From: an uncultured Pelagibacteraceae bacterium
Lineage (GTDB): Bacteria; Pseudomonadota; Alphaproteobacteria; Pelagibacterales; Pelagibacteraceae
Assembly (NCBI GenBank): GCA_902610315.1
Contig: CACLVA010000005.1
Span: 1 to 64,000 of the forward strand
DNA length: 64,000 nucleotides
Direction: 5' to 3'
Positions within the stretch are counted from its first letter, which is position 1. Each line of letters starts with the position of its first letter. Position numbers and translations under genes: made by a program. Of this stretch, positions 1 to 64,000 are shown piece by piece. The notes under the pieces are model-generated. The model saw only the letters and a list, made by a program, of their open reading frames with translations. It was not told where the DNA came from and did not search any database.

Positions 1-1156
1 AACTCCAATCTAGTGTGCTCTTCATATGAAATGCAATTTGGTTACTTATCAAGGTGCCGGATGCACCACCTACTAGCGCTGGGGTAATGTAATATCCAAT
101 CGCTAATATAAAAACTAACAAGCAACCTGCACCAATTCCAGGAATAGTTAAGGGAAAATATACCTTCCAAAATGTGATGAATGGTGTTCCTCCGAGTGAT
201 TTTCCAGCTCTCATTAAGCTTGGGGATATCGTTTTCATTACACTATATAAAGGTAAAACCATAAAAGGTAATAAAATTTGTGTCATTGCAACGTAAGTTC
301 CAGTTTTATTGTACATCATCTCGGGCCGGTTATCGTCAGCTACTAAGCCAGTCATGACAAAGAAATCATTAACTACTCCTTGCTGTTGAAGAAGTATCAT
401 CCAACTTGCGGTTCTAACTAATAAAGATGTCCAAAATGGAAGTAGCACACAAATCATTAAAAGGTTGCTGTACTTCATTGGTAATGTTGCAAGTAAATGT
501 GCAATTGGATAAGCCATTAAGAAACATAGTAGAGTTACAAAGAAAGCTATTTCTAAAGTTCTAAGCCAAAGTACTCTATGTATTCTACGATCTTCCTCTA
601 CACTTACAATTTCACCCTCTTCATTTTTATACATATCCATGCCCTTCAAATATTTTGCACTTGTGAATGCAGGTGCTCGTCTTTTTATAGCTCTCCAATA
701 TTCAACATCTGCCCATCTTTTGTGAACAGCCATTATTTGATCTTTATAATTTCCTTCCTCGAAGTTTTTGGCCTTTCTTCGTAATTTTTTTAAAATACTT
801 TTAAAACCATTCTTGGTATAATTTAATTGAGTAGAAAGTTTTCCATCACGTTTTTCCTCTACTAATTTTTGAAAATCTAAATAGAAAGCCTCGAATACTT
901 CCTCAGGTGGCATTTCATTTCCGTCCCACTTTTCCATCGATTTAAATGTTTTTGGCAACATTTCAGTAACCATTTTATCATCGACACTTCTCATGAGCAT
1001 GTCGCCGATTGGAAAGATATAAGTGATAAGTAAAAATAATAATAAAGGTGCAACTAAAAGAAATGCTTTAATTTTATTTTTTCTTTCAGCTTTTTTTAAA
1101 CTTACCTCAAGAGGTATTCCGTCTGTTGTTAAAATTTTTCCAGTTTCGCTGCTCAT
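1..1156 (-). CDS. potB: ABC transporter permease, PotB-like (spermidine/putrescine type), truncated by window start
   Basis: Open frame on minus strand from ATG at 1156 to the window edge (absent from ORF track because it is open-ended); MSSETGKILTTDGIPLEV..., membrane segments and a permease-type motif (SLGGTPFITFWKVYFPLTIPGIGAG); next to potD/potA-like genes. Confidence 0.85.
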   Translation of the reverse strand, partial: MSSETGKILTTDGIPLEVSLKKAERKNKIKAFLLVAPLLLFLLITYIFPIGDMLMRSVDDKMVTEMLPKTFKSMEKWDGNEMPPEEVFEAFYLDFQKLVEEKRDGKLSTQLNYTKNGFKSILKKLRRKAKNFEEGNYKDQIMAVHKRWADVEYWRAIKRRAPAFTSAKYLKGMDMYKNEEGEIVSVEEDRRIHRVLWLRTLEIAFFVTLLCFLMAYPIAHLLATLPMKYSNLLMICVLLPFWTSLLVRTASWMILLQQQGVVNDFFVMTGLVADDNRPEMMYNKTGTYVAMTQILLPFMVLPLYSVMKTISPSLMRAGKSLGGTPFITFWKVYFPLTIPGIGAGCLLVFILAIGYYITPALVGGASGTLISNQIAFHMKSTLDWS

Positions 1157-1165
1157 AAAATAAAA

Positions 1166-1191
1166 AAGGGCGGTTATAAATAACCGCCCTT
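1166..1191 (-). terminator. Intra-operon hairpin/attenuator between the SBP gene and permease
   Basis: Perfect 11-bp stem AAGGGCGGTTA/TAACCGCCCTT, 4-nt loop, followed on minus strand by a T6 tract. Confidence 0.8.
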
Positions 1192-1227
1192 AATATAATA
1201 TATAATTTTAGTCTTTAAAACTTAAAA

Positions 1228-2343
1228 TTATAGACCAGACTTCATTGCTTCCCATTTTTCACCAAGCTCTGTACCGTTATCAGCCCAGAATATTGGATCT
1301 ACTAAGAAGTAATTTTTAGTGTTTGCTGGTGCAGTTGGCATTTGTGGTACCATGTTAGTCTTACCATCTTTATACCATGGCTCACCTGCTGCCATAACTT
1401 TAAGTGATGATTTTCTCCAAGGTGCATATGCAATATATTTTGCACTTCCTGCTAAACCTTCTGTACTTGTCATCATCGCTAGTGCTTTTTTAGCATCAGC
1501 TTCGTTTGGTCCACCTTTAACTAGTACGAAATATTCGTAGTCAAGACCTTGACCATCCCAAACTTGTTTGATTGGAGCGCCTTCACCGATTTCTGCGTTG
1601 AAGAATCTACCATTCCAACCAGTTGCCATAACAACTTCACCAGACACTAATAGTTCTGGTGGTTGAGCACCTGCTGACCAAAATACACATCCACCGTTAG
1701 GGTCTGTGCAAAGTTCTTTGATCTTGTTCATTGCTCTGTTTACACCTTTTTCAGTTTCAAGAGCTTTGTAGATTTTTGCTCCACCTTTTCCTGGCTTAAT
1801 ACCATCTGCTGCTAAAGCGATCTCTAAGTTTGTCAGAGCGCTTTTGTAGATAGCTCTTTTTCCAGGGAATTTTTTTGTATTAAAGAAATCTTTTATAGTC
1901 TTTGGTGTGCCTTTAACATTGTTTGTGTTGTAAGCATAGTTCCAAGAATATAAAATGTTTCCTACAGCACACTTACTTGGCATTGGAGCAAAGAAATCTT
2001 TACTCGCTGCAGTACCATCTGGTGCTGGTGGAAAGTCTTTGTCGAAATCAAATTCTACAAATAAACCTTCGTCACATCCAGTGATAGTGTCCATAGCAAA
2101 TACGTCGATAATATCCCACGTAATTTTGCCTGCCTCTTTTTGTGCTTTAATCTCTGATAATCCACCTGAATAGTCGACCCAATTGATCGGTACACCAAGT
2201 TTTTTAGCAGTTGGGTCACCATATCCTAACTTTTGTGACTCTGTGTAAGCTCCACCCCAAGATGCAACAGTAACTGCAAATGCTGATGAGCTTATAGAAA
2301 GTGCAAAAGATAGAACTAGTAACAATTTACTTAGTTTTTTCAT
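1228..2343 (-). CDS. potD: Extracellular solute-binding protein, PotD-like
   Basis: Signal peptide MKKLSKLLLVLSFALSISSSAFA; VASWGGAYTESQ motif; GGAGGAATA upstream of ATG. Confidence 0.85.
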   Translation of the reverse strand: MKKLSKLLLVLSFALSISSSAFAVTVASWGGAYTESQKLGYGDPTAKKLGVPINWVDYSGGLSEIKAQKEAGKITWDIIDVFAMDTITGCDEGLFVEFDFDKDFPPAPDGTAASKDFFAPMPSKCAVGNILYSWNYAYNTNNVKGTPKTIKDFFNTKKFPGKRAIYKSALTNLEIALAADGIKPGKGGAKIYKALETEKGVNRAMNKIKELCTDPNGGCVFWSAGAQPPELLVSGEVVMATGWNGRFFNAEIGEGAPIKQVWDGQGLDYEYFVLVKGGPNEADAKKALAMMTSTEGLAGSAKYIAYAPWRKSSLKVMAAGEPWYKDGKTNMVPQMPTAPANTKNYFLVDPIFWADNGTELGEKWEAMKSGL

Positions 2344-2463
2344 TATTCCTCCGTTTAAACGTTTTTTAAAAGCTAATTACAGCAATATATAGGTGAGGAG
2401 TCAACAGCGCATTTCATTAAAATATGCCTAATTTATTAAGATAAATTTATTTAAACCTGGGGT

Positions 2464-3552
2464 TTATTTTGGGTCTAACGCTCTCGCATCATGACTATTC
2501 CAGCTAACATTTATCTCATTTCCCATTTTAATATCCATGTTAGCGGAACTGTTTGGAACTTTTAAAATAAATTCTTTGTTTCCTAGCAAGTCTATTCTTA
2601 CCCTAGTGTGGTCACCATGATATATAATTTCCTCAATTTTACCTTTAAAATTATTATCCATTTTGTTTTTTGTGTTTATAAGAGCTCTCTCTGGTCTTAA
2701 TGATACAGTAGTTCTGTCACCATTTGAATTCACAGATATTGGATTGGCAATTATCTCTGAACCATTTGATAATTTTACTTTACATTGATCCTTTTGAAAG
2801 TTTGTTACTTCGCCCGCAAAAGTATTATTTTCTCCTATGAACTCTGCTACAAAAGAATTAACAGGCTCTTCGTATAATTTGTCTGGAGAAGAGAGTTGTT
2901 GAACCTTTCCGTCATTAAATACAGCAATCCTATTAGACATTGTAAGAGCTTCGCTCTGATCATGCGTAACGTATACAACAGTAACTCCTATGCTTTCATG
3001 AATATGTTTAATTTCATATTGCATACTTTCTCTAAGATTTTTATCCAAGGCTCCTAGAGGTTCATCCATTAATACCACTTGAGGGTCGAACACTAAAGCT
3101 CTAGCAACAGCAACACGTTGTTGTTGACCACCTGATAATTGTCCCGGCATTCTGTTTTCAAAACCAGATAATGATACCATTGATAATGCCTTATCAACTT
3201 TCTTATCTATATCATCTTTATTTATTTTTCTTACTTTAAGAGGAAAGGCTAAGTTTTCATAAACAGTCATGTGTGGGAACAATGCATAATTTTGAAAAAC
3301 CATTCCGATACCTCTTTTATGAGGTGGTATGTTTGATATAGGATTTTTATCTAAGAAAATTTCACCATTTGTTGGAGTTTCAAACCCAGCTAGCATCATT
3401 AAACAAGTAGTTTTACCTGAACCAGATGGTCCAAGCATCGTAATAAATTCTCCTTCAGCAATATCTAAATTTAAATCTTTTACAACAAGGACCTTGCCGT
3501 CATAACTTTTGTCTACTTTATCGAATTTTACAAATTCTTGGTTCTTTGACAT
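2464..3552 (-). CDS. potA: ABC transporter ATP-binding protein, PotA-like
   Basis: Walker A GPSGSGKTT, signature LSGGQQQRVAVARAL, Walker B VVLMDEP, C-terminal TOBE-like region. Confidence 0.9.
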   Translation of the reverse strand: MSKNQEFVKFDKVDKSYDGKVLVVKDLNLDIAEGEFITMLGPSGSGKTTCLMMLAGFETPTNGEIFLDKNPISNIPPHKRGIGMVFQNYALFPHMTVYENLAFPLKVRKINKDDIDKKVDKALSMVSLSGFENRMPGQLSGGQQQRVAVARALVFDPQVVLMDEPLGALDKNLRESMQYEIKHIHESIGVTVVYVTHDQSEALTMSNRIAVFNDGKVQQLSSPDKLYEEPVNSFVAEFIGENNTFAGEVTNFQKDQCKVKLSNGSEIIANPISVNSNGDRTTVSLRPERALINTKNKMDNNFKGKIEEIIYHGDHTRVRIDLLGNKEFILKVPNSSANMDIKMGNEINVSWNSHDARALDPK

Positions 3553-3594
3553 TGGATAAGGTTTAAAACATTTGTAGGCTAATATTTCAAGTTT

Positions 3595-4761
3595 TTATTT
3601 TACGTGTAAATCTCTTGAAAAATTGCATAATAACTCATTTCCACCTTCAGTAATCCTTACAGACTCTGAAGCTTCAACCCCCCAATCACCAAATTGCATT
3701 ACAGCTATCATATGATAACAAACATTCGGTTTTAAAATTGTCATATCGCCTTTAGAAATATTAAGAGTATGTTCGCCCCAATCTGGTGGATATCCTATTC
3801 CAATTGAATAACCGGTTCTAGATTCTTTTTTAATTTTGTATTTATCTAATATTGCCCAAAATTTTTCAGCAACGTCATTAGCGGTGTTTCCGGGTTTGCT
3901 TGCTTTTATACCAGCCTCTAAAGCTTCATTTGTTGCATTCATCGCATCAATTTTTTTTTGTTCTGGTTTTCCTAGGTTAACAGTTCTTGCCATTGGAGCA
4001 TGGTATCTTTTGTAGGTGCCAGATAATTCTACGACAGTAGCCTCTCCAGTCATAAATTTTTCATCGCTTGCTGTTAGATGTGATGCCGAAGTACCTTTAC
4101 CAGTAGGTAAAAGAGTTGCTATACTTGCATATTCACCACCAAATTCATTTGTTCCTTTAAATAATGATTTCTGTATCTCTGCAACAGCATCGCATTGTCT
4201 TACACCTGGATTAATTATGTCCATCGCTGTCTTCATTGCATTTTCTGAGATAATTGCAGCCTTTTTCATAAAATCTATTTCAGCATTCGATTTAACTACC
4301 CTTACCCAATTTACTAACCTTTCTGAGTCTTTTATTTTGGCGTTGGGCAATCCTTGTTTGAGCTTTTCATAACAGTATGCCGTAAAATAATGAGCATCCA
4401 TCTCTACCCCAATTTGTAGTTTATCCCATTTATTTTTTTTTAATAAATCCACTAATGCATCGTACGGATGAGATGGCCAAGTATGAATATATTTTTCATC
4501 GTAAATAACTATATTTTCTTTTTTAAGATATGTTTTTATAAATGCTCCACCTGCATCTTGAGCTCTTATAAAACAAATAGGTTCATCAGAATTAATATGT
4601 ACAATTACACACTGAGCATAATAAAATGACCATGCATCATAACCAGTCAAATAATTTATATTTGCTGTGTCTTGGGATATCAAAAGCTCAATACCTTTTT
4701 TTTGCATTGATGATTGAACTTTTTTTAGTCGTTCTTTGTATTCATTTTTAGAAAAGCTCAT
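3595..4761 (-). CDS. doeA: M24 family hydrolase, ectoine hydrolase DoeA/EutD-like
   Basis: M24 fold; NINYLTGYDAWSFY and C-terminal VEASESVRITEGGNELLCNFSRDL resemble DoeA; adjacent EutA-like gene. Confidence 0.7.
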   Translation of the reverse strand: MSFSKNEYKERLKKVQSSMQKKGIELLISQDTANINYLTGYDAWSFYYAQCVIVHINSDEPICFIRAQDAGGAFIKTYLKKENIVIYDEKYIHTWPSHPYDALVDLLKKNKWDKLQIGVEMDAHYFTAYCYEKLKQGLPNAKIKDSERLVNWVRVVKSNAEIDFMKKAAIISENAMKTAMDIINPGVRQCDAVAEIQKSLFKGTNEFGGEYASIATLLPTGKGTSASHLTASDEKFMTGEATVVELSGTYKRYHAPMARTVNLGKPEQKKIDAMNATNEALEAGIKASKPGNTANDVAEKFWAILDKYKIKKESRTGYSIGIGYPPDWGEHTLNISKGDMTILKPNVCYHMIAVMQFGDWGVEASESVRITEGGNELLCNFSRDLHVK

Positions 4762-4770
4762 ATTTTAACG

Positions 4771-5511
4771 CTAAGAAAATAAACTTCCATAACCTTTTAT
4801 CGAATTATTTCTATTTATATTTTCTAAGGTTTCCCAAATTAAAGCTTGATTACTTGATAAAACAGTCATGTTTAATTTTTTTTCTAACTTTTCGATTATG
4901 TTTAAGACTGGTAATGAGGTGCAAGATACGAATAGAGCCTCAGCGTCTTTGTGGTTTATGCTAGACAAAATTTTAAATAATTGATCTTGATCTACTCTTC
5001 CAATATCGACATCAGACTGAATATCAAAATAAGTGTTTGAGGTAACTTCAAAATTATTATTTTTAAAAAAGTTAACAACATCATCATTTACACTTTTAGT
5101 ATAGGGAGTTACTATTGAAATCTTATTAATATTTTTTTTCTTCAATGCATTTAAAGCTGCTGTGCTTGGGGCTGTTACTAAAGCATCTGGTTTGGCAATA
5201 TTAATCTTTCTTTTAATGTTATCATAACCTGAAACAATTGTTCCTGATGTACAACCATAAACTATACAATCTATTTTTTCTCCAGGAAGAATCTTTTGAG
5301 TTACAGATGTAATTTTATTCGTCATTTTTTTTAAGTTTTCTGCTGTAACAGGATTATAATTAGTTATTCTATTCACATAAAGATCAGCCGGAATTCTACT
5401 AAAAACTTTTAGAAAATCTTTCTCAATCATCACATCGGTTGCTAAAACAATTAGCCCTACCCTCGGGTTCGTTTTTTTTATGAAATGAGGTTTAATTTTT
5501 TTGGATTCCAT
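4771..5511 (-). CDS. Asp/Glu racemase superfamily (maleate isomerase / EutA-like)
   Basis: PRVGLIVLATDVMIEKDF, DCIVYGCTSGT and ALFVSCTSLP cysteine motifs; next to doeA-like gene. Confidence 0.7.
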   Translation of the reverse strand: MESKKIKPHFIKKTNPRVGLIVLATDVMIEKDFLKVFSRIPADLYVNRITNYNPVTAENLKKMTNKITSVTQKILPGEKIDCIVYGCTSGTIVSGYDNIKRKINIAKPDALVTAPSTAALNALKKKNINKISIVTPYTKSVNDDVVNFFKNNNFEVTSNTYFDIQSDVDIGRVDQDQLFKILSSINHKDAEALFVSCTSLPVLNIIEKLEKKLNMTVLSSNQALIWETLENINRNNSIKGYGSLFS

Positions 5512-5544
5512 AATAATAAGTTATATTATTAATATAAAGATATC

Positions 5545-6777
5545 ATGTTTAATGCTTATTATCATAAAAAAATCAAACCTTATTTTAAAATATTATTGTT
5601 GTCAGTAATATATATTTCTATTTTCATATCAAAATCTCATGCTGAAGATCACAATGAAGTCAAGGTAGGTATTTTACTTGGATTTTCTGGTGTAGTCGAG
5701 AGTTTAACACCATCTATGGCTGACTCTGCTGAGCTAGCATTTAATGAGATATCAAATGATGTGGACCTTTCAAAAAAAATTAAATTTAAAATTCAAAGGG
5801 CAGATACAAGTTGTAGTAATAAAAATTTAGCAAAAGACTCTGCAACAAAATTAATTGGAGAGGGTGTTACAGCAATCATAGGGGCTGCTTGTCCAGACCT
5901 TACTATGGAAATTGCAAAAAATATTTTGATACCTAAAAAAATATTGATGATTTCACCAGCAGATGCATCTAATGAATTAATTCAATTAAACGATAATGGT
6001 TATGTATTTAGAACAACGCCTCCGAAAATAAGAGGTAGCCAAATTTTGGCCGATATAACCTCAGATAAAGGAATAAAAAAAGTGGCAATTTCTTACAGTG
6101 ATAATAAAGACTATGAAATATTTGCAAAAACTTACAGCAAAGCACTAAATAAAAATAAAATAAAAACTACAATCATGATATCCCACAACAAAAATATTAA
6201 CGATTATTCAAAACATATATCAGCGCTAACAGCCGCAGGAGGGGATGCTTTAGCAATCATAAGTGATATTGAATTAGGTGGTGATAAAATTATTAGCTCT
6301 ATGTTAGATTCAGGTATGTTTAGATCATTTATACTACCTGATAATATGATAGATCCGAAAATAATCGATAGGTTTAAAGACAAAGATTTAAAAAAATCTT
6401 TTGGTTATGTTCAAGGTCTATCAAATTTAGGTTCAGAAAAATTTATGGAATTAGCACAAAATTCAGGAATTGACTCTTCCAGTCCTTATACAGCTGAGTC
6501 ATATGATGCTGCGGCTATAATTATATTATCCAATTTTGCAAAATTTTATTCAAAGGAAAATTCTATTAATAAAAATATTTATTCTATAGCTAATAAGCCA
6601 GGCATTAAGATATTTCCAGGGGATTTAAAAAAAGCTATTAATATTTTAAGTGAGGGAAAATCAATTAATTACGAGGGCGCAACTGGAGTAGAATTTGATA
6701 AAATTGGTGATACTTTTGGATCATTTGTAGAAGTTGATTTTAATAAAGGCAAATTAAAAAGTAAAAAACTCAGGTAA
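5545..6777 (+). CDS. Branched-chain amino acid-type ABC substrate-binding protein (LivK family), no adjacent permease
   Basis: KVGILLGFSGVVESL, VTAIIGAACPDLTMEIA, TPPKIRGSQILAD; periplasmic binding protein type 1 pattern. Confidence 0.8.
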   Translation: MFNAYYHKKIKPYFKILLLSVIYISIFISKSHAEDHNEVKVGILLGFSGVVESLTPSMADSAELAFNEISNDVDLSKKIKFKIQRADTSCSNKNLAKDSATKLIGEGVTAIIGAACPDLTMEIAKNILIPKKILMISPADASNELIQLNDNGYVFRTTPPKIRGSQILADITSDKGIKKVAISYSDNKDYEIFAKTYSKALNKNKIKTTIMISHNKNINDYSKHISALTAAGGDALAIISDIELGGDKIISSMLDSGMFRSFILPDNMIDPKIIDRFKDKDLKKSFGYVQGLSNLGSEKFMELAQNSGIDSSSPYTAESYDAAAIIILSNFAKFYSKENSINKNIYSIANKPGIKIFPGDLKKAINILSEGKSINYEGATGVEFDKIGDTFGSFVEVDFNKGKLKSKKLR

Positions 6778-6780
6778 AAT

Positions 6781-7557
6781 TTAATAACTAAATTTAGCAG
6801 TTGGATATTTTTGTTTTTTTACCTCATCCTTAAATTTTTTAACAGCTATTGTTATATGCTTTCTTATATCATAAAAATTTTTTACGAATTTAATAGATGT
6901 CAAATTTAAACCAATTAAATCATCAGTAACTAAAACTTGGCCATCACAATTGACAGATGATCCTATTCCAATTGTTGGTATCTTTAATTTTTTTGTTATT
7001 TCTTTGGCTAAGGTTGTTTCAATACATTCTAATACAATTGAAAATACTCCATTTTTTTGAAGTAAAATCGCGTCAGCTAGAATATTTTTTCTTTCTATAG
7101 ATGTTTTTCCTTTATATCTAAATTTGCCTTTATGACTTTGTGGAAGAATTCCCAAATGGCCCATCACATTTATTTTATTTTTCCTTAAGTATTTGACAAT
7201 ATCTATTATTTTTTTTCCACCTTCTAATTTTACCGCATCTGCTTTTGAATATTTAATTATTTTTTTTGCATTTTTTAAAGCTTCCCTTCTATTTCTGTAA
7301 GTATTAAATGGCATATCAACAACCATTAAACTTTTTTTTACTCCTTGCCTAACACTTTTAGAATGCTCAATTATCATATTAAGGTTAACTTTTTTAGTTG
7401 TATTAAAGGAGTATAAAACTGAACCAAGGGAGTCACCAACTAAAATTATATCCGTATACTTGTCTAAAATTTCAGAAATATTTTTTGAATAAGAGGTTAA
7501 ACAAATAATTTTAGCTTTATTTTTTTTTTTTAATATCTTTTTAATTTTTACATTCAT
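6781..7557 (-). CDS. panB: 3-methyl-2-oxobutanoate hydroxymethyltransferase
   Basis: KIICLTSYSK, ILVGDSLG, VVDMPFNTYR, GHLGILPQ, IPTIGIGSSVNCDGQVLVTDDLIGL. Confidence 0.9.
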   Translation of the reverse strand: MNVKIKKILKKKNKAKIICLTSYSKNISEILDKYTDIILVGDSLGSVLYSFNTTKKVNLNMIIEHSKSVRQGVKKSLMVVDMPFNTYRNRREALKNAKKIIKYSKADAVKLEGGKKIIDIVKYLRKNKINVMGHLGILPQSHKGKFRYKGKTSIERKNILADAILLQKNGVFSIVLECIETTLAKEITKKLKIPTIGIGSSVNCDGQVLVTDDLIGLNLTSIKFVKNFYDIRKHITIAVKKFKDEVKKQKYPTAKFSY

Positions 7558-8501
7558 AAGATTTTATTAAGAATATTATTTGTCTCCATATTATATAATT
7601 TATATAAATTTTCAGCATCCTTTAACTCAATTTTTTTAAATCTTATTTTTGTACCAGGTGGTGTCTGTACTAGTTTGTCATAGTCAGCACTTATTATAAC
7701 CCCAAACTTTGGATAGCCTCCAATAGTACCGTGGTCTGATAGTAAAATAATCGGGTTACCATCAGCTGGTACTTGAATAGTGCCTTTAACTAAACCTTCA
7801 GACTTAATATTAGTTTTTTTGAGATTGACTAATTTCACTCCTTTTAACCTCATACCCATCCTATCTGTAAGTTTTGTAACCTCAAAATCTTTAGAGAAAA
7901 AATTATTAATAGAATCTTGAGAAAAATAATCAAAATTTGTTCCTTTTAATACCCTTATAAATTCTATTTTTGTATTAACAAAGTTTAACCGTCTATTAAA
8001 AATTGGTTTCTTTTCATTAAGAAGAATTTTTTGACCATTAATTAATTTACATCCATTATTAGGGCCTACATTAGCTCTTGTAGTCGTAGAATAGCTATTC
8101 CAGACTTTATCTATTTTAAATCCTCCACTCACAGAAAAATACCCATAAACAGATTTATTTGTCGAAATAATATCTATGACATCGCCGTCGTTAATTTCAA
8201 TTGTTTTGTAACACTCGCCCTTTTCTTTTTCGCTATTATTTCTGGCTAATATAAAATTTATCTCACCAGTAATTACAATATTTCTTTTATTTCCAAAGTA
8301 TTTTAAACAAGGTCCTTGAAAAGCAAACTCTAAAACTGGTTCATCTTTTCCATTATTTATAAGTCTGTTAGCAATCAAATAATTTCTTTTATCCATTACT
8401 CCGCTGAAAGGAATGCCAATATGATATAAGTTTTCTCTTCCCTGATCTTGAAATGTTGAGTTCAGGCCTCCTCTAATTACCTTAAAGTAATCACTTTTCA
8501 T
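7554..8501 (-). CDS. pxpC: 5-oxoprolinase subunit C (biotin-dependent carboxyltransferase family)
   Basis: GLNSTFQDQGRENLYHIGIPFSGVMDKRNYLIANRLI; VPADGNPIILLSDHGTIGGYPKFGVI. Confidence 0.88.
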   Translation of the reverse strand: MKSDYFKVIRGGLNSTFQDQGRENLYHIGIPFSGVMDKRNYLIANRLINNGKDEPVLEFAFQGPCLKYFGNKRNIVITGEINFILARNNSEKEKGECYKTIEINDGDVIDIISTNKSVYGYFSVSGGFKIDKVWNSYSTTTRANVGPNNGCKLINGQKILLNEKKPIFNRRLNFVNTKIEFIRVLKGTNFDYFSQDSINNFFSKDFEVTKLTDRMGMRLKGVKLVNLKKTNIKSEGLVKGTIQVPADGNPIILLSDHGTIGGYPKFGVIISADYDKLVQTPPGTKIRFKKIELKDAENLYKLYNMETNNILNKIL

Positions 8502-9168
8502 AAAATTTTATATAATCTTTTTTACTAATTTCATAGAATGTTATTTCATCACCAGGATTTATTAAATTTGGTTTTTTTTTGTGAGTTGAATCGAATATAC
8601 TTATCGGAGTATTTCCAATTATATTCCATCCACCTGGACTCTCAAAGGTATAAACATTACAGAATTGTTCTGTTATACCGACTGAACCTTTTGGGACTTT
8701 CACCCTAGGGGTTTCTAATCTATTCAGCTGAATTTTATAATTTATATCCCCCAGAAAGGGCATGCCCGCAACAAACCCCGTCATATAACAAAAATAAGTT
8801 TTATTAATAAAAATTTTTATTATATCGCTTTTAGATTTATTTAATTTTTCCTCTAACCTATCGATATCTAGTGAGTATTCTTTATCACAACATATAGGTA
8901 TACTAATTTTAGAACTTTCATTTTTTGTTTCATCATCTAACTTTAAGTTTAGTATATTATTTTTAAGTTCAATAAACGTAGTCTCATTTAAATCAAAAGT
9001 AATTATTAATTTATTATAGGAAGGAGATAAGTTAGTAACTCCTTTTAGGTTTTTATTTTTTAAAGTTCTAAAATATTTTATAACTTTAGAATTAATATCT
9101 TTAGTAACCTCCTCTCCAAAATCGCAATAAATTGCTGCGTCACCAAGATTGACTATATTTTTAATCAT
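8491..9168 (-). CDS. pxpB: 5-oxoprolinase subunit B (carboxyltransferase family)
   Basis: GFVAGMPFLGDI, RLETPRVKVPKGSVGITEQFCNVYTFESPGGWNIIGNTP. Confidence 0.88.
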   Translation of the reverse strand: MIKNIVNLGDAAIYCDFGEEVTKDINSKVIKYFRTLKNKNLKGVTNLSPSYNKLIITFDLNETTFIELKNNILNLKLDDETKNESSKISIPICCDKEYSLDIDRLEEKLNKSKSDIIKIFINKTYFCYMTGFVAGMPFLGDINYKIQLNRLETPRVKVPKGSVGITEQFCNVYTFESPGGWNIIGNTPISIFDSTHKKKPNLINPGDEITFYEISKKDYIKFYEK

Positions 9169-9171
9169 ACA

Positions 9172-9969
9172 ATGTTATACTTCATGTCAAATTTTATGGA
9201 AATTAATATTAATTGTGATTTAGGTGAAAAATCTAAACATCATTCTACAAGGCACGATCCTGATTTGCTCAAGATTGTAAATTCAGCAAATATCGCTTGT
9301 GGTTTCCATGCTGGTGACGAACAAACAATGATAAATACGATAGAAATTTCAAAAGTTAATAATGTTAGCATTGGTGCACACCCTTCGTTTAATGATCCTG
9401 AAAACTTTGGAAGAAAAAGACACCACTTGCCTGAAGATGTATTAAAAAAACTAATAATTGATCAATATGAAATTTTACAAAATATAGCGGAAAATTGTGG
9501 TACAAAAGTTACTCATATTAAGCCTCATGGAGCATTAAATAACATGGCCTGTGAAGATTTAGGTTTAGCAAAAATATTAGCAGAAACTATTTATAGTATA
9601 GATAAAAATTTAATTTATTTAGTTCCAACCGGATCAAAGATGGAAGAGGCTGCTAGAAAATTTGATATGAAAGTAGCGTGTGAAATATTTGCAGACAGAA
9701 ATTATGAAGATGATGGAAATCTTGTTTCAAGAAGCAAGATAAATGCTGTCATAACTGACCCAAAGAAATGCAAACAACATGTTCTCGACATGGTTGAAAG
9801 TCAGTCTATTAATTGCATGTCTGGTAAGAAAATAAAATGCAGTATAGATTCTATTTGTATTCACGGCGATAACGTAGAGTCTTTAGCAACTGCTAGGCAA
9901 ATTAAAAAAGTGCTTGAAGAAAATAATATTTACCTTAAACCATTAAATAATTTAAAAAAATTTTTATAA
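9172..9969 (+). CDS. pxpA: 5-oxoprolinase subunit A (LamB/YcsF family); start may be 9184 or 9196
   Basis: MEININCDLGE...ANIACGFHAGDEQTM, VSIGAHPSFNDPENFGRK, THIKPHGALNN, CIHGDN. Confidence 0.9.
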   Translation: MLYFMSNFMEININCDLGEKSKHHSTRHDPDLLKIVNSANIACGFHAGDEQTMINTIEISKVNNVSIGAHPSFNDPENFGRKRHHLPEDVLKKLIIDQYEILQNIAENCGTKVTHIKPHGALNNMACEDLGLAKILAETIYSIDKNLIYLVPTGSKMEEAARKFDMKVACEIFADRNYEDDGNLVSRSKINAVITDPKKCKQHVLDMVESQSINCMSGKKIKCSIDSICIHGDNVESLATARQIKKVLEENNIYLKPLNNLKKFL

Positions 9970-9973
9970 TCTT

Positions 9974-10480
9974 ATGAAAAAAATAATATTAATAGTTTTT
10001 ATTACATTTTATAGCTCGCTATTGTTTGCAGCAGGTTCAGGTGGAGGCGAAACCAAAAATACAGCTAGCACTGGTCTAAAAGCAGCAACAAAATTTGATA
10101 TCGGAAAAAAATGGGTATCTAAAGCAAAAAAATTTGAGAAAAAGAATAAACAAAATAAAGCTAAAAATGCTTATAAGAAAGCAATTAAAAATTTGTTAGA
10201 GTCAAACAACCAAGATCCAAGTAATCCTGATACTTTGAATCTTTTAGGTTTTTCACATAGAAAAATAGGTGATTACGATAATGCAGAAATCTATTATGCA
10301 ATGGGTTTGGAAATTGATCCAAAACACATAGGTATCAATGAATACATGGGTGAACTTTTTGTTGTTACTAATAGAATAGATGAAGCAAAAAAAAGGTTAG
10401 CTGTTTTAAAAGATTGCAATTGTAAAGAGTATAATGAACTTAAGCACGTAATTGATGGAACAAAACAATCAAAATATTAG
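9974..10480 (+). CDS. Exported TPR-repeat protein
   Basis: Signal peptide MKKIILIVFITFYSSLLFA; TPR-like NLLGFSHRKIGDYDNAEIYYAMGLEIDPKHIGINEYMGELFV. Confidence 0.75.
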   Translation: MKKIILIVFITFYSSLLFAAGSGGGETKNTASTGLKAATKFDIGKKWVSKAKKFEKKNKQNKAKNAYKKAIKNLLESNNQDPSNPDTLNLLGFSHRKIGDYDNAEIYYAMGLEIDPKHIGINEYMGELFVVTNRIDEAKKRLAVLKDCNCKEYNELKHVIDGTKQSKY

Positions 10481-11787
10481 GTAATATTTTTAATCATTTG
10501 ATCTGGTAACCACGTCACTAATTCAGGGAAAATTATTATTATAAATGTTGCAAGTATCATTAACAAAAATAATGGAAATGCACTTTTTGCTATAAAGCCC
10601 ATATCTTTTCCAGCCATACCTTGAAGCACAAATAAATTAAAACCGACTGGTGGTGTAATTTGTGCCATTTCGACAACAACTACAAGAAAAATTCCGAACC
10701 AAATCATATCAAAACCAGCTTGCCTTATCATAGGTTCTATAATTGCCATTGTTAAAACTACAGCTGATATTCCATCCAAAAACATTCCCAAAATAATATA
10801 AAATATCATTAAAACGAAAATTAAAATATAAGGGGAAAGTTCTAGACTATTTATCCATAAAGCTAAATTTCTTGGTAGACCTGTAAATCCCATTGCAAGG
10901 GATAAAAATGCAGATCCAGCTAATATGAAAGAAATCATACAGGATGTTTTTGTAGCCCCTAATAAAGAGTTTTTAAAATTACTCCAACTTAAACTTTTTT
11001 GAAAATAGGAAAGAATTAATGCGCCAACGACTCCTAGTGATGCTGCTTCAGTAGCGGTTGCAATACCTGTATAGATAGAGCCAATAACTGAAAGTATCAA
11101 GATTATTACAGGAATTAGTTGACCAGATTTTTTTACTTTATCAATAAAACTATATTGATTATTAATGCTTGGCATATCTTTTTTATTAAACAAAGACCAT
11201 AAAATTACGTAGCCCATAAAAATTAACGCAATCATTATTCCAGGTATAATTCCAGCTACAAATAATTTTGCAATGGACTCTTGAACTGTTACGCCGTAAA
11301 TAATCAAAATTATTGAAGGTGGAATTAATAATCCTAAGGTTCCAGAACCAGCTAGACTACCTAGTAAAATTTTTTCAGGATAATTTCTTTTTCTAAGCTC
11401 CGGAATTGACATTTTTCCAACTGTGGCAACAGTAGCAGCTGAAGATCCAGATATTGCAGCGAATAGTGCACACCCTACTACGTTAACATGAATTAATCCA
11501 CCAGGTAGTTTTTGCATCCAAGGTGATAATCCCTCAAACAAATTCTCTGATAACTTTGTTCTAAATAAAATTTCTCCCATCCAGACAAACAGTGGTAAGG
11601 CTGTTAAAGTCCAAGAGGATGATGTCCCCCAAATAATTGTTGCCATTGCATCTCCAACTGGTCTTGAAGTGAATAAAGTCATCGCAATTGCGGAAACACC
11701 TATCATACTTAATGCAACCCAGACTCCAGTACTTAAGAACAATAAAAGAACTGAAATAAAAAATAAACTTAGTAATAATTCAGTCAT
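10477..11787 (-). CDS. dctM: TRAP transporter large permease (DctM)
   Basis: Polytopic membrane protein; SGSSAATVATVGKMSIPELRKRNYPE, GSLAGSGTLGLLIPPSI, ITPPVGFNLFVLQG. Confidence 0.92.
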   Translation of the reverse strand: MTELLLSLFFISVLLLFLSTGVWVALSMIGVSAIAMTLFTSRPVGDAMATIIWGTSSSWTLTALPLFVWMGEILFRTKLSENLFEGLSPWMQKLPGGLIHVNVVGCALFAAISGSSAATVATVGKMSIPELRKRNYPEKILLGSLAGSGTLGLLIPPSIILIIYGVTVQESIAKLFVAGIIPGIMIALIFMGYVILWSLFNKKDMPSINNQYSFIDKVKKSGQLIPVIILILSVIGSIYTGIATATEAASLGVVGALILSYFQKSLSWSNFKNSLLGATKTSCMISFILAGSAFLSLAMGFTGLPRNLALWINSLELSPYILIFVLMIFYIILGMFLDGISAVVLTMAIIEPMIRQAGFDMIWFGIFLVVVVEMAQITPPVGFNLFVLQGMAGKDMGFIAKSAFPLFLLMILATFIIIIFPELVTWLPDQMIKNIT

Positions 11788-12265
11788 TTTTGTAAAAATA
11801 TTTTAATAGATGGTGTAAAAAACATATAAAAAGAATGATTGAACCTAAAGCTAAAGGTGATTGAGGGATCCATATTAATATTTCATCGGCACCTTCGCTT
11901 CGCTCTTCGAATTTATATGAAATAATAAGCATTTTAATAAAATAAAATGCTAAATAACCTGAAAAAATTGAAGCTACTAATAGACACCAGATTTCAAATG
12001 TTTTTTTGAATTTCTTATTTAGTTTTTCAATGAATAATGTAATTCTTATATGTCCCCCTTCTCCAAATGTATAAGCTAAAGCAAAGAATGTAGAAGCGGC
12101 CATGCAATAACCTGAGTATTCGGATAGCCCCCGAATATAAAAACCAAATATTCTAGAGCAAATACCTAATAATATAAATATAGCTATAAGTATTAAAAAT
12201 ATAGCAGCAACGTACCCAGAAAATTTATAGATTTTTTCTAGATAAAAATTAATTCTATTAAGCAT
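11780..12265 (-). CDS. dctQ: TRAP transporter small permease (DctQ)
   Basis: Four TM segments; size and position between dctP and dctM. Confidence 0.85.
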   Translation of the reverse strand: MLNRINFYLEKIYKFSGYVAAIFLILIAIFILLGICSRIFGFYIRGLSEYSGYCMAASTFFALAYTFGEGGHIRITLFIEKLNKKFKKTFEIWCLLVASIFSGYLAFYFIKMLIISYKFEERSEGADEILIWIPQSPLALGSIILFICFLHHLLKYFYKND

Positions 12266-12271
12266 ATGATA

Positions 12272-12299
12272 AAAGGCCGTTAAAATATTAACGGCCTTT
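12272..12299 (-). terminator. Intra-operon hairpin between dctP and dctQ
   Basis: Perfect 12-bp stem AAAGGCCGTTAA/TTAACGGCCTTT with 4-nt loop; short T tract on minus strand. Confidence 0.75.
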
Positions 12300-12311
12300 A
12301 AAAAAGATTAT

Positions 12312-13280
12312 TTAATAAGCGGATAAAACAGATTGACCTCTAGCACCAGCTTTCTTTGTCCATTCAGATGCCATTTGAGATCCAACTTTTTCGAAATGTT
12401 GTTTCAATGCAGAATTAACTTTACCGACACGCATTCCAGCATCAGCTAAGGCTTTCTTGTCATTCTTGTTTCCCATTTTTGAAAGTTGCCACCCTTTTCT
12501 TTCAGCAAGAGCCGCTTCTTTCATAATTAAGTCTTGAGTTTCTTTATCTAATTTATTCCAAGCTTTTTTGTTTGCAATAATCATATTTTTTGGAAACCAA
12601 GCAGCTATATCATAGAAATATTTAACTCCGTTTTCCCAAATCTTGCTGTTCTTACCAGTTGTTGGTGAAGTAATCATACTTTCAACAGCTCCTGTAGAAA
12701 ATGCTTGAGATATCTCTGCTGCTTCGATTTTGGTTGGAGCCATACCGGTAAGCTCAGCAATTCTAATTGTAGCACCATTATAAGCTCTAAACTTTAATCC
12801 TTTTAAATCTTCAACACTATTTATCTCTTTTTTAGAATATAAACCTTGAGCAGGCCATGGCACCGCATATAAAAATACCAAACCTTTAGCATCTAAACTT
12901 TTTGTTATTTCGGCTTTTGATGCTTTATATAACTTCATAGCATCTGTGTACGATGTAGCTAAAAAAGGTAAAGAGTCGATTTCTAGTAAAGGATCTTCTT
13001 TACCTAATGCCGACATAAATCTTTCACCAATCGGAGCTTGTCCTGTTCTTACTGCTCTAAAAATTTCTCCACCTTTGAATAATGATCCACCTGGGTGAGT
13101 GACTATAGTAAGTTTACCACCACTTTTTTCAGTTACATTTTTTGCAAATTCGGTTGCATTTGCAGAATGAAAATTACCCGCACCATAAGCTAACGCCATA
13201 TCCCATTTTTCAGCATATGATACATTTGAAAGTAAAAGTAGTGATGTTAATATTGAAATAAAGTATTTTATTATTCTCAT
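12312..13280 (-). CDS. dctP: TRAP transporter substrate-binding protein (DctP)
   Basis: Signal peptide; FRAYNGATIRIAELTGMAPTKIEAAEISQAFSTGAVESMITSPTT; strong SD AGGAGGTG. Confidence 0.9.
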   Translation of the reverse strand: MRIIKYFISILTSLLLLSNVSYAEKWDMALAYGAGNFHSANATEFAKNVTEKSGGKLTIVTHPGGSLFKGGEIFRAVRTGQAPIGERFMSALGKEDPLLEIDSLPFLATSYTDAMKLYKASKAEITKSLDAKGLVFLYAVPWPAQGLYSKKEINSVEDLKGLKFRAYNGATIRIAELTGMAPTKIEAAEISQAFSTGAVESMITSPTTGKNSKIWENGVKYFYDIAAWFPKNMIIANKKAWNKLDKETQDLIMKEAALAERKGWQLSKMGNKNDKKALADAGMRVGKVNSALKQHFEKVGSQMASEWTKKAGARGQSVLSAY

Positions 13281-13395
13281 TTCACCTCCTCTTTATAAAA
13301 ATATATTTGATTATTAATTTAATGTTAAATCAATAAAAAAATTGTCTACTTTTAATTGAAAAATCCAAATATTCATTTAATATCTAATAATTCCA

Positions 13396-14022
13396 ATGGA
13401 ACAATCTCTATTTATTGAGCAATCTTTAATTCTTTTACAAATAATATTCATTGATATTATTTTGGCTGCAGATAACGCAATAATAATCGGCTTAATAGCT
13501 GCTAACTTTGTTCCAAAACATAGAAGACAAATTATACTTTGGGGTGTTGCAGGTGCATTAATTTTTAAAGTTATTTTTGCAATTTTTGCAACTTATTTAT
13601 TTAAGTTTTATTTTATTAAAATTTTAGGTGGGCTACTATTAATTTGGATAGTTTATGATTTAAGAAAAGACTTATTTGAAATTAAGAAAGTTAAATCACC
13701 AACAAAAGTTTCTAAGGAGCCCTCATATATACAAAGTGTGTATAAAGTTTTATTTGCAGATATAACAATTAGTTTTGATAATGTTATTGGTGTTGTTGGG
13801 GCTTCTAAAGGTTATTTTGGTTTTATGATTTTTGGTTTAGTTTTGTCAGTTATTTTAACTGGAGCTCTTGCAACATATCTTGCAAACTATATTCAAAAAC
13901 ATTTATGGATTGCTTATGTGGGTTTAGCATTTATTTTACTTGTTGCTATTCAATTAATAATAGGTGGATTAGTGGATTTAGAAATTTTACGAGTAAATGA
14001 GGAATTTAAAAAATATTTTTAA
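13396..14022 (+). CDS. TerC family integral membrane protein
   Basis: IIFIDIILAADNAIIIGLIAANF and ITISFDNVIGVVGAS motifs. Confidence 0.88.
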   Translation: MEQSLFIEQSLILLQIIFIDIILAADNAIIIGLIAANFVPKHRRQIILWGVAGALIFKVIFAIFATYLFKFYFIKILGGLLLIWIVYDLRKDLFEIKKVKSPTKVSKEPSYIQSVYKVLFADITISFDNVIGVVGASKGYFGFMIFGLVLSVILTGALATYLANYIQKHLWIAYVGLAFILLVAIQLIIGGLVDLEILRVNEEFKKYF

Positions 14023-14031
14023 ATATCAAAT

Positions 14032-14724
14032 ATGAAAAAATTGTTAATCATTATAGTATTAATTTTTTCAACACACTTAGCACAAAGTCAGGAATGTAAT
14101 TTAAATCCAGAGCGAGGGAGTAAAAATTATATTATTGGCTATGGATCCTTAATGGATAAAGAATCGAGAATTAGAACAAATAAATCAGCTTTTGTAGTTA
14201 AACCTATTTTGATCAAAGGTTTTGAAAGAACTTGGGGCCTTCAGGGAGGAATGTACAAAATTACTTTTTTAACAATCATTAAAAAAGAAAACTCAGCTGT
14301 AAATGCAGTTTATTACCCAGTTTCAATAAAGGACTTGAATAAGACAGATAAAAGAGAGAGTGGCTATTGTAGAGTAAAAGTTGAAGGCAAAGATTTAAGT
14401 TTCTATGGAAAAAAAATTAAAACCAAAAATAAAAACTTTTGGGTTTATGCAGCTAATCCAGGAAAAATAGAAAAACCAAATAATAGTCATCCAATTGTTC
14501 AATCATATGTAGATTTATTTATAGGTGGTTGTTTTCAGATTAAGGAGAGATATAAAATTAATGAATTTCCAAAACAATGTGTAGAAACAACTACTGAATG
14601 GTCAAAGCATTGGGTAAATGATAGAGTACATGCTAGAAGGCCATTTCTAGTGCCAAATTTTTATAAAATAGATAAACTTTTATCAAATTACTTTGACTAC
14701 TATTTAGAAAATAAATACCAATAA
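14032..14724 (+). CDS. Exported gamma-glutamylcyclotransferase-like protein
   Basis: Signal peptide MKKLLIIIVLIFSTHLAQSQ then NYIIGYGSLM (GGCT YGSLM motif); VNAVYYPVS. Confidence 0.65.
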   Translation: MKKLLIIIVLIFSTHLAQSQECNLNPERGSKNYIIGYGSLMDKESRIRTNKSAFVVKPILIKGFERTWGLQGGMYKITFLTIIKKENSAVNAVYYPVSIKDLNKTDKRESGYCRVKVEGKDLSFYGKKIKTKNKNFWVYAANPGKIEKPNNSHPIVQSYVDLFIGGCFQIKERYKINEFPKQCVETTTEWSKHWVNDRVHARRPFLVPNFYKIDKLLSNYFDYYLENKYQ

Positions 14725-15360
14725 TCACATTTTATACTCAAAATTTTGAGTGGTTTCATTGACTCCAATCTCTATGGCGCCGTTACTTAAATGAAATTTT
14801 CTAGCCATATCAGTAAGCGGTGATAGTGTTACTAATCTATTTAAATGATTTGTTTTTTTTATTTTTTTAAAAACTTCTTTTACAATTAATCTTCCACCGC
14901 CTTTTTTTTTTGACCAAACAGTATATGCAATAGCAATTTGACCAACTTTAAAATCTCTATTGATACTCTGAAGATAAGCATCTTTACTCATCATATCTAG
15001 CTCTTCCACAGTTTTCGGAATACTATTTGTAAACGCAAAACACATTACCGCGTGTATTTCATCTTGATACTTAACACCATATATTTTTCTACCAAAACTT
15101 GTTCTAAAATCATTATCTAATTCTGGTCTTACTGGATCATCATTAGTATTACAGCTCGGCAACTCAATAATTTCAGCACCTTTAACCCAGTCAAAAAAAT
15201 TTTTCACAGATTTTCCAATATCAATTTTTTTACCTTTAATGGAAGTATTAAATTTTTTAGATATTAAATCCTTTTTTTTTGTAATTGAGCGTTTGAATAT
15301 TTTGCTTTTTCTTTTTAAAGCGACTTTTATTTTTCTTTTTAATGGTTTTTTTTTGGTCAT
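14725..15360 (-). CDS. Hypothetical protein with Lys/Arg-rich N-terminal tail and possible acyltransferase-like domain
   Basis: MTKKKPLKRKIKVALKRKSKIFKRSITKKK then compact domain with VGQIAIAYTVWSKKKGGGRLIV...DMARKFHLSNGA. Confidence 0.55.
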   Translation of the reverse strand: MTKKKPLKRKIKVALKRKSKIFKRSITKKKDLISKKFNTSIKGKKIDIGKSVKNFFDWVKGAEIIELPSCNTNDDPVRPELDNDFRTSFGRKIYGVKYQDEIHAVMCFAFTNSIPKTVEELDMMSKDAYLQSINRDFKVGQIAIAYTVWSKKKGGGRLIVKEVFKKIKKTNHLNRLVTLSPLTDMARKFHLSNGAIEIGVNETTQNFEYKM

Positions 15361-15385
15361 TTTTTAATTTATAAACTAAATTATT

Positions 15386-16162
15386 TTAATTAGATTGTGA
15401 CTTTTTTAACCTTTTTATTATTCTATTAGATGTTTTTTCAAGTAATCTATAAAAACCAGCTTTTCGCAAATCTTTAACCGCTTGCTCATTCAGGCCGCCG
15501 GGTGTTTGCGATTCTCGAACAAGTTTTTTTAGATTTTTGTTATGATTAAAAGCGTCTTCTGATAACGCAAGGAATAGAGATGATATATACTTTTGTGCAT
15601 TTTCTTTTTTTATTCCTCTCTTAACTAACCAATTTGATAACGAGTACAAGATTTCATAAAAAGGAGCCATCATAGCAGAAGTAGTCCAAAAATTTAGTGA
15701 TAACTTCTCATTGCTGATTTCAACTGTAGATCCTAATTTATCAAAAAACTTTTTAACCTTACTATTTGGTGGATAAATTGGTACGGGCCCTTTACATAAC
15801 GCAATTGGTGGTAATGGTATTGCTCTAACAATATTTGATTTTAATCCAATAATTTTTTTTAGTTGAGTTAAATTAATTGTTGAAATGAAACTAATTATCA
15901 TCTTATTTTTATTGAATTTTAAACTATTTAAAATTTTATTTCCTACATTTGGTGTTACCGCAAGAAAGACCCAGTCAGATTTATTAATAATATCTTGATT
16001 ATTTTTAATTATTTTAATTTTTTTACTTTTGAGTTTTAAAATTCTTGAAATTTTTTTATTTCTTTCAGATACAAATATTTTTGAAATTTTTAATTTTGAT
16101 TTAATTACACCTGTTACAATCGCTTTTGTTATCTGTCCCGTTCCTATGAAACCTATTTTCAT
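15386..16162 (-). CDS. proC: Pyrroline-5-carboxylate reductase family
   Basis: KIGFIGTGQITKAIVTG, AVTPNVG, RAIPLPPI, ESQTPGGLNEQAVKDL. Confidence 0.8.
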   Translation of the reverse strand: MKIGFIGTGQITKAIVTGVIKSKLKISKIFVSERNKKISRILKLKSKKIKIIKNNQDIINKSDWVFLAVTPNVGNKILNSLKFNKNKMIISFISTINLTQLKKIIGLKSNIVRAIPLPPIALCKGPVPIYPPNSKVKKFFDKLGSTVEISNEKLSLNFWTTSAMMAPFYEILYSLSNWLVKRGIKKENAQKYISSLFLALSEDAFNHNKNLKKLVRESQTPGGLNEQAVKDLRKAGFYRLLEKTSNRIIKRLKKSQSN

Positions 16163-16180
16163 AATGAATTAATATAATTG

Positions 16181-16795
16181 TTAATAATTTTGTGTAAATC
16201 CAATAAAAATTGCAATTAAAATCAATACACACGCCGAAATTGTGTTTAATACTCTTGGATTTGCGTTGATCCATGTCAAAAGTTTTTTGGCTAAGATTGC
16301 ATAGCCAATAAGTGAGATAAAATCTAATACCATATATGTAATTATAAGAATTACAAATTGGAAAATATAATTTTCATTAAAATTTATAAACTGAGGAAAG
16401 ATTAATGGAAAAAATATCCAAGCTTTTGGACTTGTTCCAGCTACAATAAATCCATCTTTAAAAAAAGATAACAATTTTTTTGATTTTGTTGATGCTTTGT
16501 TAAAATTTGTCGGGCTAGACTTATAGATATCATAAGAAAGATAAAATAAATAAGCTACACCAAACCATTTTAAAATATTTAATGTTTCACTATTATTAGC
16601 AATGAAGGATCCTATAAAAAATATTACTAAAGTAGCTTGTATTAGATTTGCAGTAATATCTCCTAATGCAATCCAAATACAATTTCTTGTTCCATAATTC
16701 ATCGCATATGAAATAATTACAATCCTTGGTGTGCCTGGAGTTATAAATAAAAAAAGTATAATTTGTAAAAAGAGAAAATAATCTAAGGGAAGCAT
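16181..16795 (-). CDS. LysE/RhtB family amino-acid exporter
   Basis: FLFITPGTPRIVIISYAMNYGTRNCIWIALGDITANLIQ; GTSPKAWIFFPLIFPQFI. Confidence 0.85.
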   Translation of the reverse strand: MLPLDYFLFLQIILFLFITPGTPRIVIISYAMNYGTRNCIWIALGDITANLIQATLVIFFIGSFIANNSETLNILKWFGVAYLFYLSYDIYKSSPTNFNKASTKSKKLLSFFKDGFIVAGTSPKAWIFFPLIFPQFINFNENYIFQFVILIITYMVLDFISLIGYAILAKKLLTWINANPRVLNTISACVLILIAIFIGFTQNY

Positions 16796-16800
16796 TATGG

Positions 16801-16847
16801 GATAGTCCTAAAAAACCGGGAGCTAAAGATGGCTAGATAGGACTATC
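16801..16847 (-). promoter_or_regulatory. Candidate cis-regulatory hairpin upstream of LysE/RhtB gene
   Basis: 10-bp perfect inverted repeat GATAGTCCTA/TAGGACTATC, 27-nt loop; 3' arm contains AGGA 10 nt before the ATG at 16795. Confidence 0.55.
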
Positions 16848-16912
16848 TTGCTTATAATAACATAGTCGGTAAAAATTGCATTAATCAATTTTTTAATATT
16901 TATTAAGAATTT

Positions 16913-17206
16913 ATGAAAAAAAGTCGCAGACCACTCACAAAGGTTAAAAATCCTGAACCCAAAGTGGGCAGTGAGAGTTGGGTGGTATGGGCTGCTTGGG
17001 CAGACCGAATAACTTTCGAAGATATCAAATCAAAAACAGGTTTATCAGAAGGCGATGTTATAAAAATTATGAGAAGATCACTTAAACCTTCATCATTTAG
17101 GCTTTGGAGAAAGAGGGCTAAAGGTCAAAGTATAAAGCACAGAAAAAAATTTGAAGAAACAAGAAAAGAAATAAGAAGAAAAATTAAAAAAAATGATTAT
17201 ATATAA
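16913..17206 (+). CDS. Small conserved protein (DUF2805/TIGR03643-like)
   Basis: SESWVVWAAWADRITFEDIKSKTGLSEGDVIKIMRRSLKPSSFRLWRKRA. Confidence 0.75.
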   Translation: MKKSRRPLTKVKNPEPKVGSESWVVWAAWADRITFEDIKSKTGLSEGDVIKIMRRSLKPSSFRLWRKRAKGQSIKHRKKFEETRKEIRRKIKKNDYI

Positions 17207-17209
17207 TTA

Positions 17210-17464
17210 ATGAAAAAAATTACCATTTATACTGGTCCGGTTTGTAATTATTGCGATGCTGCAAAAAGATTATTAAAGAGAAATAATGCATCATATTCTG
17301 AAATTAATATTGCAGAAGTTGATGGAGCATTAGATGAAATGCTTAAGAAAGCAAACGGTAAAAAAACTATTCCACAAATTTTTTTTGATGATCAGCACAT
17401 CGGTGGTTATGAAGAAATCAGAGCTTTAGAAAAAGATAATAAGCTACAAGACCTTTTAAAATAA
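17210..17464 (+). CDS. grxC: Glutaredoxin
   Basis: CNYC redox motif; KKTIPQIFFDDQHIGGYEEI. Confidence 0.9.
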   Translation: MKKITIYTGPVCNYCDAAKRLLKRNNASYSEINIAEVDGALDEMLKKANGKKTIPQIFFDDQHIGGYEEIRALEKDNKLQDLLK

Positions 17465-17797
17465 AACGTAATAAATAATTAAAAATATAAGTGTATATTC
17501 AAAAAACATTTTAAAATTTAATATTTGTTTTTCACTAAACTTCTGATTTATTATTTTTCTTAAGAAATAAAATCCTAGATTAACAATTATCAAACCAATA
17601 ATTAATCCTACTAAAACAAATTTAATTTGGAAGTTTTTGTAACCAAAATAAATTGCGGCTAAAAAAGTAAACCAAGATACTTTGGAAATAAATATTTTAA
17701 ATAAAAGACCAGCTTTTTTACTAAAAATAGATTGAGTTTTAATTATAGAATAAGACCAAATAATCCCAATTAAAAAAGTAAAATATTTTACAATCAT
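17456..17797 (-). CDS. Hypothetical membrane protein
   Basis: Hydrophobic segments; operonic overlap with msrB; 3' end overlaps grxC. Confidence 0.55.
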   Translation of the reverse strand: MIVKYFTFLIGIIWSYSIIKTQSIFSKKAGLLFKIFISKVSWFTFLAAIYFGYKNFQIKFVLVGLIIGLIIVNLGFYFLRKIINQKFSEKQILNFKMFFEYTLIFLIIYYVLF

Positions 17798-18168
17798 TTT
17801 AATTTTTTAGCTTTAAATACTAAACATAAACCATTATTACAATATCTTTTACCTGTTGGTTTAGGACCATCATCAAATATATGTCCATGATGCCCGCCAC
17901 AATTCTTGCAGTGATATTCCGTCCTTGCGTAACCAACATGGTGGTCAGTTTTTGTTTCGAATACATCAGGCAAAGATTCAAAGAACGATGGCCAACCAGA
18001 GCCACTCTCATATTTTTTTTTTGACTCAAAAAGTTTTACATCACAATTTGCGCAATGATAATTACCTTCTCTTTTTTCAAAATTTAATTCACTAGATCCA
18101 GGTCTTTCTGTTCCCTCCTCAAATAAAATTAGTTTTTGCTCAGAAGATAAATTTGGATTTTTTTTCAT
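17794..18168 (-). CDS. msrB: Peptide-methionine (R)-S-oxide reductase
   Basis: GSGWPSF, Zn-binding CANC and CKNC, GHHGHIFDDGPKPTGKRYCNN; start re-set to MKKNPNL (internal Met of the 18183 ORF). Confidence 0.9.
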   Translation of the reverse strand: MKKNPNLSSEQKLILFEEGTERPGSSELNFEKREGNYHCANCDVKLFESKKKYESGSGWPSFFESLPDVFETKTDHHVGYARTEYHCKNCGGHHGHIFDDGPKPTGKRYCNNGLCLVFKAKKLK

Positions 18169-19058
18169 ATAACAGAAACACAAGTTCTATGTAATATAGC
18201 ATGAAGTCTTACTAGAGTTTCAAAATCTTTGTTATAACCACCTCCCAAAACTCCACAAATAGGAACATTTTTTTCAAAAAAGTTGTTTATTATCATTTCG
18301 TCTCTTCTCTTTATTCCATCCTCTGAGATTTTCAATTTACCTAACCTATCATTTAAATGTATATCAACTCCTGCAACATAAAATACAAAATCATACTTTT
18401 CCTTATTTAATAACAAAATATTCTCCTCAAGCTTTTTTAGATATTCTTCATCTTCGATATTATCTTCTAAACTTATATCTAAATCACCGTTGTTTTTTTT
18501 TGCAGGGTAATTAGATTTACAATGCATACTAAAGGTAAAAACAGATTTATCGTTTTTAAAAATTTCTGAAGTTCCGTTTCCTTGATGTACATCAAGATCA
18601 ACTATTAAAACATTTTTTGCATACCCTTTAAATTGTAAATATCTAGTTGCAACTGCCACATCATTAAAAACACAATAACCTGCTCCTTCATTATAAGTTG
18701 CGTGATGGCTTCCTCCTGCTGTATTACATGCAATACGATGATCAATAGCAAGTTTGCTTGCCAATACAGTTCCACCAGTCGCTCTAAAAGATCTATTCAC
18801 CACACTATCATTTATTGGAAAACCGATTTTTTTTTGGGATTTAGTGTCTATAGTTTTTTTCTTTATACTATTTATATACTCTAAGGAGTGTGCTCTACTC
18901 AAAGTCTCTTCAGAACAATAGTCAGGTTTATAAAATTCATCTACTACTTTTTGGTTTATTAAATAACTTGCAAGTTCACCAAACTTTCTTATTGGGAATT
19001 TATTGTCATCATTTATTTTCGCAACATAATCTTGGTGGTTGACCACTGGTAGTTTCAT
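18165..19058 (-). CDS. Histone deacetylase family protein
   Basis: AGGSHHATYNEGAGYCVFNDVAVA, VLIVDLDVHQGNGTSEIF, VFYVAGVDIHLNDRLG. Confidence 0.88.
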   Translation of the reverse strand: MKLPVVNHQDYVAKINDDNKFPIRKFGELASYLINQKVVDEFYKPDYCSEETLSRAHSLEYINSIKKKTIDTKSQKKIGFPINDSVVNRSFRATGGTVLASKLAIDHRIACNTAGGSHHATYNEGAGYCVFNDVAVATRYLQFKGYAKNVLIVDLDVHQGNGTSEIFKNDKSVFTFSMHCKSNYPAKKNNGDLDISLEDNIEDEEYLKKLEENILLLNKEKYDFVFYVAGVDIHLNDRLGKLKISEDGIKRRDEMIINNFFEKNVPICGVLGGGYNKDFETLVRLHAILHRTCVSVI

Positions 19059-19948
19059 TTGATGGTTTTTTTATTAGATAAATAAATTCCTGAAAGAATA
19101 AATGAAGCTCCTATAAAATGGTATAGTTCAAATGTTTCTTGAAAAATCAAAATTGCTAGCACTGCACTTAGTAGCGGCATTAATTGAATGAACATTGTGG
19201 CACGGTTTGGTCCCACTATCTCTATACCCTTCTGCCAACAGTAATAAGCAGCTAGCGCAGGAAACATTACGACATAAAAAAGAATTACAAAAAATGATAT
19301 GTTGAAGTTTATTTCTAAACCAATTGATTTTTCATAAAAAAATTGTGGTATTAAGAATAAAATTCCAACAGATACCATAAGTTGGATTAATGTGAACTGT
19401 GAAAACTTGAAACTATGCTTTTTAAGTAATGTAGAGTAAAATGACCAACAGATAACACAAACTAACATCCAAAGGTCACCTTTATTAAAATTTAGAGCTA
19501 AAATTTTGTTTATGTCTGCGTTAGAAATAATTGAACATATTCCTAACACGGACAACAATAATCCAATGAGTTGAAAAATGTTTGTTTTATCTACTTTCAT
19601 AAAGGATGAGATAATTATTGTCACTGCTGGAATTGCTGCGAGAACTAAAACTGCATTTATCACTTGAGTATAGTTCAACGCGAAATATACTACTGAGTTA
19701 AAAGTGCTAATAGTTATTACGCCCATAAAACTTATCACAATCAAATTTTTTTTAATATAATTCCAATTATTGAAAATTTCTTTGTATGTAAATGGGATTA
19801 AAATCAACCAAGCTGAAATCCATCTAAAAAAATTTAAAGTCAGTGGGGGCACTTCGTATATATATGCAAATTTACCTACTATAAAATTTCCTGACCAACA
19901 AAATGTAGCAAATACAAGTAAAGTATAAGCTAAGTAATTTTTTGACAA
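19055..19948 (-). CDS. DMT/EamA family transporter
   Basis: Two EamA-like halves, ~10 TM; ATFCWSGNFIVGKF, RATMFIQLMPLLSAVLAILIFQE. Confidence 0.88.
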   Translation of the reverse strand: MSKNYLAYTLLVFATFCWSGNFIVGKFAYIYEVPPLTLNFFRWISAWLILIPFTYKEIFNNWNYIKKNLIVISFMGVITISTFNSVVYFALNYTQVINAVLVLAAIPAVTIIISSFMKVDKTNIFQLIGLLLSVLGICSIISNADINKILALNFNKGDLWMLVCVICWSFYSTLLKKHSFKFSQFTLIQLMVSVGILFLIPQFFYEKSIGLEINFNISFFVILFYVVMFPALAAYYCWQKGIEIVGPNRATMFIQLMPLLSAVLAILIFQETFELYHFIGASFILSGIYLSNKKTIK

Positions 19949-19956
19949 ATTAATCC

Positions 19957-21201
19957 TTAATTAAATCTTGATGAACTATAAGGAGATAAATCTAAATTAG
20001 TTTTTTCGCCAAGAATCATTTTGGATACTATTTTCCCTGAAATTGCTCCTAATGTCCATCCCAAATGATGATGACCAAAGGAGTAATAAACATTATTGTA
20101 ATTTTTTGACTTACCAATTACTGGGAGAAAATCAGGTAAAGTTGGTCTAAATCCTAACCATTCATCCTCGTGATCTTCATTTTCTGGTAGACCATTTAAC
20201 ATGTCTTTTGCATTTAATATCAAATTTTTAATTCTCGACTTAGATAAAGGATTTTCTAAACCTCCAAATTCAACTGTTCCAACAACTCTTAGACCTTGCT
20301 CCATGGGTGTTATACCAAAACCCCTATCAGCCCAAACAACTGGTCTGGATAGAAGATTTGAGTAATTTTTAAAATGAATATGATAGCCTCTTTCAGTGTC
20401 TAGTGGAATTTTTTCATCTAATTTATCAGTTAGTTTTTTTGAAAAAGCACCACAGGCTATAACAACTTTATCAAATAATAATTTATCGTTTTCTGTAATT
20501 AAAATAGGTTTCTGGTCTTTAAAATTTATGTTGTTTATATTTGTTTTTTTAAATTTCCCTCCTTTTTTTAAAAAATTCGTAAATAATTTTTCAATAATTT
20601 TTTTTGGATTTCTTGCATGTCTGGCGTACTCATAAAATACCCCTCCATCATAAAATGGTTTTAAATTTGGTTCCAAATCGTGAACTTCTTTTGGATTTAA
20701 AATTTTTTGTTGTACACCTAATTTTTCTCGAATATCAATTTCAATTTTTCTACTTTTAATTCCTTTTTTTTCCCATACATACATAATTCCTTTTTTTTCA
20801 ACTAGACCATCTAAATTAATATCTGCAAACAGTTCATCGTATGCATCTAATGAAATATCCAAAATTTGATGCATATATTTTGCGGTATGCATCATTTTTT
20901 TTTTTGAGCAACTCATAAAATATTTTGAAAACCATGGAATCATTTTAACAAAATAATTCCATTTTAAAGCTAGTGGTCCTCTACTGCTTAACAGCATAGC
21001 AGGTACATCTGATATCACATCTGATCTGTTTAACTGTAAGGAGGCATATGGAGAAAAATGACCTGCATTTCCATAAGAAGTTGCGCACCCAGGTTCATCT
21101 TTGTCAAATAAAGTTACATCAATTCCTTTTCTTTGTAAAAATAAAGCATTGCAGACTCCTTGAATACCAGCACCAATAATAGCTACTTTATTTTTTGACA
21201 T
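19957..21201 (-). CDS. dadA: FAD-dependent D-amino-acid dehydrogenase (DadA-like)
   Basis: VAIIGAGIQGVCNALFLQRKG dinucleotide-binding motif; NAGHFSPYA; FGHHHLGWTLGAISGKIVS. Confidence 0.8.
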   Translation of the reverse strand: MSKNKVAIIGAGIQGVCNALFLQRKGIDVTLFDKDEPGCATSYGNAGHFSPYASLQLNRSDVISDVPAMLLSSRGPLALKWNYFVKMIPWFSKYFMSCSKKKMMHTAKYMHQILDISLDAYDELFADINLDGLVEKKGIMYVWEKKGIKSRKIEIDIREKLGVQQKILNPKEVHDLEPNLKPFYDGGVFYEYARHARNPKKIIEKLFTNFLKKGGKFKKTNINNINFKDQKPILITENDKLLFDKVVIACGAFSKKLTDKLDEKIPLDTERGYHIHFKNYSNLLSRPVVWADRGFGITPMEQGLRVVGTVEFGGLENPLSKSRIKNLILNAKDMLNGLPENEDHEDEWLGFRPTLPDFLPVIGKSKNYNNVYYSFGHHHLGWTLGAISGKIVSKMILGEKTNLDLSPYSSSRFN

Positions 21202-21244
21202 TGAAATAATCTACATCATGAAAAAAAAAAATTATCGCGACAAA

Positions 21245-22369
21245 TTATGCAATAATCTGTTTTTGGTAAATTTTTGTGCTCATTACAACACTAAAACCTA
21301 TCATTGTAGCTAGCATTGAAGAACCTCCATACGACATGATAGGCAAGGGTGACCCCACAATTGGAAGTAGTCCTAAAACCATGCTCATATTAACTGTAAC
21401 ATAGATAAATATAGAGGATGCAAATCCGTAACAAAATAATTTTCCAAAAAAGCTTCTTGCAGATGCGCCAATTTTTGCAGTTCTATAAATTATAATCGCG
21501 TAAAGAAAAAGTAACAAAACCGAACCAACAAATCCGTGCTCTTCTGAAAATAATGTAAATATAAAATCTGTATGCTTTTCAGGCAAAAAGTCCAAATAAC
21601 TTTGAGTACCTTTGAGAAAACCTTTTCCTGACAACCCACCTGAACCTACAGCAATTTTTGATTGTATTATTTGATATCCAGCACCAAGAGGATCTCTATC
21701 AGGATTAAAAAAAGTTAATATCCTAAGTTTTTGGTATGGTTTTAAAACTGAAATTACAAATGGTAAGGATATTAATAAAATAAGGGAGGAATATATGAAA
21801 TATTTTGCATTAACACCTGATAACCACAAAACAACTAAACCACTTAATCCTATTAATATCGAAGTACCTAAATCTGGTTGGCTTACAACTAATAGAATTG
21901 GTACAATTAATACTACCATTGGAACTATTAAATTTTTAAAATTGTTAACTAAATGAATTTGAGTTCGGTGATAAAATTTTGCAAAACACATTATTATTGC
22001 AACTTTCATTAATTCAGAAGGTTGAAGATTAATAAAGTATAGGTCTACCCATCTTTGAGAGCCAGAAGCTTTTACTCCATACATAGATGCCCAAATTAAT
22101 AAACATAAAACCACAAAGTAAAAAATGTAGCCGATTGAATGCCAAAGTCTTAAGTTCACAAAGGAAAGTATCAACATCATGGAAAAGAAAACTATAAATC
22201 GAATTACATGGCTTTTTGTATGGTAAAGAACTTCTCCTCCTTCTGTTGAATACATTGATAAGGAACTTACAAGTCCAAGAATTAATAAGCAAAAAAGCAA
22301 AATATAGTCTAATGATCTAAGTTTTTGAAAGAAGGTAGTTTGTCCACTTAGTGCCGTTTCTTGAAACAT
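21245..22369 (-). CDS. rodA: Rod shape-determining protein RodA (SEDS)
   Basis: GSQRWVDLYFINLQPSELMKVA, QPDLGTSILI, EKHTDFIFTLFSEEHGFVG, PIMSYGGSSML. Confidence 0.95.
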   Translation of the reverse strand: MFQETALSGQTTFFQKLRSLDYILLFCLLILGLVSSLSMYSTEGGEVLYHTKSHVIRFIVFFSMMLILSFVNLRLWHSIGYIFYFVVLCLLIWASMYGVKASGSQRWVDLYFINLQPSELMKVAIIMCFAKFYHRTQIHLVNNFKNLIVPMVVLIVPILLVVSQPDLGTSILIGLSGLVVLWLSGVNAKYFIYSSLILLISLPFVISVLKPYQKLRILTFFNPDRDPLGAGYQIIQSKIAVGSGGLSGKGFLKGTQSYLDFLPEKHTDFIFTLFSEEHGFVGSVLLLFLYAIIIYRTAKIGASARSFFGKLFCYGFASSIFIYVTVNMSMVLGLLPIVGSPLPIMSYGGSSMLATMIGFSVVMSTKIYQKQIIA

Positions 22370-24348
22370 TATGCTACAAAATTAATATTTTTTTGTTTAA
22401 ATTTTTCTCTTTCTTCGTGTCTATCGATTACGACTTTAAACAATTTTTTGGCCATCGGAGCTGCGGTCGAGCCGCCAGATCCACCGTGTTCTATAAAAAC
22501 ACTCATTGCATATCTTGGATTTTTATAAGGTCCAAATGCAATATATAGAGCGTGATCTCTATCCTCATAGGGAATTTGAGAAATATCTAAATCAAGCTCT
22601 CTTTGAGCTTCAGTTATTCTTTTTACCTGTGAAGTTCCTGTTTTTCCTGCAAACTGGTATTTCTTGTCTTCAATTCTTGAAGAATAAGATGTCCCTCTAA
22701 CCTCATTTGTAGAAGCAAACATTGCCTCCAAAACAAATTTTACATTTTCTTGATTTCTAAAAAGTGGACTATATAAATTATCTTCTTTACTAGAGGACAT
22801 TTCAAGGCCAACCATTGCGTCATCAAAATCTGGGCCTTGTATTTTTTCTTCTAAATTTTTACTCATTTTAGATTTTATTTCCTCAAAAGATAAATCTTCT
22901 TTATTTACTATGATTTTTGGATTTATTTTAAAACCACCATTCGCTAATTGAGCAGTCATCAGACATAACTGTAACGGAGTTGTTTGTATATAACCTTGAC
23001 CAATTCCTGTTATAAGTGTTTCACCAAGAACCCATCCTTTTCCAAGGACATTTTTTTTCCATTTCGTTGAAGGAACTAAACCGCTTTTCTCCTCATTAAA
23101 AATATTGTTAAAGACTTTATTGCCTAATCCAAATTTTTTTGCAGTTTCATTTAGACGATCAACTCCCAATCTTCTGGACATTTCATAAAAAAAAGTATCA
23201 CATGAAACTTTTAGAGCATCTCTGAGATTAACTACTCCATGTCCTTTCTTTTTCCAACAGTTATATGTTTGCCCATACATCTCTATTTTTCCTGAACAAT
23301 TAACTTTAAAATTTGGTGAAATAATATTGTTTTCTAATGCTGACAGCGCAACAATCGGTTTTATTGTTGAACCAGGAGGATATAATCCTGTAATCGATCT
23401 ATTTATAAGTGGTTTTTTTGGATTATTTCTAATTGCCTCCCAATTTTCATAACTTATTCCATATAAAAATAAATTTGGATCAAAAGATGGCGACGAGTGC
23501 ATTGCAAGAATATCTCCGGTGTATATGTCCATAACACTTATAGATCCTGCTCTATCTTTTAAAAGTTCGTTGCACGTCTGTTGAATTTTTGTGTCTACTG
23601 TTAATCTTATTGATTTACCTTTTTGGCCCTCTACGTGATCTATTTGATTTATTCTTTTACCATATGCATTGACTTCGTATCTTTGAACTCCATTCATGCC
23701 AATTAAATCATTTTCTAAGGATCTCTCTAATCCAATTTTTCCAACTCTTAATCCAGGTACATGTTTCTTTTTAATTTCACTATTATTTGCAAGATCATTT
23801 TGACTTGCTTGTGCGACGTAACCTAATAGATGGGTATAATTTTCGTTGTAAGGATAGCTTCTTGCTACAGATAAAACTGGCTTAACTCCTGATAGTTCAT
23901 GTAGATAAAAATTAATTTTAACAAATTGATCCCAAGATAAATTTTCTGATACTATTAATGTCTCCCATGGCTTTTGAGATTTTTTCTTTTTTATAATTTT
24001 GTTAAAAGTTTTTTGGTCTAATTCTAATATATCTTTTACTCTAATAATTAGACTATTAAAATTTTCAACTTGCTCAGGTATTACGTGAAGTTGATAAACT
24101 TTTAAGTTACCAGCAATTGTATTTCCAAAAAAATCTTGGAAATCTCCTCTTATTGGTGGTAACTTCCACTCCCTTAATCGATTTTTGTCTGAGAGTGTTA
24201 AGTATTTTTTATTTTGGTTTATTTGAAGTGAAAATAGTTGTGCAATTATACCTCCAAAAACAACGAGCTTAGCAGCAGACAGAATAAACATTCTTCTGCC
24301 AACTACACTTTGTTTTCTGTAACCAGTATCTGAGCCACCACTAATCAT
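22369..24348 (-). CDS. mrdA: Penicillin-binding protein 2
   Basis: Transpeptidase motifs PPGSTIKP (STIK), SCD, AGKTGTSQ; adjacent to rodA. Confidence 0.95.
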   Translation of the reverse strand: MISGGSDTGYRKQSVVGRRMFILSAAKLVVFGGIIAQLFSLQINQNKKYLTLSDKNRLREWKLPPIRGDFQDFFGNTIAGNLKVYQLHVIPEQVENFNSLIIRVKDILELDQKTFNKIIKKKKSQKPWETLIVSENLSWDQFVKINFYLHELSGVKPVLSVARSYPYNENYTHLLGYVAQASQNDLANNSEIKKKHVPGLRVGKIGLERSLENDLIGMNGVQRYEVNAYGKRINQIDHVEGQKGKSIRLTVDTKIQQTCNELLKDRAGSISVMDIYTGDILAMHSSPSFDPNLFLYGISYENWEAIRNNPKKPLINRSITGLYPPGSTIKPIVALSALENNIISPNFKVNCSGKIEMYGQTYNCWKKKGHGVVNLRDALKVSCDTFFYEMSRRLGVDRLNETAKKFGLGNKVFNNIFNEEKSGLVPSTKWKKNVLGKGWVLGETLITGIGQGYIQTTPLQLCLMTAQLANGGFKINPKIIVNKEDLSFEEIKSKMSKNLEEKIQGPDFDDAMVGLEMSSSKEDNLYSPLFRNQENVKFVLEAMFASTNEVRGTSYSSRIEDKKYQFAGKTGTSQVKRITEAQRELDLDISQIPYEDRDHALYIAFGPYKNPRYAMSVFIEHGGSGGSTAAPMAKKLFKVVIDRHEEREKFKQKNINFVA

Positions 24349-24853
24349 TAGTTCTTCTAAGTAAATTTAAATAATAACCAAAAATATATGAAAAAAAATA
24401 ATAGAACAAGAAAGTATAAAAAACATTAAAAAGTAAATTGTAGTATTCAATTTTAACATTAAAAAAAACTACTAGAATTGAATAAAAAATTGAATTTATG
24501 ACCAAAATAGTAAAAAGGAAGAAAAACCAATCTTTAATTAGACTAACTCTTAATGTTATATTCCTTAAATAAACTGCAAAAACACAAATAAATAAATAAG
24601 TAACGCTGCTAATTCCTAGAGGTAATCCAATTACGACATCATTTATAAGACCAGCGAAAAACACTAATACATAACTTAACCTTCCTTCTCCTTTTAAGCT
24701 CCAATAAAAAATTAAAATATAAGGAAAATTAAAAGAAAAATATTTTAAATTTAAATAATTAAAATCAAACTCATTTAGCACGGAGATATAAAGTAAAATA
24801 ATTGGGCCTAATGACAAAAGTTTTCTTGAAAATGGCAGTTTTGATATGCTCAT
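24341..24853 (-). CDS. mreD: Rod shape-determining protein MreD
   Basis: Small TM protein in mreBCD-mrdA-rodA order; AGLINDVVIGLPLGISS. Confidence 0.85.
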   Translation of the reverse strand: MSISKLPFSRKLLSLGPIILLYISVLNEFDFNYLNLKYFSFNFPYILIFYWSLKGEGRLSYVLVFFAGLINDVVIGLPLGISSVTYLFICVFAVYLRNITLRVSLIKDWFFFLFTILVINSIFYSILVVFFNVKIEYYNLLFNVFYTFLFYYFFSYIFGYYLNLLRRTND

Positions 24854-24856
24854 AAA

Positions 24857-25705
24857 CTAATTTATATTTTCGTATAAGACAATTTTCACTAATCTTAGCT
24901 GTGAAAAATTTGAGTGAAAGGTAACATAACTTTCATCACCATCATCAATTATGGTTATTTGACCAACAGGTATCCCTGATTTAAATATTCCCCCAGATCC
25001 TGATGTATAAATTTGATCACCATTATTTAAATCAAAATTTTCTAATTGAGTGTATTGAAGTTTGCCAAATTTTTCTCCAGTTCCTGTCAAAATAGATTGA
25101 ACACTATTTGGTTCTACGGATACCGGCACTTTACTGTTTAGGTCAGATAACAATAACACTCTTGATGTTAAATAGTTAACTTCCACTACTTTTCCAATTA
25201 AAAAATCTCCATCTAAAACTGCCATACCTAATTTTACATTGTCTTTACTTCCTCTATTGACAATAATAGATTTAAGGAATGGGCTTTGTTTGTCTACTAA
25301 TACCTTTGCTAATATTTCAGAGGACACATCTACAATGTCCTCTATTTTAGATTTTAGCATTATATTTTCAGATATTATATAATTATTGCTTAAGTTTTCA
25401 GCTTTCAATGCTTTATATTCTTTTTTAAGTTTTTTATGATCATCATACAAATTAATGTGTGACATTGTTAATCTGTAAGCATTTATAATAATATTTTCAG
25501 GTCCTGAGATTATGAAAGAAGCGCGATAAACAATTTCGTTTAAACCTACTTTTAAAATACTTATCCCTTTAAAATTAAATTTACTTAATGTTAAAATAGT
25601 TATTGAAAAAAATAATAATACTATTAATGAAAATCTTTGTTTAGTTCCTTTTTTTAGAAAGGCAGATCTGATTGCTATTATAAAATCATCTCTGCTTGTT
25701 TCCAT
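24857..25705 (-). CDS. mreC: Rod shape-determining protein MreC
   Basis: SPFLKSIIVNRGSKDNVKLGMAVLDGDFLIGKVVEVNYLTSRVLLLSDLNSKVPV. Confidence 0.93.
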   Translation of the reverse strand: METSRDDFIIAIRSAFLKKGTKQRFSLIVLLFFSITILTLSKFNFKGISILKVGLNEIVYRASFIISGPENIIINAYRLTMSHINLYDDHKKLKKEYKALKAENLSNNYIISENIMLKSKIEDIVDVSSEILAKVLVDKQSPFLKSIIVNRGSKDNVKLGMAVLDGDFLIGKVVEVNYLTSRVLLLSDLNSKVPVSVEPNSVQSILTGTGEKFGKLQYTQLENFDLNNGDQIYTSGSGGIFKSGIPVGQITIIDDGDESYVTFHSNFSQLRLVKIVLYENIN

Positions 25706-25711
25706 TTTATC

Positions 25712-28322
<2,611 letters not shown>

Positions 28323-28352
28323 TATTTTGTAAAAATTTTTTTTTGGATAATA

Positions 28353-28371
28353 CAATCTCTAGCAGAGATTG
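28353..28371 (-). promoter_or_regulatory. Hairpin in ilvC-leuA intergenic / leuA leader
   Basis: 8-bp perfect stem CAATCTCT-agc-AGAGATTG, no following T tract. Confidence 0.4.
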
Positions 28372-28412
28372 CAAAACAAAATAGTCAATTATGGGTTTTA
28401 TACGTTATTTTT

Positions 28413-29447
<1,035 letters not shown>

Positions 29448-29996
29448 TTATTTAAAAATTTCTGACCCTCTTGTCATAGCAACTGCACCAGTTCTAGACA
29501 CGCTAACTAATCCAAATTTTTTTAAATCTCCCATCACAGTATCTATTTCTCTTCTTAATGCAGTTATTTGAAGTACAACTGATTTTTGAGTTTTGTCTAA
29601 TACTACCGGATTAAATTTTTTGCAAACCTTTAATGCTTTATTTCTCTTAGAAGTATTCCCAACAAGCTTTAATAAAGCCATTTCCTTAAATATAATTTTT
29701 TTATCACCTCTCATAAAATCTGCAACTTTATGAACTGGCACAAGTTTACCTAATTGTAATTTAATCTGCTCAATTACCTGGGGTGTTCCAGTAGTTACAA
29801 TAGTTATTCTTGATATACCTCTTTTGGGATCAACTTCTGCAACAGCTAAGGACTCTATGTTATATCCTCTGCCTGAGAATAAACCCACTACTCTAGCTAA
29901 AACTCCAGCCTCATTATCTACCCATACAACTATTATATGTGTGTCTAATTTTCCTTTTTTTCCTGGATCGCTATAAGCTGATTTAGATTTAGCCAT
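29448..29996 (-). CDS. ilvH: Acetolactate synthase small subunit
   Basis: ACT domain VWVDNEAGVLARVVGLFSGRGYNIESLAVAEVD. Confidence 0.95.
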   Translation of the reverse strand: MAKSKSAYSDPGKKGKLDTHIIVVWVDNEAGVLARVVGLFSGRGYNIESLAVAEVDPKRGISRITIVTTGTPQVIEQIKLQLGKLVPVHKVADFMRGDKKIIFKEMALLKLVGNTSKRNKALKVCKKFNPVVLDKTQKSVVLQITALRREIDTVMGDLKKFGLVSVSRTGAVAMTRGSEIFK

Positions 29997-31762
29997 TAAA
30001 CTAAAGTTTTTCCTTTTCCTGTTATCTTGTTTTCTTTTTGATCATTAGGCCCCAACAACATTTGATTATGAGGTTTACCTGATGGAATCATTGGAAAACA
30101 ATTTTCTTCTTTATCAACTAAGCAATCAAATATTACAGGTTTTTTTACGTCAATCATTTCTTGAATTTTTTGATCTAATTCATCCGGAGTTTTCGCTCTT
30201 ATTCCAACACATCCATAAGCTTCTGCTAGTTTTACAAAGTCAGGAAGAGCCGCAGTATAACTCTCAGAATAATTTTTTTCATGAAGTAATTCTTGCCATT
30301 GTCTTACCATACCCATGTACTCATTATTTAAAATAAATATCTTTATTGGTAAATTATACTGAACAGCTGTAGACATTTCCTGCATTGTCATTAGAACTGA
30401 AGCTTCTCCGGCAATATCAACTACTAATTTGTCAGGATGAGCTATTTGAACACCAACTGCCGCTGGTAAACCATAACCCATTGTACCAAGACCACCTGAT
30501 GTCATCCATCTATTTGGTTTATCGAATTTATAATGCTGAGCAGCCCACATTTGATGCTGACCAACCTCTGTTGTAATAAATGTATCTTTATTTTTGGTTA
30601 ACTCATAAAGTCTTTGAATTGCAAATTGTGGTTTTATTGTTTTATCACTATTAATAAAGTTTAGAGAATTAACAGATCTCCATTTTCCAATTTGTTCCCA
30701 CCATTTTGAAATATTTTCTTTGTTAGACTTTAAAAAATTTGGTTTATGTTTTTTAATTGTCTTTATTAGTAATGAAATTACTTCTGAGACATCACCTACA
30801 ATTGGAAGATCTACCTTCACATTTTTATTTATTGAAGATGGATCTATATCTATGTGAACCTTTTTGGATTTAGGAGAGAATTCATCAATTTTTCCTGTTA
30901 TCCTGTCATCAAATCTTGCACCAATGTTAATCATAAGATCACAATCATGCATAGCATTATTAGCTTCGTATGTGCCATGCATACCAAGCATTCCTAAAAA
31001 TTGATTGTCATCTCCTGGAAACGAACCAAGACCTTGTAGGGTTGATGTTATTGGAAAACCAGTGATTGAAACTAATTCTCTTAATTGCTCACTTGCCTTA
31101 GGACCAGAATTAATTACACCACCACCTGTATAAAATATTGGTTGTTTTGCTTTACTCATCATTTCAATAAGTTTATCGATATCCTTTTGCGAAAACCTAT
31201 TATTTGATTTTCCATTAAGTTTTTTTTGTTTTTTAAAATTTGTGTATTTGGCTTTTTGAAATTGAATATCTTTTGGTATATCAACCAAAACTGGTCCAGG
31301 TCTTCCAGTAGTAGCAACTTCAAAAGCCTTGTGAATTGTTTTTGCTAAATCCTTAACATCTTTTACCAACCAATTATGCTTAGTACACGGCCTAGTAATT
31401 CCTGTAGTATCACATTCTTGAAAAGCATCAGTTCCTATTAAATGTGTTGGAACTTGTCCTGAAATACATACTAATGGAATAGAATCCATGTATGCGTCTG
31501 TTAAGGCAGTAACAACATTTGTTGCACCAGGACCAGATGTAACTAAAACTACACCAGGTTTTCCACATGATCTTGCATAACCTTCAGCAGCATGTCCTGC
31601 TCCTTGCTCGTGTCGTGCAAGTATATGTTTAATGCTATCATGATTTTTTAATTCGTCGTAAATTGGTAATACGGCGCCACCAGGATAACCAAAAATAAAT
31701 TCAACTTTTTGATCCTCCATACATTTAAAAACTATTTCTGCGCCTGTATATAATTTTGACAT
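29996..31762 (-). CDS. ilvB: Acetolactate synthase large subunit
   Basis: GYPGGAVLPIYDEL, HEQGAGHAAEGYAR, TSGGLGTMGYGLPAAVG (TPP enzyme). Confidence 0.96.
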   Translation of the reverse strand: MSKLYTGAEIVFKCMEDQKVEFIFGYPGGAVLPIYDELKNHDSIKHILARHEQGAGHAAEGYARSCGKPGVVLVTSGPGATNVVTALTDAYMDSIPLVCISGQVPTHLIGTDAFQECDTTGITRPCTKHNWLVKDVKDLAKTIHKAFEVATTGRPGPVLVDIPKDIQFQKAKYTNFKKQKKLNGKSNNRFSQKDIDKLIEMMSKAKQPIFYTGGGVINSGPKASEQLRELVSITGFPITSTLQGLGSFPGDDNQFLGMLGMHGTYEANNAMHDCDLMINIGARFDDRITGKIDEFSPKSKKVHIDIDPSSINKNVKVDLPIVGDVSEVISLLIKTIKKHKPNFLKSNKENISKWWEQIGKWRSVNSLNFINSDKTIKPQFAIQRLYELTKNKDTFITTEVGQHQMWAAQHYKFDKPNRWMTSGGLGTMGYGLPAAVGVQIAHPDKLVVDIAGEASVLMTMQEMSTAVQYNLPIKIFILNNEYMGMVRQWQELLHEKNYSESYTAALPDFVKLAEAYGCVGIRAKTPDELDQKIQEMIDVKKPVIFDCLVDKEENCFPMIPSGKPHNQMLLGPNDQKENKITGKGKTLV

Positions 31763-31798
31763 TTGACCAATCTAGCTGAAGTTGTGCTAATTGGTCAA
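31763..31798 (-). promoter_or_regulatory. Long hairpin abutting the ilvB start codon
   Basis: Minus strand TTGACCAATTAGC-ACAACTTCA-GCTA(G)ATTGGTCAA directly followed by ATG; 9+4 bp stem with one bulged G. Confidence 0.55.
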
Positions 31799-31810
31799 GT
31801 TTATCTGCTG

Positions 31811-34027
31811 TTATTGTGATAAAAATTTTTGTACTTCTGAGAAATGCACTGCAAAATTCATACCTTCGGATGTATCTTTGTGCAATCCCTGAGTATTCAC
31901 TCCAATAACTCTATCTTTATAAAATAATGGGCCACCTGAATTTCCTGGATTTATTGCAGCATCTGTTTGAATAAATAACACGTCTTCAGCTCCTGTAGCG
32001 TTGTAAACACTACTCTCTTTTCTTATTGCGCTAATCCAACCCTTCGTTAAAGAAAATTTTCTACCTTTAGGGTGACCAAGTGCTTCTACCATTTCACCTT
32101 GTTTTAATTGTCCAGAGTAAAATTTTACTGGATCACCTTTCATATTGGTTTTAAGTAGAGCCAAATCTCTTTTTAAATCTTTTTTTATAACGACCGCTGA
32201 GGATCTTTTTTTATTACGATCAATTATTGAAATTGACATTGCGTTTTCGACAACATGGTAATTTGTAAGTATTTCATCGTTGCTTATAAAAAATCCAGAA
32301 CCCATTCCTGAACCAGTTTTAACAACTACCACACTATCAAATCTTGAATCTTTTGTTTCGTAAGAAGAAGATGTTAATGAGGCTGATTTAACTTTTTTCT
32401 TTTGATTTTTTTTAGATCCAAACAATTTGTCCCAGAAAGATTCTGGTTTATCTTGCTCGTAATTTAATAATGCATAAACATCATTAATATTATTAAGTTG
32501 TTTTTTTGTAGAATTGTTTATCTTTAATAAAAAACCATCTATGCTAACTTCATTAAGTTTTGTATTTTCCCAAATTTTAACATCATCCATTTTATCATGT
32601 TTATTTGTTAATTCTTCAAATCTTTTATCCTGTTGGTTAATATTATATGCAACGTTAAAGTTCTTTTCTTCATTGAATGAAATGTTGCTTTGATAAAACT
32701 TATTATTTTGAAACTGAATAATGTCATAATGAACTTTTTTTTCTGATTTTATGTTCACTAGATCGTAATTATAAGGACTTAAAATTTCTTTATCCAAATA
32801 CATTGGGGTAGTAGAATAATCAGATATTAAATCATTTAGTTTATTTTGTAAATTTACATAATTATTATGGTATGAAATCGAACCTGCGGTATTAGCAAAA
32901 GCTCCTAACACATCTAACCATCCATATCCGGTAGATTGTTGCGTCATTAATTTATATTCGTAAATTTCTGATTCCCTTTTAGCTAACATAGCTTTTTTTT
33001 CTGTATCTCTTATTTCCATTTCTAATCTTCTGTAATCTGGATTTGGTATTTGTCTAATTCCAGTAACAATCCTCGATGTCATCTGATTTTGTGAGATTGT
33101 GTTTGAAAAAGTTTCTACATCCTTAGGTATAATTAAAACCAAATTAATATTTTTTTTTGTTAATTCTTTAAATTCGCTTTTATTAAGTGAATCAATCAAG
33201 GTAACTTCACCTGATACATATGGAATTATATTTTCCTTAACAATTTTCTTATTGTATAAAACGAGTTCTAGATTTTCGTTAATTATAAGAGTCTGAGAAG
33301 AGGCTACTTCACTTGAGTTGCTTTTTACAGTTTCATCATTTTTGTTTTGTTTAGTTTTAGCTAAACGCTCTAATTTTTTTTGCTCATTTAATTTTTTTCT
33401 CTGTTCTATTTTTGCTAAACGCTCTAATTTTTTTTGCTCATTTAATTTTTTTCTCTGTTCTATTTTTGCTAAACGCTCTAATTTTTTTTGCTCATTTATT
33501 TTTTTTCTCTGTTCTATTTTTGCTAAACGCTCTAATTTTTTTCTTTTTTGCAAAAGTTTTCTTTCTTCAGCTTTTGCTAATTGTTTTTTTCTCTTTTCCT
33601 CTTGTTCTAGTTTTCTTTTTTCTATTCTCTCAAGTCTCGCTTTGTTTTTCTTAGCTTTCTTTTCGAGTAATTGTTGGGTTTTTTTATTTTTAGCAATTTT
33701 TTTTAAAGAGTCTTTTTTTATTTTTTCTACATCTTCTTTAGTTATATCTTTTTCAGTTTTTGCTACATTATTTTTGTTGCTTCTATAATTTTCTAATGCT
33801 TCTTTTCTTAGTTCATCTTTTACATCTAAAATATTTATAAATTCATTTTTTGTAATTAATTCCTCTGCATTCTCATTGCAGTTTTTTTCAGAAAACAAAG
33901 GATACATGAAGCCTGTCTCATCTAAACAAAAACGTTCCTCTGCTATTGAAAAATTTGTCATCCATACTGAAAGTATGAAAGGTAAAATAACTGTTTTTAA
34001 TCTACTTGACATGAATGTTATTTTCAT
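31811..34027 (-). CDS. Exported coiled-coil protein with C-terminal trypsin-like serine protease domain
   Basis: Signal peptide; Lys/Glu-rich coiled coil; NYHVVENAMS, DLALLKTN, AAINPGNSGGPLFY catalytic motifs. Confidence 0.8.
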   Translation of the reverse strand: MKITFMSSRLKTVILPFILSVWMTNFSIAEERFCLDETGFMYPLFSEKNCNENAEELITKNEFINILDVKDELRKEALENYRSNKNNVAKTEKDITKEDVEKIKKDSLKKIAKNKKTQQLLEKKAKKNKARLERIEKRKLEQEEKRKKQLAKAEERKLLQKRKKLERLAKIEQRKKINEQKKLERLAKIEQRKKLNEQKKLERLAKIEQRKKLNEQKKLERLAKTKQNKNDETVKSNSSEVASSQTLIINENLELVLYNKKIVKENIIPYVSGEVTLIDSLNKSEFKELTKKNINLVLIIPKDVETFSNTISQNQMTSRIVTGIRQIPNPDYRRLEMEIRDTEKKAMLAKRESEIYEYKLMTQQSTGYGWLDVLGAFANTAGSISYHNNYVNLQNKLNDLISDYSTTPMYLDKEILSPYNYDLVNIKSEKKVHYDIIQFQNNKFYQSNISFNEEKNFNVAYNINQQDKRFEELTNKHDKMDDVKIWENTKLNEVSIDGFLLKINNSTKKQLNNINDVYALLNYEQDKPESFWDKLFGSKKNQKKKVKSASLTSSSYETKDSRFDSVVVVKTGSGMGSGFFISNDEILTNYHVVENAMSISIIDRNKKRSSAVVIKKDLKRDLALLKTNMKGDPVKFYSGQLKQGEMVEALGHPKGRKFSLTKGWISAIRKESSVYNATGAEDVLFIQTDAAINPGNSGGPLFYKDRVIGVNTQGLHKDTSEGMNFAVHFSEVQKFLSQ
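33363..33540. repeat. 54-bp intragenic tandem repeat (three copies plus partial)
   Basis: Unit aaacgctctaattttttttgctcatttaatttttttctctgttctatttttgct, period 54 bp; encodes 18-aa KKLERLAKIEQRKKLNEQ. Confidence 0.9.
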
Positions 34028-34040
34028 TTGATATTATCTC

Positions 34041-34688
34041 ATGTGCAAAAAACTACAAGTTGTATTTGTATCAGTAATTTTGTTTTTAATTAGTAATTTT
34101 GCTTTTAGTGAATCTCATATACCCAAAAATCAATCCAAAATTGATGTTGGTAAAGTGTTAAAGTTGCAAAATCAAAAATATTTGATGACACCTCCTAAGA
34201 AAGCTAGAGGCATATTTATGACAACAATAAATAAAATAAATGATGAATGTTGTGAAGAAGACTATCCTAAAAAGTCAAGATTGGAAGAGATAAAGCTAAC
34301 TTTAGAAGATTGTTTAAATACTAAATGTGAAAATAAACTAATTCCTGTTTTTGATCCTAAAAATCCACCTAAAAAAATTATTTCTTTTAAAATGAATGAT
34401 GAGGTGGATGATTTAATTTTAGATCATGAAAACTTTAAGTTTAATAAATTATCATTGAAAATGGAAAGTGGTCTTTCATCTGAAGCAGAGAAAAATGAAA
34501 CAATAAAAAAATTTGAAGAAGAAAACAAAAAATTAAAAAAGACAGTAGATAAAATGCTTAAAAATTATCAAAATAAAATTACAAAGCTTGAAGAAGAAAA
34601 TAAAAAATTAACTATAAAATATGACGAAGCATTTAATATGTTGCCACCATTTAAACAAAAAAAGCTAAAAGAAACGGCTAAAGATTAA
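34041..34688 (+). CDS. Hypothetical exported protein with C-terminal coiled coil
   Basis: Signal peptide; EEENKKLKKTVDKMLKNYQNKITKLEEENKKL. Confidence 0.65.
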   Translation: MCKKLQVVFVSVILFLISNFAFSESHIPKNQSKIDVGKVLKLQNQKYLMTPPKKARGIFMTTINKINDECCEEDYPKKSRLEEIKLTLEDCLNTKCENKLIPVFDPKNPPKKIISFKMNDEVDDLILDHENFKFNKLSLKMESGLSSEAEKNETIKKFEEENKKLKKTVDKMLKNYQNKITKLEEENKKLTIKYDEAFNMLPPFKQKKLKETAKD

Positions 34689-35586
34689 AAAATCTTTCAA
34701 AGTCAGAAGATTTCAATTTTTTCCATTCTTGCATATTTCCTCTAGACCAAGTCAACTGTCTCTTAACATATCTCATTGTTCTAAAGATTATTCTGTCTTT
34801 AAGAATAGTTTTGTTTGGGATTTTATTATTAATATATTCGTCAATTTCCTTAATACCTATTATATAATTTGCGCTTTTTAATTTATTAAGTTTAAGGTTT
34901 AAAATTTTCCTTGCTTCTTTAATTGCACCTAATTTTAGCATTTTATCGACTCTTTTATTAATTTTTTTTTCAAGATCTTTTTTAGAATAATCAAAATATA
35001 TTTTTAGAAAATCTTCATCTTTAAAGAATTTTTTAGTTTTTTTCTGCCATTCATAGATTGATATTTTTGTTTTTTTTTTAACTTCGTACGCTCTTATTGA
35101 TCTATTGATATCATTTAACGAAATTTTTTTTTTTACTAATGGGTCAATTTTTATTAATTTATTATAAAAGTTTTTTTGCCCGATTTTTTTTTGAGTTTTA
35201 ATGATATTATTTCTGAAACTTAAGGGTATACTTGGAATTTTTGCAATTCCACAAACTAAACTTTTAAAATATAACCCAGTTCCACCAACTACAATAGGCA
35301 CTTTATTTTTTTTTTTTATTTCTTGTATTTTTTTAAGACATAAGTTTATCCATTGACCAGTCGAGAAATTTTTTTTTACACTTTGAAAACCATAAAGATG
35401 ATGTTTAATCTCAGTTTGGTCTTTTTTTGAGGGTCTAGCAGATAAAATCTTACACTCTTTATATATTTGCATACTGTCAGCGTTAATGATTTCCCCATTG
35501 ATTTTTTTTGCAAGCTTAAGTGCAAATTTAGATTTACCTGAAGCTGTGGGTCCTGAAATTAAAATTATTTTGGACTTTAGGTCCAT
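34678..35586 (-). CDS. miaA: tRNA dimethylallyltransferase
   Basis: IILISGPTASGKSKFALKLA, INADSMQIYKE, VGGTGLYFKSL, FRTMRYVKRQLTWSRG. Confidence 0.95.
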   Translation of the reverse strand: MDLKSKIILISGPTASGKSKFALKLAKKINGEIINADSMQIYKECKILSARPSKKDQTEIKHHLYGFQSVKKNFSTGQWINLCLKKIQEIKKKNKVPIVVGGTGLYFKSLVCGIAKIPSIPLSFRNNIIKTQKKIGQKNFYNKLIKIDPLVKKKISLNDINRSIRAYEVKKKTKISIYEWQKKTKKFFKDEDFLKIYFDYSKKDLEKKINKRVDKMLKLGAIKEARKILNLKLNKLKSANYIIGIKEIDEYINNKIPNKTILKDRIIFRTMRYVKRQLTWSRGNMQEWKKLKSSDFERFFNL

Positions 35587-35587
35587 A

Positions 35588-36994
35588 CTAATCCAATTTT
35601 ACACCAATATATCTTTTTTGATTTTGATTATTAAATATTGCAATTAGTATAGTTTTATTTTGTGACTTTGATGCTGCGTTAACTAAATTATTTAATTGAT
35701 TAGCAGACTTAATTCTTCTTTTGCCTGCTTCTACAATTATGTCATTTATTTTTAAATAATTTATTGGGCTATCTGGTTCTATTTTAGTTATTATTAAACC
35801 TGATATATTTGGAGGTAGTTGTCTTTGTGCTATATCTTCTTTTGTCGTAGATCTTACCTCAATTTTTAAAGCATTTATAACTTCAACTTTTGGAATATTT
35901 GGAGTTTCAGCTTTAAAATCTTCTGAGGTTTCGAGTCTGCCAAGAGTAATGGTTTTTGTTATTTCTTTTTTATTTCTCCAAACTTTAAGTTTAACAACTT
36001 TTCCAACTTTAGTCTGAGCAACTATTAGTGGAAGTTCTTGCATTTCGTTTATTTTTTTTCCATCAAACTCTAATATGATATCTCCATCCTTAATTCCTCC
36101 TTTATCTGAAGGACTTCCTGGTGCAACACTCGCAACTAAAGCGCCTCTTGCTTTGCCTAATTTTTCAATTTCTGCGATTTCTTTTGAAACATTTTGAATT
36201 CTAACACCTAACCAACCTCTTTTCGTTTCACCAAACTCAATTAATTGATCTATTACTTGTTTTGCGCTATTCGATGGAATTGCAAAACCAATTCCTATTG
36301 ATCCCTGTTGACCAAGTATCGCAGTATTTATTCCTATTACATCTCCATTCATATTAAATAAAGGTCCACCAGAATTTCCTGTGTTAATTGATGCATCTGT
36401 TTGAATGAAATCTTCATATCTTGATAACCCAATATTTCTATTTCTTGCTGAAATAATTCCAGAGGTAACTGTTCCTCCTAAACCAAATGGATTTCCAATT
36501 GCTATAACCCAGTCACCTATTCTAGCCTTGTCAGAATTTCCAAATTTTACAGGCTGAAACTTATCTTCAGATTTAATTTTTAAAACCGCAACATCTGATA
36601 GTGGGTCGGCACCAATTATTTCTGCTTTATATTCTTTATCATTGCTAAATCTAACGACTATATCTTCGGCACCTTTAATTACATGATTATTTGTTATAAC
36701 TGTTCCATTACTGTCTATTACAAAACCTGAACCTAAAGCGCTGGCTTTCCTTTTTTGTGGGGAGCCAAATTCTTTAAACATATCTCCAAAAGGAGACCCT
36801 GGAGGAAATTCAAACGGAAAAGGATTTGTGTTTTGTACTACAGTAGTTGTTGTTGAAATATTCACGACAGACGGCATTAATTTCTCTGCTAAATCAGCAA
36901 AGGAGGCTGGTCTATCTTGTGAGTTTGTTGGTAAAATAGTTGCTATTGAAAACAACAAGATCAAAGTAAAATATTTTTTTAAAATTACTCTCAT
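35588..36994 (-). CDS. degP: Periplasmic serine endoprotease DegP/Do-like
   Basis: GSGFVIDSNGTVITNNHVI, DVAVLKI, DASINTGNSGGPLFN, PDZ regions. Confidence 0.94.
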   Translation of the reverse strand: MRVILKKYFTLILLFSIATILPTNSQDRPASFADLAEKLMPSVVNISTTTTVVQNTNPFPFEFPPGSPFGDMFKEFGSPQKRKASALGSGFVIDSNGTVITNNHVIKGAEDIVVRFSNDKEYKAEIIGADPLSDVAVLKIKSEDKFQPVKFGNSDKARIGDWVIAIGNPFGLGGTVTSGIISARNRNIGLSRYEDFIQTDASINTGNSGGPLFNMNGDVIGINTAILGQQGSIGIGFAIPSNSAKQVIDQLIEFGETKRGWLGVRIQNVSKEIAEIEKLGKARGALVASVAPGSPSDKGGIKDGDIILEFDGKKINEMQELPLIVAQTKVGKVVKLKVWRNKKEITKTITLGRLETSEDFKAETPNIPKVEVINALKIEVRSTTKEDIAQRQLPPNISGLIITKIEPDSPINYLKINDIIVEAGKRRIKSANQLNNLVNAASKSQNKTILIAIFNNQNQKRYIGVKLD

Positions 36995-37179
36995 AAAACT
37001 TTCATATACCAGATGATTAAAAAGCCAACTAACGCAAAAACAATTCCTCCAAACCTTAATTGGGCATTTTTCATCAGTTTTAGTTTTTCCAACATATTTC
37101 TCATTTTTGAGGGAAATAAGGCATACAAGGCGCCTTCAATAAATAAAAATAGTCCAAAAGCGACTATTATTTCTCTCAT
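36991..37179 (-). CDS. DUF2065 family small membrane protein
   Basis: GLFLFIEGALYALFPSKMRNMLEKL; conserved position between degP and hflC. Confidence 0.8.
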   Translation of the reverse strand: MREIIVAFGLFLFIEGALYALFPSKMRNMLEKLKLMKNAQLRFGGIVFALVGFLIIWYMKVL

Positions 37180-37183
37180 ACTT

Positions 37184-38053
37184 TTACTGATTTGATTGTT
37201 TTGCTTTTATATCTCCGAAGAACTTAAAAAATTCACTATCTGGTGAAAGAATTAAAGAAGTTTCACCACCTATTAAAGCTTTCTCGTAAGCTTGCATTGC
37301 CCTATAAAAAGCAAAGAACTGTGGATCTTGTCCAAATGCATCAGCAAATATCTTATTTCTTGCTCCATCTCCTTCACCTTTCATAATTTGGGATTTTTTT
37401 TCTGCATCTGCAAGTATTACTGTAACCTCTTTGTCTGCAGTTGATGTTATTGTAACTGCCATTTCTGCACCTTTGGCTCTAAATTCCTTGGCTTCTCTTT
37501 CTCTTTCAGTTTGCATTCTTCTATAAATTGCATCACTGTTTGCTTGCGGTAAGTCCGCTCTTTTAATTCTTACATCAACTATTTTTATACCAAAGTTTTC
37601 AGCTTCATTATTTACACCCTCCTGTATTAATGCCATTTGTTTTGTTCTATCTTGTGATAATAGAGTTTGTAGTTCTTGCTGACCTAATACGTTTCTTATT
37701 CTTGAATTGATAATTGTAGATAATCTTGATCTAGCAACTCTTTCGTTACCAACCGATATATAAAACTTCAGTGGATCAATAATTTGAAATCTCGCAAAAG
37801 CATCAACAATCAAACGTTTTTGATCTGAAGCAATTACCTCTTCTGGAGGTGTATCCAAATTTAAAATTCTTTTATCTAAATAAACAACGTTTTGGATGAA
37901 TGGCAATTTAAAATTTATTCCTGGTTTTAAAATAATTTTTTTTGGGTCACCAAATTGTAATACTATTGCTTGATTTACTTCTTTTACTATAAAGATTGAG
38001 AAGAAAGCTGTAAAAGCTATAATTAGAACTATTGGTAGTGCAAATTTTTTCAT
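37184..38053 (-). CDS. hflC: Protease modulator HflC
   Basis: SPFH/Band 7; VNQAIVLQFGDPKKIILKPGINFKLPF; start re-set to MKKFALPIV. Confidence 0.93.
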   Translation of the reverse strand: MKKFALPIVLIIAFTAFFSIFIVKEVNQAIVLQFGDPKKIILKPGINFKLPFIQNVVYLDKRILNLDTPPEEVIASDQKRLIVDAFARFQIIDPLKFYISVGNERVARSRLSTIINSRIRNVLGQQELQTLLSQDRTKQMALIQEGVNNEAENFGIKIVDVRIKRADLPQANSDAIYRRMQTEREREAKEFRAKGAEMAVTITSTADKEVTVILADAEKKSQIMKGEGDGARNKIFADAFGQDPQFFAFYRAMQAYEKALIGGETSLILSPDSEFFKFFGDIKAKQSNQ

Positions 38054-38054
38054 A

Positions 38055-39152
38055 TTAATTAGTTTTCTTTTTAAGTTCTGGTAATGGTAGATATGGAACA
38101 ACTCCTGATCCAGAGTCTTTGTCGATTATTACTTTATCAATATCAGCCAAAACTTTTTCCATAGTCTCGAGATACATTCTTTCCTGTGTTACTTCTTTTG
38201 CTTTTCTGTACTCGTTAAAAATTGATAAAAATCTACTTGCTTCACCTTCTGCTTTAGCAACAACTTCTTTTTTATAAGCTTCTGCAGCTTGAAGTATTTT
38301 TGCAGCTTCACCCCTTGCTCTTGGGATTACGTCATTTGCGTAAGCTTCCGCTTCATTTTTTGATCTTTCCATATCCGCTCTAGCTGCTTGAACATCTCTG
38401 AATGCATCGATAACTTGATCTGGTGGATCCGCTTTTTGCGTTTGAACTTGTGTTACTTGAATTCCACTTTGGTACTCATCTAAAATTTGTTGAATTATAG
38501 TCTCTGTTTCTTGTTCTATTAATGATCTTCCTTCAGTTAAAATTGGTTGAATATTACTTTTAGCGATTACTTCTCTCATTGCTGTTTCTGCAGCTGCTTT
38601 TACTGTTCCTTCTGGATCTTGTATCTTAAATAAAAATTTACCAGCATCTTTTATTACCCAGAAGACTGAAAAATCTATATTAACAATATTTTCATCACCA
38701 GTTAACATTAAGCTTTCCTCTGGAACGTCTGCTACTACACCTGAACTAAATCCTGAATCTCTTTCTGATCTAAAACCGATATCAATTCTATTAACTTTTG
38801 TAACTTTTGGAGTAATTACGCTTTCGATTGGAAAAGGTATGTGATAATTCAAACCTGGTTGTGTTGTTGAAACAAATTTTCCAAATCTTAAAACAACACC
38901 CTGCTCATCAGGTAAAACACGATATAACCCACTTAGAGCATAAATTACTAATAAAATTGAAATACCAAATATTATAGGTTTTCCACCTTTAGATGCACCA
39001 CCCGGTAAAAATTTATTAATCTTGTCTTGTAAGTTTTTGATTATCTCGTCTATGTTTGGAGGAGTTGGGCCTCTTCTTCCTGAACCGTTACCTCCGCCTC
39101 CTGGGGGAGATCCCCACGGGCTACCACCTCTACTTCTAAAATCGTCAACCAT
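38055..39152 (-). CDS. hflK: FtsH protease activity modulator HflK
   Basis: Gly/Pro-rich N terminus; LPDEQGVVLRFGKFVSTTQPGLNYHIPFPIE. Confidence 0.94.
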   Translation of the reverse strand: MVDDFRSRGGSPWGSPPGGGGNGSGRRGPTPPNIDEIIKNLQDKINKFLPGGASKGGKPIIFGISILLVIYALSGLYRVLPDEQGVVLRFGKFVSTTQPGLNYHIPFPIESVITPKVTKVNRIDIGFRSERDSGFSSGVVADVPEESLMLTGDENIVNIDFSVFWVIKDAGKFLFKIQDPEGTVKAAAETAMREVIAKSNIQPILTEGRSLIEQETETIIQQILDEYQSGIQVTQVQTQKADPPDQVIDAFRDVQAARADMERSKNEAEAYANDVIPRARGEAAKILQAAEAYKKEVVAKAEGEASRFLSIFNEYRKAKEVTQERMYLETMEKVLADIDKVIIDKDSGSGVVPYLPLPELKKKTN

Positions 39153-39233
39153 GCACTTTATATAGTGTCTTTGTTGGGAAAAACAAGTTTAGTATGTTAA
39201 AAGAACCCTTAAAAATTCGGACTTAATGTAGCA

Positions 39234-40031
39234 ATGATAGGAAAACCTTATAAAAAAACCTTTGTCAAAAACCCGATTTCAGGCACTAAGTTTACAATTG
39301 CAATTTCTAGTGCCAAAGGAGGTGTTGGTAAATCTACTTTTGCAACAAATCTTGCATTAGCTTTAAAAAATTTGGGTTGCAAAGTAGGATTGTTAGATGC
39401 TGATATCTATGGTCCATCATTACCAAAACTTTTTTCAATTAATCAAAAACCTGAGAGCGATGGTTCAAATTTAAAACCTATTGTTAAATACGATATTCAA
39501 TGTATGTCAATTGGTTTTCTAACTGACGAACAAACTCCAATGATTTGGAGAGGTCCAATGGTAACAAGCACTATTAAAACTTTTGCCCAAAAAGTCAGCT
39601 GGAATAATCTAGATTTTATTATTGTAGATATGCCTCCTGGAACAGGAGATACTCAACTTACATTTGCACAAGAAATAGAAATGGATGGTGCCATAATAGT
39701 TTCAACTCCTCAAGAGCTTGCACTTCAGGACGTTAAAAGAGGGATAAGAATGTTTGATAAATTGGGGGTAAAGATTATTGGGCTTGTTGATAACATGAGT
39801 TTTTTTAAGGGGGACGATGGTAAAAAATATCCAATTTTTGGAGAAGGTGGAGTTAAAAGAACTGCAGAAGAATTTAGTAAAGAATTTTTGTGTGAAATTC
39901 CAATTGATCCTGAAGTTGGTAAATCTGGTGATGAAGGCAAGCCAATTGTTGAGAGTAATCCAGATAACGAGATTTCTAAAATTTATTTAGATATTGCAAA
40001 AAAAATTAAATCTTCTTTTATAGAAAACTGA
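39234..40031 (+). CDS. mrp: Mrp/NBP35 family Fe-S carrier ATPase
   Basis: SSAKGGVGKSTFATNLALAL, LLDADIYGPSLPKL, VDMPPGTGDTQLT. Confidence 0.93.
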   Translation: MIGKPYKKTFVKNPISGTKFTIAISSAKGGVGKSTFATNLALALKNLGCKVGLLDADIYGPSLPKLFSINQKPESDGSNLKPIVKYDIQCMSIGFLTDEQTPMIWRGPMVTSTIKTFAQKVSWNNLDFIIVDMPPGTGDTQLTFAQEIEMDGAIIVSTPQELALQDVKRGIRMFDKLGVKIIGLVDNMSFFKGDDGKKYPIFGEGGVKRTAEEFSKEFLCEIPIDPEVGKSGDEGKPIVESNPDNEISKIYLDIAKKIKSSFIEN

Positions 40032-40033
40032 TT

Positions 40034-42136
40034 TTATTTTAAACTATAGACTTTTAAATAAATACCATATTCAGGATCATCGGCAAAAAAGTCTAAATTA
40101 CTGGTCACATCAACATTTAAATTATTATGCTTGCTTTTATAAGCTATTTCAGTTGAAGTTTCATGAACAGAAAGAGCATACGTTGAATTATAAGAAGCTC
40201 TATAATCTCCTGCAATTACAAAATTATCATTGTAACTGCCTTCTGTAGTTTGGTCTCTAGTATACTTTGTCATTAAATTAAAACCACTATCTGTAATTAA
40301 ATCGAAACCTATTCCAGTATGTACACTGTGGGTGGCATTATTAATGTTATCTAAAGTGTATTTATCTCCGCTTGATGAATATGAAAATTTTTGTTTTGTT
40401 GACGGGCTCATATCAGCTGAGTAATTAAAATCAAAATAAGGTAAAAAGGTATTATTCTTTAAGTCAAATTTTTTATCAATATTTGCACCAACTGAGGTAA
40501 TAAAATTTCCAATATACTGATCTTTAAATTTTAAATTTAAACCTGCAGCACCTGTTTCCGTATATTCTGCAAAGTGTGTTACACCGTAGTCTATTTTAAT
40601 TTTGGGTGTAAAATTTAATTTATTTTTTGAAAGAGTATCTCTTAAACTAAAAGAGCCATAAATTTGCTCCCCTGATCTCTTACCATTAGTTGAAGTAGAA
40701 CCACTATTATTAATTAAATCAGAATTTATGAAACTTAAACCTAATAAGTGATCAGTAAATCTTTCTTCTCCTTTAGGTTTAGTCTCATAAAAAGTCAGAC
40801 CAAATGTTCTCATATTCAATGCACTTCCAAGGTCCCCCACATCAACGTCATCACTTCCAAATCTTAATGCAATACCTCTCATTATGTTATCTTTACCTCT
40901 TTTGTCTGCACCTAGTGTGATTGCTGAAGTATTTATATCTTTTGAGGATGAAACAGAGGTATCGCCTATTCGACCTACACTGATTGTTCCTTCGCTCCAT
41001 AGAGACCAACTAGAATTTTCATTATCGGTGTTTGAAGAATTATAATTAGATAAATAAACTGGTAGCAACGTTTTTGATAAAGAGTTTAAAATTTCATTAT
41101 TAAATTGAAATTTAATATTTTGGTTAGTTAAATTTCCCCTACTGTTGTTCCTTCTTAACCATTGCATACGATTGATTACTGGATATGTGGTGTGTTGTAT
41201 TAATTTTTTTGCGCTTTCAGATTGAGTCTCAATAGAAGCAACATCATCTTTATTAGCTGTTGGATCGATACAATTGATGACACCAAAGCCACAGCTTAAA
41301 TCATATTCAGCAACATCTCTATTAGCAGCATTGTTTTTTGAATCTAAAATAAATAATTTAGAACCATCATCACTGAACGCAATTCCTGAAGGTTCCTCAA
41401 TTTGGCCAGAAAGGTCGTAACCCCCTTCAAATTTTACATTAGATAAATCAAAAGGTGTGCTTAGAGTGAATTCTTTAATTTTTTGTGTACTTACTCCTGT
41501 AACGTACATTTTAGATCCATCGGCACTAAATGCTAACCCTTGTGGATTCCCATTAATTGCTTGTAGAGTACTGCTGTTTGTTCCAATATATTGTTTTTGA
41601 AGAACTGCGTTTGAGAGATCAAAGGGACTACCTAATGAATATTGTTTAATCGAGTCAGTGCCTGTCGCATCATAAATAAAAAGTTTTGTTCCATTCGTAT
41701 TAAATGCGATAGCTATAAAACTTAAACCGTCCCCATTAAAATATGTATTCTGATGTACACTGGTTGAAACATCATAGGCAGTTGATAAATTATACTCATC
41801 TATTTCTTGTTCATCTGTTCCAGCAAGAAATAATTTTGTACCATCAGAATTAAATTTTATATCTGTTGCATCTACTTGTTGTGAATTATGAAGAAATTCA
41901 TTAGAATTTTTGGTAGCAGTTGAAATATCAAAAGCAGTAGATAAATCAAATTCAAAAATTTTATTTTGACTCTTTCCAACAACAAACATTTTAGTTCCAT
42001 CTGGTTTAAATGTTATTCCATGTGCAATTTTTTGCGTAACACTTTTGCTGTCAACAAATGATGAAACTTCTCCAAAAGCATTAATATTTACAAATAAGAA
42101 AATGATTATGAAAGTTATTTTATTTATAAGTTTCAT
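40034..42136 (-). CDS. Autotransporter-like outer-membrane protein with N-terminal beta-propeller passenger
   Basis: Signal peptide; about five repeats of F-x-x-DGTK(L/M)F(V/L)xG...(E/K)(F/Y)xLSTxFD(I/L)S; C-terminal half begins WSLWSEGTISVGRIGDTS with alternating beta-strand pattern. Confidence 0.75.
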   Translation of the reverse strand: MKLINKITFIIIFLFVNINAFGEVSSFVDSKSVTQKIAHGITFKPDGTKMFVVGKSQNKIFEFDLSTAFDISTATKNSNEFLHNSQQVDATDIKFNSDGTKLFLAGTDEQEIDEYNLSTAYDVSTSVHQNTYFNGDGLSFIAIAFNTNGTKLFIYDATGTDSIKQYSLGSPFDLSNAVLQKQYIGTNSSTLQAINGNPQGLAFSADGSKMYVTGVSTQKIKEFTLSTPFDLSNVKFEGGYDLSGQIEEPSGIAFSDDGSKLFILDSKNNAANRDVAEYDLSCGFGVINCIDPTANKDDVASIETQSESAKKLIQHTTYPVINRMQWLRRNNSRGNLTNQNIKFQFNNEILNSLSKTLLPVYLSNYNSSNTDNENSSWSLWSEGTISVGRIGDTSVSSSKDINTSAITLGADKRGKDNIMRGIALRFGSDDVDVGDLGSALNMRTFGLTFYETKPKGEERFTDHLLGLSFINSDLINNSGSTSTNGKRSGEQIYGSFSLRDTLSKNKLNFTPKIKIDYGVTHFAEYTETGAAGLNLKFKDQYIGNFITSVGANIDKKFDLKNNTFLPYFDFNYSADMSPSTKQKFSYSSSGDKYTLDNINNATHSVHTGIGFDLITDSGFNLMTKYTRDQTTEGSYNDNFVIAGDYRASYNSTYALSVHETSTEIAYKSKHNNLNVDVTSNLDFFADDPEYGIYLKVYSLK

Positions 42137-42162
42137 TTATAGTTTTTATTTTTTTCTGTAAA

Positions 42163-43110
42163 CTATATCAACTTATCCTTAAGATCAAAAGCCAACATAA
42201 GCTCATTCCACTCCCTTTTTGAAAGGCCTGATTGTTCTGGGTCTACTTTTTCGCCACTTATTAGTTTTTGAATAATTATTTTACCTTTAGAAGATACCTC
42301 TGTGCCACCTACCCTATAATCCATAAAGGCTTCATAAGTTGTTGGCACCCATCTTTTTAAAGTATCCAACATTACATCTGCATAAGCTCTAATTTCATAT
42401 TGTGCGTGGTGATCAGCTCTTAGTCTTAAAAAATTCATTAAATTTAAAAGATCTGTTTTCCAATACCACTGGGTGTAAGTGTTCAACGTTAAATTCATTC
42501 TAGCAAGTTCTCTTGCAAGACCGGTTTCTTTTTCATCAACGACTGAACCATCGTATCTTTCATTTAACATCGTTTCGTAATTTTCATATGTTCGCTCAGC
42601 ATCATTTTTTAAAAGGTTTAAAACTTTTTTAGCTTGTTCTCCTTGAAGAACATCTCCTCTACCTTGTCTGTTACTTTTTGATTGTGCAGCTAAGTGTTCA
42701 TTCTTTGGTAAATAAAATTCTTTGTCTAAAATTGAATAACGTGCTGAGTATTCATTAACATTTGCAGTTCTATGTCTTATCCATTGTCTTGCTATAAAAA
42801 TTGGAAGCTTCACATGGTATTTAATTTCACACATCTCAAATGGTGTACTGTGCCAATGACGCATTAAATATTTTATTAGTCCACTATCTGTAGAAACTTT
42901 TTTTGTACCCTTTCCGTATGAAACTCTAGCTGCCTGAACAATTGAAGTATCATCACCCATGTAATCAATAACTCTGACAAACCCATGATCTAAAACAGAA
43001 ATTGCATCGTAAAGTATTTTTTCTAGCTCAGGAGAGACTACTCTTTTAGTTTTATTTTCTTGAGATTGTAAATCCTTTATTTCCTGCTCTTGTTCCTTTG
43101 TAAGTTTCAT
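42163..43110 (-). CDS. thyX: FAD-dependent thymidylate synthase
   Basis: ThyX motif [27 protein letters not shown]. Confidence 0.95.
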
Positions 43111-43159
43111 GAATTATTTATTGAATCTAATATAATTGCTTTTATATTATTAGTGTTGG

Positions 43160-43420
43160 TTTTCCAACTACGACGATAAACGAATTTCGTAATAAACATT
43201 GCGGACGTGGGGGCAGTACCCACCACCTCCACCAAAAATTTACAACTTATGGGGGTGAACCAGGATCGACGGATGTCTAAAAGTCTTTCTTTCGTTCGGA
43301 ATTGTTCCACCGTAACGGGCTATTTATAATTGCAAATAATAAATTTGCACTTGCGGCTTAATTAATTTTTTAATTAAGTTACGGGGTTTGGGGCACCTGG
43401 CAACAGAACGCCCCTTTTTT
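43160..43420 (+). ncRNA. ssrA: tmRNA, two-piece circularly permuted (acceptor piece ends 43234, coding piece from 43251; outer ends approximate)
   Basis: T-arm GTGGG-GGCAGTA-CCCAC, acceptor 3' strand CACCTCC-ACCA (43224-43234); 16-nt spacer; GGGGGTGAACCAGGATCGACGG at 43251; GGGGGTG pairs with CACCTCC with G3-U70; tag ORF GCAAATAATAAATTTGCACTTGCGGCTTAA (43332-43361) = ANNKFALAA*. Confidence 0.9.
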
Positions 43421-43423
43421 TTT
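43390..43423 (+). terminator. Probable tmRNA terminator
   Basis: GGGGC...GCCCC followed by T9. Confidence 0.6.
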
Positions 43424-43449
43424 ATCAAAAAATTTTATAAATTAGAACA

Positions 43450-43746
43450 ATGTTATTAGGTTTCATCACTTTATTTATAATATATCTTTTACATAAATAT
43501 ATAACTGCTTGGATCAGATATTTTAACGAAACAGATGAAAGATTTGGAAACTCTGTTTGGCGGTGGTCTTATGACTATCAGGTTAAAGGAGTTAGAGATA
43601 TTTCTGATTTAGATGACAAAGAATTTGTTAGAAAAAGAAGGATTAGAAATAGAACAGTCTCATTTATGTATTGGAACTTTTTTATAGGATTTACTGTTTC
43701 CATGTATTTAATAAGCGACGTTCTAATGTTTATTTTAAACAATTGA
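43450..43746 (+). CDS. Hypothetical membrane protein
   Basis: ORF with N- and C-terminal TM segments; fills gap between ssrA and the next gene. Confidence 0.55.
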   Translation: MLLGFITLFIIYLLHKYITAWIRYFNETDERFGNSVWRWSYDYQVKGVRDISDLDDKEFVRKRRIRNRTVSFMYWNFFIGFTVSMYLISDVLMFILNN

Positions 43747-43748
43747 GA

Positions 43749-44120
43749 TTAAGTCAAAAATTTATTTAAATTTGGTTTAAAATAATTTGGGCCTTTCATA
43801 ACCTTGCCATGTTCATTATAGATTGGTTTTCCATCATTTCCCAATTTGCTCATATTTGATTTTTGGACTTCTTCAAAACAGTCATCAAGATTAATACCAA
43901 ATGCATGTCCAGCACCATAAGTCACGTACAAAATATCCGTTAATGCATCAGCCACCTCTTTTAGGTCTTTTTTGGACATAGCATCCTTAAACTCATTAAG
44001 TTCCTCTTCAATTAAGTTAATTCTTAAATCATTAATTTTATTACTACTGAAACCTGATTTTTTTTTAACTTCTTGCCCAAATGTTGTCATAAACAATCCA
44101 ACTTTTTCAAAATTTGTCAT
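43749..44120 (-). CDS. MazG-like/PRA-PH superfamily nucleotide pyrophosphohydrolase
   Basis: LIEEELNEFKDAMSKKDLKEVADALTDILYVTYGAGHAFG (EExxE...ExxD pattern). Confidence 0.82.
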   Translation of the reverse strand: MTNFEKVGLFMTTFGQEVKKKSGFSSNKINDLRINLIEEELNEFKDAMSKKDLKEVADALTDILYVTYGAGHAFGINLDDCFEEVQKSNMSKLGNDGKPIYNEHGKVMKGPNYFKPNLNKFLT

Positions 44121-44177
44121 TTCGCTCCTATATGATTCTTTTTGTTTTTAATGTATAAGATAAATGCAATTATCCAA

Positions 44178-45566
44178 ATGAAATTTAGAAAAGAGTTTGA
44201 CAGTATTGGAAAAATTAATGTCCCAAACGATAAATATTGGGGGGCGTCAACAGAAAGATCTAAAAAGTTTTTTGATATTGGTGAATTATATGTTCAAGAA
44301 ATATTAATAAAATCAATTGCAATTATAAAAAAAGCTGCAGCAACAGTTCATAAGAAGAATAATCAGATTGATGTAAAAATTGCTAATGCGATTATCAAAG
44401 CCTCAAATGAAATTATTTCTGGAAAACTCAAAAATAATTTCCCGCTGAAAGTTTGGCAAACAGGCTCCGGTACTCAAACTAATATGAATGTAAATGAGGT
44501 AATATCAAATAGGGCTATTAAATTTCTAGGTGGTAAAATGGGTTCTAAAAAGCCTGTTCATCCTAATGACCATGTAAATAAATCTCAATCAACAAACGAT
44601 GTATTTCCAACAGCAATGCATATTGCAATAGCGTTAGAGACAAAAAGTAAACTTTTACCAAGTTTAGATCTTTTAAACAAAGAACTTAAGAAAAAAGTAA
44701 AAAAATTTAAAAAAATTATAAAAGTTGGAAGAACACATTTACAAGATGCAACTCCTTTAACACTTGGCCAAGAGTTTTCTGGTTATCAATCGCAACTTCA
44801 AGATTGTATTAGTAGAATTAAACAGTCTATTAATGAGATATATTTTTTGGCTCAGGGTGGTACTGCTGTAGGTACAGGGATAAACACAAAAAAAAACTTT
44901 GATAAGAAAATTTGTAAAGAAATTAGTAAGTTAACAAAAATAAAATTCAGACCATCTAAAAATAAATTTGCTGCTCTTGCTGCCCACGATGCTATAGTGC
45001 AATTTTCGGGTACACTTAATACTACAGCAGTTTGTTTATTAAAAATTGCAAATGACATAAGATTTTTAGGGTCAGGACCAAGAGCAGGATATGGAGAATT
45101 AATACTTCCGGCTAATGAACCTGGTTCCTCTATAATGCCAGGAAAAGTAAATCCGACCCAGTCTGAAGCGGTTACAATGGTTTGCGTAAAGGTAATTGGG
45201 AATCATACTGGCATAACAATTGCGGGTTCTCAAGGGCAATTTGAACTTAATGTATTTAAACCATTAATTGCTCATAATATTCTACAATCTATAGATCTTA
45301 TTTCCGACAGTTCAAAAAATTTTGCTAAATACTGCGTAAAAGGTATTAGAGCAAACTACGACAAAATTAAAAAAGATTTGGATAACTCTTTAATGTTGGT
45401 TACTGCATTAGCTCCTAAAGTTGGTTACGATAAAGCTGCAAGTATTGCAAAAAAAGCATTAAAAAATAATACGTCACTCAAACATGAGATTATAAAAAGT
45501 GGATTAATGGATGAAAAACAATATCATAAGATCGTAAACCCAGTAAAAATGATTCAACCAGAATAG
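44178..45566 (+). CDS. fumC: Fumarate hydratase class II
   Basis: VPNDKYWGASTERS, GSGTQTNMNVNEVISNRA, GSSIMPGKVNPTQ; start re-set to MKFRKEFDSIG. Confidence 0.95.
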   Translation: MKFRKEFDSIGKINVPNDKYWGASTERSKKFFDIGELYVQEILIKSIAIIKKAAATVHKKNNQIDVKIANAIIKASNEIISGKLKNNFPLKVWQTGSGTQTNMNVNEVISNRAIKFLGGKMGSKKPVHPNDHVNKSQSTNDVFPTAMHIAIALETKSKLLPSLDLLNKELKKKVKKFKKIIKVGRTHLQDATPLTLGQEFSGYQSQLQDCISRIKQSINEIYFLAQGGTAVGTGINTKKNFDKKICKEISKLTKIKFRPSKNKFAALAAHDAIVQFSGTLNTTAVCLLKIANDIRFLGSGPRAGYGELILPANEPGSSIMPGKVNPTQSEAVTMVCVKVIGNHTGITIAGSQGQFELNVFKPLIAHNILQSIDLISDSSKNFAKYCVKGIRANYDKIKKDLDNSLMLVTALAPKVGYDKAASIAKKALKNNTSLKHEIIKSGLMDEKQYHKIVNPVKMIQPE

Positions 45567-47122
45567 GAAGAAATTATCTTATTTGTAAACATTTTAAATT
45601 CTATCCAATTAGATATTTTAATACCACCGCTATTAAATTCATATATTAAATCGTCAATCTCCTTAAGTTCTTTATCTTTAAGATTATCATTTATAATATT
45701 TAATATTTTGAAATCAGACTTAGTTAAATTTATAATTATTTCGAATTTTAATTTATTTAACTTATTTCTATTTTTTTTTGGCACAACAAATTTGTTGAAT
45801 AATTTATTTAGATCATTAATTATAAATTCTAAGTCTCCTTTAAAAATAAGATTATTTTTTTCCTCATATAAGATTGCTTTTTTAAAAATTAAATTAGCAA
45901 TTTTTTCATTTAAAAAAACTGAGTTACTAAAATCTATAGTTTCCCCTATAAAATTTGCATTAATATTTAAACTATCAAATAAGGGATTTTTTTCAAGATT
46001 TTTTACATCCAAGTTTATCGTACCATTGAAATTTTCATTTAATATAAATTCGTTAGACAAAACCTCTTTTAAAAATAAATTGTTAGTAATTAATTTTTTT
46101 ATTTTTAAACTATCTAAGGAAGAACTTATATCAAAGTTAAACGGATCTAAGAATATTTTACCTAAAAAAGTAATTTTATTATTTCCAATAAAAGAATTAT
46201 CAGATTTAAATTCAACTTTATTGTTATCTAAATCGTAATTAATCAGATACCTAGATCTATTCAAATAAATTTGTAATTTATTTTTTCTCTTTTCATTTAT
46301 TAATTTTGTGGAATTCAAAATATTTAATTTTATTTTTTTGAATTTTAGATTTGTATTTTGTTCTAGTTTTTTTTGATCTTGTTTCCATACTAAATTAAAT
46401 GGAATATTAAATATTTCTCCATTTGACATCAATACGTCTTGCGATGTCCTATCATTATAATTCATATTTATTTTTCTTAGATTTAAAAACGAAATAGTAC
46501 TTTTATCTTGATCCTGAAAAAATAAATTTGCTCTTTTTATAACTAATGGTTTGTTATTAAATCCTTTTTTTAGATAATCTTTTATAAATTCTATATCAAA
46601 TTTAGTAATAAAAAAGTTTGTTTCAAATAGCTCTACTGAGTTAATCTCTAATTTTTGTTTTTTTAGAAAATTTTTTTGATTTAAATATACTTTAACTTTC
46701 TTAACTTGTGCAATTTCTTTTTGGTATTCACCTTGTTTATTAAATATAATTACGTCATTGATTTGAAAATGTGGTTTAGGTAATATTGAATAACTTATTT
46801 CTGGTGTTAAAGAAAATTCTAGACCGTATTGCTCTTTTAATATTTTTGTAAAATAGTTTTGATCTGATTTATTATGCAATATGCCAGGAAAAGACAAATA
46901 AATTAGATAGTAGAAAAATATGATACTTAAAAAAAAGAGTGAATAATTGATTTTGAAATTTTTAGTATAAAATTTGTAATATTTTTCTAATATATGTTTT
47001 TTAATATTTTCTAATTTTATAAGCTTTTTAGTATTTTCTAAAAAATTATTAGTTATTTTAAGTATTTTAATTTTTTTGAATAAGTTTAACAAAAAATTTA
47101 ATTTAAATTTAAAATTTTTCAT
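45554..47122 (-). CDS. AsmA-like protein
   Basis: Single TM then YGLEFSLTPEISYSILPKPHFQINDVII (AsmA N-terminal pattern); long beta-rich body. Confidence 0.65.
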   Translation of the reverse strand: MKNFKFKLNFLLNLFKKIKILKITNNFLENTKKLIKLENIKKHILEKYYKFYTKNFKINYSLFFLSIIFFYYLIYLSFPGILHNKSDQNYFTKILKEQYGLEFSLTPEISYSILPKPHFQINDVIIFNKQGEYQKEIAQVKKVKVYLNQKNFLKKQKLEINSVELFETNFFITKFDIEFIKDYLKKGFNNKPLVIKRANLFFQDQDKSTISFLNLRKINMNYNDRTSQDVLMSNGEIFNIPFNLVWKQDQKKLEQNTNLKFKKIKLNILNSTKLINEKRKNKLQIYLNRSRYLINYDLDNNKVEFKSDNSFIGNNKITFLGKIFLDPFNFDISSSLDSLKIKKLITNNLFLKEVLSNEFILNENFNGTINLDVKNLEKNPLFDSLNINANFIGETIDFSNSVFLNEKIANLIFKKAILYEEKNNLIFKGDLEFIINDLNKLFNKFVVPKKNRNKLNKLKFEIIINLTKSDFKILNIINDNLKDKELKEIDDLIYEFNSGGIKISNWIEFKMFTNKIISSYSG

Positions 47123-47164
47123 AATGTGCTAAATGATTTATATTAGGTTAACTTATTAATTAAA

Positions 47165-49194
47165 ATGACAAATCTTAAATATTTAGATAATTTAAATCAA
47201 TCGCAGAAGGAAGCGGTTTCATGTATTTCAGGTCCTCTTTTAATAGTTGCTGGCGCAGGCTCGGGTAAAACAAAAGTACTAACCTCAAGAATTGCCCACA
47301 TTTTAAAACTTAACAAAGCATTTCCTAACCAAATACTGTCAGTGACTTTTACTAATAAAGCTGCACGTGAAATGAACAACAGAGTAAGCAAAATCCTTGG
47401 TAATAATGAGATTGGATTACCTTGGCTTGGAACCTTTCATTCTATATGCGCTAAGATTTTAAGAAGACATGCCAAAGGTGTCAATTTGAACCAAAATTTT
47501 ACAATTATTGATCAAGATGATCAATTAAGATTAATAAAATCAATATGTAATGCAGAAAATATAGATATAAAAAAAATTTCTCCAAATTTCATAATATCTT
47601 TAATCAATAAATGGAAAAATTTAGGATGGTATCCTGATGATGTAGTTTTAAAGAATAATGAAAACATCGAAAAAAATTTATTAAAAATTTATAAAATTTA
47701 TCAGTATAAACTTATAGATTTAAACGCATGTGATTTTGGTGATTTAATTTTACACTGCGTATCATTATTTGAAAAAAACCAAGATATTAATGAAATGTAT
47801 TCTAAAACTTTTAAGTATATTTTAGTTGATGAATATCAAGATACAAATTTTATACAAAGTAAATGGTTAAAACTTCTTACCAAAACTCATGACAACATTT
47901 GTTGTGTTGGTGATGACGATCAATCAATTTATAGTTGGAGAGGTGCTGAAATCAAAAACTTTTTAGAATTTGATAAGATATATAAAAATACAAAAATCAT
48001 TAAACTTGAGGAAAATTATAGATCATCTCAAAATATTCTTAATGTTGCATCAGAGCTTATATCAAATAATGAAAAAAGATTAGGAAAAAAACTAAATTCA
48101 AATCAGAGCGAAGGAGAGTTAGTAAATCTTAATTGTTTTAAAAATGGAAAAGAAGAGGCAATAAATATTTCAAAAATACTGGAAAATCAAATCTCAAAAA
48201 AATATAATTTAAACAACGTTGCTATTTTAGTTAGGGCAATTTTCCAAACAAGAGAGTTTGAAGAAAGATTTCTTAAAATTGGTCTACCATATAGAATATT
48301 GGGAGGTGTAAAGTTTTATGAACGTGCTGAAATTAAAGATTGCATAGCCTATCTCAGAATTGTTTATCAAAATAAAGACGACTTAGCTTTTGAGAGAATT
48401 GTTAACGTGCCAAAAAGATCAATTGGTAACACATCTTTTAAAATGATAAGTGCATACGCAAAAAATAATGGTTTATCCCTTGAAAAATCATCAAAAAGTC
48501 TGATTGAATTAAATAAAATTAAACCAAAAACAAAAATAGGTTTATTTAATTTTTTAAAATTATTAGAAAAATGGAGAAATGATTATTTCGATAAAAAAAT
48601 TGATCACGTGAAGTTGCTTCAAATAATTTTAGATGAGTCAGGTTATTCATTATTATTAAAAAATAAAAAAGATTTAGAGAATGAAAATAGACTTGAAAAT
48701 ATAAAAGAACTTTTAAATGCAATGAAAGAATTTGATAATCTTGAAAGTTTTTTGGAACATGTCTCGCTTGCAACATCCATAGATAATGACTGGGATGGTG
48801 AAAAAGTAAATTTGATGACTATGCATTCATCAAAGGGACTTGAATTTGACGCTGTTTTTCTTCCAGGTTGGGAAGAGGGATTGTTTCCACATCAAAAATC
48901 AATTGATGAAAAGGGGCAAAAAGGTCTTGAGGAGGAAAGAAGACTTGCATATGTTGGAATAACTAGAGCTAAACATGAAGTTTATATATCCTTTTCACTT
49001 AACAGATTTTATCAAGGAGATTGGATAGACAGTATTTCCTCTAGATTTGTAGATGAATTGCCTGAGAAGTATATTAAAAAAATCAATAATTATGATAAGA
49101 CAGAAGATGAAATTTTCGAGTTTAATCAAGACCTAGAAAATGAGCAAGATATTTATAGAAGTCCCGGCTGGTTGAGATATCAAAAACGACTAAA

Positions 49195-49198
<4 letters not shown>
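47165..49198 (+). CDS. uvrD: UvrD/PcrA-type DNA helicase
   Basis: LNQSQKEAV, AGAGSGKTKVLTSRI, VDEYQDTNFIQ, GDDDQSIYSWRGA, LMTMHSSKGLEFDAVFLPGWEEGLFPH. Confidence 0.95.
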
Positions 49199-53725
<4,527 letters not shown>

Positions 53726-53766
53726 TTATTTAGATTATTAACAGATTAATTAAAAAGCTTAAGTAT

Positions 53767-54687
53767 TTATGCTGAAGATTTTAGAGGATTCTTGATCAAA
53801 AATGAATGTGGTATGTTTTTTTCTTTTAATTCAATTATTGAAAAATTATCATTATTGCTAAATAATTCTCTTAAACCTTGATTTGTTACATTGTGTCCAC
53901 CTTGACTTGATGTAATTTTACCAACCATTCTGTAGCCAGATAAATATATATCACCAAGACAATCTAAAATTTTATGATTTACAAATTCATTTGGATTTCT
54001 TAATTTTTCATTATTTAGTATTTCGTTACCTTTTAATACTATAGCATTATCCAAGCTTCCTCCCTGAGCTAATCCCATTTTTTTTAATTTTTCAACGTCC
54101 TCGAATAAACAAAATGTTCTAGAATTATAAATGTCTTTTAATTCATCAATATAAATATTTTTAATATTTCTTTGATTTAAAATAGAATTTTGTTTGTATT
54201 TTATTTCAAAGTCAATTTCTAAACTAATTTTATTTGGTTCAAACGTAATGAATTTTTCACCATCATTATAAGAAATTTTTCTGTTAATTTTAATAATTCT
54301 GATTGGTTGATCGCTAATGGTGAAACCTGTGTTTTCTATTTCCTCAACAAAATTCTTTGCAGAACCATCCATAATCGGTAGTTCTTCTGAATTTAGCTCA
54401 ACTAGTAGATTATCTACACCTAACCCGCAAAGCGCTGCCATTAAGTGCTCAACAGTAGATACGGTAACACCATTTTCGTTTGTTAATTTTGTACAATAAG
54501 AAGCGTTTGAAACATTAAAAACGCTAGAATAAATCATATTGTAATTTTTTAAATCTGATCTTTTAAATATTATCCCAGTGTTTGGCTGGGCTGGAAATAA
54601 AGTCATTAAAACTTTTTTTCCTGAGTGAAGACCTATACCTTCAAATTTAATATTTTTTTTAATCGTTTTTTGATTTAAAACTGACAT
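53767..54687 (-). CDS. lpxC: UDP-3-O-acyl-N-acetylglucosamine deacetylase
   Basis: QKTIKKNIKFEGIGLHSGKKV, TVEHLMAALCGLGVDNLLVELNSEELPIMDGSA. Confidence 0.96.
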   Translation of the reverse strand: MSVLNQKTIKKNIKFEGIGLHSGKKVLMTLFPAQPNTGIIFKRSDLKNYNMIYSSVFNVSNASYCTKLTNENGVTVSTVEHLMAALCGLGVDNLLVELNSEELPIMDGSAKNFVEEIENTGFTISDQPIRIIKINRKISYNDGEKFITFEPNKISLEIDFEIKYKQNSILNQRNIKNIYIDELKDIYNSRTFCLFEDVEKLKKMGLAQGGSLDNAIVLKGNEILNNEKLRNPNEFVNHKILDCLGDIYLSGYRMVGKITSSQGGHNVTNQGLRELFSNNDNFSIIELKEKNIPHSFLIKNPLKSSA

Positions 54688-54750
54688 TAAAGTCTTATAA
54701 ATATTTACGGATAGTATGGAAAAACAAGTAATGTTACAAAAGAATACAAA

Positions 54751-55464
54751 TTAATTATCAAAAAAGTTGAATATTTTATCAAATAAACCTTGTTTTTCTG
54801 AAGTATTTTCAGTGAGGATAACCTCAGATTGATTTGCACCATTCAATATTTTATATGCAGAAAAACACAATGTATCATCTTTTATATTATCTAAAAATTT
54901 TTTAGCATAATCATATGACACTATTTTTATTATATCAATCTTACATTCATTAAACAAATTTTTCACTTTATGAATAAGACTTTTGTTTAAACAAACAAAT
55001 TCTAACTCTAGTATAATCTTTTTAAATTTTTTACAATCAGGAAAAGAATTATATACTTTGTTGTCAACGATATATTTTTTAATTATGACATGCAGTATTG
55101 TCAAATTTTTTTCAAAATTATTAAATCGCTGCATTGCACCTCTTATAAGTTTGGTTATAACTTCTTTATCTAATTCTCTTTCATCAAAAATATCTTTGAC
55201 ACTAAACACTATACTTTGGTAAGATTCAGATTGAATTGATATATTTCCGCTACATATAAAAAGATCTAATTTTTTTTCTAATTTTCTTATATTCTTTTTA
55301 AGAAGATTTAATATTATTTTAAAATTTAAATTATTATTTAAATTATCGGGTATGTCAAAATTCACACTATTTTTAAATTCATTTTTCCCATTATCGATAA
55401 AGCATACATAAATTTTTTTTTCTGAAATGCCGAAATAGAAATTTGAATTCTTAGAATTACTCAT
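54751..55464 (-). CDS. Severely reduced FtsA-like protein (lacks ATP-binding core)
   Basis: Syntenic position after ftsQ; LFICSGNISIQSESYQSI...ILHVIIKKYIVDNKVY...IDIIKIVSYDYAKKFL resembles the FtsA 1A/1C region; C-terminal GLFDKIFNFFDN resembles the FtsA membrane-targeting helix. Confidence 0.6.
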   Translation of the reverse strand: MSNSKNSNFYFGISEKKIYVCFIDNGKNEFKNSVNFDIPDNLNNNLNFKIILNLLKKNIRKLEKKLDLFICSGNISIQSESYQSIVFSVKDIFDERELDKEVITKLIRGAMQRFNNFEKNLTILHVIIKKYIVDNKVYNSFPDCKKFKKIILELEFVCLNKSLIHKVKNLFNECKIDIIKIVSYDYAKKFLDNIKDDTLCFSAYKILNGANQSEVILTENTSEKQGLFDKIFNFFDN

Positions 55465-56131
55465 ATTTTATAATTTTATTATCTAGTCTTAAATCTATAA
55501 CTTTGGAGTTAATAAATTTCTTATCATTTAATAAATTGCTACTATAATTAATTATGTCTTGTGTATATTTAATAGGGAATTTTATTGATATATTGTTTTC
55601 TAAATTGACATTGAATCTACCACTTTTAAAAAAAACAATTTCATCGATTCTATTATAATCTAGCTTAGATAATTTTAATGTATTTATTACTTTAAGAATA
55701 TCGCTGAAATTTTTAGAACCAGAAACTTTAGGTAATTTTCTTTCTATTTTTTCGATATTTAATGTTTTTCCATTATCTCCTAAAATAATTTTACGATCTT
55801 CTAATAATATTATACATATCGGTTTAGCTGGAATAAAATTAATTATTAAAGTGTTAGGATAAATTTTTTTTATTATCAAATCTTTAGTATCATTTCTATT
55901 ATAAAAATCTTTAAAATAATTTTTTTCGATAAAAAAAATATTCTTATTAAGAATATTTTTTATTTCTTTTTTAATTAGGATATTCTTATTCTCTGAAAAT
56001 CCATTAACCTCAACTTTATCAATATAAAATATTTTTTTATCATACAAATTATAATTATTAATTGATGTTAAAAATAATATTATTAAGCAATATGTAAAAA
56101 ATCTAAAATTTTTATCTATTTTTAGATGCAT
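55457..56131 (-). CDS. ftsQ: Cell division protein FtsQ
   Basis: Single N-terminal TM, POTRA-like IDKVEVNGFSENKNILIKKEI, LGDNGKTL; located downstream of ddl. Confidence 0.8.
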   Translation of the reverse strand: MHLKIDKNFRFFTYCLIILFLTSINNYNLYDKKIFYIDKVEVNGFSENKNILIKKEIKNILNKNIFFIEKNYFKDFYNRNDTKDLIIKKIYPNTLIINFIPAKPICIILLEDRKIILGDNGKTLNIEKIERKLPKVSGSKNFSDILKVINTLKLSKLDYNRIDEIVFFKSGRFNVNLENNISIKFPIKYTQDIINYSSNLLNDKKFINSKVIDLRLDNKIIKYE

Positions 56132-57035
56132 CTTTTATCATCCAAATAATTAACGACTTAAAGTCTACACCATAATAAGAGGCTATTTCTGGGACCAATG
56201 ATAAGTTGGTCATTCCTGGCTGGGTATTAAGCTCCAATAAATAAAACTTGTTTTTGTAAAACTTAAAATCTGACCTAGTAATACCTCTACATTTTAGAAG
56301 ATTATGTGCTTTGAAAGCAATTTGATTAACTTTATTAAAATTTTTTTTACTTAAATTAATTGGAATTATATGTTTGGTCTTTGCATTAGAATTATATTTC
56401 GCTTTGTAATCATAAAATTTTCTTTTTGGTCGAAGTTCAATGGCTCCTAATTTTTTACTTCCCATAATTGCTACTTGAATTTCCCTCCCAGGAATAAATT
56501 TTTCGATGAGTATTTCTCTATAATTCTTCATTTTTTTTAAGTTGTTTGTTAATGTTGCTTTATTGTTACAAATATACACATCCAGGCTAGATCCCTCATT
56601 AAGTGGTTTTATAACTACGGGATAATCTAAATAATTTTTGATTTTTCTGTAATTAATATTCTCATTGTTATTTTTTAATTTGATATAATTAGGCGTTAAT
56701 ATCTTATTTTTAATAAAAATCTTTTTGGATATTTCTTTGTCCATTGCAGACATTGACGAAATTACACCTGAATGTGTATATCTTATGCCTAAAATATCTA
56801 AAACCGATTGAATGTAGCCATCTTCACCAAATCTACCATGCAGAGCATTAAAAACTACATCTGGTTTAAAATTTTCTATTGTTGAAAATAAATCATGACA
56901 AGGATCACAAAATTTTATTTTATAAATTTTATTAATTGCTTTTATAATAGCTTTTGATGATCTAAGACTTATAGATCTTTCTTTAGAGTACCCACCTCCT
57001 AAAATTAAAACTTTTTTTTTCATTTTAATTAACAA
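56112..57035 (-). CDS. ddl: D-alanine--D-alanine ligase
   Basis: VLILGGGYSKERSISLRSS, HGRFGEDGYIQSVLDILGIRYTHSGV, LELNTQPGMTNLSLVPEIA. Confidence 0.95.
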   Translation of the reverse strand: MLIKMKKKVLILGGGYSKERSISLRSSKAIIKAINKIYKIKFCDPCHDLFSTIENFKPDVVFNALHGRFGEDGYIQSVLDILGIRYTHSGVISSMSAMDKEISKKIFIKNKILTPNYIKLKNNNENINYRKIKNYLDYPVVIKPLNEGSSLDVYICNNKATLTNNLKKMKNYREILIEKFIPGREIQVAIMGSKKLGAIELRPKRKFYDYKAKYNSNAKTKHIIPINLSKKNFNKVNQIAFKAHNLLKCRGITRSDFKFYKNKFYLLELNTQPGMTNLSLVPEIASYYGVDFKSLIIWMIKDASKNR

Positions 57036-57936
57036 TTTCCAATTCTAATTCTAGGGTTATTCCAGTTTTTTTTTTTACTTTTGATTTAACAAAATTAATT
57101 AAATTGTACATATTTTCAAATGATGCATTTTTAGAATTAATAAAAAAATTACTATGTTTTTCAGAAATTTTAGCATCTCCAAAACTTACTTGATTATCAA
57201 CACTTTCTTTAATTAGTTCCCAAACTTTTTTTTCTGATTGATTTATTGGATTTTTAAATGTGCTACCACCTGTTTTAACTCTTAAAGGCTGTGAATTTTT
57301 TTTTCTTTCTTTTAATTTATGAATATTTTCAATTATTTCATTCCTTCTTTTTTTATGTGTCTTGAAAGAGGCGCTTAAAAAAATAAGATTTTTAGGTAAA
57401 TCGGTTTTTCTATAATCAAAATTTACGTCTTTTGAATTAATAGTGTGTACTCTTCCACTGAAATCCATTACCTGCACTGAAAGTAAAACATCTTTAAACT
57501 CAGTACCAAAACATCCTGAATTCATTCTAATTCCACCTCCTACAGTCCCAGGAATACATGATAAAAATTCTAAACCACTTAAATGATTTTCACATGCAAA
57601 ATCTGAAACATTTTTATCCAAAATTGAACATCCGGCAATAATTACGTTATCTTTTGTTAATGATATTTTGTTAAAATTTTTACCTAATTTAATAAAAATC
57701 CGGTTTTTGGTATTATCAGAAATTAATAAATTTGATCCAGCGCCCATAATAAATAAATTTTTATGATCTTTTTTAATGTTTAAAAGAAAATCTCTTAATT
57801 CATTAAGTGTTTCTGGAACAAAAAAAATTTTAGCATTTCCTCCAATGTTAAACCAAGTATGATTTTTTAAACAATAATCAAATCTTAACTTGCCTTTTAT
57901 ATTTTTTGAAAAATTATTTAAAGTTTTAAAGGTCAT
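57025..57936 (-). CDS. murB: UDP-N-acetylenolpyruvoylglucosamine reductase
   Basis: HTWFNIGGNAKIFFVP, GAGSNLLISD, SCIPGTVGGGIRMNSGCFG. Confidence 0.96.
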   Translation of the reverse strand: MTFKTLNNFSKNIKGKLRFDYCLKNHTWFNIGGNAKIFFVPETLNELRDFLLNIKKDHKNLFIMGAGSNLLISDNTKNRIFIKLGKNFNKISLTKDNVIIAGCSILDKNVSDFACENHLSGLEFLSCIPGTVGGGIRMNSGCFGTEFKDVLLSVQVMDFSGRVHTINSKDVNFDYRKTDLPKNLIFLSASFKTHKKRRNEIIENIHKLKERKKNSQPLRVKTGGSTFKNPINQSEKKVWELIKESVDNQVSFGDAKISEKHSNFFINSKNASFENMYNLINFVKSKVKKKTGITLELELEIVN

Positions 57937-59333
57937 TATTTAATTAACACAGGTAATTCTTTTATCCAATTTGATATAGATCCAGCTCCCATCCCTATTG
58001 CAATATTATCTGAATTTAAATGTTGTTTTAAAAATTTCGCTAACTCATATTGATTATTTACAAGAAATACCTGCACTTTAGATTTTTTTGCAATTTGCTT
58101 TGAAAAATTATAATAACTTAAGTCCAATTTCATGTTTTCACCAGCTTTGTAAACTGGGCATAATATTACTGAGTTTGCCCTCTTGAATGATAAACAAAAA
58201 TCTTTTTTTAAATCATTCAACCGAGATATTCTATGTGGCTGAAAAATACAGATTATTTTTTTTTCTTTGTAGCTATTTTTAACTCCATCTATAACCTCTT
58301 TTATTTCAGTCGGGTGGTGAGCGTAATCATCATATATATCTGCACCATTATAATTGAATATTTTATTAAATCTTCTCTCTACACCTTTAAAATTTTTTAG
58401 ACTCTTTTTTAAAATACTTAAAGGAATTCCAATGAAGTATGAAATAGCTATAGCGGCGGTAGCATTTTTAATATTATGAGATCCAATTAAAGGAATTTCA
58501 AATTTTTTTAAGATCATTTTTTTTTTATTAGGTAGACGCATTTCAATATCAAAAAATGATTTATTCTTAAAAAATGAAGTATTTTTAATTTTGAAGTTAG
58601 AATTGCTATTAAAGCCATATGTAAGTATATTTTTAATTTTGATTTTTCTGTAAACCTCCCTGTTATTTTTATCATCAATACAAATAAAAGTTTTACCAAA
58701 AGATGGAACTTTTTTCATAAACTTAACGAAATGTTTTTTTAAGTCATCTAAAGATTTGTAATAGTCCATATGTTCTCTATCAATATTAGTCACTACTGCA
58801 TATGTAGATGGTACTTTTACAAAACTTCCATCAGATTCATCCGATTCTAAAATACTCCATTCACTTTTTCCAAGTTTAGCTGAATTGCCTAAAGAGTTTA
58901 TTACCCCACCATTTATAATTGTTGGATCCAGTTTAGCTTTTGCAAAAATAGAGGCAATTAAAGAGGTCGTGGTAGTTTTGCCGTGGGACCCTGCAACTAC
59001 AATATTTTTTTTTAAAGAAGTTATATGGGCCAGCATATCTCCTCTTTTATATATAGGTAAATTTTTTTTTTTTGCTTCTTTAATCTCTGGGTTATTATTT
59101 TTAATTGCGGATGAAATAACTAAAATTGTAGCTCTTTTAATATTTGAATTAGAATGTCCTAAAAAAAATTTAATATTATTTTTTTTTAATCTTTCAATAT
59201 TTTTATTAAGTAATTGGTCGCTACCTTGAATATGAAAACCTAGACCCTTCATTATTAAAGCTAAACCACTCATTCCAATTCCCCCAATTCCAACAAAATG
59301 TATTATTTCTGATTTGGCTAAATTGATGTTCAT
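57936..59333 (-). CDS. murC: UDP-N-acetylmuramate--L-alanine ligase
   Basis: HFVGIGGIGMSGLALIMKGLG, VAGSHGKTTTTSLIA, DDYAHHPTEIKEV. Confidence 0.97.
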   Translation of the reverse strand: MNINLAKSEIIHFVGIGGIGMSGLALIMKGLGFHIQGSDQLLNKNIERLKKNNIKFFLGHSNSNIKRATILVISSAIKNNNPEIKEAKKKNLPIYKRGDMLAHITSLKKNIVVAGSHGKTTTTSLIASIFAKAKLDPTIINGGVINSLGNSAKLGKSEWSILESDESDGSFVKVPSTYAVVTNIDREHMDYYKSLDDLKKHFVKFMKKVPSFGKTFICIDDKNNREVYRKIKIKNILTYGFNSNSNFKIKNTSFFKNKSFFDIEMRLPNKKKMILKKFEIPLIGSHNIKNATAAIAISYFIGIPLSILKKSLKNFKGVERRFNKIFNYNGADIYDDYAHHPTEIKEVIDGVKNSYKEKKIICIFQPHRISRLNDLKKDFCLSFKRANSVILCPVYKAGENMKLDLSYYNFSKQIAKKSKVQVFLVNNQYELAKFLKQHLNSDNIAIGMGAGSISNWIKELPVLIK

Positions 59334-59335
59334 TT

Positions 59336-60397
59336 TTATATTAAAGTTTTTAATTTATTAGAATTTTCGTACCAATCATATTTTTCATGAAATTTATGCA
59401 TATTTTTTTTTTTTTGCGATAACAATTTTTTGTTTTTAATTAAATTTTTGACAAATTTATATAAAAAATTTTTTTTAACTTTGCTCTCTCTAATCAACCA
59501 TCCTAGTTTTTTTTCTACATAATATTTTGCATTATAATATTGATGATCATCCTTAGCAAAAGGGAAAGGTATAGCTAAGAAAGGTTTTTCTAAAAATACT
59601 AGTTCATTAATCGTTGAGGCTCCAGATCTTGTAATTACAAAATCACATTTTTTTATAATCCTATGCAAATGATTCGTGTATGTAAAAACTTGAGAGCTAA
59701 TACTATTATCATAATAGAAATTTTTGAGATCTTTTAAATTTTGATTACTCGTTTGATGAAATAATCTTATTTTAAAATTTTTAGATAATCTAATTAAATC
59801 TGTTTTAAATAAGTCGTCAAATTTTTTTGCCCCCTGGCTCCCGCCTATTATTAGCATAGAAAATTTTACTTGTTTTTTTTTCGGTTTAGTCTTTGCTAAA
59901 AAAATATCTTTTCTTATTAAGGGTTTTATTACAAAATTTTTAAATCTCATTTTTTTAGGTAAGTTTTTAATATTTCTATTATAAGTAAATATTTTGTCAC
60001 AATAATTTAACAAAAAGAGATTTGCTCTTCCCAAAACTAAGTTAGGTTCAAATAGAAATATTTTTAGCTTTAAAATTCTAGCAGCTAAGCAAATAGGTAT
60101 GGACATATATCCTCCTGTAGAAATTAATATTTTAATTTTTTTTTGGCGTAGAAAAAAATATGACTTTATAATTGAAAATGTAAAAAAAATTAAAAATGGT
60201 ATAAAATCTAAAAAGTTTCTAGTTATTTTAGGTACGTCTATTGTTTTGGTTTTATATATATTTTTATCTAAATAATTTAATCCTCTGTTATCACTCGTAA
60301 TAATAACATCGTTTTTATCTGATAGATAATCATATAACACTCGGGCCGGAATCACATGACCCCCTGTTCCTCCGGTGCTAATTGATATTTTTTTCAT
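59336..60397 (-). CDS. murG: UDP-GlcNAc--(pentapeptide) pyrophosphoryl-undecaprenol GlcNAc transferase
   Basis: STGGTGGHVIPARVL, IIGGSQGAKKFD, VITRSGASTINELVFLEKPFLAIPFPFAKDDHQYYNA. Confidence 0.95.
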   Translation of the reverse strand: MKKISISTGGTGGHVIPARVLYDYLSDKNDVIITSDNRGLNYLDKNIYKTKTIDVPKITRNFLDFIPFLIFFTFSIIKSYFFLRQKKIKILISTGGYMSIPICLAARILKLKIFLFEPNLVLGRANLFLLNYCDKIFTYNRNIKNLPKKMRFKNFVIKPLIRKDIFLAKTKPKKKQVKFSMLIIGGSQGAKKFDDLFKTDLIRLSKNFKIRLFHQTSNQNLKDLKNFYYDNSISSQVFTYTNHLHRIIKKCDFVITRSGASTINELVFLEKPFLAIPFPFAKDDHQYYNAKYYVEKKLGWLIRESKVKKNFLYKFVKNLIKNKKLLSQKKKNMHKFHEKYDWYENSNKLKTLI

Positions 60398-60401
60398 AAA
60401 T

Positions 60402-61517
60402 TTAAATCTTTCTTTTTGTAAAATTTAATATCAATCCTGCGAGTACTGAACAGCTTAATAGTGAGGACCCTCCATAACTTAAAAAAGGTAATGTCATTCC
60501 AGTAGTAGGTAACATTCTTATATTTACACCTATATGAATTAATGCTTGAAATATTATTAACAATATTGAGCCAATTAAAATAAGTTTATTACTATTATTT
60601 TTTTCGTTAGGAATTTTTTTAAAAACCTTGAATAAAAGAATTAGAAAAATCATCAAAATAAATAATATAAGCAAAATGCCAAATTCTTCAGAAATTACTG
60701 ATATAACATAATCAGTATGAGCTTCCGGGACTCTAGCATTAAGTATTCCCTCACCTATGCCTTTTCCAAAAAAACCCCCATCTACAATTGCGTCGGTTGC
60801 TTTTTGTGATTGATAATTGCCCTTTGATGATAAGTCAAAAAAATTTGATATCCTATATTTAATATATGAAAATTTTGGTAAATAAAAAATAAAATAACTT
60901 AATATTAATAAAGAGAAAAAAATTAAAATATTTAAAAAAAATAAATTTATTCCTGATACAAATATTAAACTTAACCAAACGGAAGAAATTAATAAAGTTT
61001 GTCCTATATCAGGTTGCAGCATTAATAACATTAAAATGGGTAAAACAATGCAAGCGCTTAGCAAAAATTTAAAATAATTATTTGAAGTAAATCTAGAACC
61101 TATAATTAGTGATAGAAATATTATTAAAAATGGCTTTAAAAACTCTATCGGTTGAAATCTTGGGATTATTGGAAAATCTAACCATCTTTTTGAACCTTTT
61201 ATCTCTTCACCAATAATTGGCACTAATAATAATGAAATAAAAAAAATAAAAAATAATAATGTTGCTATAACATAAATTTTTTTTTCACTGATTGCAGAAA
61301 AAAAGATGATTAAAATCAAACTTAAAAATATATAAATCAGATGTCTTAAAAAGAAATAATAATTATTTGTACCGAATTTTGATGATGCAATTAAAGACGT
61401 AGATACTAAAGAGAAAAATATACCTAAAATTATTAGAGATATAAATAAAAATAGAATAACCTTGTCTAAATTTTTCCACCAATCATAAATAAAATTATTA
61501 TAATAATTTTTATTCAT
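60402..61517 (-). CDS. ftsW: Lipid II polymerase FtsW (SEDS)
   Basis: GSKRWLDFPIIPRFQPIEFLKP, QPDIGQTLLI, EAHTDYVISVISEEFG, PFLSYGGSSLL. Confidence 0.95.
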   Translation of the reverse strand: MNKNYYNNFIYDWWKNLDKVILFLFISLIILGIFFSLVSTSLIASSKFGTNNYYFFLRHLIYIFLSLILIIFFSAISEKKIYVIATLLFFIFFISLLLVPIIGEEIKGSKRWLDFPIIPRFQPIEFLKPFLIIFLSLIIGSRFTSNNYFKFLLSACIVLPILMLLMLQPDIGQTLLISSVWLSLIFVSGINLFFLNILIFFSLLILSYFIFYLPKFSYIKYRISNFFDLSSKGNYQSQKATDAIVDGGFFGKGIGEGILNARVPEAHTDYVISVISEEFGILLILFILMIFLILLFKVFKKIPNEKNNSNKLILIGSILLIIFQALIHIGVNIRMLPTTGMTLPFLSYGGSSLLSCSVLAGLILNFTKRKI

Positions 61518-62802
61518 TAAAATTTATTTTTTTTATTAAAGAATTGAAATATTTACCTCTATGCTCAAAATTTTTAAATTGGTCAAAAGAGGCAGCAGCT
61601 GGACTAAATAAAATTGTTTTATTATTTGGATCTTTTTTTATATCATTTTTTATATTCAAAATTGCCTTTTTTAAATTTTTTAAATATTTAAATTCTATCT
61701 TATTTTTGAATTGGTCAATAAAGCTTTTTTTATTTAAACCAATTATGTATGCTTTTACATTTTTATAATATTTTTTTTTTAGTGCGAATTTATCACCTTT
61801 TTTAAACATGCCGCCAACAATCCAATAAATATTCTCATAAGTTGATAGGAGTGTATTTGTAGATGAAAAACTGGTTGATTTTGAGTCATTGATTATTTTT
61901 AGCTCTGGCTTATCAATTATAATTTGTTTTCTGAACTTTAATCCCTTGAATAAATTAAGAGACTTAAAGATTGTGTGATCAGATATTTTGAATTTTTTCG
62001 ATATTTCATACACAAAATGAATATTATTCAAATTATTATTATCTAATAAATATTTATTATAAATTTTTTTTTTGAAATATTTTAATTTATTATAATTCAA
62101 TTTTATTAATTTGGATTTGATCTTTTTTTTTTTTATTTGTTTACTTATAATCAGGCTGTTTTTATCTATAAGTGATAATTTATTTTTTTCTTGATCACAT
62201 ATTAATTTGACTTTTGCCTTTGCATACTGAGTAATGTTTTTGTGTCGTTCTAAATGATCTAAACTTAGATTTAAAATAACAGCAAAATCAGTTTTAAAAT
62301 ACCTGTTATAAGATATCTGGTAGGATGATGCCTCAATTATAAATATTGTTTTTTTTTTAATTTTTGTCTCTTTTAATGGTGGCTTACCAATGTTTCCGAC
62401 TAATCTAACATCTAAATTTTTTAATTTAAAAATATTATATAACATTTGACAAGTTGTAGATTTTCCATTTGTACCAGTAATTGTGATTTTCATATTATTT
62501 GGATAGGATAGATAAAAGATATCTAATTCAGTTATTATACTTTTCAAATTTTTTATCAAATAATTTTTTAAAGTACATTTTTTAATATCTATACCAGGGC
62601 TTAATACAATATAATCAAATTTATTTTGTAAAATTTTTTTTTTATCGAGGAAAAATTTTTTATTTTTATTATTTTTTAAAGAATTATTGTCATCAAAAAT
62701 CTTAATATTATTTTTTTTATAAAGATATTTTAAACATGAATTACCAGATAGACCTAAACCATAAATTAAAATTTTTTTATTTACGAAAGTTTTGTTTAAC
62801 AT
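61510..62802 (-). CDS. murD: UDP-N-acetylmuramoylalanine--D-glutamate ligase
   Basis: ITGTNGKSTTCQMLYNI, NLSLDHLERH, FSPAAASFDQFKNFEHRG; start re-set to MLNKTFVNKK, overlapping the mraY stop (TAATG). Confidence 0.95.
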   Translation of the reverse strand: MLNKTFVNKKILIYGLGLSGNSCLKYLYKKNNIKIFDDNNSLKNNKNKKFFLDKKKILQNKFDYIVLSPGIDIKKCTLKNYLIKNLKSIITELDIFYLSYPNNMKITITGTNGKSTTCQMLYNIFKLKNLDVRLVGNIGKPPLKETKIKKKTIFIIEASSYQISYNRYFKTDFAVILNLSLDHLERHKNITQYAKAKVKLICDQEKNKLSLIDKNSLIISKQIKKKKIKSKLIKLNYNKLKYFKKKIYNKYLLDNNNLNNIHFVYEISKKFKISDHTIFKSLNLFKGLKFRKQIIIDKPELKIINDSKSTSFSSTNTLLSTYENIYWIVGGMFKKGDKFALKKKYYKNVKAYIIGLNKKSFIDQFKNKIEFKYLKNLKKAILNIKNDIKKDPNNKTILFSPAAASFDQFKNFEHRGKYFNSLIKKINFNE

Positions 62803-63887
62803 TATCTCAATTTTAATGTTGCTAGTCCTATCATTGCCAAAATCAGCGAAATAATCCAAAACCTAATAACGACTGTAGACTCTGGCCAACCTTTTTTTTC
62901 AAAATGGTGATGAATAGGTGCCATCATAAAAATTCTTTTTCCGGTTAATTTAAAAGACACAACCTGTACAATTACAGATACTGCCTCTAAGACAAAAAGC
63001 CCTCCAGTTATTGCTAAAACAATTTCATGTTTTGTCACAACTCCAACAGCTCCTAAAGAACCACCTAAAGCAAGTGAACCAGTGTCACCCATAAATATTT
63101 TTGCAGGTGGAGCGTTGAACCATAAAAAGCCAATAGATGCACCAATTATTGCGCCACAAAATACTGCTACATCGCCTACTCCCTCAATATAGGGAATTAA
63201 CAAATATTCTGCAAAAATAATGTTTCCAGAAACATAACTAATGAATGCAAAACAGCCTGCAACTAAAATAACTGGGACTGTTGCTAAACCATCAAGTCCA
63301 TCTGTTAAATTTACAGCATTAGATGAACCAACAATTACAAACAAATAAAAAGGTACAAAAAACCAACCAAGATTTACTACTAAATTTTTAAAGAAAGGAA
63401 AATAAAGATTGTTTGTTATATCTGAATCTATGAAGTTATATAAAATAATTAATGAAATTAAACCTAGAAAAATTTGAAACAAAAATTTTAATTTTGATGA
63501 AATTCCGTGTGAAGTTCTACTTTTTATTTTCAAGTAGTCATCAAATGCACCCAGAGCTCCAAATGAAAAAGTGATAAAAATTAATAACCAGTTATAAGGA
63601 TTTTTTAAATCGGACCATAAAAGTACTCCACTAAACAACCCAATTAAAATCAAAAGTCCGCCCATTGTTGGAGTTCCTATTTTTTTTATAAGATGATCTT
63701 TGGGACCATCTGTTCGTATAGGATTAGTTATTTTTTTTGTTGAAAAATAAATTATAAACTTATCACCAATTAGAAAAACTATTAACATCGCTGTAATTAC
63801 CGCTAAACCTGTTCTAACAGTTAAAAAGTTAAAAAAATTTAAAAAAGAATAAGTATCTGAATAACTAATTAATAAATCGTACAACAT
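62802..63887 (-). CDS. mraY: Phospho-N-acetylmuramoyl-pentapeptide-transferase
   Basis: KIGTPTMGGLLIL, SSNAVNLTDGLDGLA, MAPIHHHFEKKGWPESTVVIRFW. Confidence 0.97.
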   Translation of the reverse strand: MLYDLLISYSDTYSFLNFFNFLTVRTGLAVITAMLIVFLIGDKFIIYFSTKKITNPIRTDGPKDHLIKKIGTPTMGGLLILIGLFSGVLLWSDLKNPYNWLLIFITFSFGALGAFDDYLKIKSRTSHGISSKLKFLFQIFLGLISLIILYNFIDSDITNNLYFPFFKNLVVNLGWFFVPFYLFVIVGSSNAVNLTDGLDGLATVPVILVAGCFAFISYVSGNIIFAEYLLIPYIEGVGDVAVFCGAIIGASIGFLWFNAPPAKIFMGDTGSLALGGSLGAVGVVTKHEIVLAITGGLFVLEAVSVIVQVVSFKLTGKRIFMMAPIHHHFEKKGWPESTVVIRFWIISLILAMIGLATLKLR

Positions 63888-64000
63888 TATAATTTCCGAA
63901 TTATTTTATTTAAGCCTGTTGAGTTAGATCCTTTTACCATTAATAAACTATTGTTTGGCAAATCTTTATTAATTAAATTGTAGATGTCCATAGTATTCGT
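63887..64000 (-). CDS. murF: MurF C-terminal end (truncated by window end)
   Basis: Open frame ending ...NSLLMVKGSNSTGLNKIIRKL*, TAATG overlap with mraY start; dcw order. Confidence 0.8.
   Translation of the reverse strand, partial: TNTMDIYNLINKDLPNNSLLMVKGSNSTGLNKIIRKL

Follow-up and report, generated by a model that had tools for sequence, protein, structure and literature searches.

FtsA is a protein of the bacterial divisome, and its need for ATP and for polymerisation is debated in cell-division research. In FtsA double filaments the lateral contact is made via the IC domains and the longitudinal contacts via IIA/IIB, and a peptide of FtsN binds in the IA-IC cleft (PMC7613929). In E. 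coli FtsA, subdomain 1C is responsible for self-interaction and for the recruitment of FtsQ and FtsN (PMC4281207), and deletion of subdomain 2B abolishes FtsZ binding (as reviewed in PMC4281207). Outside cell division, the nearest counterparts of the short FtsA described below are PilM of the type IV pilus and the cytoplasmic domain of GspL/EpsL of type II secretion. PilM is alike in its 1A-1C platform, to which a short peptide from a membrane protein binds, but it keeps the full actin fold, binds nucleotide, belongs to another system and gives a weaker fold match to the short form. The GspL/EpsL domain, an actin-like, membrane-associated adaptor of ~230 aa, is a conceptual precedent, but Foldseek relates it to the short form only at E=1.5e-5 to 6e-5 (TMq 0.36-0.38), and its locus and system are different.

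Pelagibacter species are among the most abundant bacteria of the ocean and are dominant in bacterioplankton. The sequence analysed here belongs to this genus (SAR11), its closest named relatives being Pelagibacteraceae, among them Candidatus Pelagibacter. In the window, that is, the whole stretch of 64,000 nucleotides that was analysed, the place directly after ftsQ is occupied by a short gene:

55457..56131, minus strand: ftsQ, the upstream neighbour (Pfam FtsQ_DivIB_C, E=4.6e-5, over the cut-off)
54751..55464, minus strand: short-form gene derived from ftsA, 237 aa, ATG start, subdomains 1A and 1C plus a C-terminal amphipathic tail
53767..54687, minus strand: lpxC, the downstream neighbour (Pfam LpxC, E=7e-92)

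The end of ftsQ and the start of the short ftsA share 8 bp. The gene sits in the mur/fts cluster, not in a type II secretion cluster, and its position is that of the full-length ftsA of congeners; ftsZ lies on the same contig past the end of the window (~C5:70163-71074). ORF calls and the Pfam matches of the neighbours agree with the initial annotation, made from the sequence alone, which had placed a 237-aa ORF between ftsQ and lpxC where ftsA is expected. The short form shares with canonical FtsA (E. coli, V. maritimus and T. maritima; profile TIGR01174) the locus after ftsQ, subdomains 1A and 1C, the last 1A helix and the C-terminal amphipathic tail, but it has 237 aa instead of about 400 or more and is devoid of 2A/2B, the nucleotide motifs, the longitudinal interface and the known FtsZ site. 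Full-length FtsA of other Pelagibacter species, for example HTCC9565 and L098, has the position, the tail and the linker motif N..EV..K..GFFEKLFHFF in common with the short form, whereas lobe II and its conserved ATP motifs are kept only in the full-length proteins.

The likeness of the 237-aa ORF to FtsA exceeds chance. TIGR01174 (ftsA) matches residues 52-187 of the protein (E=1.1e-6) with 28 bits, below the curated cut-off of 175.85 bits, which full-length Pelagibacter FtsA likewise does not reach, and Pfam SHS2_FTSA gives a weak match under its cut-off (E=0.027). Profile-profile comparison of 12 short orthologues with 10 full-length congeners gave a probability of 99.9% (E=1e-34, residues 5-189). 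Among solved structures, the short-form profile matches E. coli FtsA (7q6d, E=0.0014), and the profile of the full-length congeners matches the FtsA structure 1e4f (E=1.7e-13). In addition, when the AlphaFold (AF2) model of the short form (pLDDT 82.2) was searched with Foldseek in the PDB, the first 19 matches were all FtsA chains, followed by PilM and then by GspL/EpsL; the fold is FtsA-like and not an unrelated one. The model of a full-length congener shows the canonical FtsA fold, and the part of it that is absent from the short form is 2A/2B. The SHS2-like 1A/1C region claimed in the initial annotation is therefore present according to the orthologue profiles and the fold matches, although the Pfam model by itself falls short. 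The decisive evidence on identity is comparative, because congeners carry either the short ORF or a full-length FtsA at the same locus. Locus, profile, fold and the comparison with full-length congeners at this locus thus lend strong support to the earlier description of the ORF as a stripped-down FtsA that consists of the 1A/1C part and an amphipathic tail.

Short FtsA is spread within Pelagibacter. Alignment of the syntenic ORF across relatives gave two discrete length classes among 79 distinct sequences, with 51 of 231-241 aa, 28 of 368-399 aa and none between. In a census of the genus, 281 of 399 species had a match, and among the matches listed there are more than 100 frames that are complete at about 220-246 aa, those of the single-contig genomes G322 and G408 among them. 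Elsewhere in the family and the order, frames of other genera are about 397-407 aa long among the matches listed in full. In the Alphaproteobacteria, SHS2_FTSA matched in 148 of 157 genomes, and, apart from a single frame at the end of a contig, none is shorter than 398 aa. Since the sample consists mostly of single-cell and metagenome assemblies, an assembly or frameshift artefact concealing a full-length ftsA might be suspected, but it deserves almost no credence: it is contradicted by repeated independent observation, dozens of independently made assemblies showing the same junction and both single-contig genomes having short frames, and no 2A/2B sequence of FtsA was found elsewhere in the own genome. 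Neither was a second FtsA-like gene, full-length or otherwise, found in the own genome (assembly 89% complete) or in the closed congeners examined. Two further matches to TIGR01174 / PF14450 were set aside, one being MreB (25712-26746) and the other a 643-aa ORF on contig C1, taken for DnaK from its length and the matched region.

The short form is laid out as follows, from the N-terminus to the C-terminus:

55228..55464, minus strand: first part of subdomain 1A, residues 1-79 (from AF2 secondary structure; phosphate-1 motif degraded; boundary approximate)
54991..55227, minus strand: subdomain 1C (SHS2-like), residues 80-158 (aligned to E. coli FtsA 7q6d; boundary approximate)
54895..54990, minus strand: second part of subdomain 1A, residues 159-190, ending in the invariant-Tyr helix (AF2 H184-190)
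54880..54894, minus strand: junction, residues 191-195, the site where ~140 residues (2A/2B) are absent
54844..54879, minus strand: C-terminal helix of 1A, residues 196-207 (AF2 H196-207, equal to H331-342 of the full form; alignment)
54790..54843, minus strand: linker with conserved N..EV, residues 208-225 (from anchor-to-anchor spacing)
54754..54789, minus strand: amphipathic tail GLFDKIFNFFDN, residues 226-237, a putative membrane-targeting helix (conserved Phe, hydrophobic moment)

The alignment of short and full forms contains a single clean gap: past the helix that carries the invariant Tyr (present in 51 of 51 short and 26 of 28 full forms), the short forms pick up at the last 1A helix, and the gap spans elements 194-326 (E194 to E326) of the full-length model, which are 2A and 2B. 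The anchor columns of the junction are 14-16 residues apart in 51/51 short forms versus 156-178 in the full forms, and those of the linker are separated by 22 residues in 51/51 short and 22/28 full forms. Lobe II with its actin-type ATP-binding motifs, conserved in the full forms, is absent from 51/51 short forms, and with it 2B, the known site of the FtsZ C-terminal peptide. Of the phosphate-1 residues, the full forms have Asp in 26/28 and Gly in 28/28 sequences; the short forms have lost both (Gly left in 2/51). Subdomain 1C carries a conserved ILHxIIxxYxID stretch, the His of 1C being kept in the short forms. With 2A/2B absent and phosphate-1 degraded, the sequence shows the loss of the ATP-binding, polymerising lobe, in line with the earlier claim that the actin ATPase core is missing. 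The 1A/1C part, however, does not jump directly to the tail as had been supposed; between the two lie the C-terminal 1A helix (196-207) and a linker whose length is constant. The tail itself is amphipathic, as proposed: the last 12 residues have a hydrophobic moment of 0.59, which 2% of shuffles equal or exceed, and two Phe columns are invariant in 79/79 sequences, short and full. In the AF2 model the tail forms a helix at residues 227-235, but with pLDDT mostly <50, a low confidence that counts against the adaptor reading given below.

In close pairs, dN/dS is 0.15-0.24 for the short forms, 0.12-0.15 for the full forms and 0.04-0.12 for lpxC. Short FtsA is therefore under purifying selection, and the excess of its dN/dS over that of lpxC was counted against an adaptor role. 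Some copies are interrupted: in the closed genome G012 a frameshift in an A/T-rich run (L058:3400-3960) splits the short ftsA, either by sequencing error or by a real break, and stops occur inside the short ftsA of G164 and G512. In addition, a full-length ftsA in G010 (L053) has an in-frame TAA exactly at the 1A/2A boundary. The broken copy in a closed genome and the stops in a few others, together with fast sequence evolution and a dN/dS slightly above that of the full forms, would suit a relic in decay that precedes the loss of ftsA from streamlined genomes, but such a relic is very improbable in view of the intact frames, the nearly fixed junction, the fixed linker length, the 51 distinct sequences in deep clades, the dN/dS near 0.2 and the invariance of tail and 1C residues.

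As for the origin of the short form, short and full states interleave on the neighbour-gene tree with 3-4 changes, and holding the short forms together on that tree is rejected (p-AU 0.0015). A tree built from the FtsA region common to both forms places all short forms in one group (SH-aLRT 99.8). This grouping depends on N-terminal columns; trees from 1C alone, or from the region minus residues 1-45, do not recover it, and it is not rejected with these data either (p-AU 0.13 and 0.30). The trees are compatible both with one deletion followed by gene exchange and with several deletions having the same junction.

Taken together, we hold with good confidence that the ORF is the orthologous ftsA after a precise in-frame loss of lobe II and that it is probably a nucleotide-independent membrane adaptor for the divisome. 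The minimal tether or adaptor would work as follows. Through its tail, short FtsA would sit on the inner membrane; docking of other divisome proteins, and perhaps lateral self-association, would fall to the 1A-1C face. Such a protein would be unable to bind ATP in an actin cleft, to form actin-like longitudinal filaments or, lacking 2B, to hold the FtsZ peptide in the known manner; that is, the docking and membrane parts would be retained and the ATP, longitudinal and FtsZ parts dropped. As for docking partners, neither short-form nor full-form species of the genus yielded a recognisable FtsN-like SPOR protein, which weighs against the adaptor reading; the SPOR-domain matches considered for this part (L171-L182) are RlpA-like lipoproteins.

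The half of the adaptor role that concerns FtsZ is in doubt because 2B, needed for FtsZ binding in E. coli FtsA, is gone. That FtsZ might have lost its peptide together with 2B was rejected: the C-terminal peptide (L/F)EIPAFLRRQK (DLEIPAFLRRQKN) is conserved whether a species has the short or the full form, so it must still have a binding partner. Pelagibacter FtsZ is long (frames of 478-545 aa), with a variable acidic linker ahead of this peptide. SepF as a replacement anchor had no match in 10 genomes, and to our knowledge ZipA is not expected in Alphaproteobacteria. The conserved peptide and the two missing anchors favour the main rival to the adaptor, namely that short FtsA still tethers FtsZ because the loss of lobe II has uncovered a new binding site for the FtsZ peptide on 1A or 1C; with the known site absent and other proteins possibly holding the peptide, we consider such a tether conceivable but rather unlikely. 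Our preferred reading is a membrane adaptor that does without nucleotide; since the known 2B site is missing, FtsZ would have to be anchored either by a new surface of short FtsA or by another protein.

Short FtsA is a variant of a known protein and not a new kind of system. The open-access literature searched, including for SAR11/Pelagibacter together with FtsA or FtsZ, yielded no account of an FtsA that lacks lobe II. Evolution has removed from this protein in Pelagibacter the lobe responsible for ATP binding, polymerisation and FtsZ binding, and in close relatives the complete protein still stands at this locus. The short form sets the functions of 1A-1C and of the membrane part apart from those of the remaining protein, and the two forms at one locus are a natural comparison for testing the function of lobe II. 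The loss of this lobe implies another way of holding FtsZ at the membrane. It appears fairly likely that division proceeds without an ATP-binding, polymerising FtsA in much of Pelagibacter, a single actin-fold lobe serving as membrane adaptor and the unchanged FtsZ peptide being anchored by a new surface or another protein. Because the lobe for ATP, polymerisation and the FtsZ ring is lost, Pelagibacter with the short form must build its division ring differently.
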